64,000 bases of DNA, taken from assembly GCA_949710005.1 (NCBI GenBank), contig OX453279.1:21540193-21604192 (forward strand), given 5' to 3'. This document shows positions 1 through 64,000 of this stretch, piece by piece. The first letter of the stretch is position 1. Each line of letters begins with the position of its first letter. A model generated the notes under the pieces. The model was not told the DNA's origin and did not search any database. It saw only the letters and a list, made by a program, of their open reading frames with translations. Position numbers and translations under genes: made by a program. This DNA is from Ricordea florida. Taxonomy: Eukaryota; Cnidaria; Anthozoa; Corallimorpharia; Ricordeidae.

Positions 1-12
1 GTAGTAGTAGAA

Positions 13-81
<69 letters not shown>

Positions 82-119
82 AATAGTAGTAGTAGTGGCA
101 GTAGTAGTAGTGGCAGTAA

Positions 120-182
<63 letters not shown>

Positions 183-187
183 AAGAA

Positions 188-220
<33 letters not shown>

Positions 221-222
221 AA

Positions 223-255
<33 letters not shown>

Positions 256-257
256 AA

Positions 258-302
<45 letters not shown>

Positions 303-341
303 AATAGTAGTAGTAGTAGTAGGAGGAGGAGGAGGAGGAGG

Positions 342-379
<38 letters not shown>

Positions 380-456
380 TAGTAGTAGTGGCAGTAGTAG
401 TGGCAGTAGTAGTAGTAGTGGCAGTAGTAGTAGAAGAAATAATAATAATGATGATT
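1..456. repeat. GTA-type trinucleotide microsatellite
   Basis: An almost unbroken run of GTA units, interrupted by GAATA, GGCA, GGA (about 320-342) and GCA (about 343-362) variants and ending in AAT/GAT units. It starts at the window edge, so its full length is unknown. The change from pure to interrupted blocks is typical of an old, still expanding satellite. No coding frame is implied. Confidence 0.97.
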
Positions 457-2406
457 ATAAGATGAACACAGCAACTGAGTTCTTAGCCCTGTTATGAAGA
501 ACCATAAAGAGTTCTTCAAATACTAGCTTCTTGAGGTTTTGCGAGTATCGTATTTCTAGTATAGTTGGAATTATGCACGAACGTTGAAATTATAACCACA
601 GTGTATAATAAGGTAAATAGTACCCCCACGATATAGTAATGTTTAAATCTAAGAAAGTGACAAATGTCTCCAAATGGTTATCAACAGATATGACACCATT
701 TTAAAACCCAAAGCAGGAAGGAATTATATCGTGGACGTGTATCATGTATAAAGGAAAGGCCATTCCATGGGATGGGTTGTTGAGGAGGATTGTTTTGTGC
801 GGCATAAAAGTCTCAGGGTTGATTTATCTAAGGTGTGTTTACTTAAATAAATAGGTCTGTTGAAGAGACTGCACCTACCTTTACTGCAGAGGTATCTTAA
901 GTTATATTATTTATAAGCATGCTTACGTGCCTTTTTCGTTATTTGGTTGAAAAGAAAGGGAACAAGATATGAAATATAATACCCACAATGGCTGTAATAA
1001 GGGAATTCTCAAGTAAAGCTCATCGTATGGGTCTTATATCGTGACTATAAAGATGTCAATATACAATCATCAATCAATCATCAAAGTCAATAGGGTTTAA
1101 CTTTTTAAAAATTTTTGAAAGTTAACATTGTACAAGTATGTGGGTGGACTCAATCGCGGGTTCCAGTATTTGTTTTTACTTGAAGTACCGCAAAGAACAA
1201 CAGACTCATTGAAATACCTAGCCGATTTTTTTTTGATGGAAAACCGAAGGTCTTTTTGTATTTTGCTTTCTCCAATCAGATGTTGTGGACAATGATTGAA
1301 TTCGTCAACATTCACAGAAAGCAGAGTTCTCATAATCATGGGTCATCGATAATAAGCAATAAAAATACAGAGGGGGTGAAAGCTATAAGTCCATTACAAC
1401 TGAAGGGGGCATAAAATGTTTCAATTGTATTGCGACTGGACTAACTGTAGGAACAACATCAATGCCGCCCGCCGCGGCCTCGAACGCTATTGATAACAGA
1501 GGGTGGGTGCAATTTAACTTGCGAGTTGTTTGCACTCAATGTGCTTGGTCTCAAAACCTTGGGCGATGCTAATTGATATCAAAAAGAGTTTGTGCGATAC
1601 AGCAGGTTACATTTTCCTAGCAATTTGTCAAATTATGTTGCTCATACATATAACCATACATAAATACATACATATATATACATATACACATACATACATA
1701 CACACACAAACATATAACTATTGGCGTCATCTTATGATAAGGTTAAAGCCACAAAATAGCATATTTAGTAGCTTCTCGAATAAAAAAAATAATAAACAAA
1801 GGTAAACTTGATAAACTGTTGTTATAAACGAACAGAACCTCGGGGATTTTTGGTGAATTAAATAGCGGTTGATAAAGTGTTTTTGAGTTCTATTCAAGAA
1901 CAAAATGTAAGTGCTCGAAAATCAAGTACCACAATTCTGCTCAAAGGCGCTCATGTGTAGCAGCGTTCAATAACTATGCATCATTTAAATGGGTTCACTA
2001 GAACTTCATTCGATTAAGGACACGCATAGGCTCTATACCCTATGATACACAGCTAATGCAGTCACTTTCCAATTTTGCGTTTCAAATAACGTGTCCTTGC
2101 TAAAGCCATTGACATTTTCTCCCAAATTTTGTTTCTATTGGTATTTATTGGTCAGCCTTTGTTAAGTGAAAGAATTAATGAAACCCAAATGAATAAGCCT
2201 AAATCAGGTAAAAATGTACCTTAAGTGTATTTTTCCTCACGCGGTAATAATCCTCATTCCTCCACTAGTAAAATTTCTCCAAAAATATAGAGGATAGTGC
2301 TAATGGCAAAACGAGCTCTTTACGTAATTGTGTCGTTGGAAAATGAGTGTTAACTTTAACCCCCGCTTACTTCCAACTGGAAGCTTTCCAATAAAGGAAA
2401 TAAAAA
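457..2406. other. Gene-free stretch with a CATA-rich patch
   Basis: No frame with coding character, no tRNA and no clear terminal repeats were seen. About 1641-1715 is a CATA/TATA/CACA microsatellite. The remaining sequence is AT-rich and unremarkable. Confidence 0.6.
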
Positions 2407-2627
2407 TAGAATTCTTGTTTAACCTTGAACTTCACTCATCCTTATAAGCTACTATAATGGGAGCCCACAACTTATAATAAAAAAATGTAACTGCTATGAA
2501 TAAAGAGTACCACGGCAAGATACCAAGATAGAATCTTTATTTAACTTTGAACTCCACTCATCTTTTAGCTTCTATAATGGGAGCACACAACTAGAAATGA
2601 ATAAATATAACTGCCATAGATTAAGAG
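2407..2627. repeat. Two-copy tandem duplication, 120-bp period
   Basis: A block containing CTATAATGGGAGC at about 2452-2465 recurs 120 bp later at about 2572-2585. The flanking parts match with substitutions (TTCACTCATC / TCCACTCATC; CCCACAACT / CACACAACT). The copies are diverged, so this is an old tandem duplication. Confidence 0.75.
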
Positions 2628-2821
2628 ATGCTTGCTAAGTGCATGAAATTAAATTGTTTCTATAAAGACGATATTACATGGCCGCGCGGAGATACGAAGT
2701 TTATCACCCTTGCCAGTGTTCTCCTGAGCGCAGCAAGTATTTTCAAAATATTTTAAAAACGAGAACAGAAATTTTCTTATCTCCAAGCGACCATGTAATT
2801 TTCTTTTTATCATATAGAATT

Positions 2822-2955
2822 TAGTGGTATACCGAGTGGTAAGAAATCATAAAATGCTCCCCCGGCATTTATATCACACATGTGAGGATATCATTTATAT
2901 CGACACACGTGCAACATCATTTTTATCAATTTGTTACCACTCGGTGTACCACTCA
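2822..2955. mobile_element. Short inverted-repeat element (MITE-like)
   Basis: TAGTGGTATACCGAGTGGTAA at the left is mirrored by TTACCACTCGGTGTACCACT at the right, about 134 bp apart, with one or two mismatches in about 21 bp. There is no coding capacity. No target-site duplication could be assigned. Confidence 0.6.
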
Positions 2956-3599
2956 ATTTTATGTAATAAAAACAGACATTTCTCTTGTAAGGTATAAATA
3001 GATTTATTCTCTTTAAAATGCTGTAATTCAACGAAAGAATTGATGTTCTCTTTTGAACCCAGCAGGCTAATGAAATTTTCTTGTAATTCACAAAACGATT
3101 CTGATTTTAGTCAAAATATGCAAGTGGTGAGACCTTGGAGCAAAGCCTTAAAATTTGTCGCGTAGGAAGTACTTGATATATAGTGTTCAACTAGGACGTT
3201 GATGAAAAAAAGATAAACATAATATTACCACCTTTGAAGCCCTGTTTCGCTGTGTATTATTGTAAGAAAAATTTGTTTTCGTTATAGATAAGAGGAAACT
3301 TGCAGACTATTCGGTCACAGAAGAGACCACCTGCCTGTTATGACCGATGGAAGCATAGACATCATGCCACTTCCCCGTCGTGCAAAATAAACTGTTGGAA
3401 ACATTTTCAAAACACCTTAGGCTTTAATTAACTATTCTGTGGCTCGAAACGGGCGGAAGGCGTGGTAAAAAAGTGAAGAGGGCCATTCCATTTTTACAAA
3501 AGTATATGCTCTTATGATTTGTCGCCAGCATGTTTTCTTGCCATCTATAAGTTGCTTGTCGAGTTCGATCGTTCGGATGTTTGTAGCTCCGAAAAGAAC

Positions 3600-3772
3600 T
3601 TGTTGTTGAATTTGACTGACGTTTGTCAACTCGAGGGGAAGTCACCGTCAGAGTCATCACCTGACCCGCCTGATGATGATGATTCAGCTTGTCGAAACGT
3701 CAGTCAACGTCAACAGCAGTTCTTTCCAGAATCACCTCTACCTGGACGTTTGATAGAATCCAAATAACAGCA
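3600..3772 (+). mobile_element. Penelope-like element tail with degenerate hammerhead-like core
   Basis: CCTGATGATGATGATTCAG at 3669-3687 is followed by GTCGAAACGTCAG at 3691-3703. The order CTGATGA, short hairpin, GAAA and CGTC resembles the hammerhead-type cores known from Penelope-like retroelements. The spacing between CTGATGA and GAAA is irregular here (an extra GAT unit), so I expect a decayed motif. The overlapping 78-93-codon frames on both strands are not credible genes. The SINE at 3781 follows directly. Confidence 0.45.
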
Positions 3773-3780
3773 GGGAGCAG

Positions 3781-4063
3781 GGTTGGCGCAGTGGTGAGAG
3801 CGTTCGCCTTCCACCAATGTGGCCCGGGTCCGATTCCCGGCCTCGGCGTCATATGTGGGTTGAGTTTGGTGGTTCTCTACTCTGCCTCGAGAGGTTTTTC
3901 TCCCGGTACTTCGGTTTTCCCCTCTCCACAAAAAGCAACATTTGATTTAATTTCATATGGTTTAATTTGATTTCATTTGTGCTTTACAGTGTCCGCAATT
4001 AGTATGTCAGTGCTAAATACAGTTGACACTTAAATAAAGTTCATTATTTTTATTAATATTAAC
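3781..4063 (+). mobile_element. tRNA-derived SINE
   Basis: The head reads GGTTGGCGCAGTGGTGAGAG, a tRNA D-arm with a Pol III A-box-like sequence. GGTCCGATTCC at about 3830 is a B-box (T-arm). A non-tRNA body follows (CTCTACTCTGCCTCGAGAGG and TTCGGTTTTCCCCTCTCC), and the 3' end is AT-rich (AATAAAGTTCATTATT). The arrangement is that of a tRNA-SINE rather than a working tRNA, because no folded acceptor stem closes the head. It resembles a SINE that is frequent in corals, from memory. Confidence 0.8.
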
Positions 4064-4557
4064 ATTGGATTTAGAAGGAAGACTCGATTATGAAAAACTA
4101 AGTTAACTTTCCAACGTGTACTCTTAAGCGCTCGGTAGACGGCTTTTTTGCTGTCTCAAACTGGTACTCAATTCTTCGTATATGTTGGAAGAATTAAAAT
4201 TAAAAAAAAACATCTAGATCCTTCTTCATGAATTCTCCCACTCCGAGGTCTCTTTTTTTAGAGCTTCCTTTTTTTGTATCTAGACTTCTGATACTTATGA
4301 ACGGTATCAAAGCTAACCTGTTTTGGATTGTTGTTGAGCTTGCAGAAAGCACATTGTCATCACTTTACCAGTCTCCCAAAAACATGTTCAAAGAGCTCTG
4401 ATAAATTTGCAGCAAAGAAACCTGTGTTGCACGAAATTAGAAATGTAGCAATCTTTTTTGGTATGAAGAAAGAATAAATGTTAAAACCTCAATATACTTG
4501 GGAAAATCTCGATATTACGCGGTTACTATTGACGTGACGTGACTGCACAAGGGCGTA

Positions 4558-4994
4558 GGGGCCCATTTCTCGAAAGACCCGGCAATTTGCCGGGCCAGGA
4601 AAGCTAGTTTATGATAAGAATATTTACAGAATTATAAACTTGACGGTTTTTAGCTTAAGCGAAGCAGTTATAAGTGAACTTACACGTTGGTCTGGTTTGT
4701 TCGTTAAGAACTGTACAAGTATTCCATAGACTCCTACTTGAAAGTGGAGCTCTGCGCTCGTTTAGCTATCAGGGGTTCGTTTCTCGAGAGTTCCGTTGAC
4801 GGAACTCGAGCTTTATTTTTAAGTCGGATTCTATCGAAGGTTTGCGTAGTTCTTGACGCACGAACCAGTCTCACAGGCAAGTTAACTTAAGGTTGCCTGT
4901 TAAAACAGCAAAACTGCAATTCCCGTTGTAAATATTAGGATCATAAAATAGCTTTCCGGGCCCGACAAATTAGCGGGCCTTTTGAGGAGCGGGC
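4558..4994. mobile_element. Inverted-repeat element, about 440 bp, GGGCC-rich ends
   Basis: The left end (4558-4614: GGCCCATTTCTCGAAAG, then CCGGGCCAGGAAAGCTAG) is the mirror of the right end (4942-4994: ATAGCTTTCCGGGCCCGAC, then GCGGGCCTTTTGAGGAG). Arms are about 55 bp and imperfect. There is no open frame inside; it is a non-autonomous element. Confidence 0.6.
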
Positions 4995-5288
4995 TCCCTT
5001 AAGCTTTTATTGAACGCATTGTATACAACAGGAATTACATTTTCGTCCTCAAGATTAAGCAATACAATTCTCGGTTAACCTGCTCATCAGACTACAAAAA
5101 CATGCGGTTTACTCCGACGTGAAAAACGAGCTCGAGCCCGTAACGTTTCGGGGTCTTTCGAGACATTGGCACCAGGAGCCATAGTTAAATACCTCTGTGA
5201 CGTATTTCGATCACGCATTTACGTTTGAAACGGTTTAAAAGGAGGACAGAAGGCTGGAGGTCTCGATGTTATTAACCATTCAAAATTG

Positions 5289-5415
5289 TAGAAATAACCT
5301 ACGAGTTATACAAATCAATAAGAAAAGATGAATTTTACCTTCCAATATTGATGAAAGCAAGGAATACCGCATTCATTTTCGTTGCCAATTAAACGTGCGC
5401 CATTTGGCCGCCATC
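5289..5415 (+). repeat. Dispersed repeat, partner of 36074-36206
   Basis: AATTTTACCTTCCAATATTGA at 5330-5350 and GGCCGCCATCTT at about 5407 occur in the same order and spacing at 36115-36195. The intervening sequence is diverged but alignable by eye (AAATAA upstream, ATTAAACGT between). Confidence 0.6.
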
Positions 5416-7309
5416 TTAAGGACTTGGCTCACGGTTTTTTGTTGCAAGTCTTACCCATCTCTGTCATTTTAAAGTGACTAGAAATTGAATTAATTTAAAC
5501 TTCTCCTTTAACCAATTAAACTTTAATCATCCGGAGAGTTCCCAGAAAGAAGAAACTCATTCATTGTTTGTACACCTGTACCAGGGCGAATACCCTTTGT
5601 TTGTGTGCTTAGTTTCTACGAAGACCTTCGGTTGTTTTTTTCTTTGTTTGTTTTTGTTTTTATTTTTGAATACATATGGTGCTATAATCTGAGGTAGAAT
5701 GAGAAAATACATTTTCTTTATGTCCAGCAAATTAACTTCAAGGAATTTTCGTAAGGCCACTGTCATTGAAAGGTAGATGTAGTTTCCAAATAAACCCCGT
5801 CGGTTTGTTACTGTCAGCTCCCTCTTTTCAGAGACCGAAACTTTGTTTAAGTTCTACTTTTATGAAAGCAAAGCGTCAAGTAATTGTACGTAGCTGTGAC
5901 GACGACATGGCAACGTAATAAAACGTCAAGTGACTAACTGCTCTCTAACAAGATGTCGTCTGTCTTTAATACATAAGCCACCCTTTTGAATAAATGATAA
6001 GCCTTTCTGCATTGTCGACAATATTACCCAACTTTTCCCAACGGGAATTACATAACATATATATACATGCGTGCGGACGGTCATTTTTAACCCTGATGAT
6101 GGCAAACAACCGAAAACGTTTGGTTTTTACTTTTTAACTTTACAATTTTTTTGACCTTTTAGCCTTGCATATAAGATACTATTACCCAAGTTCATTACCA
6201 TAATAATAGATATGTTCCTTATTTTGTGAATGAGAGTTGCATCCTTTACACATACACGTATACCTGAAAAATTTCATGTAGAAAACTCGAAAGTAGCTCT
6301 ATGAATCAACGAGAAAGTGTCTATTAATTTTCAACTCATTTATGAAAAGACAGGAGGGGCACGTTTAGTACAAATTTAATATAGTTCAAACGTGAATGAC
6401 CTTCCCGCGAAGGATTCAGGGTTTGTCGAGGAAGCGTAAACTTTAAGTTTCGACAGGCAACCTATCCTTATTACACTTACAATTGCGAAATGAATATTAG
6501 TGCGTGCTTAAACTAACTTCAGCTTTTTAAATGAAATGTCCTAGAAATTGTTCAAAGAAAGGGAAGTTTCGTGCAAGCGCACTCGTTCTAACAACAGTAC
6601 AACTGGGAACGTACTTACCGCTTACCATGAAGGATGCTGATTTATCTTTGTTGCCAAAGTAAGTCTTCGGGTTCAGCCTAGAGTGGATTAAAACAGAAGA
6701 CGGTACCGTGTTAATAGCTTTAGACGTTTCTGCAATATTGCTAACCTTTTTGTAAACTTTTGTATGCCAAGGATCTGTTTCTCTTTTGATTAAAAAAAAT
6801 TCATACCCCTCATCACTTGTGCGACTGAGAGGAAAAAGTTCTTGCGCCAGTACAAAGCCCGCAGCGACAGGTATGTTTGATAATTTCCTTTATTTTGTCT
6901 TTGCGACCTCATTTCAAAAACAATATTCTGCTACCTGAGACAAGGAAACAAATAATTGATTGCTTCGCCAATGACAGTTCAAATTAATGGGAAAAACGTT
7001 CAGTAGATCTCTGAGTATACACTCTGCCGTTGCATTTATATGTAAACAAATTTTAAGAAGTAGAAAACAGTGACCGATTGCAGCATTTTCCCATTAATTT
7101 GTTTACCTTTTTAGAGTCTTACCTATGTGGCAGACACAGCTTTTTGTCCGTATTTTTATTTAAGTCATTGATAACATGAACCTCACCGCATTTTTTGTTC
7201 CCATTGCTGCCAAAAGGCTTCTTGAGAAATTTCAAATTTGAGAAGTAGTACAGAAGTATGTAGCATGTTTGTCTTATGAAACCAGTTTAATGCACTGGTT
7301 TTCTCGAGT
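5416..7309. other. Gene-free stretch with one Penelope-tail fragment
   Basis: No supported gene. At 6092-6120 CCTGATGATGG is followed by CCGAAAACG and then TTTGGTTTTTACTTTTT, which has the order of a Penelope-like tail with a degenerate hammerhead-like core. The stem between core halves is imperfect. The 69-codon minus-strand frame at 5557-5766 looks random (long lysine/asparagine run from an A/T tract). Confidence 0.45.
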
Positions 7310-7410
7310 CTCCCATAGCTCAGTTGAACAGTGTCCGAACTAGTAATCTGAGGGTTGAAGGTTCAACTCCTATCAGTGGGAGAGGTCGGATTTTCTTTTT
7401 CCGGGTTTTC
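7310..7410 (+). mobile_element. tRNA-derived SINE fragment (second family)
   Basis: CTCCCATAGCTCAGTTGA (A-box region), an anticodon-like loop CTAGTAA, GGTTCAACTCC (B-box) and GTGGGAGA closing the acceptor make a nearly complete tRNA-like fold, with the anticodon reading AGT. A TCGGATTTTC-type tail follows. The D-arm and anticodon stem have mismatches, so I call it a SINE head, not a functional tRNA-Thr. Confidence 0.65.
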
Positions 7411-7894
7411 CTGTTACAGTGCTTAAAATGCATCTTCCACAAGGTATAAGTTGTAACTGGAAGCACTTTAAAACAAGCGCTTACTTAGCCCCTTAGCACA
7501 GCACACCAGATGAAAACAAGAAAAGGAAAATGGAGTAGCTATGTTTGTTATATCATTAAAGCGAAACAAAGCCACCCCAAAAGCCTTGCCATAATGGAGG
7601 CCATTCTTGAGGGAAAAGAATTTATTTTGCCTTTAGAAAGTTGTGTTACGTCCAACTTCTAACTGTTATTGAATTATTGAACCTTTATTTGCTTGAAATC
7701 TTTATCTTTTGTCTATGGAGAGGACCCCGACCGACTAACAAAAGCTTTCACAGTTTCCATACACATTTTAGTGATAATTTGGCGACGCCAAGATTAGAAA
7801 TATAAAGTGCTCGTTGAGGGTCAGAGAATGTTGATTCAGCAGAGATCACAGGGCGAGAAAGGGAGCGCTCCTTAGGTCTGAACCGGACCTGGAT

Positions 7895-8035
7895 TTGTGA
7901 TCCTAAATCACACGGACCATGAAGCATCAAAGGAACTGATGAATCCACTCTGGGCAAGGATTCATCGTTTCCTATATGATACGTAATGATCTGAGCAGTG
8001 ATCTCAGATCACAAATCTAAATGCAGGTCAAACCT
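7895..8035. repeat. Palindromic repeat with ATCACAAATC motifs
   Basis: TGTGATCCTAAATCACACGG, GATGAATCC, GATTCATCG and TGATCTCAGATCACAAATC occur in a partly palindromic array. The same series (GATTCATCG, TGATATGAG, GATCTCGGATCACAAATCC) occurs at 30108-30190 directly after the Gypsy LTR, so it is a dispersed family. Confidence 0.55.
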
Positions 8036-8118
8036 AAAGAACGTATCCATAGAGTTGAAGGAGATTTTATGGCGTCCTTTTAGGACCATTGTAGTATAGC
8101 TCTCAATCTATACAATAA

Positions 8119-8420
8119 TTAAAAATTATTCGCCGAAGGCGAAGTGATTATTGGTAAATATTCACCGAGACGAAATCGAGGTGAAGATTCACCGACAAAC
8201 ACTGAGCCTGTGGCGAATATTTGTTTTGGTATAAATACACAGGTGATTGTTTCAAAAACAGAAAAGAAAAAGCATTGTACAACACGAAAAAATTTTATTT
8301 CATAAAAAGCGCGCGAACGACTGGTAGCCATTTTGTTCGTCTAGGTGATTATCGGCTGATAATCCGAGATAGCAAACCAGTCAGAGTGCGCGATTTTGTA
8401 TAATCACCTGAGTATTTATA
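8119..8420. mobile_element. Inverted-repeat element with CACCTG-containing arms
   Basis: TATAAATACACAGGTGATT at 8230-8248 is mirrored by AATCACCTGAGTATTTATA at 8401-8419. Short TTCACCGA/TCGGTGAA-type repeats lie on the left side. The overlapping 60-70-codon frames are products of the repeat. Confidence 0.5.
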
Positions 8421-8984
8421 CTAACAATTGTTAGGGGGCAAAAGGTGCTGTAAATATTTATATTAACAAAGCCTTAGTAAATGCATTTTTCAGGTTGTTT
8501 TGTCTTAAACAACGAATTTACGATAGTTTTCTATGACCAAGGAGCAAAGGAGGTGAAAACGAAGTCCTTCATGGAAAGTACTCTGTCAGTTACAATAATA
8601 GTTTTAAAGAAAGGTGGGAAATTTGTATCACGGGAGTGTAAATTGTAAAATTTCTTTGGAGAAATATAAAGGTTTCTATATTACTGATTTATCCAATACT
8701 TGTTTCCGCCCACAAACAGAGATAGTCAGTTGTGCTAACTCAGTTAGGAATCCCTGGTGCGATTGAAGATTATGTATAGATTTCCCAAGTCTTTGCATAA
8801 AAGGCCCTCATCTCATCTCTTTACGGAGTGCAAAAGCTCGATCCTCGAAAGCTATGATAAACAATCATAGCAACTTGGTGAATGAGACTCGATACTTCCA
8901 CCTTCGGAGAAAGCTTCAATTTTTAGATGTCAATGATTTTCACTTCAAGGTCACATCTGCATCTACTTGCAGTTTTAGATCTGA

Positions 8985-9260
8985 AGCTTTTGTGTATACT
9001 TGACCTTTCTTCTCGTACTTCTCGAGCGTTCTTGAAAATTTCCAAGTGCTTAGATTACTCAATAATGCACGAGAAACAGGCTTTTTTATTTCTTTCGTAA
9101 AATGCCCAATTAACGGACGCTTGTTTGTCAAGGCGGTAGAGAGTGTGTGCAAGAGAATCGAAATCCTGCGTAGACTTATAACGTTCATATCCTTGGCTAA
9201 AATTAGTCTATGTCGATCAATAAAATGGGGAGTCGTTACTCTGAATGGTTGCGCCAAGAA
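8985..9260 (-). repeat. Dispersed repeat, inverted partner of 9990-10270
   Basis: Read on the minus strand this segment contains GATTCTCTTGCACACACTCT, a GGGCATTTTA stretch and AAGTACGAGAAG, in the same order as the plus strand at about 10083-10230. Both give open frames sharing SILLHTLST and the K-KYEK pattern (105 and 121 codons). The shared reading frame may be a relic of coding sequence, but I recognise no protein family. Confidence 0.5.
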
Positions 9261-9349
9261 AATAAAGCATTATTATTATGCTAACACAAGGAAATTGTTG
9301 TGTGACGCAGCCTGCGTGCATGTGTTTCACTTTATTATATAGACGTGAG

Positions 9350-9640
9350 TGGTTTACTGAGAATTACACCATTCATAAAATTCAAACGAAAGTACATCCG
9401 GTACCGTAATGGCGTATTTTCTATATCCTAACAAGTAAGGATATCGATGACGTCATTTCCCGCCTAGCACTATTCAGTTTGTCTATATACTTAAAAGAAA
9501 ATTGCACGTCAGCTCAAAGTACGAGTGGCAAGAGCAATATCTCACGAGAGAGCGCTGCGCTCACTCGTGAGATATTGCTCTTGCCAGGCGAACATAGAAT
9601 TCATATCTGCTAGCCACCGTGTAATATCCGCTATATAATG
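9350..9640 (+). repeat. Dispersed repeat with an embedded perfect foldback
   Basis: GGCAAGAGCAATATCTCACG at 9528-9547 is perfectly mirrored by CGTGAGATATTGCTCTTGCC at 9565-9584. The same larger sequence (GAATTACACC, GATATCGATGACGTCAT, GTGTAATATCCG) is found inverted at 42470-42730 and, more diverged, at 59060-59260. Confidence 0.6.
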
Positions 9641-9670
9641 CACACGCGTGATGTTGGCCGCGTGCGAGGG

Positions 9671-9818
9671 TTGTCCAATACTCCGACAGATTTATGCATT
9701 GCCTTGTATTGTATTATATAGCCATAACAACAGTTCAACAATGCATTCTAGAACGACACAATACAACACAATGATGTTGATACAATGCTGTGCATAAATT
9801 TATCAGAGTATTGGACAA
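9671..9818. mobile_element. 148-bp MITE
   Basis: TTGTCCAATACTCCGACAG at the left end is mirrored by CTGAT(A)AATTT-type sequence ending TATCAGAGTATTGGACAA at the right. The TIR is about 28 bp with few mismatches and includes GATTTATGCA / TGCATAAATTT. There is no coding capacity. Confidence 0.7.
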
Positions 9819-9854
9819 GTATGCTGCGTGCTTTTTATGGTGTTTTATAAGATG

Positions 9855-10360
9855 GAGCAGATATAACGCACGCTCTGATTGGTCAAGACGAATGCATTAT
9901 AACACCATATATAGTGCAACGTATGCACACATGCTACCTCACACACAAATCTTCTTATACAAGGTCGATAGTAATGCTTTTGTTTTTCGCCGAAATCATT
10001 TCGAAGAACGACTTCCCATTCCATTTATCGCCTTACATTATCTTAAGCCAAGAATATGAACGTTATAAATCTAGCGGGCTTTCGATTCTCTTGCACACAC
10101 TCTCTACTCTCTTGGCAAAACAAGCGTTCGTTTATTGGGCATTTTATAAAAGGAATAAAAAAAAACTTGTTCCTCGTGCATCGTTGAGATATATAGGCAC
10201 TTGGGAATTTTTAAGAATACTCAAGAAGTACGAGAAGCACTTCTCTCATGTTCTTAAAAATGCACGCGTGCTAAAATAACACAACAATGCACTCGGCGCT
10301 TTTTTTTTCCTTTAACAATGCACTCGGCTTGACCAATCAGAGCGTGCGTTATATCTGTTT
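9855..10360. mobile_element. Inverted-repeat element of about 505 bp
   Basis: CAGATATAACGCACGCTCTG at the left is mirrored by CAGAGCGTGCGTTATATCTG at the right (TIR about 32 bp including TTGGTCAA / TTGACCAA). The interior carries the copy of the repeat also present inverted at 8985-9260 and a 121-codon open frame (9914-10279) with no recognised family. Confidence 0.65.
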
Positions 10361-13300
10361 CATTTTGTTAACGCTTGTATTAAATTCTGTAGTTGTAGGT
10401 ATTGTTTTGTTGTTTTGTTTCGTTTCAAACGATCGCAGAGTCTTTTAGCTTTAGCGCTGATTGTTTTGAAGGTTATCTATCTACTATCCTGCCCTTGATA
10501 ATTTGTGTTAAGTGTAGCTCTTGAAGCAAGACGTGTATTGTCTGGATAATGTAATACTTTCGATCCACTCTTGAATGCTCGCCCACACAACATGTTTTCA
10601 CGTGACGTCAAGAGTCAGCGTAGCGCATGCCAAACTTCATACTTTCTAACGCCCACTTTTGAAGTTCCCACGGCAGTCAATGTATTTGTGGTTCAGTCAT
10701 TTCCACTCACTCAACTCGTTCTGGAGAGCCGAAAAAGCATTGAATAGTTTCTTGGAAAAGTATGTTGCTGACTTATTGATTTATGCCGCTGAGTTGTAAC
10801 GGTTTCATGATACTGCTTGACGATATTTGAAACCGTTCCTTTGGTGATACGTAATCTTCACCAATTTCATGAGAGTTTCCTAGGGGGCTTCTTGTTCCCT
10901 TCCAAAATTGCCCTATATTCCCATGCTCCCGCAGCTTTTCCTTATTTGTTCCCCATAACATATCTGCTCGTCACGTATCCCCAACTCTCGATTCCCCCAC
11001 CCTCTTCTATAGAGTTTTAACCAGTTCCCGTGTTCCCTAAAGCAGGAGTCACGTTTCCTTGTTCCCTACGATATTTTACCTTCGTTCCCTTGTTCCCCAA
11101 AACACTTGGCAGACCCTCACTCATGTGAAGTATAATACTGTCGCTTTGTGCTTAAACACCCCTTTCATTTGTGTGCACCAGTTGTTTCGAAGTTGAGCGA
11201 ACAACTGTTTAAACTTCAAATCAATTTCCGGTCGCGCTCTGGTGACATTTTATCATAACAATCAATCAAACATGTGGCATTATTACAAACTAGTTTAATA
11301 ACTCGGACTGAATTTAGTGTTTTGATAGATTGTCACTGTCAGCTGACTTATTGCTCTTACGAAGGGCTAACACTCGAAACGTCCGCTCTCCTTTAATTAC
11401 AGTGGTAATAAGCTTCGTTATTGGTAAGCCTTACTGTTGAGAATCAAAAGTGAAACGCCCTTGCTAGATTGCTACCATAAATTTATTGATTTGTCACTCA
11501 TTTCCTTTTCCAATTTCATGTTGACTGATTATTCTGTTTGGGGAAAACGTAAATACTTCACTTCGAAATAATTACAAAAAAAAAAATTTCTGCTTGAGAG
11601 CAATTGCAGGGTCGAAGTAGTAGTAATAGTCCGTTTAAAGGTTTTTAACTCTATATATCATTTTAAATCTATTGTTTTTAAAACTGAAATCCGAATTCAA
11701 AATAAGACTGTAAAAAAGATTGGCTTTGTAACGAGTATAACAAGTTTAAAAATATTACAACCACTTTCTCGTATACTCGTCCACTCTATTTTTCTTGAGA
11801 CCTCGCTAATCGGTATTTCTATTTTGTTGCTCTGCCGTTTTCAACATTTAATTTTGATTTCATGGACATCTCATTTTGTCGTAAACATTCCCTTGAAACT
11901 ACGGTTCGCATCAAAGCTTTCAAAAACACAAACGAAAACGACAAAGCATTCTGTCAGTTAAAAACAACTAACACATTGGAGTAACTAAAGACAGCTTTCA
12001 TATTGATGAAAAGAAAATGGCGTGTTTGTTGTTTTTATTTCGCAGCGCTCTACTTTTCTGTTCTTTATTGATGTAATTATGAGCTGCAGCAACGAAAAGA
12101 CGCAGGTTGCGATTTTGAATCATAGACATACTGTTCCACCTGATTGAAAATTTACTTGTGGTGTAGTTACGGTCTTTTTGCGTGCCATTGAACTTTGTAA
12201 TTGGCTCGGAAGTGGAGAGGATCAAACGTTTCTTGCCGACGTTTCAAAATGGTACCACATCGCTAGCTGAGATTTTAATGAAGCCTTTTTCCTGCCGTTT
12301 CCATAAAGGCGTTGCCCAATTCATCATAATCAATAGCGAGCGAACGAGCGGCCATGACATTGATAGCTTTTGTAAACGCAACGTGGACGGCTATTGAAAA
12401 AGAAAAAATGAATGCGCAACATACGCTTTCTAATGCTTTTCTACTATCTATTTCCTTTAAGCTTGTTATGTTTCATTTCCGATCAGATTTAGTGACGAAG
12501 GTTTTGGTGGTCGCTTTCTACCTCTGTTTGAGAAAACGAATCCGAACGTTACTCTTTCGTTCAGTTGCTCGAGTCCGTTTCGCTCTTAACTTGAAGTAAA
12601 CGCGTTACAGGAAGGTAGCACGATTTATGAAAAAAAGGTCGGTTAAAAATTTCAATACTACAAGAAAGTGGGCTTTTTTAAGTGAGTGGAAACATGAATA
12701 AACGCATTTCTATCTGAAAATTAAAACAACAGGTTCATAAGACTCTTGGTGCGTATTGAATACTTGTAGTAAACGCAGATAAGCCCTCGGCAATATATGA
12801 ATGCAATAAAATCGCGGTAAACACATTCTTTTCTCCCGTGGTTTGTAGCAAAGTTCAGTTTCTATTGACAAACGTTTGAAGAGTTTGACTCGCAAACCGA
12901 TTTCGGGATTAATTTGGTATACCAGAGAAAGGTTGTAAATATTAAGCTCATCGATACTGGATACTTATTGTCGACTTGGAAATTTATGTACTGTGTTTTT
13001 GATCATTTAGAGCGTTTACGTCCTGGCGACCCCACTAAGCGCTACTGCCAATTAATAAGCTACGAGTTTTTATTTCCTATCTGCAGCTTGAAAGGACTAC
13101 AAATTTGCACTTGTAAAGACGATAAAGAAAACGAAAATATCAGAAAATATATCAGTTGCGACAGGTGTAAGCTGTACGGGTTTGATGGTTAATAGCTCCA
13201 GCGTCATTCGACTTAATGCATATTCTAACCAAATATTTTGGTAGATGATGATAAAGCACGCTACAAAAAATATCTATTCGAATCTTCGAAGGCATTAAAA

Positions 13301-15018
13301 CACTTTCCGAACGGAAGAAGTGATAAACAAAAGACGACGAACTTAATGAGGCCCATCTTTTTGAGGTTGCTTTGCAATGCTAGAGTTGTAAACGATTCAA
13401 TTTAGCTGGATGACCAGTGTTAACCTGGCGGACAAAACAGTGATTTAGCATTTAATTTAGTTGACAAACCCAGTAGGCCGAATTTAAAGCAGCAACAGAG
13501 AAGCGCTGTCATCACCGAGACAAGAGTAAGACTGCTTTGTTGGTGGAGTACAGCCTAGTGCCTTTCTCAAAAACTTTGGCCATTGTTGTTTTTGTGAGAA
13601 CATTTCGCTGCCTGCAAAAAAAGTCTAGTTTCGACATAAACAAAGTGAAACCATTACTCACCGAACTGTATAAACGTGATTAGTGGGCAACCCTTCGCCC
13701 CTGTGGCTAGCTTATGAGCCGTAGATTGATATAATGCAGCGAAACGTCCAACAGTTAACTTTCCTAGTTTGAAGCACGATCTTTTAAACGATTTGGCTCA
13801 TGACGCCACACATGTATTCAGCGAAATCCAGAGGGGAGAAATTCCCAGAGTGTAAACATCTTCATTAAAGTTGTTTTGTGTGTGTGTGTGTGTGTGCGCG
13901 TTTGTGTGACTTGTGTTAATGTATTCTACGCTATTTACATGAGTTTTTGTACAAGGCCGTCTACACTTTAATTGACTTTAATCAAAGGAAACTCTTAGAA
14001 CGCAGTGAAATGATGACTATCTCGTTATTGCACTGGTCTCTGAGTTTCAAATACTGTTCGTTCTTGTGATAAATTGATAAAAAAGGATTTCTGCTCCTGG
14101 AGTAATTGTTTTTACATTGAATTTGGATCCAATCTGAAAAATGATAATACCGCTTAAGTTAACCTGGGAAAATTTCTTGTCTGTCGAATCTTGACAGCAT
14201 CAAAGTTCATGTATTGTGGTAATGGGACTTGCCATAACATTGTAAGATTGCTAACGAACATGCATTTTTTATGAGGCGAAGGTGAGTGCTAAAAGCTTTC
14301 AAGTTCAGAGTGCTTGACTAAGGGTAACAGTATTTAGTGGTTGGTCAGCGAAAGTTCCAATCTCTCATGACGACAGAAAGGCGCCATTTCTCAGTCCTAC
14401 TATTGTTCAAACTTGTACTTAGAAACCCTTGCTTGAGAAATCTCAATAGGAAAATGCGTAGTTTATGTTTTAAATGCTTTAATTGGCGGTCGAATCTCAA
14501 ATTCATCCCCCCTTTGTGGTTGTTGCACCTCTAAATAGGGCGAACTGTGTTGGGCGACGTTTTAAAGCTTAACATTTTTCACAGCTCCTTGGATACCACC
14601 ATATATCAACATTGCTTATGGTAAAAACGTAAAATTTGTAACTGGTTTATTTTTTTTTTTCAGTGAACAAAATATCGAAAGATCCAGTTAGCAGCGCAGT
14701 TCACGGCTGACAAAATGGGAAATACCCCTTTACGCGGTGAATTAACAGGTTCAGCAGTAATTAAGCCAAAGATGGCGATCTGGTATAAATAAACTTTCAC
14801 TATCGCGTATCGCTTTTTCACGCATATAACTGTTATAAACCGATATAAACGCAGGCAAAAAATTTTACTTGACCACGGTAGGCTTTCTAATTTTATTTAT
14901 GTACACAAACCTTTCGATTTATTTTGATTCATGACAACGCATACTTCAAATTTACGCTACAGTCCAATTCTTACTTTAGGTAACGCTCATGGCTTAAAGA
15001 CTAATCTTTAGCTATCAT
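10361..15018. other. Gene-free stretch with two hammerhead-like relics
   Basis: No gene supported. 10890-11110 is a diffuse GTTCCC-rich repeat. 11359-11383 holds ACGAAGGGCTAAC, CTCGAAACGTC, a Penelope-tail-type motif with a short GGGC/GCTC-like stem. 13711-13749 holds CTTATGAGCC and GCGAAACGTCC, a more decayed version. 13879-13895 is a GT microsatellite. The open frames of 65-92 codons here show no similarity I recognise. Confidence 0.5.
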
Positions 15019-15259
15019 GTTTGATGCTACGCTGGTTTGAAATCATGAATGTAGCATAAAAAGTTACAAATTTCTGACGCGACGTTTCGACACCCCTGTC
15101 TAGTGTCTTCCTCAGGGGTGACTGGGCAAGGCTGTGAAGCTCCTTTTATACTTGCGATTAATGGTTTTGCTCAATTACAAGGTGCAAATAAAGCGTTGGG
15201 TCGGTGAATAGTAACTTTATTAGTCACATCCATTATTTCAAACCAGCGTAGCATCAAAC
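15019..15259. mobile_element. Foldback unit with perfect 25-bp inverted ends
   Basis: GTTTGATGCTACGCTGGTTT at 15019-15038 is continued and exactly mirrored at 15235-15259 (25 bp, no mismatch). Inside, on the minus strand, CTGAGGA at 15115-15109 and GAAA at 15088-15085 flank a stem GACAC/GTGTC, a hammerhead-like core of the Penelope-tail type. There is no open frame. Confidence 0.7.
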
Positions 15260-16059
15260 TTTGTCTGATTGTCTACCTGGTTTAAATGTGCACTTTTCCC
15301 TTGACTTATCTTTAGTTTGAAAACTTTCGAAAAATAAACTAAAAAACAATAAATATCCCTGTGAAAAAGAATACGCCCTGAAATCTAACTAATCACCATT
15401 CCGACGTTGCACAGAAGAATGGGTCTAATTGAAATGAAGGCTGGTATAGTTTTGATTCACGCAGCTGCTTGTTTTTAATAGTCTCCCATTAATTTCTTCT
15501 TGTTCGTTTGCAAAGTGGAAAGTATCACTTCTGCTTGAGAAAATATTAATATACGGAAACACTCAGCCACAAAACCGTCCTAAAATGCATTGTTCTTAAA
15601 ATTCTGCCCAGTTTTCCGCGAAACCTCAACCTCGTAATTACAATTAGCAAACACCAACCAGCAGCCTTGGCATTTTGAGCAATTTGATTGGCTCTCCACC
15701 TCATGATATTCAACACTATCCACCTCCTGGGAGGTGAATAATGTAGGGGCTTCTGGGTAATCATTGTGCCAGTGAGTGTTTGTAGAAAAAGAAAATGGCG
15801 TCCAAGCTACCGAAATGTGGCTGTCGTCGATTCTGGCTTTACAGCTTTTTTGAAGAAGTTTTGGGAAATTCAGCGAAACACTACCACGATGAAACGTTGA
15901 CTAGGGCATGACCAAAAAATAGCGCAAATGAAAGACACAATAAAACTGCATGTGCAAAGAAAAGTCCGGTAAGTCTCTGTCGTACGAATTACGTTTCACG
16001 TTTAATATCTTAACAGATTGTCTGTCGTAATTAGGGAAGGCTCAGTTTTGGAGGGTCTG
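15260..16059. other. No gene seen
   Basis: Contains a CACCTCCTGGGAGGTGAATA palindrome near 15720 that belongs to a dispersed repeat, and no supported coding sequence. Confidence 0.4.
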
Positions 16060-17420
16060 GAGTCTGTTACACATCGGTTCCCCACAGCTCCCACGTATCA
16101 TACCACAATAATCGAATATGGTGGTACAAGGGAGTTGTACATCGTAGTTATCAGTGAATGATAAGGTACAAGAAGCCTTACCGACCTCAAGACTCCGATA
16201 CCTCCGGAAATTTTCTTGGCAATTTTTTCCACATGAGCACTCAATGTTAATAATTGATCTAGTTCAAAACCAAGATACTTAGAAGTCTCACCCATAGCAA
16301 GGGGTTTGCAATCGACATGAATATTAAATTGGTGTTCTAGATGTTTTTTCCCTTATTGAGTAGGTACAATCATATAACTTGTCGTTATCACATTTAGGCT
16401 AGGTCTATTCGGTAATAGCCATGTATGTACTTCAAATAGATCATAATTAATTTGTTGCTCAAGGATATGCACATCAGAATGTATAACAGTTAAGCTTGCA
16501 TCATCTGCAAACATCCGCACTTTAGAGTAGAGGCTACATAATAGAAGATCCTATATATAAACAATAAGTAATAGCGGTCCAAGAATAGAACCCTGCGGTA
16601 TTCCGCATTTAATTGTACATCTACCTGACAGCGCACCATGAGCAAAAGTTTTTGTGTTGTATTAATTAGGTATGAAGCAAACCTGTTTAGGCTTACTTGA
16701 CATCCACCATATACTTTCAACTTGTTCAAAAAAATTCTCTGATCCACGATGTTTAGAGCTTTTTTTTTAAGATCTACGAACAGGACACCAATTAATAGGC
16801 CTTTATCCATACCTAACAACCAGTCATTAGTAACATCTAATAAAGCTGTCAAAGGGGAATCTAGTGGTCTGAAGCCCGATTGTGAGTCAGAGAGAAGACT
16901 ATGTTTTGTCCGATAGCTGTAAAGTTGGTTAAAAATGATTCTTTCTATCAGCTTAGTGACGGCTGATAATACAGAAATAAGTCTGTAGTTATCAGGAATG
17001 CATTTGTTGTCATCTTTGTATATAGGTATCACTTTTGCTTATTTCCAATCGCTTGGGAAAATTCCAGTTCCAATAGAAACCAAGGGCGTAGCTAGGATTT
17101 TTCTAAGGACGGATCACTCTGTGTCACTCCCAGCGTTCTTACCTAGATTGGCACGTCGACATCCACGCCGTGTTTTACTGGCACGGGAAAAAGATTTATT
17201 GCATGTTCATTCTACCGATTTGCATGTTTTCGCCACCTCTGTTCTAGGGGCATAAAACAATTATCTCACCAAGGGGGAAGGGAGGGGGATTCACGGGCAT
17301 CCCAAGACTGCCCCCCTAGGTACGCCCCAGGAAAAGTTGAATAGGTTGATACGGCCTTGCAGAAACGCCATCTAGATCGCAGGCTTTAATTTTAGGCAGA
17401 GCTGTTAACAAGTAAAAATA
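16060..17420 (-). pseudogene. Decayed non-LTR retrotransposon reverse transcriptase
   Basis: Read on the minus strand this encodes the fingers/palm region of a LINE reverse transcriptase: DNYRLISVLSAVTKLIERI (NYRPIS-type block), SDSQSGFR, then GVLFVDLKKKALNIVD, a damaged version of the motif-A block that in this family normally reads DL-KAFDTV. Downstream SKYLGFELD and HVEKIAKKISGGIG match the C-terminal connection region. Upstream remnants ACDLDGVSARP and GIFPSDWK extend the element to about 17420 on the far side of a nested MITE. Several frames are broken and the GVPQGS and YADD blocks are not intact. I call it a CR1/Jockey-type LINE; the exact clade is not resolved. It is 5'-truncated and non-functional. 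Confidence 0.8.
17084..17327. mobile_element. MITE nested in the LINE fragment
   Basis: GGGCGTAGCTAGG at 17084 is mirrored by CCTAGGTACGCCC ending at 17327 (13 bp, one mismatch). LINE coding sequence (GIFPSDWK on the right in gene terms, ACDLDGVSARP on the left) resumes on both sides, showing insertion after the LINE. The ends resemble hAT-type MITEs, but no 8-bp target duplication is clear. Confidence 0.6.
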
Positions 17421-18430
17421 TGAAATGATAAAAAACTTGTAAAAATAGAGTAATTTCTGTAACTTCGATTAACATATTGACAGTTAACCAATTATTATTT
17501 TTGCAATTTTTATTTTATTTTGCTATCTCATAATCTTTTATTGCTCTTTACCTGAAATCCTTGTAAATAAAAACATGTATAGCGCCAAAAACGTAATTGT
17601 AATAAGCCTAACTTAGTCATACGTACCCGTCTCGACTAGTTTTTAACTATTTGTGGGTTGGTATTATTCAGACTGCAACTACCTGTTTTAATAAATTGTT
17701 GTTGTTGTTACTGTTGTTGTTAAGAACCTCACTGACACATGTGTCCTCTGTACTAAAGGAATGCTGTATAGGGGAGATCTAACCTGATAGTTGCCTTGAT
17801 GAGGATGGCAGCTGAGAAGCTAGTTTCGGCCCAATTTCAGTAAAATGGAAATTTAAAACTCCCAGTTTCGTTTGGGGTAGTATAATTTGTCTTGTTATAT
17901 GAAATATTTTTAACTTAGTAGATGCTGTTCTCATATTATTACTCCCTTATTAATCCCTTTCCAAGTCTGGTTTATGTTCTTTGAGTTTTCTCTGAAGTAA
18001 TTACTACTAGTATTCTCCTATGGAATATCAGTTCATTTTATAGTTAACTTTCTTTTTCATAGTCTTATAATCCAATCAATTTTACGTTTTAAATTGGAGC
18101 GTTAAGATTACAAACAGAGATAAAGGTTTCTTTCCATGCTTACCAGGTACAATTGGGATCGTTGTAATTTCCAATGGTGTCCCAAAGGATTAACATAACA
18201 TCTCTAAATTTAGGTCGGTCAAAATCTCTTTAATGCTTGGATTCGATAAGTCTAGGGCTAGCCTTGATGGATGGAAGTTTTCGTACAGCATGTACTTAAT
18301 TGTGATCGCTAACACCAATCTCTGAAACCACATATATTGTGGGGATAGTTTCTAAAGAAACTGGTGCTGCGTCGGTGGGGAATTGAAACACAAGAAATTG
18401 GGTAAATCAAACGAGTTGATTAAGTAAGTT
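17421..18430. other. No gene seen
   Basis: AT-rich, with a short TTG microsatellite near 17696-17720. No coding or RNA feature supported. Confidence 0.4.
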
Positions 18431-18612
18431 ATACCACCGTAGGGTAAGAGGGAGGTTCTGACGTTTCGAGCTTTAGCGATATAACTTTCTTTGCTACATA
18501 AATATAAATCATTCTCTATATAAATTGTATTTAACCCACAATCCTCTCATTCGCTCGGACGAAGGGCTAACGCTCGAAACGTCAGCACCTCCCTTTTACC
18601 CTACGGTGTTAT
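18431..18612. mobile_element. Inverted pair of Penelope-like tails
   Basis: The left arm (18431-18470) contains ATACCACCGTAGGGTAAGAG and TGACGTTTCGAG. The right arm (18573-18612) is its mirror, with CTCGAAACGTCA and TTTTACCCTACGGTGTTAT. The right arm is preceded by GACGAAGGGCTAACG, so each arm ends in a CGAAACGTC hammerhead-type 3' half. The left arm's core is more decayed (CTTTAGCGAT). Confidence 0.6.
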
Positions 18613-18613
18613 A

Positions 18614-19979
18614 GCGGGGCTCCCGCGCGCGAAGCGCGCGTGGAGCAGAGCCCCATACTCATGGAATATGGTCAACCTCTTTTCGTTTGGTTGTCACGTG
18701 ACTGACCGAGCGTACGTACGTACGTACGCGTCTACAGATTGTACGGGTAGGGTAGGGGAGACTATCAAAAGGAAGAGAGGGGTATCTCAGGCTTGTCTTG
18801 GCAAATCCACATCTTTTATATTGGACATTCACAATATGGTCAATTGACAGCTGTCAAAACGGGATAGCCACTGACCAGCATCACATGACCATATTGTGGG
18901 CTCATGTGTCAACTAATCGAGGTGACGTGATTTATTTGGAAGCTGTTCTGGTAGCCCGCATATTTTTGGCGGGAAATTGCGTTGGCGACTGAAAAAGAAA
19001 TTTTCAGTTCATTGTCTTTTTGAGACACAATATTACTACTCTACACTGTTAAAGTTTTACTAAAGGATAAACGAAACAATTTCTATTGCTATGTCAACAA
19101 ACAATAGCAGAGAAAATATAATTTGCAGAACACAGGGTTCAGGTGAAGAGCAACAGGAAAGAGAGCAAGAATTAACTGAGGAAGAATGAGCGAAGTAGAT
19201 CGCCAAAGAACGCGCGCTCGGGAAAGAGAAAGGAAATGAAATTATAGCGAAGAACGCCGACAAGCAGAAAGAGTCCGGGCTCGATTGAGAACTTTGGTTT
19301 CAACGCCGTTGTTTTCGTAAAAAATGTTCTTCTAAATTGTAAAATGTCTCAAATGTATCTTAGTCATTCACGTGTTGCGTTGGACCAGGTCTACTTATAG
19401 TTCACACTTTTACGGTTATTTCTTTTGTTAAGTAACTACAGCTGATTGTAGTGAATAAATGAAGGCAGTAATTTTTTAAACTTACAATGTAATTAAGAAA
19501 AGAATAATTAATAATTATTTTTTCATCCTCGTAAAAAAATGTTTTTCGGGCTGGTAGATGTTGGTTACAGCTTGCCCGAAGAGCAATCTGTAAAATTAAT
19601 TTTCTTTGCACCCTGCTTGGAGTAAACATTTATTTTACCGAGGTGTTCGTTTTAACACGAAAATGGCAAGAGTTGTGTCCTGCATTTCCCAGTAGCGTGT
19701 ACAAATCTTTTAAATACATTTACGCAAATAGAATGGTTAATTTCATCAGGAATAGAATACAGTACATTGATAATTTGTGTTTTTTGTAGAATATACTCCA
19801 TGACTTTGTAGGTAGAAAGACCGTACTAATGGCAGACGAAAGTTTAGACAAAAATCATAGTTAACCGACCTCGACACTTTAATAACTATAGTTAAAAACG
19901 TTTGTGAATTACTTCGCAATATTTTAGAATGCTTTTACAGTCTAAAGTGAAATCAGGAAAGTACTAACGGGAGCCCCGC
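18614..19979. mobile_element. Possible 1.37-kb element with 12-bp inverted ends
   Basis: GCGGGGCTCCCG at 18614 and CGGGAGCCCCGC ending at 19979 are exact mirror copies. Inside is a GC-rich hairpin GCGCGCGAAGCGCGCG, a GTAC repeat at 18712-18728 and an inverted CACAATATGG/CCATATTGTG pair near 18830-18895. A charged, broken frame at about 19150-19300 (repeated Glu/Arg) may be a coding relic. With only 12 bp of TIR the pairing could be coincidental. Confidence 0.35.
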
Positions 19980-20189
19980 TTTTAGGCTTGGCTGAAGCTA
20001 TATATTAAGCTACTTTATCAATTCGTTTGATCATCCCAATTTCTTCTGAAACTACGTAGCAGGAGAACACATTGGTTAGAAAAAGATCTGTAGTAGTAGA
20101 TGTGTCCTTTGTAATTCCAGTCGGCTGCTCTATTTGTTCTTGATATTCAAGTTTAGAAAACAGTCCTAAGAAAATACTTACATGTTTTT

Positions 20190-20355
20190 ATAACTCGATA
20201 GAAACACAGAACCAGCACGAACTGTTGACGTAATGAGAACGCAACCAAAGATAATTTACATCTTGCTAATCAAAGTTAACAAATTGTTTTCCTTTTTTTT
20301 TCGTCGCGGTGTTTTCTAAAAGAAATAGAAAACATGCTCTCCGTGTTTCTATCGA
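20190..20355. repeat. Inverted CTCGATAGAAACAC pair
   Basis: CTCGATAGAAACAC at about 20193 and GTGTTTCTATCGAG at about 20343 are mirror copies about 150 bp apart, compatible with a small foldback or with the 5' border of the exon-like unit that follows. Confidence 0.4.
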
Positions 20356-20473
20356 GTTTTAGTATAAATGTACTGGCGTTCTATCACAAATGCAGCGCTC
20401 TGATTGGCTACGCTACCCACTATCTATTCCGTGATAGATAGTGAGAAGCGTAGCAGTGTGCCCTGCTAACAAA

Positions 20474-20566
20474 ATGGCGGCCGCTTCTTCACGTTTTCGA
20501 AGTGTCCGTGAAGAAGATTTAGACAGTTTACTGGTCGAGGCTGTTCCTGAAAAGACAAAGTTTTGA
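20474..20566 (+). pseudogene. Exon-like 30-residue start, transposon-derived
   Basis: ATGGCGGCCGC opens a 30-codon frame whose start, MAAASSRFRSVREEDLDSLL, continues with VPEKTKF and then a stop. From memory this resembles the N-terminus of a repetitive cnidarian protein family related to tyrosine-recombinase/QRICH1-like (Crypton-type) elements, in which SRF...EE...PK-TK is the usual opening. The rest of the gene is absent, and the following sequence carries no coding signal. It is probably the 5' remnant of a non-autonomous copy. The family assignment is tentative. Confidence 0.35.
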
Positions 20567-20599
20567 ACGACTAGTAGATTTATACTAAAACATTTAGAT

Positions 20600-23500
20600 T
20601 ATTCGCTCAAAATATAATTGTTTAATAGAAATACGAGTGGAAGTTTGGGAGAACGGAGTGGCACGAGCATCACGATTTAGGTCACCGAGGATGTTAACCT
20701 CAATTCCCTGTGACTTCAGTTTAATTGAGCAGACATTCAAAGGCATCTATCAAATTTATAGTTGAGCAATGAGGTCTGTACCATGTTGCAACCAAAAAAG
20801 GTTCAGCACTTGATTTTTCAACTTAAACACATAACCATTCAAGCTTGCCGTCATTAGATGTTAATGGTTTGTCACGGTCATGATTAATAGTGTTTCTGAT
20901 TATAATGTCACACCACCACCATTTCCAGTACGGTGATGTGATTTGAACCAGTTGTACCCATTTGATTGCTACTAATACTGCTATCGCGTTTCGTTGATAG
21001 CAAGAATATAAATAGGCTGGATTCTTATTTAATCCGTCGCTTTGTCTATCGTTTTGTGATTAAAGTTTAAAAGGCTGGGGAAAAGTTTCGTATAGTGGTG
21101 TAGTTTTGTTTATATTTATAAAGTGACAGTACACTTTTTCTGTAAGTAACGTTACTTCTGGTTATGCCTGCGAGTGCACAGCCAAAAACCGGCTTCACGA
21201 ATCTCTGAAAGCGAGTTGTCACTTGTTTGTGTGGGAAAGAGAGGGACACTGGACAATAGGATTGTGGCACAAGTTCCCATTTGTATCGTAGAAAGCGTTG
21301 AAATAAATATTATTCTTTAATGTTTTGACTGTTTTTTGACTACGTGGGCGCCCCGACACTCTGCCTCAATCCATATACCTTTAATTTTAAGTGCAATACT
21401 TATAGTCATCACATTGGAGCAATTAGAATGGATGGATGCAGCCATTGATTGGTCAGTATTTATTACGTGTACCAACTCCGGTCATGTAATTAACGGCTGC
21501 CAGCTCCCTTCAGTGTTGAATATTCTTAGAAAGGATGAATACCAATATTCACTGACAGTATGTTACGCGAACAATGGTCGTAGTATATTTTCAGAGTGTA
21601 TTAAGAAATACAATGAAACAAGCAATTAAAAACAATATTGATAACGCCCATACCTGCTCGCCTGCAGTCCTGATGGTTTAGCCGTCAACAGGGATCCAGC
21701 TGTGGATTAATTGCAAATCAAATGGAATGTGAATTTATGACTAGCGCGTACCGTGAAATCTTTCGTAAAAGATTTGGAAAGAAGATTTGATGGAATTTAT
21801 GGCTACATTTACACTATAACGAATCCGCTTTTTATCCGGTATACAAATTACACGGAGAGGCCTTCCGTTCACACTGTAGCTGGTATCCGCACAGGTTCTG
21901 CACAGCCTGTCAGTTTTCGTACCGGGACGCCATTTTGTGATTCTGACCATGGTTTAAATGGCAACACGTAACCGATGTCTTCTGGCTATTGTGGACGGTG
22001 CAGTGTAAACACATGAAAATACGAAGACCTCCTTAGTATGAACAAGTGTAAAACGTGCGCGGATTCAGACTGTACCGGTGTAGTGGTCTACAGTGTGAAC
22101 GTAGCCGAAAGGTAGCTGTGTGTTGCAGCTTACCGAGCAGTCTGGCTCATCCTCGGAGTAAAAACCTGTTACGTTCACGAATGACCTAAAACAAAGAAAA
22201 CAAAGCAAACAAAACAATAGAGACTAGGAAAATAATCGTGAAAAAAATAAACAAAGAAAATCTTCACAGGTTTTTACACCGATGTAAACCCAGCAGTCTG
22301 AATAATCCAACAACCATTGTTAATGTTTTAAATGAAAGGTTTCAGGTGCTACTGTCTCAACATTTGCCTTAGCTTTCAAATACTTAAGGTACAGTATGAA
22401 GAACAATTTCACAGTATAAGTTAAGATTCATTAGCGAGGCGATGAATGTTCATGATTTACTACTATCCACCCAAAGACCGCTCTCCACCGGCTCTCGAGA
22501 ATTGCTGTTATTAACACTTCTATTTAAAATGGCTAAAATTTGTCTTAGGCGTTGGCCCAAAATAAAGCGCCATCTTGACGACAACCGCTCAAACTGAGCG
22601 AAAAGGCAATGATACACCGAGATACAGCTGCAGGAGCCGATGAGAGGGCGCGGAAAGCACTATCACCTGAATTGGTAAGTATTAAAAAGTCGTATTCCGA
22701 GTCGCTCTACCAATCTGATCTTATTTTTCGCAACAAAATGATATATATGCGTTATTGACCAAGTATGAGGTCAAGATGGCCGCATATTGGCCAAGTTCTT
22801 TTAAAGGTAAGAAAGAACGACCCAGTGTCAAGTCATCTTGACCGAACAAAGCTTGCTCAATAAAGTATTTGTTATATGGCGATTTTGTTTTGATTTGTCT
22901 CGCGGGAGGAAGCGGACCAGAAAGTGCCACCTTTCCGCTCAAGTGGCCAATTAGAACACAGGTTTTGCCTCATCTTGCTCGTTCGCTCAGCGCGCCATAA
23001 AAGGAATATGTTTAAAGAATATGCTCTCATCAATGTCATTACCAACGTTGGAAATTACATTGAAATACTCAACCACGGAGTCGGAACGTTCAAAGTGTGT
23101 CCAGATAAGAGTTAAATAAGAAAAATTGAGAGGAACCACTAATTTCGAGACTGGTCATTTGTGGCAAACGTGAGGTCCCATGTGTAAGAGCAAGCGGCTA
23201 ATCGTACAGATTTAAAAAAGGACTCTTAAAAATGCGGGACAAAACACATTGCGAATTCAAGTATACTGATTTCCAACAAGGAAACAACCTAACAAAATCG
23301 CTCAATGGTTGAGTTCGAGCTATTTTGTAGCATATTGGTCAATTCACACTAAAGAGTAACAAGTTGGAACAGAGAATGTAGGCACATTTTCAAATGTAAC
23401 TATGTCGGCATTACAGAGCTTTTGAAAATGTTGCCCGTTTCACCTTAGAATTATCAGAAACTAAATATTTGTATTTATTATATAAACACCAATCTAATAC

Positions 23501-25960
23501 CAGGTAAGCTCTCACGGGAAAACATGTTATTTTCACACGTGAAGCAAACCAAATCACCCCCTAAGAATGTTAAGGTGAATTGGTTTGGTGTTTCATTAGC
23601 ATTGATATAATAAATGGAACATTAAATGGCAGCTTCGCGATACGAAGTTTCTTTTCGAGAGGTAAAAATATTTTACAAAATTTTTTCCCTGAAGAAAACA
23701 GCAAAGAGTTAGTGTAAAAGCATCGGGTCTGTGAATTGCAACTTTTTAATTTACATTCATTATCTCCAACAAGCGGAGCATCAAACTCTGTCTGAAGAGA
23801 CGTTTTATATCTGCAAGCAACCATGCAATATCCCCTATTTACCCGCCCACACATGAAACCACATTCTTTTAAAAATAGCTTCCAATTTATTGATTGCAAT
23901 TACGGGAAAACTCAGCCCTTAATAGTTGTGTAATGGTTACCATTTCGCACGAACAGCTTATGGAAATTAGCACCGTTTCTAACTAAGAATCAAAACACAT
24001 CAATTATTAATTTAGAACGGATTTCTTATCTCGGGAAAATTTAGTTTCGCCGCAAAGCTTTTAAAGTGAGTTGTATTGGTAAACAAACTGATCATATTTA
24101 ATAGGTAGTCGCAAAGTACCCTCGTAAACGGAGGAAATTCATTGAAGGACCAATTTCCCTTGTTAAGGTGATCGTTCATAATACCAGATCTGTCTATCAA
24201 AATAAATGGCTCTTCCCACACACTTTTACGCTTATCAACGAAACCAACCATCATATTTGAGCTCCAAACCGTCCATTCGTTATATGCTATTTCTGAACAT
24301 GTAGTTTGGAAGTTGTTTTTTTGTTAACTTGACAGGGGTTTTTGACATACGGGGATAAAAGATAGAGCAAGTATTCATACCAACCTTGTGAGATTCCCTG
24401 TTAAAGAAACAATACTTAAGAGTTAACATTTGCGTCTGCCGATTGAAGAGGCTGTCGCTTACACTGATACAAATATGAATTACTGTATAGTACCACCCAT
24501 CAACAACCTAAGAGATATGAATTACTGTGTAGTACCACCCATCAACAACCTAAGAGTACAAGCAGGCAATTCAGTTAAAGTGCGTCGGCGGGTTTCAATT
24601 TGCACGTCAAAACTATACTTACCCCCCATTCTTACCATAACAAGTATTTGGCGGTGTTTCCAAACGTTCCCAAGAGATATCCCTGAGATACTCTTTAGAC
24701 AAATCACCTTCTACAGACACTATACGAAACGCAGTTGTAATAGAATATTTTAACCTTGCAGTATTTACGCTATTCTTAGCAACTGCTATTTAGCCTGAAC
24801 TCGCAGTGCAAATATTGATTTGTCTCATTTATACTCAAGTTAGATGTATCCCAGTGAAAAAAATAAATGAAAAATAAAATGGCTCGCGCTCGTCTGCGTT
24901 TGAGATGGCTGCGGAAAGCTTGCGGAATGGGCTAAGTGTTGAAAATTTCGCTCCATGAGTGTCATTCAAATTTTTGAGTTGTTTTTCATACTCGCCATGT
25001 GGAAAGGCCAGGTCTTCGTTCCCTAGTACTGTGATAAGGTTAAGGCACTTAGTGTTTGCTTGTAAAAGTTAGACACAACTAGTTGTTTTATCTGTCTTAC
25101 CGAAGGAAGGCAGGCTTTCAGACAAAATAATATGCCGACCTCTTTTTTAAAACAAATGAGTTAAATAATTTGCCCATTGTTGATTATTGGAAACGTTTCA
25201 CGCGTTTACCAGAATGCGCACTTATTCTTATTATTTTAAGAATGCGGAAGTCAAAATGATAGATAAGCCTCCTTATGGCACACAAAAGAAACACCAGGGT
25301 ACAAAACAGGAACGCGAAAATTAATTATATCATCCAGCCGTGCTATATAGTTTGCAAGCAACTGATTGCAGCTATAGGTTTTCGCCACAGGAACAATTAG
25401 ATGGTAAGATTCATGAAAGATCTATCATAGGCCTGATTGCATTCAGAAACAAAATTGCCCCTTCAAATTTCTGTGAGCTGATGGAAAGTTTGATAAACAG
25501 TCAAGGTAAAAGAGAGAACCAAGTATTACAGACTTTTTGTTTTCTATTTGGCTGACATCTCATCCCAGGTGCTTCCATCGCCACCTGTCAAGCTTAATGT
25601 GTCCCGTGATATGAAGTTAGTTACAAGAAGCGTCGTCTAAACGAACAATTTTCATGTGACAAATAAACCTTTACATGGCAAGGCATAGTTAATTGATATA
25701 CTGGTTATGAAACCCTGGAAATTTCAAAAGCAAGAGCAGTGCAGTCTCAATTATATGTTGAATCGACCGTGACACTGCACAATCTTTTGTTTTTATTTCG
25801 CAGGTTACTTACGAATATATTAATCGAAACTTTTGATTAGTTATCCTTCCGGTTCAAGGCCAAAAAAGCGAACAAAAACATGAAACAAAGAAACTTGTCG
25901 AGTTTCATAACCATCTACATATATTAAACTATGGGCAAAGCAAACTTTTGACAAGTGCCC
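20600..25960. other. Gene-poor stretch
   Basis: No frame here has coding character; those of 60-109 codons are on either strand without recognisable motifs. The only structure noted is a 42-bp tandem duplication at 24473-24556. Confidence 0.45.
24473..24556. repeat. Two-copy 42-bp tandem duplication
   Basis: ATATGAATTACTGTATAGTA at 24473 and ATATGAATTACTGTGTAGTA at 24515 begin two copies that continue with CCACCCATCAACAACC and differ at a single base, so the duplication is recent. Confidence 0.9.
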
Positions 25961-25964
25961 CAGC

Positions 25965-26230
25965 AAGTCACTTTTGGTAGCAGAGATAAAGGCTAACAAC
26001 AATAGGTTTCGCATTCGACTACCAAAGGTGTAGCAGTGACTTGCGTGTGTTGCATTTTACATAATATTATGTCAGGAGTCGTCTGCACGAGAAAGTTCTC
26101 TCGTGCTGTGACAACTTTTACAAGTTGAAGCAGGGGCTCCTGGTTGAGGCTAATACGTTTGCTTCTCAGCAATTAGATTTGTCAGAAAAAGTGGTCGATG
26201 TTTTAAGTCTATGCTAATGAAAAGTGTCAC
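25965..26230 (+). repeat. Diverged repeat, partner of 36850-37080
   Basis: GTAGCAGTGACTTGC, TCAGGAGTCGTCTGC and ACGAGAAAGTTCTCTC, then TTGCTTCTCAGCAA and AAAGTGTCACATA, recur in the same order and orientation about 10.9 kb downstream with roughly one change in five bases. There is no coding frame. Confidence 0.55.
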
Positions 26231-26369
26231 ATAAAGGGACCGGTCATTATTAAGAAGTAGGTGGGATGGAGGTGGGGTGAGGGGGAAATACGAGGGGACC
26301 AGCGGCTTATTTTGCTGAAAGTAAGAGAGGGGCTCATAACAAAAATGCCAGCTAATACTAATACCCAAT

Positions 26370-26475
26370 GGGTCTTCTCAATGGTATTGTCGTAAACGAA
26401 GACCCCGAAAACGACGATCGAAGACCTAAGACCCCAAATCACGAATACGAAGATCCCAAAACACGAACACGAAAA
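26370..26475 (-). repeat. GGGGTCTTCG repeat, inverted partner of 35500-35600
   Basis: CGAAGACCCCGAAAACGA and GAAGACCTAAGACCCCAAAT on this strand are mirrored at 35513-35580 (GGGGTCTTCGTTTTCG, GGGGTCTTAAGTCTTCGATC). Confidence 0.6.
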
Positions 26476-27327
26476 ACACGAACTTTCTTCAACATAACAC
26501 TTTATTTACTGTGAATCATCTATCAAATCCCCTCTTTTTAAAACCTCTTTAAAAGAAAAAGAAAACACTCGTCGTGGAGGTACTGGCCTTTATTTGAGGT
26601 CAGGTGTTTATTTGAATTCGGTATGGTGTAACGGATTGTCACCATGAAAAAGTGTAGTTGCAGGTGAAATAAACTGCAGCGACCAATGCACCTAGCAACA
26701 CGTTCTTCATGCTTTGTTTTTTTTTTTCTTTCATTCTGGGGACCGCACCACCGTTTCTTTGTCAGAGTTGACTAAACATATGAAAAGACCTGATGTCTCA
26801 AGATCAGGAAACATCAGTTGAACTTGTGGTCAAAATTCTGTTACAGTTGTTTCTCTATAGTTTCTTTAAGACCTTTTTTTTTTCACTTTTTATGAAAGGC
26901 ATTGGAAACATCTCGACGATCGACCTATTGAGCTTTTAAAAATACGATAACTGTGATCTTAAAAATTGACGCAAAATTACCCCTATTTCATAAATGGCGG
27001 GTTCAAATAATAGCCGGGTTCGCAAGGCCGAGTTTTAAAAAGACACGCCGGCGTTTAGTCGAGAAAATACGGTATAGTGTAATTAGGTGGAACTTGAATT
27101 TGTAACGTGATTGTATCCTTGAATTGGCGAACGATGTCTTCTAAATCAATAGCGCTTCCCTCTACAATTAATATAGACGAACAATTAAAATTAATTTTAA
27201 CTTGCAGTTGTCTTCTCAGATAGTGCCTTTTTTGCATCCAGGAACCATATATATATTTGCTTTCTAGGACGCCAAATAAGGCAGTTACAATGACTTTGTA
27301 GTTCCGACAGAAGGTTCCCTCCTTTAG

Positions 27328-27735
27328 TTGGAGGGACCGTCGGCAAAGCACGGAAGAACAGAGTGCAAAGTTAACAAGAGTTACGTTTCATGCAGTGTCC
27401 AAGCATTAAAGCCGACAGCGTATGCAGTGAGTGAGAAGTCAGGGATAATTAAGGAAAACTTGCAATACGTTTACAACGGCGTAGGGCAACGAAAGGACTC
27501 GAGAATGGCCCTAGACGAGGCTTATGTAGAGTTGCTGGAAAAAAGGGCTCAACTACAAAAATCGTTATCGTCCCACAACATCAAATGTGGCTACCAGTCA
27601 ATTAGAAAGTCGCCCCTACACCAAAATCCATCACAACGAGCATCCATTTGTACTGCTCCTCCTACCAGAGGAAGCAAAATTCTGCAAGGGGTGCAGCAAC
27701 AACTTTTGGCACAGAAAGAGGATCGTACCGCATGA
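27328..27735 (+). pseudogene. Fragment of unknown coding sequence fused to the Gypsy element
   Basis: Two overlapping frames are open. The one running 27587-27735 reads SQLESRPYTKIHHNEHPFVL, then LLLPEEAKFCKGCSNNFWHR. The CKGC pair and downstream basic residues look like half of a zinc-binding module, and similar P-F-L-LLP-C-GC segments occur, from memory, in repetitive cnidarian proteins. The coding similarity changes to Gypsy RNase H at about 27738 without a stop, producing a chimeric 360-codon frame. I cannot name the protein. The junction suggests deletion or recombination between two elements. Confidence 0.4.
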
Positions 27736-27737
27736 CG

Positions 27738-29711
27738 GAAAAAATCGAAGCGCTGATCGATATGCCTACACCGCAGAACAAGGAGGATGCACAGCGTCTA
27801 AATGGCTTCGTGACTTACCTCTCGAAGTTTATGCCAAAGCTAGCTGACGTAATGGAGTCAATCAGACGGCTTTCACGCAAAGTTACTGAGTGGCAATGGT
27901 CAGAAGAGCAAGAGGCAGCCTTCCAGAAAGTAAAGAAGCTGAGAACGGAGGCTTCGATGCTATGTTACTATGACCTTACCTGTCAGTTAGAAGTCCAATG
28001 CAATGCTAGTCGGAAGGGACTGGGCGCGGCTCTGATGCAACGCGGACAGCCAATCGCATACATTAGCCGAGCTCTGACTCCGACAGAACAGAGGTACGCC
28101 CAGATAGAAAAAGAGTGCCTGGCTATTGTCTGCGCTCTAGAGCGATTCCATCAGTACACATTTGGTCGACACGTTCTTGTACACAGCGACCATAAGCCGC
28201 TCGAATCGATACTACGAAAGCCCTTAGCAAGTGCACGCCGCAGACTGCAAGGAATGATGATGCGACTACAAAAATATGACGTCACAGTCAGCTACGAACG
28301 TGGCAAGAATATGTTCCTAGCCGACCTGCTTTCAAGAGCATATCTGCCCAAGACTCCAGAACCAGAAGACAAAGAGTTCGAATTTATCAGCATGGCTAGT
28401 TGTGTGCCAATCTTAGATCCAAGACTCGAGGAAATTAGACAGGAAACTCAAGCTGACGAGACAATGCAAATCCTGATGAAAGCGATCCTCCAAGGCTGGC
28501 CAGATGACAAGTCTTCAGTGCCCTCCTTAGCCCTTCCTTACTTCAACCAGAGAAACGAACTGACGGTTCAGAACGGTCTTATCTTCAGAGGCGAACGAGT
28601 GGTCGTCCCGAAGAAACTAAGAGAACTAATGAAGCAGAAAATACACTCCTCCCACATAGGTACAGAAGCCTGCCTCAGACGGGCCAGAGAGTGCATCGTT
28701 TGGCCTGGAATGAGTGCTGAAGTGAATTAACTAGTGGAATCGTGCGAAACGTGTAGGCAGTACGACTGCGCCAAGCCAAAGGAGACACTGAGAAGTACTG
28801 AGGTACCGAAACGACCGTGGGAACGGATCGCTACTGACCTGTTTTCCTACAAAGGCAAGAATTTCTCATCACTGTAGACTATTACAGCAACTTCTGGGAA
28901 ATAGACCAGCTGGCTAGCACAAGTGCGCCTATTGTGGTAACCATGCTAAAGAATCACTTTGCCAGATGTGGGTGTCCTGACACTCTGGTCAGTGACAACG
29001 GCCCCCAGTTTACCTCCCAGGAATTTTCCCACTTCGCGAAGGCCTGGCAGTTCAAACATCGAACAATCAGCCCAGGTAACAGCAAGGCCAACGGGAAAGT
29101 GGAGGCTGCGGTCAAGACAGCAAAGCAGTTACTGAGGAAATCTGACGATATTCATTTGTCATTGCTTGATTACCGCAATACGCCTCAAGGAACAAACACC
29201 AGTCCAGCTCAGCGGCTTATGAGCAGACGAACTAAGACTTTGCTTTCTTCAACAGAAAAGCTACTGAAACCGCAAATCCCGGATACGGAAGAACAGCAAC
29301 GCCTTCTGCACCAACAACAGCTGAAACAAGCACAATATTACAACAAGACCGCTAAAGATCTGCCGAAGTTAGCGATCGGCGACGTGGTTCGTACGATAAA
29401 GAATCACGAGCGCATCTGGCGCAAAGCGACAGTAACACAAAAGGTGGATGACAGTACATCATTGAGACCCCTGAAGGAGGAACTTACCGCCGTAACCGAT
29501 ATCACCTGAGGAAGACCAAAAGACTACTCCGCCCAAGCCAGTTGAATCAATGGTTGTAGCACCCGCCGACAAACCGGTCGACCCTCCCGAACGACCAGAA
29601 CCTGCAGCGTCCTTGACGCCTGCCACTACTCCAGCTCATACGGAAGTCAGCTATAGGCCCACCCGAAACAGGCGACCGCCGTCGTACTTGAAAGACTATG
29701 TGTGTGATTAA
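27738..29711 (+). pseudogene. Ty3/Gypsy pol fragment: RNase H and integrase
   Basis: Gag, protease and most of reverse transcriptase are missing; similarity starts at the end of RT (MPTPQNKEDAQRL). The RT-RNase H connection and RNase H follow (AYISRALTPTEQRYAQIEKE, HSDHKPLESI). The first RNase H catalytic Asp appears changed to Asn (QCNAS). Then come the H2C2 zinc finger (HSSHIGTEAC, ESCETC) and the integrase core with ATDLF, LVSDNGPQF and NGKVEAAVK as the D,D,E residues. The C-terminal domain ends with RPTRNRRPPSYLKDYVCD. Breaks: in-frame TAA at about 28728, a one-base loss near 28862 and a frameshift near 29452. It is an inactive copy. Confidence 0.9.
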
Positions 29712-29854
29712 CTGATTTGAATTGACGCTGTTTTGAACTTTGATTTAACGTCAGGCATTGAGTAAGCGGTATGCTCAACGCTTGGCCGTGTCTAAGAAAT
29801 AGAGGACTTGATCGTTGCTGATTTTACAAGTTGATTAAGGACTTTGATTTCCAA

Positions 29855-29914
29855 AGAACATTTAATTTGACTCACCCAGAACATTTAATTTGACTCACCC
29901 AGAACATTTAATTT
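29855..29914. repeat. 23-bp tandem repeat before the Gypsy LTR
   Basis: AGAACATTTAATTTGACTCA plus CCC is repeated 2.6 times between the pol stop and the purine tract CGAAGGGG that precedes the LTR. It lies in the 3' untranslated part of the element. Confidence 0.9.
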
Positions 29915-29929
29915 TCAAAACGAAGGGGA

Positions 29930-30107
29930 TGTTACAATTAGGTATTGTGTATGATCCAAAGTGTCAATCTTATTGTGTAATCAGTTCAAGGTTCAATGTT
30001 ATCGGATTACGCTACTGTACACTCGGACTAGTACTTGTCGTAGATTAAAAAGTGCAACACTCTGTTCTGAATTGAGTGTTCCCCGTTAGCGAAAAACACT
30101 TGAAACA
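29930..30107 (+). mobile_element. 3' LTR of the Gypsy element
   Basis: It begins TGTTACAATTAGG directly after a purine-rich tract (CGAAGGGGA), as expected for a 3' LTR, and ends CTTGAAACA (TG...CA borders, 178 bp). The right border is supported because a different dispersed repeat, also found at about 7960, starts at the next base (GATTCATCGG). No 5' LTR partner exists in the window. Confidence 0.7.
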
Positions 30108-30190
30108 GATTCATCGGCTCGTTTGATACACCATGATATGAGTGATCTCGGATCACAAATCCACATCCAGATCATTTCAAAAGAATGAAC
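30108..30190. repeat. Dispersed repeat, partner of 7955-8035
   Basis: GATTCATCG, GATATGAGTGATCTCGG and ATCACAAATCCACATCC match the family at 7955-8035. Confidence 0.55.
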
Positions 30191-30656
30191 CCTTAGTATA
30201 TACTAAATTTAAAGGCTATTTCGAGGATGCCGTTAATTTTTTTAATTATGCGTTAACAAGCTTTTATTTTTAAAAAGAAAAAGATGTTAACATTGTTTTT
30301 CAAATTCAGACTGGATTTCGAGCAATTTGAAGAAAAAATGGTAGTAAAAAAATTAAAACAACCAATTTCGAAGTCAATTACAGTTGAAAACAGAAGCTTT
30401 CAGAAAACATGATAGAAAGTTGGCGTTTCGTGCAGCGACGGCATTACAATTGCGATCCGCGTACTATTCATTCCACTGAGTTGGAAAATCACGTGCAGTG
30501 AAACTTAAAAGTTCTCTTTTAAAAATACGATTTCTGCGAAATTTAAATTGGCGAGAAAGTCACATGAGATTAAGTCTTTTACTCTTAGCAGGTAAAATTG
30601 TCAATCCTTTACCTCCGTTTATCTTGAAATCTTGTCAGAATCCAAGATAGCTTTAA

Positions 30657-31185
30657 GACTGAGTCCACGAGAGGACCAGGCAGGTGTGACACAAGCTATC
30701 TCTCCAATTTGGATGAAACTTGGTCAGATTGAAGGTCCCACCAAATAACCCAAGAATACAAAGTGGGTGCAATTTTTAAATTTTCTCTTGGGAGTTAGAC
30801 CACCCCCCCTGTATTTTTGCCCAAAATCCCCAAAATTTCACAAAAACAAACATCAAAAGTAGACATTGCTCCTGGTTATAAAATACAATAAATTTCAATC
30901 CCCTTTCACAGAAATAAAGGCCAACCCTATATCTGTTCATAGCAGTAGTTTCAAGTTATTTGGAATGGCAGGTGGCAATAAAGAGATGTCAGCGTCCACC
31001 CATGTAACGAAAAATTGTGCAATGATACAAATTAGGCCATTTTCCGATTCCAATATCTGTGAAATGCAACCTTCTTTTTTAGAGCTGTTTGCACCACGAT
31101 TCAGACCCATCCTGGGGCTGCTGAAATAGAGAATAAAATGTTTGGCATCTATTATGTTTTGTTTTCAAAAGTCGTCTGAAACACG
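30657..31185 (+). repeat. Left long TIR, with conserved 87-codon frame
   Basis: The TIR contains an inward-facing open frame, 30866-31129, opening MLLVIKYNKFQSPFTEIKAN. The right TIR holds the homologous frame, and both stay open despite many substitutions. Whether it is translated is unknown. Confidence 0.65.
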
Positions 31186-32140
31186 TGACCTGACCTGGTT
31201 CTGTCAATGACAGAAACATCAAATTTAAGAAAAAAAACTTTTCTTGATAAGTTTATGAACGTAATTTCCAAGATAATGTACTTAAGAATGTCTACAGTAT
31301 TATTTGTAGCCTTTAAATCAGGCTGGACGCCACAGTATTCACAAGAGTATTCCTGAAAGTAATGAATTAAAAATAACAGCTGAATTTGACTCGTAGTATC
31401 AGTGTACGAGAAGGAACGGCCCAGTATTTTTAATTCTAGATGTACAATGAGCGCAAAATGAACGATCGTATTCTTGTGTTTTTAAATTACATTTGAATAG
31501 CGACTGGATGATTTCAGGTCACATACTTGACCTTTGATAAATACTAAAATAAAACGCTTACACCACGCTTTGCATGTCAGTACATCGTCACAGGATTTCT
31601 CCCCTCAGATTTATGTTTTTGGCCTTAGCAATGAAGTCCTGCGTTCGTAAAATGTATGACATTCCATTTAAGCCCAAATAAACTCTAAATTATCGCGGGA
31701 ATATGGCTGCATCAAGTATGTGCTGTAATTAATTAAAAGTAAACATGTTTACTTAGTCTGAGAACATGAGCCCGGAGATTTAGCCATTTTCAGTCAGCGG
31801 TAAATTAAAAACGTACGTGGTCGCATACCGCGCAGTATGGGTCGCTGTAGGGAACTTTTGCATGTTTGATCGTATACATTTGAACATTACTATGTTTTAG
31901 TGCCTTTTATAAAATCCTTCAAGCGATTTTTTGGTACAAATTATTGCGTAGCCGGCGCGCGGTCAAAATCGTACGTGTAGCCACTGTCACGCAAGTGATG
32001 TGATGGCATCAGCAGAAAATATCACAGAAAGAAATCGCGAGAAATTCAATGAGTTGGATTTTTCGCGACAAAATCACGAACTCTGTTACTCGTGTAGCTA
32101 CCTCCGCGCGTCGTGCAACTAAAGCACCACTGTTCATACC

Positions 32141-33475
32141 CTACAGTTCAAACTGTCTCCTTATTTCACGCCTCGTGCACATCTCTGCTGCCTCTGCAAA
32201 AAAGTCCTCCTCCTCATCCTGAACAGTACTCGGATCAGCCTGTTCTATGTCTAGTCGGCCACTCCTATACAACACAGACAATCTGCTGAAGTATCGGGCT
32301 ATTTGCTCTGTAGAAAGCCATTCTTCTTTGTTAAATACTTTCTTGCCAGCTTCATCTCGAAGAGTTCTCATCTTACTGCACACATCCACTGCACCTGCCT
32401 TTCTTCCTGTCTCTTCACCTTCCAGGAAAATCCGTTTCAAATGTGCCTCTACTTTATCGGTAAAGCGTGTTGCCTTTCGGGATGTCTTTAATGCCCATCC
32501 CTTTGAGATCTGACAAGTGGCATCAGTAACAGCTGTTTGTGAGCTAGAAGCTGTTTCTTTGTGTAAGTAGCGCCTCGTAACCTCTTTGCACATACCAGCC
32601 CATTTCTTCTTTACGACGTCATAAATCGTTTCTCACTCTAATTTAACAAGATGTTTCCCCGCATCGAGGTGTTTCTGCAGATTTTTAAAAGACTGGTATG
32701 TCTTTGTACATCCTTCTTCAGGTCAGGTGAAATAGGTCTGCGTGGCTTCATCAGTGGATGAATCTTCAACAGACTGTTGAGTGCTTTGTTGGGGGTGCTC
32801 ACACTCAACCCTCCCTGTCACGGACCTAAACACACCAACATCCTCTCGTGGTGTACTGAAGGGCTGCACGACGTGGAGACCGGTAGGTCCCTGGGGGGTC
32901 CCAAATCGCTTCACCTGCGTTGATGTGAACAACTTTCCAGGGCCCACATTATAAGCCCTCCACATTCGCAGACCTCCATCTTCAAAGCTAAAATTCGTCA
33001 GAGCCTGAATACCGGACATCGTGTGCTTCTTCATTGTTTGGTTAGACTCCTGTACCTTCACAACTGCTGCATGGCACCCTTTAACACCACCACAGGAATC
33101 AATCGCAGCCTTTATATCCCTAGCACTTGTGATGTCGTGACCTTCATTTATATAACGTCGCATATGGCCTTTTAATGCAGCGATTCTTCTATCACAGATG
33201 TCCTTTGCATATTTCCAGGTTCGCTCCTCTCTCCGGCTTACCTCTGTGATCCCCATGAAGCGGGTGGGCACATTTTCTTCCTGGTCGCCAAAATGTTCCA
33301 AGTTCAGCTCGGTGTCTTGGACATATTGTCATTTTACTACCATCTTCGTTAAAATGACCGGTTCGAGCGAGGATCAAATCTTTCTCTGTTAAAACACTAG
33401 TCTGAGACACTTTCACTGTTCTTAGATGAGCCTTGATATCTTTTTGACATGACGACAGGGGGAAAATTCGGTGAC
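32141..33475 (-). pseudogene. Broken zinc-finger / helix-turn-helix-like gene inside the TTAA element
   Basis: From the 5' side (about 33475, after TCGCTTTCCAG, a good 3' splice site) the frame reads HRIFPLSSCQKDIKAHLRTV, then ICPRHRAELGTFW and KCAHPLHG, a possible zinc-binding C-H-C-H cluster. A middle part follows in a shifted frame (ALTNFSFEDGGLRMWRAYNV). Then comes a clear C2H2 zinc finger at about 32705-32640 (EEGCTKTYQ, LQKHLDAGKH). The C-terminal part is SKGWALKTSRKATRF, FTDKVEAHLKRIFLEGEETG and WLSTEQIARYFSRLSVLY; its ending resembles a homeodomain-like helix-turn-helix. Breaks: frame change near 33250, a small deletion just before the finger at about 32720, and an in-frame TGA at about 32638. 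Comparable proteins are, from memory, abundant and uncharacterised in corals. No catalytic motif is evident. Confidence 0.6.
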
Positions 33476-34449
33476 CCCTGGAAAGCGACGTGAAATGTCA
33501 CACCTGTTTGTTGAAAAAGCTTCAAAAGAGCAAGAAAGTGAAGCCATAGTTCGCTTTGATATGTTGCACCAGAAAAGGTCTCATCAATAAGAAATGCAAA
33601 ATGTAATCTGTTGTGAAATCTATGAAACGAGAAATCACGTGCATTCCAAAGTAACTACATCACGCTAGATCATCTTGTGTCTTACATTGCTGATGTATAA
33701 AAACAAGGCAATGTACAATGAAGTACAAATCTTATCTGAAGGTTGAATTATTAAGTTATTCAATAAACGTTTCCAGTTATCAAAAAATAAATTCAAGGTG
33801 GTATTTGCTACAAAAGATTTCAACTTAAGCTGAAGTACATTCACCGCTGACAAAGATCTCGGGCTGATGTTCCCACGATCAAACAGTCAATTTGTACCTG
33901 AGCAAGATGCAGCTTTAAACAACATGTTTAAATTCAATTTGATTTTTCGGTGAGAAATTGCAATAGATAAACCATTTTGTAAGTTTGGGGGACTTCGTCA
34001 GTTCATATAATAATTTCTGTTGAAGTTTACCGCCGAGGATCGACGTAGTCCAAAAGGCAGAGCGTGGACTACGTGCAAGACTGATGCAAGTTCTTGTTCA
34101 TTTTACAAATTATATGAGGCAAAAATGTGGCCCTTGATCATTCAGTCGGCATTCAAATGTCATCTACTAAACACAAGATGTTCATCTTGGGTGCACTATT
34201 CACTTTAAATTAAAATATCTTGATCATTCGTTTTTGTATATGGTTAATTCGAGTCCAATTTACCTGCTAGTCACCATCAATTCAAGGGATATTTGGATGC
34301 ATATTTCCTTCAGGTTGACTTAAATGCTGCAAATAATAACTGCAGGCAATATTTAATTTTCTTGGACTTAACGTTCATTTACTGATCATTTGATGTCTTT
34401 TTTTCATAGTTTTCTTGTTTCCACCTTTGCTGGAAACAGTTTCAAAACA

Positions 34450-34978
34450 CATGGTTCAAACGGTTTTTGAGGCGAAAATATAACAGATGCCAAAAATGTT
34501 ATTTTCAATTTTAGCAGTCCATGGACATGTGTGAACCGTGATGAAAAAATTTCTGAAAAAGAAGGTTGGACTTTATAGATATTGGGATCGCAAAACAACT
34601 TAATTTGTCTGACTGCATAATTGGTTGTGACATGGGTGGACGCTGACATCTCTTGATTGGCACCTGCCGTTCCAAATGACTTGAAACTACTGTTATCAAT
34701 AGATATAGGGTTGGCCTTTATTTCTGTGAAAGGGGATTGAAATTCATTGTATTTTGTAACCAGGAGCAATGTCTACTTTTGATGTTTGTTTTTGTGAAAT
34801 TGTGGGGATTTTGGGCAAAAATACAGGGGGGGTGGTCTAACTCCCAAGAGAAAATTTAAAAATAGCACCCACTTTGTATTCTTGGGTTATTTGGTGGGAC
34901 CTTCAATCTGACCAAGTTTCATCCAAATTGGAGAGATAGCTTGTGTCACACCTGCCTGGTCCTCTCGTGGACACGGTC
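34450..34978 (-). repeat. Right long TIR, with conserved 121-codon frame
   Basis: Mirror copy of 30657-31185. Its inward-facing frame 34769-34404 opens MLLVTKYNEFQSPFTEIKAN and continues past the end of the left-arm frame. There are about 30 residue differences over the shared 87 codons and no stops in the shared part. Confidence 0.65.
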
Positions 34979-34982
34979 TTAA

Positions 34983-35490
34983 CGCCGTTTTTTCTGTGAT
35001 TGACGTCCACTAAAATTAAACTTTGTGCGACTCTTTTGAAGGCCGTGGGTCGCAGGTTATTAATAAAGTATGGAAACATTATGGACCGTGTTTATCGAGT
35101 GCGTTTTTAGGCAACACCCAGTAATTATTAATAGAGCTTGCACGTTATCAGCGAGATCCCGCATTGGCAGGTAGACCACAAAATAACCTGTTTGGTTTCA
35201 GTTAATTAATCTGTAAGAAATATGTCGCTTTTTTGACCAGTCTATTCAAGACGGCTCTTGCTTTTAGTACTAGCTGCTTTATGTTCACGTTAATGATTAA
35301 GTATTTTTTGGCTATCGAAGATCAATAATTGAAGATGCATAAAAACTATGAAGGGACAGGAAGAACCGAAAGCAGAAGAGATGCGAGATGCTTTTGGTTT
35401 TTTCAATATTTGATCTTCATAAATTTTATTTACACGAATAAAACCTGAAAAAAAAAAAAAACCGAAGATACGTTTGGTCAGGAGCCCTGA
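34983..35490. other. No gene seen
   Basis: AT-rich, with a poly(A)-type run at about 35448-35461 that may be the end of a short retrotransposed sequence. No coding frame supported. Confidence 0.4.
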
Positions 35491-35494
35491 TTTG

Positions 35495-35690
35495 GTATGT
35501 TGTTTTCATTTGGGGTCTTCGTTTTCGTGTTTTGGGGTCTTAAGTCTTCGATCTTCCTTTTCAGGGTCTTCGTTTTCGACACTACCGGGTCTCAATGGGG
35601 TGATGGGTTTTACCGCTAACGGTTACTATCTTAAGTTCTTTTTTACGGCTAATGGTGAATTTATTTATCTTAACGTTTAACAGAAAACTT
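35495..35690 (+). repeat. GGGGTCTTCG repeat
   Basis: GGGGTCTTCGTTTTCG, GGGGTCTTAAGTCTTCGATC and a second GGGTCTTCGTTTTCG, then TTTTACCGCTAACGG. It is the inverted homologue of 26370-26475. The 68-codon open frame across it is serine-rich and repeat-derived. Confidence 0.6.
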
Positions 35691-36073
35691 CAAAATCAAT
35701 TTTCATTTCTTTGAAAAGTGGATAATTACAGTGCGACAACGCGAACCGAGCCCACCCAAATAAAGTTTCATACAAAGTTTGAATGTCTGTTTGAATGCTA
35801 CGCAACAGATTTGTGGCCAGTTCTTAACGACTGAGATGATTCTCTTTCAACCCTGATAAGTTTTTTTTACAGTAATCGAGAAAATTATATGCATTTTAAG
35901 CAAAGTATAAGACAGTTTTAGAGGTTTTATTGTGTAGAGACACGGTCATGATTGGTTAGTTTGTATGAAAATTTGTTTACATGGATTTGGTTCGAGTACT
36001 CCCACCGTGATTTTCTTTGTTTGAAGGAGAACTGAACACTATAAGTCGTAATTTTCATAACCACTTTAAATCA

Positions 36074-36206
36074 TAGAAATAAGTAAGACTTGTACCAAAT
36101 GACATATAAACGTGAATTTTACCTTCCAATATTGACGAAAACGGTGAGAATCCGCAGTCCTTTTCCGAAATTAAACGTCCCTCATTTCGGCCGCCATCTT
36201 GAAGGC
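36074..36206 (+). repeat. Dispersed repeat, partner of 5289-5415
   Basis: AATTTTACCTTCCAATATTGA at 36115-36135 and GGCCGCCATCTT at about 36188, in the same order as the copy at 5.3 kb. Confidence 0.6.
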
Positions 36207-36849
36207 TTGGCTCCTTTGCACGACGTCACTGCGCACACCGGCAAAATTGCGAAATTTCAAAGAGGAGATGGAGAGCCAAGTTAAGTTTCTTTGTGGATTC
36301 GTGGAACAAAGAAGTCGTTCAATTTAACGCCCAACAAGAGATGTATTTACATAAGTGTTACTTAGTTGTCGTGGCATTATCATCCCACAAACTTGGCACA
36401 AACCCACGATGGCGGTCTCTAACGCTTTCCTTTGCAAACACACTACATTAAGACTTGAATGTTGTATAATGCTCGAGTCTGTTGAACTTCCTGCATCTCT
36501 GAGCCGAAACAATATATTTCAAGGGCATGTAACACAAATCAGGAAAAAATGACTTTGGCGCTTTCAAAACGCTTGAGACAATATCGCAAAATACATCAAA
36601 CAAGAGCTATTACTTTATTAACTAATTACGAAATGCAAATGTAACTGGGTTCAAAAAGACAATCATTACGGCTGAAGAATACCGCTATTTTGGATCACAG
36701 ATGACTAATGCTGAACGTGGCAGTTATTATACCGTGCGTTACAAAATCGGGCACTGCAAGTAAATGTCGCGGCAATAGCATTCTGCGCGATGATTGATAG
36801 ATACAAAACACTTGGTTGTCTTGCTTGGCCAAGTTTCAAGCATCTCAGT

Positions 36850-37080
36850 TTTGTCATGTAAGCCTATATCCTTACACCAAGGTTGTAGCAGTGATTTGCA
36901 TTTGTGCACACTATATTTTACGCATGCCAGGAGTCATCTACTCGAGAAAGCTTTCTCATGTAACAACTTATGCACCTTGAAGCTAAGACGTTAGCTTCTC
37001 ATCAAATAGATTTGTCACTTAATAATTGACCAATGTTTCTAGTTTATACGAGCTAATCAAAAGTGTCATGTGTATGTCAT
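36850..37080 (+). repeat. Diverged repeat, partner of 25965-26230
   Basis: GTAGCAGTGATTTGC, CCAGGAGTCATCTAC, TCGAGAAAGCTTTCTC and AAAGTGTCATGTG match the copy at 26 kb in order and orientation. Confidence 0.55.
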
Positions 37081-37310
37081 TTTCTCACTGAAAACTTTAT
37101 GCTGAGTGTTGGAAATGTTATGAAGATCTGCACCTCATGTTGTGCTGAATTGTGGCACCACAAAAAGATTTCCCATACAGAAAGTTCAAGCCATTAAAGG
37201 GAAGGTCCGTAAACCTGTGTTATTAATATGTACTACTCCTTCTCTAGTCTTATTGATTCATAATTATATCTGAATTAAGTTTTGTATTAGTTAGTACTTT
37301 AGAATCTGCC

Positions 37311-39082
37311 TATAGGCCTTTTGCAACAATTTGTCACGTGACTGATTTTCCCTTAGCAACGCCATACTGGAGGGCAAACAATGTAGCTTTGCCTTGGTAA
37401 CGAACAAAGCGCGAGTGACCAGAACTGTCATTAAGGTGAGATAAAAGCTTTTTAAATGTTTTCTTTGTTATGATGCCACGAAAAAAAAAACTAAGACAAT
37501 ATCGCTTAGGATTTTTTACATACAGATGAAGTAGTTTCGGACGGAATCGGCTTCTAAAAGTCGGGTTTTAGGCTCGTGAAGTTTCAGCACGTGCTCGCTT
37601 GAAGCGACAGCAATGGCGGCCGCTTACACAAATATTGATTTGATTAGTTCGAGGTGATCTTTATGTGATGCTGATATTTAAGCCTTGAGAATGAAAATAT
37701 TGAATGATAGCTTGTTTTGAACTTCAAGATGAAAAGTGTTACATCATGGCTACGGCTGTTGGCGACGCTACTTCGAGTGAAGCTGAAGGTGAGTTTCTGA
37801 GTTGAGTCGCATGTTGTTGTTGTGTTTACGCACAGCATGCAGCAAGTAGTAGCACATCCAAGTGTAGAATCTCCTTTTTTAAACTGAGTAACCTTAGAGC
37901 GAGCTCAAGTTAGTTTTTTTATATTTACAGGCGTGGAGTCAAAAGATTTAACCAAGTTTCGCAGAAGTCGAAGGTTATGCTCAGAAGGCGTCGGGCTGCG
38001 AACATACTCGAAAAGCTTACAAGTTTTTTGCTGAACCCGGCTACCTTCACGACAAAAAAGGTACATGCAATCTGGGATATCTCAACTTTTAAGTGAGGAA
38101 ATGCATACAAAGGTGTTTTGGACATTTCGAGATAAAAAGGACCTAACGTTAACAACAATAAAACAAGTATAATAGACTTAAATGATGTACAAGATTCGTG
38201 AAATTGATAAATAAAATTTGTCCAGAAGTTAAGTCGATTATTGTTTTGTTTAGGTGATATTTGTAAAGGTTGCATAAAAATACTTTGATAACTTGTTGTT
38301 TTTCTTAGTTTGTTTATATTATCACAGTATACAATTAACCGGGTTCAGCGAAAAACTTGTAAGCTTTTCGAGTATGTTCGCAGCCCGACGCCTTCTGAGC
38401 ATAACCTTCGACTTCTGCGAAAGAAATATATGGGAACTTGGTTCAGTAAATCTTTTGACTCCACGCCTGTGAATATAAAAAAACTAACTTGAGCTCGCTC
38501 TAAGGTTACTCAGTTTAAAAAAGGAGATTCTACACTTGGATGTGCTACTACTTGCTGCATGCTGTGCGTAAACACAACAACAACATGCGACTCAACTCAG
38601 AAACTCACCTTCAGCTTCACTCGAAGTAGCGTCGCCAACAGCCGTAGCCATGATGTAACACTTTTCATCTTGAAGTTCAAAACAAGCTATCATTCAATAT
38701 TTTCATTCTCAAGGCTTAAATATCAGCATCACATAAAGATCACCTCGAACTAATCAAATCAATATTTGTGTAAGCGGCCGCCATTGCTGTCGCTTCAAGC
38801 GAACACGTGCTAAAACTTCACGAGCCTGAAGCCCGACGTTTAGAAGCCGATTCCGTCCGAAACTACTTCATCTGTATGTAAAAATTCCTAAGCGATATTG
38901 TCTTAGTGTTTTTTCGTGGCATCATAACAAAGAAAACATTTAAAAAGCTTTTATCTCACCTTAATGACAGTTCTGGTCACTCGCGCTTTGTTCGTTACCA
39001 AGGAAAAGCTACATTTTTTGCCCTCCAGTATGGCATTGCTAAGGGAAAATCGGTCACGTGACAAATTGTTGCAAAAGGCCTA
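37311..39082. mobile_element. 1.77-kb near-perfect palindromic (foldback) element
   Basis: The left arm (37311-38036) and right arm (38340-39082) are mirror copies over more than 700 bp with only a few substitutions and a small number of indels, separated by about 300 bp. The outer ends read TAGGCCTTTTGCAACAATTT on both sides. Each arm encodes, facing inward, an ATG exon MATAVGDATSSEAE (37746-37788 in the left arm) ending at a GTGAGT donor. An acceptor TTTACAG follows at 37930 with VESKDL after it. The spliced phase fits (1 to 1). The arms therefore look like duplicated 5' ends of a larger element whose transposase body is gone. No target duplication is clear. Confidence 0.8.
37746..37788 (+). 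other. Exon-like start in the left arm of the palindrome
   Basis: ATG followed by 14 codons (MATAVGDATSSEAE) and a G before GTGAGT. The acceptor at 37929-37930 restores the frame into VESKDL. Further on, 37960-38060 is also open in another frame (VEGYAQKASGCEH, FFAEPGYLHDKK) ending at a GTACAT donor, so exon structure past the second exon is uncertain. The right arm has the same exon on the minus strand (about 38648-38606) and an 18-bp longer second exon. Confidence 0.4.
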
Positions 39083-39610
39083 TTGGTCTATTGTGTGAGC
39101 CTTAATTTGCCCTAGAGATAACTGACACCCTTACTAGCCAGCCATGTTTTTTTATCTGAAGCCCTTTTTGAATTTGCAGAAGTGAAGTAGTTGAGATATG
39201 ACAAAAAGTGCTTGAACTGGGTTTTGTTTGCTCAAGAACAAGCAAATAGGATATAATTAGTTAGTATTAATTTCAATTAAATTCACTAGATCTAATAGTG
39301 ATAGTAATATTTTTGCAAACAAGAATTCACCAGCGTGTTTAAGTGCTGGTGAAGATTATAAAGGCATCGCTATATATGACCAGGTTTAATATAAAGTGGC
39401 CTTGGTATAGTGAATAGAATTTTTCCGCGGGTTGGAAATTAGCGGAAAAATATTCTCTCGTCGGTATGAACTCTCTAGGGGTTTTGAACAGGGTATTTAG
39501 GAGTGGGTTATGCTAATTCGTCCTCTTGGTGCTCTTCTCTGGAGGTGACTCGCTTTTATTCGTGTTGCTCTCATCCTTATGGAAGACTCAGCAGGAGCCA
39601 GCACCTCTAT

Positions 39611-40245
39611 TTCTCCAGAACTGTTTTAGATGCCCAGAAGAATGCAATTTTATCAGCCGTTAACTCCCAGATCCAAGGACTTCAGACCAACCTGCTTCAA
39701 GCCCAGTCTGATTTAGCGGTTCAAATTGCGAAGGATCTTCAGCCCGACAATTACGTCTTCAAGAAGAAAGGAAACGAGCAACAGTTTAGTTTCAACCGCA
39801 AAGTGGCCAAGACGAGTAATTTGGCCCTGAAAGCCCTGGAAGGTGGAAATATTCTTAAAGCCAAGGAAGAGCTTAACAAAGGTATTTCTTTGTTAAATAA
39901 TAGGCAAAAAAATTATTAAATTGGCCGACAAATCTGAATTCGGTTGGGCTACGGTGCAAGAGTATGTTTGCGACGATTTGGCCGACGACGAGGCCGACGC
40001 TTCGAAGATTAAAAAATCCGAGAAAAGAGCCGCCGCTAAGATCAAAACACTGCAAGAGAAAAAGAGGAAAACTAGTCCTAAAGGTTCCTCTTCTGCGCTT
40101 TCATCTTCCAGCGCCTCCAGAGTTGGCGGTACGTTTAGCTCTTTTCCTCCAGCTACTAGTTATTTTCGTCCCCAAGGTAAACGAGGACACTGGGCCAATA
40201 TGTGCCCCACCAAAGACAAACCGTCGTCTTCAGGATCAAAACCTT
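39611..40245 (+). pseudogene. DIRS gag-like region
   Basis: The first part reads LDAQKNAILSAVNSQIQGLQ, then FSFNRKVAKTSNLALKALEG. After an extra base in an A-run at 39905-39911 the frame shifts to DKSEFGWATVQEYV, a lysine-rich segment, and RGHWANMCP near the end, a zinc-knuckle-like remnant with only some of its ligands. This is the usual order for the DIRS first protein, which packages element RNA. The shift separates the two halves, so no complete protein can be made. Confidence 0.7.
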
Positions 40246-40385
40246 AATTTTTTGGATCAGTACGAATTTGAACAGGATATCGAGGCATCCAGCTTTACTC
40301 AAGGAAATCTGCATGCGAACTTCACATTTTGGCATGATACTATCCAGGCTTCGGACTTTTATGGAATCGCCTTAACCGTTTTCGA

Positions 40386-42292
40386 TTGAAAATAGATCTT
40401 CCGCCCTTCGTAGGGATAGTTTTGTTCGGGAGGCAATTGATGGCACGTGGCTGTGTAATGGAAGTTCAGGAATACCCTCAATTTTGTAATCCGCTGCACG
40501 TCGCTGTCCAGTCTTCAGGGAAGTTAAGACTTATTTTAGATCTGTCTCATTTAAACAAATTTGTCGTCAAAAAATCTGTCAAGTATGAAGATTTAAGAAC
40601 TGTTCTTCAAATGTTTGGAATGATTTCCGCACAGGTCCCTACTTTATTATGCATGCTGTAGCCATATTGTTTCATTCTGCAATAACAAAAAATGTTTACA
40701 TGTGAACAATTCATCTGGTGCATGCATAATGAAGTAGGGACCGGTGAGGAAATCTTGCCAAATGTTTTCGCCTGGGATGTTTGTCTTCTCCTTCGACCTC
40801 AAATCGGCATATCATCACATTGACATTTGTGAAGAACATATGAAGTTTCTGTCGTTCAAATGGCCTTCAGTCGACGGTGTGATGTATTTCTACGAGTTTA
40901 AAGTGCTACTTTTGGTTTAACTTCAGCGCCGTATATTTTTACAAAAGTCATACGTCAATTAGTTAAGTTTTGGAGGGCTCACGGCCATTTAGCCTTGATG
41001 TATCTAGACGATGGCATCGGGGGAAATTTGTCTTTCGAAAGTGCCGAAAACATTAGTGTTCAAGTTCGTAAGGACCTGACTTTGGCTGGTTTTACAGCTA
41101 ATGACGAAAAATCAAATTGGGAACCTGTCCAGAAGTTAGTCTTGGGATCGGTTTTGGACTTCCAACACGGTTTGATTCGTATTCCCGAAGAGCGTATTCT
41201 CAAGCTGAAATCCTCCATTGCTTCCTGTCTTCAAAAAAGTAGTTTTTCAGCCCGTGGTCTTGCTTCAATTACGGGGCAAATTATTTCTATGTCGTGTGCT
41301 GTCGGTAATATTACTAGATTGTTGACAAAAAATTGTTATGCGGCCCTAGAGCAAGGAACCTCCTGGGATCAGCCTTTGGACGTGTCCCTTGAGATTCGTA
41401 ATGAGCTTTTATTTTGGCAGAACAACATCGACTCCATTAATGGCAAGCCTATGTCGCCCAAGTCAAGTGCTGTTGGCGTTGTTTATTCTGACGCAAGTGA
41501 CACTGGTTTTGGTGGCTATTTCGTTCAATGCGGTCAGGATTTTGTGTCTGGCACTTGGTCCGAAAAGGAAATGCATACCAGTTCTACTTTGCGAGAAATT
41601 TTGGCCGTTAAATTTGTTCTTCTTTCTTTACTGGACAAGTTGTCAGGATTGACTGTCTAATGGTTTACAGATAATCAGAACGTTCCCAGGATCATTTCAT
41701 CTTGTAGCAGTAAAGGTCATTTGCAGACTGAAGCCTTGTCGATTTTTAACATTTGTTGTCATCGCGGTATTTCGATCGAGATGGAATGGATCCCTAGATC
41801 TCAGAATGACCAGCCCGATTTTCTCAGCCACATTTACGATCCCGATGACTGGGGTCTTTCGTGGGATACATTTCAAAACATTGATATTGTTTGGGGTCCG
41901 CACTCCTTCGATCGCTTTGCTAATTATTTAAATGCCAAACTTCCGAGGTTCAATTCTAGATTTTGGAATCCAGGCTCGGAAGGAAGTGATTCATTCGTTA
42001 TGAACTGGGCGGGGGAGAACAATTATGTATGTCCGCCTATTTGCTTTATTCCGCGAGTGTTACTTCATATGCGTAACTGCAAGGCGTCAGGGACTCTTAT
42101 TGTTCCGCTGTGGCATTCCGCCCCTTCTGGCCAATGATTAGCGCCGGCGGCGATAAATTTTCCGATTTTATTGTTGACTGGATGGATCTTCCATCTTTAA
42201 GAGAAACTTTCATTCCCGGTAGATGTAATAGCGTCTTTGGTAATGAGAATTTAAACTTTAGGATGCTTGCTTTGAGAATCCATTTTATCTGA
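40386..42292 (+). pseudogene. DIRS reverse transcriptase / RNase H region
   Basis: RT begins NPLHVAVQSSGKLRLILDLS. Motif A is FDLKSAYHHID at about 40795, after the MITE. FGLTSAPYIFTK lies in the next frame after a one-base loss near 40907, and the catalytic MYLDDGIGG is at 40998-41024. RNase H shows VVYSDASDTGFGGYF and the WFTDNQNV block, preceded by an in-frame TAA at 41658. After it HSFDRFANYLNAKLPRFNSR and GTLIVPLWHSAP are typical of the DIRS region following RNase H. The order is normal, the copy clearly dead. Confidence 0.85.
40617..40759. mobile_element. 143-bp MITE with 8-bp target duplication
   Basis: It lies inside the DIRS reverse transcriptase. AAATGTTT occurs immediately left (40609-40616) and right (40760-40767); removing the insert and one copy restores a continuous RT frame. 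The TIR is about 40 bp: GGAATGATTTCC and GGTCCCTACTTTATTATGC at the left are mirrored by GCATAATGAAGTAGGGACC and GGAAATCTTGCC at the right, with five mismatches. An 8-bp duplication points to a hAT-type transposase for mobilisation. Confidence 0.9.
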
Positions 42293-42469
42293 AAGTTTTT
42301 TCCTCTTGTATTTTATATTGTTTTGTTGTCCTTTTTTCTTTCTTTGTACTCTTGGGGCCGTGCGGCCTCCAGTGAGCACACGATAGCAAATAAAGTTGTG
42401 TTTTTATGATCTGTTTTGGCGTTATTGCTGTTGCGCACGGCTGGAATATGTGGAGAGTATTTAGAGGAG

Positions 42470-42730
42470 AGTGCAGTATTAAATAGAGGATATTACACGT
42501 TGGCAGAATGGGTTATGCGCTTACTCGTGAGATATTGTTCTTGCCACGAGAACAATACCTTATACTGTATAGACATTGATTTGCCAGCTCTCTACACGAA
42601 CTGAATTCTGCAACGTAGGAAATAACGTCATTAATGTCCTCACTGTGAGGATATGGAAAATCCGCCACTTTGGTCCTGGATGTAGTTTCGTATAAATTTT
42701 ATTATTGGTGTAATTTCCAGTAAAACAATA
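42470..42730 (-). repeat. Dispersed repeat, inverted copy of 9350-9640
   Basis: Read on the minus strand: GAAATTACACC, CATATCCTCACAGTGAGGA, AACAATATCTCACGAG and GTGTAATATCC, the same series as 9350-9640 but without its perfect foldback. Confidence 0.6.
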
Positions 42731-42759
42731 TCTATACTACGGATAAATCATGCTATCTA

Positions 42760-43421
42760 TCCCCTGGGGGGTAATCCCTTATTTCGGCCATACGGCGACG
42801 TGCCGCTGGACAGGGTATGGTTTTTAGGCCTCGCTGTCCTGAACAGGGTATAAAATTTTACTTGCCTATCTTCTAAACAACGTCAGAACCTGTCCTAAAC
42901 AGCTTATGGTATTACGAGCCATTACAAGGTCATCAATCAACATCAGACCATTTTCTGGACAAGAATGCTATTGTTGTTGGTATGCTTTTTAAATTTAAAT
43001 TATTTTTCTACTTATCAGTATTATAACAAGCGCGCATTGACAGAATAGATCGTACCGGTAGGTCTAGTTTCTTTGTGTTGGATAACGTGATGAAAGAAAG
43101 ATGTCACTGTATCGCACAGGCAGGAGTGCATCCCGCTGTACACGATATTGTTCAGAGATATTTTTTGAAGTGTGGAGACGCAATAATTGGGTTTTAGAGC
43201 ACCAAACATCGTTTCTCTGATTGGAATAGATTATTAAAGAGTTTAAATTCCTGTTAAACGAGTGTGTGTAATTTGTTTCTTGTCCTAAACAGGGTCTTAA
43301 AATAGAGAGTGTTGTCCTACCCAGGGTAGGGTTTTTAGAGTATTTTATCCTAAACAGGTTCAGGATTTCAAACCCTCAGCGGCACCCCTATACACAAACT
43401 TGGGTCAAGTACCCCCCGGGC
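42760..43421. mobile_element. Repeat with CCCTGTTTAAGACA-type motifs and GGGGGGTA ends
   Basis: The left end CCCTGGGGGGTAATCCC and right end GTACCCCCCGGGC are inverted. Inside are several TCCTAAACAGGGT / GAACAGGGTATA units. It belongs to the same family as 59293-59690. It sits next to the truncated LINE at 43422 and probably interrupted it. Confidence 0.6.
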
Positions 43422-44375
43422 TTCAACTTCACTGAAGCCAACAGACGGACTGAATGACAAATACAGCTGAGTGTCATCGGCATAGGCAAGCGCAGAAGGT
43501 AGATGAGATGATAAGACTGAAAGCATCCTTCGCAGCAGGACGCCATGATTGACTGTGTCAAAAGCAGCGCTAAGATCCAATACAATGAGTAGTATTACAT
43601 GACACTTATTCATGTTCATGAGTAAATGTAATTATTCACCTTCATCAGAGCAGTTTTGGTGGTTCTTTCCTCGTATACTGGTACACAAGAGCCAATACAA
43701 AAGACCAAACAGTACATTACAGCTAAAAACGACTCCTCAACAAAGAAAACACAATGGTTATTTCTTCGTGTACAGGTAAACGAGGACCGAACCGTTTCGG
43801 TGATATGATTTCGTTAGTAAGCACTTTGTTGTTAAGGTAACAAGTCATTATTCACCATGTCACATTGGATCTGCCTGTCTGCCGCTTCTTCCTTTAACTT
43901 GTTTTTAGATATCACCTGCAGATTATCTACCGAACGAAAGTTCTTATTTATAAGTTGAAGACCGTGTTGCTTGAGTAGAGAGTATAGTAAGGCACAATTC
44001 CAATCACTAGCGAAGTAACCAGTTATCAACGACATATGAACCATTTTAGTTACCACTGGGAGTAACTCATCCAGACAAACTGACAAAATGGACACCGGGA
44101 TTGGATCAAGCGCGCACGACTTCTTACTTGCGTACGTTTTCAGAACATCTGAATCATTAAATGTCATGTCGCATATCTTTAAGATATCTCCATTTACATC
44201 GCCAAACGCAGCAGATTTATTTCTTAACGATCTTATTTGTATCAAGTCTGTTAACGGGACACAATTAGCTCCACACATCCACGTCCTCAAAGCCATTATA
44301 GCAGTTACACCAAAACACTTGAAGAAACTTATTTTCGCTCGCCTTCTGTGCCACATGGTGATCAAAGTTTTCCGG
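43422..44375 (-). pseudogene. Decayed CR1/L2-like LINE fragment
   Basis: On the minus strand: ALDPIPVSILSVCLDELLP, DWNCALLYSLLK and NKNFRSVDNLQVISK (the damaged NFRPVSNLPFISK block), then after an intervening broken stretch VLDLSAAFDTVNHGVLLRRM and YADDTQLYLSF. The segment between motif A and YADD is deleted, so the GVPQGS block is missing. The domain order and wording match the better-preserved LINE at 60-64 kb. Confidence 0.85.
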
Positions 44376-44748
44376 CTTGTTCCTGTTTTTGAAACATCTA
44401 CTTCCAGTCGCTTTGTAAAATCAAAACAAAATTCAATGCAATGTAGCTCAACTCAACGATCAAAATGTTTGGAGTTCAATAACGTTTAATAAATCAATTG
44501 TTCAATTCGCGTACGTTGGATCTGAGATTGGTGATAGCTATTTATCATCTCATATCCATTACGTGCTCATGGAATAATTGTTAATTGTTATATACCTAGA
44601 CTTCACTCAACAAAACGAGCACTGTAATTGCTTGATTTTTGGTCACTTGCTCCTGTATCCCGACCGGGATTCAATGGCGCAGTTGTTGCCCGCGCGTTCA
44701 GTGCATGACGAAATTAAAAATGGCGTGATCTTTTAAACATACAACAAA

Positions 44749-44892
44749 GCACTTAATGTATGGTCCCTCTGGACACTAGTAAGTTTTGATTTCCCTCGAG
44801 TCCTGATGTTTCCCTCGACTTCGTCTCGGTAAACATCAGGACTCTCGGGAAAACAAAACTAACTGATTCCCTCGGGACCATACATTAAATGT
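44749..44892. mobile_element. Palindromic MITE, about 144 bp
   Basis: AGCACTTAATGTATGGTCCC at the left mirrors GGGACCATACATTAAATGT at the right. CATCAGGACTCTCGGGAAA mirrors TTTCCCTCGAGTCCTGATG around a short centre (TCCCTCGACTTCGTCTCGG). The arms are imperfect and there is no coding capacity. Confidence 0.75.
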
Positions 44893-45320
44893 ATAATATC
44901 CATCAAGAAAAAGCATCTCCAATAACTGATTAACTTATTATTTTTATTATTTTTTAAACCTCGTTACAAATCAAGTAAACAACCTGTAATTAAAATATTC
45001 GTGGCCAATCTAATCTTACTTAAAGTTATAAGTTGCAATACCTGATAATCAGCAAATTTGTACTAAGAAACAAACTGACACCGTTCAATATATTTCCTTA
45101 ATTAAATGCTGCCATGGCTTACAAGTGACAACCGCAATATACAATAGACCCTGTTTGAGAGAACCTCTGGGTAAAATAAATACTATCATTCAACGTGGAG
45201 TTTATCTGCTGACTCTAGTGTGTCCACGTACCCTAACTATCATATTTAACTTCAGGGTTTATTCTGTGGGATGCTCCTGTGTATATGAATTCAGTTAAAT
45301 GACCTTGCTCTCCATGAGTT

Positions 45321-45430
45321 TTCTTAGCTCAGTGAGCCCGCCAGGCGTTCGGGAGGTCATGAATTCGATTTCTGTGGGGGACCCAGAATTTTTCTTTGTC
45401 CCACGCTCGTGTCATGTTGATTAATTCACC
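45321..45430 (+). mobile_element. tRNA-derived SINE fragment
   Basis: CTTAGCTCAGTGAGCCCG (A-box region) followed by GGTCATGAATTCGATTTC (degenerate B-box) and TGTCCCACGCTCGTGTC. The tRNA-like head is shortened. It lies in the inferred 3' untranslated region of the minus-strand membrane-protein gene. Confidence 0.5.
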
Positions 45431-45483
45431 TTCGCATATTTAACTTCACTTTGACAGTCTACTGTGAAAAATCTCGTCCTTTT

Positions 45484-45767
45484 TTATCCTGTCTTGTGGT
45501 CTACCTCATTGGGCTTGGAATCGTCGCTGTCTTTGCCTTGTGGAGCATTTAATTTAGCGATCTCTCCAACTTTAGACGAAATTCCGGCCGCCTCAAACTC
45601 CCGTTTCGGCGCCTGATCACGAGTTAGAGTACTTCCCATGTCCATATTGCCAACCTCTGCACCCGCCTTATTTAACATGAGCAAGACGGTCAAGCAGCAC
45701 CCGATGTCGCACCGAGGATTGCGTCGCAACTTCCGTACGACAGATCCAAAAGAAACGCAATACTCTC
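45484..45767 (-). CDS. Inferred last exon: cytoplasmic tail
   Basis: 284 bp. The acceptor TTTTGCGTTGTCATAG at 45768-45783 has a strong pyrimidine tract and phase 1, matching the phase-1 donor at 47384. The product starts EYCVSFGSVVRKLRRNPRCD, then IGCCLTVLLMLNKAGAEV, and ends with a charged tail (GKDSDDSKPNEVDHKTG, stop). The join to the main exon is inferred from phase and coding character only. It could instead be the end of another gene. Confidence 0.5.
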
Positions 45768-47070
45768 CTATGACAACGCAAAAGATAGAAATAGATCTTT
45801 ATTAGACATGATGCATTTCAATAACCAGATTTTAAAGGTCCTAAAGGGGTGACAAGCTTTCAATCAAGCGAATAAATTGCAGTAAGACTAAGCATGATAT
45901 TTGGCTCTGGTACGAGTTGTGCAATTGCGATAAGAATCGTATTTCTCGTTTTTGTAATCCACGCAAATGCTCGCGTCCCTCGCAACTTTTAACTCTAAAG
46001 AAAAACAAAGAATAGTCCGAGATGCAAATAGCTCAAAATGGCTGATAGATCGAAAATAACTTTGGAGAAAGGGCCTGACAGTAGACTGTCAAAGGTGTTA
46101 GTTCCAGCCGTCGCTGTGCAATTCAAAGAGTGAATAGTTCAAGATGACTTTCTGCTGTACCTATTTGAGTAGCTCGCTACCCTCATTAGTGTTTTTTATA
46201 TATGCAGTATAGTCGCGAAAATGAAACTGTTAGAAATATTTTTTGTCTCTTTTTTAAATATCATTTGTCACACGACTGAACTCAATACATCATCGTATCT
46301 TTTTATTTGTTTATTTTCCGATTTATTTATGCATCGATTTTTCAGCTAGCGGCGACTATTAAACGCGTGTGCTGAATCGACATCCGTTATTCGGAGCCAT
46401 ATTCTTTTAAGAAAGGAAAGCTTTTAGTTGATCATTTTTCAAACACCTGTATTTAAGTCCCCCTTCTCTAATTATCTTGATACGATAATTATGCACTGCA
46501 CCAGCATATTTTTGAAATTATCAGTACTGTTTTGTTTTAGTATTGATTTGCTTAACGTTAATTGTCGTAATAATAACAATCATGACGATAGCTAAGCATT
46601 TTCTATCTTACTTTAATTTTATGCCCCTGCTCGATTCTTTTTGAATCCATTATTGCAGTCAGTAGCTATATTACAGAAACCTACTGCATTATCTATGTTA
46701 TCTTCTAACCAAGTACTGGAGCCGGTTGCTCAAAGGCCGATTAGCGCAAACCTAGGGTTAAATTTTAACTTGGGTTTCTTTTCCTCTTGTTAAAAAGCGT
46801 TTTCTCCGATAACTTTCTCTATTTTATTCCGAGCATCAGTCATCAAATTGTAATCAAAAAGAATTATACTGAATGTGCTTTTTAAGCTCTCATATATGCA
46901 TTTAAATTTCGCACTAACGAAGAGTTATCTTGACCTTGCTTCGAACAACCCGGCCCTGGTATTTTGTGGTATACGCTTTACGCCTTAATCATAACTATAA
47001 CAAAATTCTCAAATCTGATTGGTTATCAACTGCCCTGATTTCAGCCTTAATAGGACAGTTAAATAGGACA

Positions 47071-47105
<35 letters not shown>

Positions 47106-49696
47106 CCATCACGCGCGCGCTTAAATGGCTTTTTTTTTTCACTGCTAGCAAAACAAATCTTGGAATTTCATGTGTTGTGATTAAGAAAAAAATAAGTTTA
47201 TATATATAAAACATTTTGTTAAAGTTATGATTAATTGGTAATAAGACTTCGTGTCGTCCAATTCGGTCTGCAATCATACTCGTGATTAAACAAATCGGAC
47301 TCCCGCTACGCGGTCGTCCGATTTTGTTGATCACTCGTATGATTACAGACCGAACTGGACTCCACTCAGTCCTATTACCATTACTTATTGTAACAGGGTA
47401 TTTTAGTTTGATCACAGCCGAAATGAAAACCCTACCTATGACCATTGCGGTAACAAGCAGGTTGACTGAGAGGAGCAAAACAGTGGCAGCCACAGAGTCC
47501 CCCTCTCTTCTGAGACTTGATGATGTTTCGTCCTCGGGAACCATTAACAACATCCCCATGTTCATGTTAGCGAATGTTGCCATTAGTGAGACCAGCTGAA
47601 GCCAATGTTCGAAACGATCTTTTATTGGTTGATACCAGGAAAAAAGCACAGCGTAGAGGCCCGAGGTTGTAGCAGCTGTCCCTAGATGGGTGCGACTCTC
47701 TCGACCAATCAAAACAAGAACAGATGTAAGTACCGTTTTCCTTATCAACTCAAGCACCTCCCAAAACCAGCAGTTTTCAGTATAATTTTCATAGAGAAAA
47801 CTCATACCGGAGGACACCTCATTGCTATCTTGATTGTGAGATTTCTCAGGGTCACAAGGCTTAGCTTTGTACTGGTATTTCCACAGCAAGTATAGTGTAG
47901 TTATAGGATATCCAATGACAAAGGCAAGCATGCAATACCCAATGACAACATACTTGCTGTACGCTGTGTTATAACATTGCAAGGAGTAGTCAGACCTTAA
48001 GAAACTCTGGCAAGACCTTTCTTGTGTGTCCACGCAAACGTTGTGACAGGCTGACGGTAGGATATGTAAAACATGTGTAGCGGTGGCCGGGTACGTCATG
48101 TATAGCAATAGGTAAACTACCGCATAGCATTGTTCTTTGAGCGCAGAGACTAGAACCAAAGCCTCATCCGTGGTCTTAAAATGTCGCCAGTAAAGCTTCT
48201 TTACGAAGTATAGTGTCACTGCCAGAAGTGGAGTCGCCACAGAAAGTGACGTAAATAAAATTAAACTTGTATAGCTTGTCACGTTTATGCTATTATAAAA
48301 ACAGTTAATGGGTACAATTTGTAAGAGGTTGAGTTGCAGAAATTTTGCATATTGCATCATCTGCATCAGGGCACGAGGCCACTGGATGTAAGCAAAAGCA
48401 TCAAGAGTGCCAGACGAAACTTGATAAAAGCTGATGATAATTTTCAGCCTTGCCAACACAAAATCATTCATGGATCTTCCATTCTGATCTTTGACTTTTT
48501 TCCCCATTAGAACAGGAACGGCCACAATTGCGACGACCAACAAAGCTATGGAAATTTGTGCTACCAACCATGTAAGCGATGGGCATTTTTCACATCTTGA
48601 TATTAGCTTGTAAAATCCTTTACCGCATATCGTACATAGCGGCCCTTGGTAGCCAACAGCACATTCTGCCCTCATTCCTCCAAGACATGACTGAGACACT
48701 GGGCATGGATACACTTTGGGAAAGGACAGGTTGTAGGAGCTGTATCGGCGATCGTATGAGTTGTCAAATATTTGAAGGTTTTCGGAAAAGTTCTCGTAGA
48801 ACAAGCGATGGTGATCCGACTCCCACTTCCAGTAAAAGCCTGCCGCCAAATCTACAGACTCGTTGACGCATTTAAGTCCTTTTGGGGGGCAAGGAAGACA
48901 GGCCCCAAAGCGATCTAGACGATAAAAGCCCTTCAAACATGCGCATGCTCTAAAGCCAGCGAAATTGTCAAGTTGAGTACCTGGAAAAGGTGCAAAAAAT
49001 ACACGAAAATCTATTAACCTAAAAATTATGAATATAAATGCATTGAATTGTACAACGGCCCAAATTTTATGGAGGATAACTGGGGTTTCATTGGTTAAAA
49101 GAATTTTAAACGAGCTGTTACGCGGCTTAAGTGATTGGAGTCTCAGCCAATCATTCACTCATTTACATTGAATTCGGTAACACATTGTGGAAGTATTCAG
49201 TTGGGAACACACCTATAGAAAATTAACTCCGCTTTGCGAAGGAGAAGGACCAGTGTGTCAAATCTTCTATATGCTTCCCATATATATTTAATGCCGTGAC
49301 ACTAGACAATTGCAAACAGCTTATTATCGTATTGTGAACAGTGAGCCATGGCAATGCGGTAGTCGCCTGTAACAAAACAGATAGGGCTTTAGTTGTATTT
49401 GGATTATTATCATAGGTTCTATTTCTGTTAAACCCGTGTTGCTGGTTGCATTGAAATATTTATACTGGAGTTTGCAAAGAACATTTAAGAGTTAGAGCCT
49501 CTAACAAACCTTGTGGACAGCCAGTGCATTCGCTTTCAGCTTTGCCAGGAGCAGCTTCTTGGCTTACATATCTTCCAGGAGGACACGTCTTACAACCCAA
49601 ACCATATGCGATGATTCCAATGTGAGCCATGTTGTCTTGATAAAAACCGCCTGAACATGGAGTACAAAACATATCTTTTCACCTATCTTTATACTA

Positions 49697-49768
<72 letters not shown>

Positions 49769-51831
49769 TATATATATATACATATATATACTATATATAT
49801 ATACATATATATATATATAAAAAGTTATGATGCTTCGAGCCAACAGGGATGCCACGCGCCAGAAGGATCCAAAAGGATTCGTAGTCCAAACCTCGAGTAA
49901 TGAAATTTGTAGGCAATTGTGGAAAACGAGGACGGACAACTTCGAGCGAAAAAAAAATATATGTATACAGTAAAAAATCGAAAAAAAAGTTTAAAAATTT
50001 AATAAAAATAGACGTTTCGGTCAATGACCTTCATCAGTTGCAGTGACCTTCATCAGGCACTGCAACTGATGAAGGTCATTGACCGAAACGTCTATTTTTA
50101 TTAAATTTTTAAACTTTTTTTAGATTTTTTACTGTATATATATATATTTTTTTCGCTCGAAGTTGTCCGTCCTCGTTTTCCACAATTGCCTATATATATA
50201 TATATATATACTATATATATATATATATAGTTGTTGCGGGAGAAAAAAAACACACAAACAAACTACAGGTTTATCCCTACAAGCCTGTTTCGTGGTTGCC
50301 CACTCGTCAGGGGATTTTCCCCTGAAATTGTAATCTTGAAATTTTTCTTACTGAGAGAACAGCTGAGTATCAGAGGTACCTTATTAACCAGGGTTATCCC
50401 TCTAAAATAGTCTCAGATCAATTCTCCAAAGCCTCTGCCATTCCTAACAATGATTTACTTATGACGCGTGGAAAGGAAAGGAAGAAATTATTTCCATTTG
50501 TTATCACATTTAATCCAAGTTTACCCGACGTAGGCAACATAATCAGAGAGCATTTGTCCATTCTACAATCCAATCCCAAATTAAAAGAACTTTTGCCTCG
50601 AGGTTCTATCATACCATCTTTTCGTCGGTCAAAAAATCTTAAAGAATTATTAGCACCATCTCGTTTTAAAACTTTCAAAGAGGTACAAACAATTAATCAC
50701 TACAATGGTTGCTTCAAATGTGAGAGGAATAGATGCGACCTTTGTCAGAACTTTTTTGTTGAATCCAAATCCTTTCTTAGGTTTCAGACGGGCAAAAAGT
50801 ACATCATTCATTCTAGACTTTCTTGTGATTCTAAAAATGTGATTTATTTGGTGTCTTGCAAGAAATGTCGCTTGCAATACGTCGGATCCACCACTACTGA
50901 TTTTAGAATTAGGTTTCGCAATCACAAATCGGCTATGCTCACAAACAGAATCCAGCATACTCTAGACGATTTTTCGTTCCAATGTATTGTTCAGATACAG
51001 GCCCAAAAGAACTTGGAGGACATCGATAGGCTTTTAATTACTAAAGAGGCTTATTGGAGTGCTCAGCTGTTCTCTCTAGCACCCCACGGTCTAAATAAAA
51101 GAAAGGAATTCCATTCGAAAAACAGAATTTGCTATAATTAATCTCCTTTCCTATATTGTACCGTACGTTACTGCTCAATCGTTCAAAGGCCCTTGTCTTG
51201 GAATTTGGCAGCCCTTTAGGAGTTGATTAGACTCAAAGTCCCTGCCAGGGTATCTTATTATGATTTATGTTGTTTAAGGACCCCTCCAGGGATTTTGTTG
51301 TTGGTTTGCCCTTTTGGGCTCCAAAGGCCTCGTTTTGGGATTTTGGTACGGGTTGAGGTGTAAGGTTACATGTATAGGTGGGTTAAGTTTTCTCTGATAC
51401 TTGTCGGGTCGCCTCTTCGGTTATTTTATTCGCATTAGCCAGTTTTGTATTTGAGTTAGTTTTTATATCTCATATTCTGCCGATTATTTTCAAAGTAGTT
51501 TTGTTAATTTTGTCGCTTGTTAATTAGCACCATTTTTTGCACTTTTACGTGACTTTGTACCTTATTCATCACATTGTTACATGTAATTACGTAATCACTA
51601 ACACCTTAATCTTATTTAAAGCCCATTTTTATTCAAAAAATGTAATAACTGAAGAAGGTCTTTGACCGAAACGTTTTTATTAAATTTTTTAATCCTTTTT
51701 ACGTCAGAAGTTGTCCGTTCTTGCAATTTTTTAACTTTTTACGTCCGTTGATGCTGTGAGGTTTGGACTGGGAATCTTTATTGATCCTCCTGACGTGGTG
51801 ACACCTTTGTTGGCCTGAGAACTCTGGTAAC

Positions 51832-51887
<56 letters not shown>

Positions 51888-52725
51888 ACCGCTTGGAGGT
51901 GCAAGGTGAAAAATGCAGTAATATTAATTGTGAAATGATAATAATGGTAATATTTATTATTGATTTAGCAAACCTCCAGAAATTTCATTAGTATACTAAG
52001 TTTTTTACGTACATAGGAATCTGTGTCTTATCGTTGCTCTAAAAACTAAGCTAAACATTATTTTTTTAATAGTCTTAGAATATAGCAAACCTGGATTTTG
52101 AAGGTATATTTTTAAGAACACTTGATCGATTTCCTACCCCTTATGATTCTAGATGGACCCCACCATTAACCACAAGAACTTGCTTAAGTATCCTAACAAC
52201 ATACTATCTAGGCCCGATTGTTGTCCTGATAACATTGTGAATGTATCACTTAAATACCCAAAACGTTAGAAATTGGCGAACAAATTCAGCAAAACGACGG
52301 AAACCGAGTAGGAACGACTTCACCTTCGGCAGGTCATGAGATGATGGTCGGGATAAAAAACGACGCCCCGCACACATGTAGACGAGGGCGTTCTGGCACA
52401 CCTGTTGGGGTGGGTATTCTAGCATAAAAAGGCTCCCATCCCAGCAGGTGGACGGTGGGAGCCGAGTTATGCTATAATACCTACGCCAGAAGATGTGCCA
52501 CAACCCCTTATCTACATGTGTATCCCACCTTTCACCTAAAATTAACTATCGCTTTACCCGGAGGGCAGGGACGACAACTGCTACAAATACTACACTCGAC
52601 ATCCTTTACGTGGTACGTTCCGAGTGAACAAGGTGCACATGTGGTTCCTTTCCCTTCTTCACTTCTGCAGATGAATCCCGCAATTGGTAAAACGATTTCA
52701 AGCAGAATATTGGCATTAGTCAATT
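45484..52725 (-). CDS. Ephrin_rec_like (GCC2/GCC3) multi-pass membrane protein gene, 5' incomplete
   Basis: Four inferred exons on the minus strand: 52725-52558, 49674-49510, 48980-47385 and 45767-45484. All borders are GT/AG and all introns fall in phase 1, which supports the model. The product has cysteine-rich modules with CPPG-type turns, as in the Ephrin_rec_like/GCC2-GCC3 family. A second cysteine cluster, about eight hydrophobic segments and a cytoplasmic-looking tail follow. Such proteins form large families in cnidarians; their ligand and role are not known to me. Upstream exons with the signal peptide were not found, though I scanned to about 60 kb. A TTTATT (minus-strand AATAAA) at 45258-45263 could serve polyadenylation. 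Introns 2 to 4 in gene order are loaded with mobile elements. Confidence 0.7.
45768..47236. other. Rest of the last intron: no gene seen
   Basis: AT-rich sequence without terminal repeats or coding frames that I can support. Confidence 0.4.
47237..47379. mobile_element. 143-bp palindromic MITE at the 5' splice site of the last intron
   Basis: GGTAATAAGACTTCGTGTCG at the left (47237) mirrors TTGGACTCC...CTATTACC-type sequence at the right (ending 47379). TCGGTCTGCAATCATACTCG mirrors ACTCGTATGATTACAGACCG, and the centre is CCGCTACGCGG. Arms are about 62 bp. It belongs to a foldback family I recall as common in cnidarian genomes. It begins five bases inside the inferred donor (A/GTAAT). Unspliced, its minus strand is open and would add RSVIIRVINKIGRPRSGSP and similar residues to the protein. 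Confidence 0.8.
47385..48980 (-). CDS. Main exon: cysteine cluster plus eight transmembrane segments
   Basis: 1596 bp, phase 1 at both ends. The acceptor is CTTTTCCAG at 48981-48989. It opens TQLDNFAGFRACACLKGFYR, continues ACLPCPPKGLKC, then CLGGMRAECAVGYQGPLC and ICGKGFYKLISRCEKC (EGF/laminin-like spacing). Hydrophobic segments follow: LVAQISIALLVVAIVAVPVL; SLILFTSLSVATPLLAVTLY; AVVYLLLYMTYPATATHV; VVIGYCMLAFVIGYPITTLY; LIRKTVLTSVLVLIG; AATTSGLYAVLFSWY; LVSLMATFANMNMGMLLMV; and VLLLSVNLLVTAMVIGRVFI. The frame is intact over 530 codons, which argues for a living gene. The open frame upstream of 48980 to 49158 is intronic. Without splicing at 47384 the frame runs on into a MITE to 47059, giving a 699-codon frame. 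Confidence 0.85.
49510..49674 (-). CDS. Cysteine-rich exon (Ephrin_rec_like repeat)
   Basis: 165 bp, symmetric phase 1-1, nearly the same length as the upstream repeat exon. The product includes MFCTPCSGGFYQDN, then GCKTCPPGRYVSQEAAPGKA and ECTGCPQ. The donor CCACAAG/GTTTGT at 49510 joins exactly to the next exon to give the G of GTQLDNF. The acceptor (GAAAAG at 49675-49680) is weak, and a TA microsatellite starts only about 25 bp upstream of it, where the pyrimidine tract would be. Confidence 0.7.
49697..49816. repeat. TA dinucleotide microsatellite
   Basis: About 120 bp of TA units with a few C interruptions, between the repeat exon at 49510-49674 and the Penelope tail. It marks the 3' end of the minus-oriented Penelope tail that follows, since the second tail copy at 51836 also ends in TA units. 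Confidence 0.95.
49817..50191. mobile_element. Head-to-head Penelope tails forming a 280-bp palindrome
   Basis: 49912-50191 is a palindrome centred at about 50051 with a 12-bp centre ACCTTCATCAGG. Each arm (about 135 bp, few differences) holds CTGATGAAGGTCATTGACCG followed by AAACGTC, an A/T-rich spacer and CGAAGTTGTCCGTCCTCG. The left copy continues on the minus strand (GAGGTTTGGACTACGAATCC near 49894) to the TA tract. That extension matches the tail of the Penelope ORF copy at 51745-51830, so these are 3' ends of the same family. Confidence 0.85.
50192..50240. repeat. TA microsatellite
   Basis: A short TA tract between the palindrome and the Penelope ORF copy. Confidence 0.9.
50266..50310 (-). 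ncRNA. Hammerhead-ribozyme-like motif with canonical core
   Basis: On the minus strand CTGACGA (50310-50304) is followed by a perfect GTGG-GCAA-CCAC stem-loop, then GAAA (50291-50288) and a 4-bp stem CAGG/CCTG closing before TA. Core, stem II and stem III fit the hammerhead consensus. I could not find a good stem I, so self-cleavage is uncertain. It precedes, in opposite orientation, the Penelope coding frame. Penelope-like elements are known to carry hammerhead motifs. Confidence 0.5.
50332..51141 (+). CDS. Penelope-like element C-terminal protein: linker plus GIY-YIG endonuclease
   Basis: The open frame extends upstream of the first ATG (50461) to about 50332 (RYLINQGYPSKIVSDQFSK), the thumb-proximal linker of Penelope-like proteins. 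After NPSLPDVGNIIREHL, CFKCERNRCDLCQNFF forms the zinc-binding cluster. Then comes the GIY-YIG nuclease: VIYLVSCKKC (GIY position), LQYVGSTTTDFRIRFRNHKS (YIG position and catalytic Arg), with a downstream Glu in TKEAYW as the likely metal ligand. The reverse transcriptase is missing, so the copy is 5'-truncated, but the nuclease part is intact. It lies in an intron of the membrane-protein gene, on the opposite strand. In living elements the nuclease nicks the target to start reverse transcription. Confidence 0.9.
   Translation, partial: NLEIFLTERTAEYQRYLINQGYPSKIVSDQFSKASAIPNNDLLMTRGKERKKLFPFVITFNPSLPDVGNIIREHLSILQSNPKLKELLPRGSIIPSFRRSKNLKELLAPSRFKTFKEVQTINHYNGCFKCERNRCDLCQNFFVESKSFLRFQTGKKYIIHSRLSCDSKNVIYLVSCKKCRLQYVGSTTTDFRIRFRNHKSAMLTNRIQHTLDDFSFQCIVQIQAQKNLEDIDRLLITKEAYWSAQLFSLAPHGLNKRKEFHSKNRICYN
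51142..51835 (+). mobile_element. 3' region of the Penelope-like element
   Basis: An untranslated stretch followed by CTGAAGAAGGTCTTTGACCG and AAACG at 51649-51673 (hammerhead-like core with GGTC/GACC stem, N7 = A), TTTTTATTAAATTTTTT, GAAGTTGTCCGT and GAGGTTTGGACTGGGAATC. The same order occurs in the tails at 49817-50191. It ends in a TA tract. Confidence 0.8.
51836..51883. repeat. TA microsatellite at the Penelope 3' end
   Basis: About 48 bp of pure TA units directly at the end of the element. Confidence 0.95.
51884..52557. other. Intron sequence, no further feature seen
   Basis: Contains CAGCAGGTGGACGGTGG and AACCCCTTATC segments but no supported exon or repeat border. Confidence 0.4.
52558..52725 (-). 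CDS. Cysteine-rich exon of the membrane-protein gene
   Basis: 168 bp, symmetric phase 1-1. The acceptor is CCTCCAG at 52726-52732, with a pyrimidine-rich lead. The product is LTNANILLEIVLPIAG, then FICRSEEGKGTTCAPC, SLGTYHVKDVECSIC and SCRPCPP. The donor is CCGG/GTAAAG after 52558. An alternative donor (TTTTAG/GTGAAA, about 20 bases later) would give phase 2 and would not fit the next exon. This is one Ephrin_rec_like repeat; exons between this one and the next may have been missed. Confidence 0.6.
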
Positions 52726-53800
52726 CTGGAGGACGACTGGAAGATCCGCTAAGAAAATATAAGCAAAGAAACCATCATCAATTTTACTGTTTTGCAGACA
52801 TTATGCAACAGGGATCAAGACTTGTCAAATGTGTTAAAGCAAAAGCCTTGCATTTATCAGCCGTCAAACAGAACAGAGTATAAAATCTAACTACAATGCA
52901 GAAAGAAGGCCGGGCTGCGCTTTAGTAACAAAGGTCCCTATTGTGTGCTAGCGTAGGCCTTCTAAAATAAAAAAACGATAACATGGGTCCAAGTTGGGAA
53001 TTTCGGTTTTTCGATCATCTTTAAGCCAGTTTTTTGGTTTTCGACCAAAATACAAGCGGTTTTACGGATCTGATATCCAACACGACTTTCGGTCTTTTTT
53101 TTGTTTCTGGTTTCTTTCTGGCGATGGAATAGTCTGAATGACAAAGAAAAAAAGTTAATTGCGCGTCAAGTGGGCGTCGTTTTACTCGTAGCAAAATTCA
53201 CTCGCGCTTTTCTTTTGCTTGACTCACGCGTCAATAAAAATAATTGACTACCAACCTACGCGCAAGTGGGTGCTATAAAACGTCTGGGCGGTACTGTATT
53301 TAAGAAAACATATGTCATGCTTGGATAACGCATTATGAGTTCTTTTTCACCTGATGCATAAGTTAATTCTACATTGGGTACCCGAGTAAAAATAGATTCT
53401 CCCAGGTACAATCTACTTCTTCCCCATCCCTAACTAAACCAACTTTGCACGCCGGAAATTTTCGATCAGTCCTGAAATCGGCGGCGTGGTCTAGGCAAAA
53501 TTCACAATGCCTCACTTAAAAGAGTAGGGCTATTGTTTAAATCTTACGCTTATATACTTGATGAAGCCACTGTTAGTAGTGAGTCACAAGCAACTATGAA
53601 AGGCTTACAGTCATTCCACCCTGCCCAGTTACTTTTCTGTCAGAGTTAAAATAGGTTTATAACCAGCTTACATGTAGATGGATAATTCTTGGTCATCTTT
53701 CCATTTAGATGGAACCATTTCCAATGCAGTATCAGTAATTAGCCTATAGAAGGAAGTTTGTGTCTCAGAAACCCTTCTTTACAGACTGCTTTAACATCGA

Positions 53801-54888
53801 ATAATTACTGATCGTCGTCCAAACCCATTGTTTTCTGTCTGCATTATATCATCGAATGCCGAGAGAAAAAAAATGCAAACCAAGTGTGTGAGAAAAACGG
53901 GTGCGGTCTTTTTTGGTAGCAGGGAAATTATCAGGGGTAATCTTACACGTGCTAAATCGACACGCAGCATTATTAAACCTATAACAAGCTGCATTATTAA
54001 AAATAATGCTGCGTGTTTTGGTTTTAATAATGCAGCATGCTTTACATCCGTATATCCACTGCTGAAGCACTTCCTCGTCTCTCGCCATTCTTTAAAGATA
54101 TTCAGCGCCCAATTCTACTTCCTTCGACTAGCATCGGAACTGTCTTCAAACCTCCGACACTCGTCAGATGAGATTGGCGCACGAAATCTTTCACTCCCTA
54201 GTAACAACAAGAGAAAATGAGGTAACAACCAATACTCCTCGTTACACAAACAATTAGGACTGAAAATATTTAGAAAAGTACATGACTATCTGTCTCACTA
54301 GAAAACGAACTAACCAAAGTCAAGAACATTTGTGTCCATATCCGCTTCTAATACTTTAATGAATAAAATTATTATCCTCTGATCATTTTCTGTGCCCTTC
54401 ACTCGTCGACACACCCATTCCCGAACAACAATTACAACATCGGGTTACACACAACTAAGGAAAACCAAAAGAACTGTAACGACTGAGAAAGTACTTACCA
54501 TCTCATTCATCCGACTTAATAGTAAACGTTGACTGCGTAAGACACAATTCTTCTTCAGAACTGCTTTCGCAGAAGTTTTCCGCCATCATTCCAAACAACG
54601 AGTTGACTTTCAGAAAGAACTGTGTTTGTCGAGCAATATGCAAATTGAATCTACCTTGACAAACAAACAGTCAATAACTCGTTTCTGGTTGCATTTTTCA
54701 CACGTACATGTCAAGTTATGCTCATGAAAACAATAGCTAATGTGGCAATTACCTTGAATAAAAAGTATCGATTGAACGCCATGAATTGTTTAACTTATTG
54801 TTTTCCACAGAAATACAAAAGGACGGTGACATTCGATGATATAATTGCAGACAGAAGACAATGGGTTTGGATGACGATCAGTAATTAT
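53801..54888. mobile_element. 1.1-kb TIR element with about 58-bp ends
   Basis: ATAATTACTGATCGTCGTCC at 53801 is mirrored by GATGACGATCAGTAATTAT ending at 54888. The arms continue with CAAACCCATTGTTTTCTGTC / GACAGAAGACAATGGGTTTG and CATCGAATG / CATTCGATG. Inside are a palindromic GCAGCATTATTAAA cluster (53955-54045) and an exon-like start on the minus strand (54589-54499). There is no transposase body, so it looks like an internally deleted derivative. Confidence 0.75.
54499..54589 (-). pseudogene. Exon-like start inside the 1.1-kb TIR element
   Basis: ATGATGGCGG opens MMAENFCESSSEEELCLTQS, then TFTIKSDE, and the exon ends at a strong donor GATG/GTAAGT. An in-frame TGA lies three codons before the donor, so this copy is broken. 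The acidic opening resembles first exons of other repetitive cnidarian transposon genes, without a firm family. Confidence 0.4.
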
Positions 54889-55010
54889 AATAGATAATTA
54901 CTTCGGCTCGCAGCATTATTGGATATAATGCAGACAGCTTCGGCCTGCGGCCTCAGCTGCCTACATTATATCCAATAATGCTGCTCGCCTCAGTAATTAT
55001 CTATTACATA
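54889..55010. mobile_element. Palindromic MITE next to the TIR element
   Basis: AATAGATAATTACTTCGGCT and GCAGCATTATTGGATATAAT at the left are mirrored by ATTATATCCAATAATGCTGC and CAGTAATTATCTATTA at the right, around a CTTCGGCCTGCGGCC centre. Arms are about 50 bp. Confidence 0.8.
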
Positions 55011-55708
55011 TTAAGGGTTGCATAAACACTCATTCTTGTAGGTACAAAGAAAAAATAAAATAACTCACAGGCAAGATATTAAAAATGGTTATCCAAGAAA
55101 AATAACACAAAGATTAATGTTCTTGAAGGATGCTAAAAAGGCTAATCTGTTGGAAGCTCGTTAATTTTAATTCGTATTCTTATAATCTACATACGGCCAT
55201 TGGGTTTACATAGAAACAAGAGCGTTCTTCGCGGGTGCAGTTTTGAACTAATGTGATCTCTATCTGTAGTACTTTCCTAATTTGTTTGTCTCTATAAGTA
55301 TTATCAGGGAATGTTTCTCAACTTACAATATCTGCAATTTGTACAGCATCTTTATTCCTCCTGTTGCTATCTTTGTTATTGGATTATTTGATAGGCTTCT
55401 GGAACGAAATGATCAACTATACATAAACGATAAAAAGTATGTGATCTTTTCACTTGCATATCTTTTTTCAGACTGATACTAAGATTTGTCTGTTTGATTT
55501 TCCTACTCTTGCAAGCCTAAACAAAAACACTTTTTGCTAAGTTGAAACATGCATTGCACTCAAGTGTCAGATTAGATTCTGCAATAATGTTTGCACGCTA
55601 AGGAAGCTCGTCAGGATTATCTAGTTACTGAATCTTTATAGGAAATTTAGATTCTTAACAGTCACATCATGAGAAGCATTCTGGTGCGAAATAGAGCTAT
55701 TTGTTTCC

Positions 55709-55772
55709 ATTTTGTACTGAAAGTATTGTTTATTGCCAAAATTTTGTACTGAAAGTATTGTTTATTGCCAAA
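55709..55772. repeat. Exact 32-bp tandem duplication
   Basis: ATTTTGTACTGAAAGTATTG plus TTTATTGCCAAA occurs twice without a mismatch, so it is recent. Confidence 0.95.
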
Positions 55773-55977
55773 ATTGCTTTACGTGTAATAATCACATGAT
55801 AGGTAATTTAGTTACATTGTAAAGTGGAAACGCTATTGAGCTGACACCCTCGGGACCTTCCCAAGCGTCCATTTAATGAAGCTGTGCGAAAATTCTGAAA
55901 TGTTTGTTGGAGATCAAAATTTAACGGTTTCTCTGTGCTATAACAAGAATAAGGTCAGCGTTGATCGTGGATGACAA

Positions 55978-56365
55978 TCAATCAATTAATCAATCAATCA
56001 ATACTTTATTCATACACGTAACGCCTAGGAGTTGTACAGTGCTTACGTGTACGAAATAACATTCACAAAGGCCATACCACCACACCGGGATCTATTTCCC
56101 CTACCGTCTTTGCGAACTACGTGAGGTTTCTTTAACGTCCCACGAAGTTATACGAACAAGGGTTGTAAGACGGGACTTATGGTTTATCGTCCTCATCCGA
56201 GAAGACTAGAAAGTTTTGACCATTTACAAATGTCATTGCAAAGGCAGCAGTTTCTCGTCAGTAATAAAGGACCCTGATTGATGGTTCGGCCTAGGTTTGA
56301 GCCCACGATCTCCCTAGCGACAGTCAACCACATGAACTGAGCTAACTGGTCGGCGGTCATATGGA
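55978..56365 (-). mobile_element. tRNA-derived SINE, minus strand
   Basis: Read on the minus strand it starts with AGTTAGCTCAGTTCATG (A-box) and GTGGGCTCAAACCTAGG (B-box). A body with GTCTTCTCGGATGAGGACG and GTGGGACGTTAAAGAAACC follows, and it ends in ATTGATTGATTAATTGATTG repeats. The head-body-tail order is that of a tRNA-SINE, from memory common in cnidarians. It is nearly full length. Confidence 0.8.
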
Positions 56366-59060
56366 TAGCGCCCGATAATTGGCAGTTTACGGAGAGCTAA
56401 ATCGAATCTCCCAAAAGACGTAATCCAACACTGCTCTGTAACTTCAGTGCGCGTCGCTTATTAGCGGTTTCTAACAATGAAAATGACTAAAAATATGCCA
56501 AATTAAGCGTCGGCGTGCGATGAATAAATGGTGCTCGTTTAAAGGGGTCAGCCTAATACAGGTTTAACTGAACTTTGGGGGCCATGTGGCGATAAGTCCA
56601 AATAACCATTATGCCATATTTTTACATGATTTATGGTCATAAGTATTCCGCTACAAGTTTTATAGTACATAAATTCCAGCATTAGAAGGAACGTACAGAA
56701 ACACCAGCGAAGAAGACTTGAATGTGTCGTCTACTATTTGGGATATGTTATTGTGTGATAAATCTCTGTGGAAAGAACATGAACGTATACATGTCGCCAA
56801 GTTAATATTGATATCGTACACGTGTCTAATGTACTTTCAAGTTTTAAAACTTATCTTGCCAAGATACTGAAAGAACCGACATCTGTTGCACCTGTTTTGA
56901 TGGTTTAACCCCTTCAGTAAGGTAAATGTTGTAACCAATAATTACCCTGTAATCCTAAACGGTCGGTATCAGGAGTTGCACAGCTTATTTAGAACCCTTT
57001 TCCTAATCATACTCTTTATATTACGTTAGAAAAAATTATACGTGTAATTGTTGTAATGTGTGGGTTAGCGATTAGTTTAGAGTTAATAATCAACATTTAT
57101 CTGTTTTTCTAGTTTCCAAACGGTTACATACTTAGGGCAGTTAGGGTGTTAAGAACTGCTGACTTCTTGACTTCCCTTACCGCAACTATTTAGTAGATCT
57201 CACTTACAGAAAGTTAAGAAACGTGTTCGTAGAAGCATATCCAGAAGAGAGGCTACTAATCTTGTTGTGTCGTAGATTTCTGTCCAAAATGTGACAAAAC
57301 CTAGTAAACTGATCATTATATGCAACTGTAGCAATTTGTATAAGTGATCAAATGGTTTCGAGTGCAGTTTGGAATAAATGAGCACAAGTAAATTATACAA
57401 AGACTGAAAAAAATTGCACGATCCTGTAGGGCGAGTGAAATTTGTAAAAATTTACAAGTGCTCATTTATATAGCATTGCCCTCGATATATATGCAAAAAT
57501 GTTATTTCAAATTTTTGCACTCAATTTCATCTTTCTGCTCTTAATTTCAACTTTTTGTGCTGTTTCTGATTAATTGACATACTCTCGGCCGATCAGCGCA
57601 TTGAAATTATTACATGTATATTATTATAAGTAGAACAAGAATATGAATTAATACAGTGGCAACGAAAACGTTGTTCAAACGCCAGTGTAAATGCATCAGT
57701 AAGAATAGAAACTGGAACAATTGGATTGCATACTGAGAACTAGACAAGACTAATAAATTGTATCCCCAGGAAAAAAAAATCTTTCCTGTGCTAAATGTAG
57801 CTAGAATCATAAAAAAACGATATGGGGATGATAACGATGACAAAACTAGTAAATGGTATTCTCAGTGCATTACAGTGAACATACTATTTAGACTAAAACT
57901 AATGAGTTGAAGTGATTGTTATCTTTTGTTTTAAGTTAAGCGACACGCTCATCAAAATCCAAAACTCCATCAGGACATAACGACTGACAGAAAACGATAA
58001 TTGGGAGCTTCTTTTGCCACGCAGAAAGCTGTTATGTAACCAGAAAACCCTGAGACTTTGCATATTTTAAACCACAGCTTGTTCACATTTAGTCTATCAA
58101 TATTTGGAAAGCAAGAAACACGAAATGAAGCAATCAGTGCCAACAAGCTCAAAGACTCGGGCAAGCAGCTTCCAAATATGGTTATTGGGAAATATTGAAT
58201 CTGGCAAGCCGGCTGTGAACCTAATGGATCTAAAATGAAACTAACCACCGCATTATCAAAGTTTATCTTAAGCTGATCTCATTTGAGATCACCTCAAGAT
58301 AAACTGTGCCCACGAAAAACTATAAGACGGATTTCTTTGTAAGGCTTTCGTTGTTATTTGATTTGTTAAACATTGCTTACTAACAACATATAAGTGACAG
58401 AGTCCAAAGCAAAAAGGACAAGAATTAGAAATTGTGAATTACAAGGAGAAAAATACAACAACAGTTACTGATCCACTGTAAAACTAAGCAACTTACAGAA
58501 AAACAAGACTGTATGGATGACGAAGAACTTCGTTGTTTACAGTGGCTAATTTATTGTCTGACAGGTCCCTTATGTTTGCAAAAAGAAATGAGTAAGAAGA
58601 TATTAAAAATTGTCCCATCTCCAAAATACGTGCCGTAATAATCCCTTTTATCAATTTCTTACTTAACACGAAAACTTAACTGATATGGTGACGGCATCTG
58701 TTAAGCAGGATGAGTATCTTAATATACTTTGGTTCCGAGGTTCTACTGCTTCAGTTGAGGCACCAAGCGACCAAGTATTAAACCCAAGACAGTAAAGAAA
58801 AATTAACCTACCTTTAGATTGCAATTGCCTATTTATACTATTAAATGCAAGAGGAATTTTACTGACAAGTGTATCAGAGACATTGTTCCTCGAAATGCTC
58901 CATTGTCGATGAAAGTGATTTCATTGGTCTGTAAATATCTGCTTGCAACACAAAATGGAAAAAAATAAATGAGATCATTGATGTCTAAAATGAGGATAAG
59001 GGCAAGAACTAAAAGTTAAAGAGAAGAAAATAAGGGAAAAACAGATATCAGCTTAACAGA
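56366..59060. other. Gene-poor stretch with one open frame of interest
   Basis: No supported gene. The minus-strand frame 58248-57970 (92 codons, SQPACQIQYFPITIFGSCLP, then LNVNKLWFKICKVSGFSGY) follows a good acceptor (TTTCATTTTAG at 58238) in phase 1, like the membrane-protein exons further left. I see no motif and no matching neighbour exon, so I do not call it a gene. Confidence 0.3.
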
Positions 59061-59260
59061 TATGACGTATTTTCAATATCGTCACACCCGATGATATCGA
59101 TGACGTCATCGCCTAGGCTTTCCAGCTCAATTTGATAATTGCCAACGAAAGGATTGTAAAAGTCAGCGCTGACGTTTCATAGAATTGCAGAATTGCTTGA
59201 AGATATATATTTGTCATAATTTCTTTCCGACGTGTAATATCTGCCGGACGTAAAAAAAGA
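59060..59260 (+). repeat. Diverged copy of the 9350-9640 repeat
   Basis: GACGTATTTTCAATATCGTC, GATATCGATGACGTCATCGC and ACGTGTAATATCTGCCGG keep the order of the family. Confidence 0.5.
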
Positions 59261-59292
59261 AAAAAAAAAAGAAGACGATAGATACACCTGGC

Positions 59293-59690
59293 CCCGGGGG
59301 GTACTCGATATATCCCTGGGTGGGGAGGTGCGGCGCTCCCCCTCATACCCTGACCCTGTTTAAGGCAAATATCGCTGATTTTCCTACCCTGTTTAAGACA
59401 GAATTCCGATTTTTGATACCCTGTTTAAGACACTTGTGCCTGGTATCAATGCCAAAGTCAACGGAAGTCAATATTAATTAACATTAGAAGCTTGTAAAAA
59501 TTTTGCTGTTTATCGTCCAAGAAAAGATATCCTGTTTACTGACAAAAATTGATAATTCGATACCCTGATTAAGACAAAAAATGATAAATTCGATACCCTG
59601 TTTAAGACAAAAATCCCAAAAAACATACCCTGGCTGGCCGCACGTTCCCATTAAGCCCTTATAAGGGAGTCCCCCCCCCCTTCGGGCACC
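59293..59690. mobile_element. CCCTGTTTAAGACA repeat with GGGGGGTACTC ends
   Basis: The left end is GGCCCCGGGGGGTACTCGAT and the right end CCCTTATAAGGGAGTCCCCC. Between them are at least five ATACCCTGTTTAAGACA-type units. It is the same family as 42760-43421. Short inverted ends and an internally repetitive body suggest a non-autonomous element. Confidence 0.65.
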
Positions 59691-60617
59691 TGGCGTAGCA
59701 AAGAGGTCAAACCGCTTGACATTAAATTCCCTACTGGTCACTGGCTCATTCTTGGGTTTACTTAATTCGCTACGCTTAAAAGTAGTCAACCAATGACTCG
59801 CCTAAGAGTTAGACTGCTTATCAAATTAATTTCACAATAAGCCATTGGTGATGATCACCAATTAATAAAGCGACTTATAAATACTCATAGTTTTAAAATG
59901 TTTCTCTTACTTCTGCCATTGGTTGTGGCTCAGTTTTGATACCTTTCCGTTTCTTAATTCGCATGTCATATTAGCTCTCTTGTTTATTTATCCGCTACCT
60001 TACATTGTTTCCTACAGCGTTACCGTTTTGTTTTATTTACTGTTAGAAATAGGTAAGAGGCGAAAAAGGAAAAACAGACGACATACAATCTCATGAGCCA
60101 GGGGCATCCGTAAAACGTGTCGTTGTACAATGCCGGTATCTTGTTGTTATTGAGATGTCTACAAAGAGAAATTCCAACAATTTTCGTCAAAATAACATTA
60201 ACAAGTAGTTCTAAAAAGAATAAATTGTTGTTAACTTTAATTTCACTGAAGGTACGACAACCGGCCGAGCGGAAGTCATGATGAAAGTCTAGTTATTTTC
60301 GTGTCGTCAGGTGGTGGTATTTATGCCTCTGTTCCACTTTGTGATTGGTTGTTTAAGCCAAGATGCTACTGGCTGTTTATCGGTAAGTCCATGGTGTTAT
60401 TTTCTGTAAAGACTTGCTTGCTTTTGGTCAGTGTTTTTTTGGTTTCAGCTTTGATCTGCTATTGATTTAAATCTGTTCTCTGAATGTCGTCCATAAGTTG
60501 TTTGCAAGGTGCAGGTTATTATTGGCAACGATTAAGTGGCGTTTCTTGTCAGTTCGTGAACTACTTCTTTGGAGTGATTTTGGGTTATGCTCGGTGTAAT
60601 ATATTGTTAACAATGCT

Positions 60618-61481
60618 TTGTGTCCTTTGTGTCCTTCTACACGGAGCGCCTTACTGGCACCACACGTTCATTTGGGCTCCCGCTATTTTACAAATTTTCT
60701 TATTTATTTCGGGACTCCCAATATTTTTCGCTCTCTAGTTAGCTATCTAAGTCGACTAGATATGGTTTTGGCATATTCACGAACTACTCTTGTATCAGTT
60801 TTACGATTTTCGCCGCGGATACCACTCAATACCCAATTATGGCGGACTATCACTCAATTTGGGATATCAAGAGTTAGGCCTACACGCCGTGGTTGTAGGG
60901 GAAGAGCAAGTAAGCCTAGCAATCTATCTATCTACGGCCTTTCCTTTACTTCATCTTCGCTGACTTCTGCGGGGTTTCGTTATCATGGAATTCAAGATCA
61001 AGATGTATGTCATTTACATACGGACTCTAACGCCTCATTAAATATTCAAGTTGGCACCTTCACAAGTGGCAATACCAACAACTGCATGCCAGAGTCCTGC
61101 TCGATCATGCCTGTCAACTGTTCGCGTGGCTACTCTACACCACGCTTGTTGGTCCCTGGAGAGACTGTATTGTCTACCTCAACAGCTAGTTCTTCATCGT
61201 TGACCGGCCTCGAGATCAGAGTCCGTCCCGCGGGTTCTGTGGGCGCTGCGGACACATCGATTGTTTCTCGCAACAAAGCTGTTGCTTGTCATTCACATCA
61301 AAATCATCAAAACCTCATTCCTCTCAAGCGTACCCAGGACCAGCGTTCTCCATCATGCTTGAAGTCCTTTATTTTCGGGAATGTCAATGCTCGATCTCTC
61401 AGGCAAAAAACTGGAGTTTTTGTGGACCATGCTATTGATAAGAAAATCGACGTTTGTGCTGTCACTGAAACTTGGTTATGA
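60618..61481 (+). pseudogene. LINE N-terminal region and start of endonuclease
   Basis: The frame includes an arginine-rich segment (RVRPTRRGCRGRASKPSN), a serine/threonine-rich stretch, and the start of the endonuclease: IFGNVNARSLRQKT, then IDKKIDVCAVTETWL with the catalytic Glu in TETWL. A TGA follows directly; the same frame continues after it in the next open stretch. The proline/serine-rich N-terminus has no recognised domain. Confidence 0.75.
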
Positions 61482-61508
61482 GATGAAGACACCGTCGCTT
61501 TAGCAGCT

Positions 61509-63401
61509 ATGGCTCCTGTTGGATATTCCTTCAGGAATGTTCCCAGAGCTGATGGTCGTTCTGGTGGTGGGACCGGATTATTTCTACGGGACAACTTGAA
61601 TATTAATGATTTTGAAGGTCTTCAGCACCAATACTTTGAATCATCTGAGTGGAATATTGCCGCTTGTGGTCGTTCTACAAAGTTTGTTATCATATATCGT
61701 CCACCTTATTCCGAGGCTCACCCCGTGGCTACTAGTGTATTTTTGGATGAATTCAGTAGCTATCTTGAGGACTTGGTGCTCTGCCCAGAGGTGCTGGTAA
61801 TTGCTGGTGATTTTAATTTCCACATGGATGATCCCGCGGATGCTGATGCTAAGAAATTTGCCGATCTTCTTGAGACCTTTGGTCTTACTCAGCACGTCAA
61901 TTTCGCAACCCATGTTTCTGGTCACTGGCTTGACCTTATTATTACTAGGTCGTCTAATGATGTGGTTGTTGTCTCGCCACGCCCCTCATTGTTTCTTTCG
62001 GACCATTGTTTCGCCGAGTGCTCTCTTGCCATTCCATGCACTGCAGGAACTGCGACTGAAATATCGTTTCGCAAGTACAAGGACATTGTCGTTACAGCTT
62101 TTGAGAGGGACATTGCTAACTCTGACCTAGCTAAACTCAGTGATTGTGAGCTCGCAGATGGCTATGATCGTATTCTTGGCGCAATTCTTGATGCGCATGC
62201 TCCTCTCCGTCGTAAGGTCATTGTCTCTCGCCCTAGAGTACCCTGGTTTAATGACGAGCTTAAGAGTTTGAAGTCTAGTCGGCGGAAATTGGAAAAAAGG
62301 ATGAGACGAACTAACCTCGAGTCTGATATCATGGCTTATCGCACAGCATGCAATCAATATTGTTTTCGTCTGAATGAAGCCAAAAGGAAATATTACGACG
62401 ATCTTATTGAAGAATGTGCAGGGGATTCCAAGAAGCTCTTTGGCGTAGTAAAAGCTCTCTGTAATGTGCGTGCTGATGGTCTTCCGCCACATGACAATCC
62501 TCGTCATCTCGCTGATGAATTTGGTGAGTTCTTCTGCCGCAAGATTGATCTCATTAGGCAAGATATTGGAAGTTGTTCTCGGCCTCCTCAACCTGTCCTC
62601 TGTATTCCATCACCTTCTGCTAGATTGACACAGTTTTCGCCCGTGTCCGAAGCCGATGTACGTGACATAATTTCTTCATCTTCGAACGCTAGTTGTCAGC
62701 TAGATCCTATTCCCACATGGTTGCTGAAGAAGTGTATCGATGGACTCGCACCTATCATTACTAGGATGATCAACTCGTCTCTGGTCAGCGGCAGTGTATC
62801 TGACAATTGGAAGGTTGCACTTATTTCACCATTACTTAAGAAGCTTGGTCTTGAACTTGTGTATAAAAACTTTCGTCCGGTTAGCAACCTTCCCTTTATT
62901 TCTAAAACTGTTGAGAAGGTAGTGATACCGCAGGTTCTCGCCCACTGCTCTGAGCATGTACCTCTACCGAATAATCAGTCATCCTATCGACAACATCATT
63001 CGACTGAGACTGCCTTGCTTAAAGTACAGGATGACATTCTCCTCAGCATGGACAGGCAAGAAGTTACTTTGCTCGTCTTGCTCGATCTTAGTGCGGCTTT
63101 TGATACGATAGATCACTCTATCTTGGCAGATCTTCTAGAGTGTGACTTTGGCATCAGTGATCTTGCTCTCTCCTGGATAACATCATTTATGCGTGGGAGG
63201 GTGCAACGTGTAACCATCAAGCAGGAGCAATCTCGGGACTTCTCCCTTTCTAGTGGAGTTCCACAAGGAAGCTGTTTGGGCCCTTTGTTATTCATCATGT
63301 ACGCTTCTCGGTTGTTTCATGTGGTGGAAAAGCACCTGCCCTCGGTACAAGGGTACGCTGATGACACACAACTCTATCTTTGGTCAGTAGTTCATGTATG
63401 A
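61509..63401 (+). CDS. LINE endonuclease-reverse transcriptase (interrupted)
   Basis: Endonuclease motifs: VIIYRPPYSE, VIAGDFNFHMDD (the D-x-N block), LDLIITR and SDHC (the catalytic SDH). Reverse transcriptase: NWKVALISPLLKK, YKNFRPVSNLPFISKTVEKV, QSSYRQHHSTETALL, LLDLSAAFDTIDHSILADLL (motif A), SSGVPQGSCLGPLLFIMY (motif B) and YADDTQLYL (catalytic YADD). These blocks match CR1/L2-type LINEs, which nick DNA and prime reverse transcription on the target. After YADDTQLYL an insertion (63382-63499) breaks the frame, giving a false stop at 63401. An in-frame TGA separates it from the upstream endonuclease start, so this copy is probably inactive despite its good condition. Confidence 0.9.
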   Translation: MAPVGYSFRNVPRADGRSGGGTGLFLRDNLNINDFEGLQHQYFESSEWNIAACGRSTKFVIIYRPPYSEAHPVATSVFLDEFSSYLEDLVLCPEVLVIAGDFNFHMDDPADADAKKFADLLETFGLTQHVNFATHVSGHWLDLIITRSSNDVVVVSPRPSLFLSDHCFAECSLAIPCTAGTATEISFRKYKDIVVTAFERDIANSDLAKLSDCELADGYDRILGAILDAHAPLRRKVIVSRPRVPWFNDELKSLKSSRRKLEKRMRRTNLESDIMAYRTACNQYCFRLNEAKRKYYDDLIEECAGDSKKLFGVVKALCNVRADGLPPHDNPRHLADEFGEFFCRKIDLIRQDIGSCSRPPQPVLCIPSPSARLTQFSPVSEADVRDIISSSSNASCQLDPIPTWLLKKCIDGLAPIITRMINSSLVSGSVSDNWKVALISPLLKKLGLELVYKNFRPVSNLPFISKTVEKVVIPQVLAHCSEHVPLPNNQSSYRQHHSTETALLKVQDDILLSMDRQEVTLLVLLDLSAAFDTIDHSILADLLECDFGISDLALSWITSFMRGRVQRVTIKQEQSRDFSLSSGVPQGSCLGPLLFIMYASRLFHVVEKHLPSVQGYADDTQLYLWSVVHV

Positions 63402-63499
63402 CCCAAAGACCCCATGAAATGTCCTGAGCTACTACAATTACTACACTTTATACAGCTACTTCACTTTGTTAAATTCACTACAGTTACTTCTATGCCTAG
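63382..63499. mobile_element. 118-bp insertion with 7-bp target duplication in the LINE
   Basis: TATCTTT is present on both sides (63375-63381 and 63500-63506), and without the insert the reverse transcriptase frame continues smoothly (QLYL into SFRPT). The insert starts GGTCAGTAG and ends ATGCCTAG, has no terminal inverted repeat, and its right half repeats CTACTACA / CTACTTCA / CACTACAGTTACTTC-like units. Confidence 0.8.
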
Positions 63500-63506
63500 T
63501 ATCTTT

Positions 63507-64000
63507 CGTTTCGCCCTACGTCCACCCTTTCACAAGATCAAGCGATCCGAGCTATGGAGGATTGCATCACTGATGTTCGAGCTTGGATGGGCCATAATAT
63601 GTTAATGCTTAATGATAGCAAGACGGAATTTTTGATTATCGGTTCCCGTCAGCAACTTGCAAAGATAAGTATGGGCTCCGTTCAAGTCGGAGATTCTGAG
63701 ATTGTGTCAACCCCGTCTGTCCGCAATCTTGGGGCCTGGTTCGACGAGAATTTGTCAATGGATGCGCATGTTGGGAAGGTCTGTAGTAAGGCCTTCTTTG
63801 GTCTTTACAAGATTAGGCAAATAAGGAAGTTTCTATCGGAGGCTGCTACCAAAACTTTGGTTCACGCATTCGTCACGTCTCACGTGGACTATTGCAACTC
63901 TCTGCTCTACGGTGTTTCGCAGTACCAGCTTAATCGCTTACAGCGTGTACTCAACGCTGTAGCACGTGTCAAGTGCCTTCTTCCACGATACTCCCACATC
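63507..64000 (+). pseudogene. LINE reverse transcriptase C-terminal part, partial at window edge
   Basis: After the insertion the reading continues AMEDCITDVRAWMGHNMLML, NDSKTEFLIIGS, SVRNLGAWFDENLSMDAHV and VDYCNSLLYGVSQYQLNRLQ, then RVLNAVARV at the edge. These are the typical thumb and C-terminal blocks of CR1/L2-type LINEs. Confidence 0.85.

Follow-up and report, generated by a model that had tools for sequence, protein, structure and literature searches.

A TTAA-flanked element of Ricordea florida is very probably an internally deleted copy of an 8.8-kb DNA transposon, mobilised in trans

The 4.3-kb element described here is very probably a non-autonomous element derived by internal deletion from an 8.8-kb TTAA cut-and-paste DNA transposon, and one that has been moved in trans. 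The deleted copies have the same borders as the longer elements of the genome, of which they are derivatives, TTAA is duplicated at two of the insertions, and the gene of the longer parent is open. The gene that the element carries is the broken remnant of a transposase and not cargo. In the mechanism that we propose, the predicted DDD transposase of the parent would bind the terminal inverted repeats (TIRs), cut at the 5'-GA ends and insert the element at TTAA, and the deleted copies, which keep both TIRs, would be mobilised by the protein of a full-length parent. A reading of the whole genome in this way accounts for a transposon in which no transposase is visible; alongside the parent, the same genome holds deletion copies of three classes, with their repair fillers, and two recent insertions that lie 84 kb apart.

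Borders and parts of the element

The window is the whole stretch of 64,000 nucleotides that was analysed (C8:21540193-21604192; G+C 39%), taken from a genome of 538 Mb in 48 contigs. GFP matches number 61 in this genome (106 candidates, all scored), 57 of them on contig C11, which together with the G+C content would suggest an anthozoan host. The element occupies positions 30657-34978 of the window (4322 bp), and the TTAA that the preliminary description had placed outside both mirror ends is found exactly there, at 30653-30656 and 34979-34982. The arms, described earlier as alignable for about 530 bp, run over 30650-31187 and 34448-34985 (538 nt, 88% complementary), with a weaker homology that extends to 31320 and 34316 (674 columns, 84.4%, E = 0.0). 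As had also been reported, no transposase is visible inside; none is intact in this copy, and the gene carried is broken. The features are listed in window coordinates.

30653..30656, no strand: left TTAA target-site duplication (read in the sequence; TTAA outside 53 of the 54 ends in 27 copies; paralogous empty sites of L017 and L030, two other copies)
30657..31320, plus strand: left TIR, the outer ~350 bp near-identical to the right arm, the inner part diverged
31923..31927, minus strand: scar of a second, 42-bp deletion, common among the 27 copies only to the window copy and L015
32141..33208, minus strand: transposase relic that starts shortly ahead of the third predicted catalytic Asp and runs to the C-terminus; the first two Asp are missing
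32276..32500, minus strand: conserved C-terminal helix-turn-helix (HTH)/homeodomain-like region (GWALK...QIARYFSRLS), conserved in the five-member alignment A1
32651..32731, minus strand: C2H2 finger remnant, its first Cys codon a stop in the window copy, with a further stop after the finger
33201..33206, minus strand: breakpoint at which 4.4 kb were deleted internally (1783 / 6211 in the L009 element), with AAAGGA microhomology
33207..33547, minus strand: transposase exon 1 relic, N-terminal CxxH..C..H zinc-binding-like part, frameshifted (tblastn, translation)
34316..34978, minus strand: right TIR (arm alignments, bin profile)
34979..34982, no strand: right TTAA target-site duplication (read in the sequence; TTAA at 53 of 54 copy ends)

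Exon 1 of the full-length copy L009 matches the window by tblastn at 33547-33201, in two pieces, and the translation from the ATG ends early. The longer relic is 95.5% identical to L009 exon 7 over 355 aa and contains in-frame stops at 32723-32725, within the finger, and at 32633-32635. The zinc-finger cargo gene of the preliminary description therefore survives as a finger remnant, but one that lies in a pseudogene fragment of the transposase. Likewise, the suggestion that this C2H2/HTH-like protein might itself be the enzyme is right in so far as it is part of the predicted enzyme, but the window holds a broken C-terminal piece in which only one of the three predicted catalytic aspartates is left. 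The parental form of the finger gives a weak zf-C2H2 match (E 0.091, residues 933-954), and the conserved region closer to the C-terminus may be of HTH or homeodomain type. AlphaFold, run on a 150-aa open reading frame of the window as a single sequence, reached a low pLDDT of 44.7.

Copies in the genome and the target site

The preliminary description had proposed a genome search with the outer part of the TIR for further copies, for TTAA at both ends and for a longer member with a DDE/DDD transposase; copies with deviant borders or without TTAA were to count as a refutation. With the outer 204 bp as the query, 40 matches were scored of 112 candidates, and all 40 are explained by 27 copies, namely the window copy and 26 others; as copies were picked by their likeness to the window TIR, older ones are under-sampled. 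The refuting outcome did not occur: the same border was found throughout, with TTAA directly outside 53 of the 54 ends; L009 alone deviates, with TTTT at its right end. By length, 14 copies including the window copy form the window class (4322-4372 bp), L020 (4344 bp) has a different deletion, three copies (L027-L029) measure 4.9 kb, and L024 (7.2 kb) is a window-class copy with a 2.8-kb insert. The longer member is represented by eight copies of 8676-8837 bp (L009-L011, L030-L034), against 19 deletion copies in this sample.

Empty sites were sought by joining the flanks of a copy with a single TTAA and comparing the joined sequence with the fetched DNA and then, for L017 and L030, with the whole genome. 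Among the fetched copies a match spanning the junction was obtained for L017 only, whose joined flanks align with an uninterrupted repeat inside L024 (319 of 353 columns). Genome-wide, all 132 nt of the joined L017 flanks were matched at 39 of the 40 places scored (314 candidates), the fortieth covering positions 6-132, and the joined L030 flanks were matched at 100% over 300 nt at all 40 places scored (1786 candidates). Because these matches run uninterrupted through a single TTAA, TTAA was duplicated upon insertion in both L017 and L030, the two copies that were searched genome-wide.

Two observations on these copies may be added. L030 sits in a repeat with at least 40 identical 300-nt places, three of which (C1:42185816, 42188271 and 42190706) are ~2.4 kb apart, and this repeat is seemingly very young and abundant. 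L017 (4369 bp) is terminated on either side by a sequence of the left type, a state that conversion of one end by its opposite could have produced.

The full-length parent and its predicted transposase

The eight full-length copies differ from each other by 0.26-0.66%. A gene model built on open frames and splice-site sequence gives seven exons with GT-AG borders and a protein of 1128 aa, and this gene is open throughout in four of the eight copies (L009, L011, L030 and L033); it is broken by a stop at residue 1105 in L034 and by frameshifts in L010, L031 and L032. The parental family is large and, because eight full-length copies differ by no more than 0.66% and four of them have an open gene, probably also recently active. 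Intron 4 of L009 contains, at about 4540-4640 of the element, a stretch that by eye is tRNA-like and SINE-like.

The parental protein can be aligned with four paralogous frames of its own genome, two of which (L036 and L038) are copies of one family with 98.6% identity. In the test of residues, L041 was substituted for L038, giving five sequences from five loci. D654, D738, D779 and K786 are invariant in all five, in the arrangement D-(82..85)-D-(40)-D-x6-K. In DDE enzymes a D-D-D/E pattern is accompanied by a lysine in the final helix, and the invariant aspartates and lysine of the parental protein resemble that arrangement. The protein is a predicted DDD transposase with a putative RNase H fold. 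The alignment further shows what reads as a zinc-like cluster ahead of the first D, as well as a C2H2 finger and a stretch that may be homeodomain-like.

In Pfam, the L009 model protein gave nothing significant, with three families at E ≤ 10 of which the best was at 0.064. Ten families turned up for the five members of A1, none of them in more than one member, and even the best, SAP (E 0.0015) and PHD_Oberon (E 0.0048), were weak; no Pfam transposase family was matched by the L009 model or by the five members. NCBIfam returned two families at chance level and no transposase family. Among PDB sequences, the 192-aa frame of the window found matches only at E 0.15 or worse, the full profile A1 only four weak C2H2 matches, and the transposase core A2 no match at E ≤ 10. 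When A1 was run against viral_contigs and prokaryote genome_contigs, 24 and 96 stretches, respectively, fitted the pattern and none was confirmed by tblastn. With a transposase that Pfam does not recognise, automatic annotation may miss the family or call its members host zinc-finger genes.

Related subfamilies

A 290-aa transposase core finds 137 matches in the genome with 39-99% identity (430 candidates, 135 scored), a number of matches and not of copies, as the copies of the present family are themselves included and a single copy can be counted by more than one exon. Subfamily B was traced in two copies (7416 and 7423 bp) with TIRs of about 750 bp (91-92%), TTAA and GAGCTTC ends, and subfamily D in one copy (7209 bp) with TIRs of about 510 bp (71-76%), TTAA and GAGT ends. 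TTAA, 5'-GA and long TIRs (0.5-0.75 kb) therefore occur together in all three subfamilies with traced ends; around the frames of the paralogs L035 and L037 no TIR was found in the 7 kb examined of each, so that the count of these border features is three of five examined. Since distant subfamilies have the same border features, TTAA, 5'-GA ends and long TIRs go with the enzyme in the three that were traced. The core also lies within open frames of 2484 aa (C2:18995580) and 2294 aa (C5:16610289), which are possibly fusions or domesticated genes.

Deletion derivatives and recent movement

In the window copy, parental position 1783 is followed directly by 6211, so that 4.4 kb are gone, including the first two predicted catalytic aspartates, and AAAGGA (6 bp) is present on both sides of the window-class junction. 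L020 joins 1073 and 5574 with a short repeated filler, and L027-L029 join 2069 and 6121 with a filler, made up in L027 of two segments of the parent in inverted orientation. Given microhomology at one junction, repeated filler at a second and inverted templated filler at a third, the deletions look like the outcome of failed gap repair after excision, a course that would agree with known transposon biology.

Ac/Ds belongs to another superfamily and has another target site than the present element. In Ac/Ds-type pairs of autonomous and internally deleted elements, the derivatives keep their ends and depend on the autonomous partner (PMC3260210). The window-class copies, which retain their ends and would rely on an autonomous partner, are alike in this respect.

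The relic is interrupted after its residue 189 by a stop that the 14 window-class copies share with L024 and the three 4.9-kb copies, and a further stop in the finger occurs in the window copy, L012 and L015. The frameshift in exon 1 is identical in the three copies that were read (window, L013 and L027); in L020 the start codon of exon 1 was not found. Because the stop and the exon 1 frameshift are common to deletion copies, their ancestor was probably a full-length but dead element that was already moving in trans.

The 14 window-class copies (L024 with its insert left out) diverge by 0.11-0.76%. The window copy and L015, 84 kb apart, have five differences in 4322 bp and share the same extra 42-bp deletion, and no similarity was found in about 600 bp of each of their flanks. 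Near-identical copies in unrelated flanks point to recent movement in trans, and the deleted form has inserted independently more than once. Movement in trans, one of the readings offered in the preliminary description, is the best explanation, and the longer member that it proposed to look for, with a predicted DDD transposase, has been found.

The step in arm identity

The preliminary description had noted that the identity of the arms falls inward. The fall is real, but it takes the form of a step after the fifth 70-bp bin and not of a slope: in the window copy, identities between left and right arm in successive bins are 0.97, 0.99, 0.99, 0.96, 0.90, 0.76, 0.73, 0.66, 0.68 and 0.69. All 13 copies profiled (of 27) show 0.89-1.00 in the first five bins and 0.71-0.76 in the next two, and the step is inherited, not created in the window copy. 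In subfamily B, 0.88-1.00 is kept through the first seven bins (490 bp), and subfamily D has no step, with 0.62-0.73 over the first nine bins. Because the length of high identity varies by family, these profiles favour an origin of the step in an old tract of conversion rather than in a functional stretch of set length.

Alternative explanations and classification

Very long arms with a step in identity might also be expected of a segmental inversion or foldback formed without any transposition. We give this practically no weight and have rejected it, as the 27 copies lie at different sites with the same borders, and for two copies there are empty sites with a single TTAA. It is also very improbable that the element is moved by a piggyBac transposase of the same genome. 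Such genes are abundant, with 116 matches to PF13843 scored of 1071 candidates, a result that also serves as a control for this model, but the eight full-length copies carry another gene, PF13843 is absent at E ≤ 10 from the matches of its model protein, the ends are 5'-GA with TIRs of 0.5-0.75 kb in three subfamilies, and the distant relatives of the parental gene lie in elements with the same border features. On these grounds the piggyBac-type enzyme, to which the TTAA hallmark cited in the preliminary description would point, is not supported. piggyBac has three aspartates, a likeness to our predicted enzyme in addition to the TTAA duplication, whereas the very long TIRs and the C2H2 and HTH-like C-terminus set the present family apart, as do the 5'-GA ends and the missing PF13843 match. 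Many of the PF13843 matches, it may be noted, are one 656-aa frame with equal score. Another possibility concerns not the movement but the product of the deletion copies, which might be a trans-dominant repressor, in the manner of KP from the P element of Drosophila. The window-class and 4.9-kb copies do keep stretches of both the N- and the C-terminal zinc-binding-like parts, and deletion copies exceed full-length ones in the sample. We nevertheless regard such a repressor as improbable, given the stops and exon 1 lesions described above: the widely shared stop after residue 189, the extra finger stop in three copies, the frameshift in the window copy, L013 and L027, and the start codon not found in L020.

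The class of the parent is a separate matter. The Sola3 group of the Sola superfamily combines TTAA duplication with a DDD transposase. The present family shares with it TTAA, a predicted DDD core and an animal host, a likeness of described features, and by such features Sola3 would be the known group that fits best. That the parent is a Kolobok transposon is unlikely. Kolobok elements have a TTAA duplication and 5'-RR...YY-3' ends (PMC9587614), and for Xenopus elements of 6.8-13.9 kb are listed, with a THAP domain 'usually' present in Kolobok (PMC6004289). TTAA, 5'-GA...TC-3' ends that fit 5'-RR...YY-3' and the length of the elements agree with this assignment; against it, no THAP match was found in Pfam (the L009 model at E ≤ 10, the five A1 members at E ≤ 1, with the N-terminus covered only in the L009 model), the third residue is D and not E, and no C/DxxH was seen between the second and third residues when the alignment was read by eye. 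It is unlikely, finally, that the transposase family represents a superfamily not yet described, as would suit the undescribed system for which the preliminary description had named the element its best candidate. Such a superfamily would be marked by TTAA, 5'-GA ends, TIRs of 0.5-0.75 kb, a DDD core preceded by a zinc-like cluster and, at the C-terminus, a C2H2 finger with a homeodomain-like module. No published description recognisable as this family was found in a search of open-licence papers.

Sequence beside the element

To the left of the element, the window contains frames on the plus strand at 27648-28730 and 28934-29509 with RNase H and integrase matches (RT_RNaseH, E 1.3e-29; rve, E 5.9e-9), which we read as Gypsy-like. 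Between these frames and the element, at 29843-29914, a 23-nt unit is present in three tandem copies.
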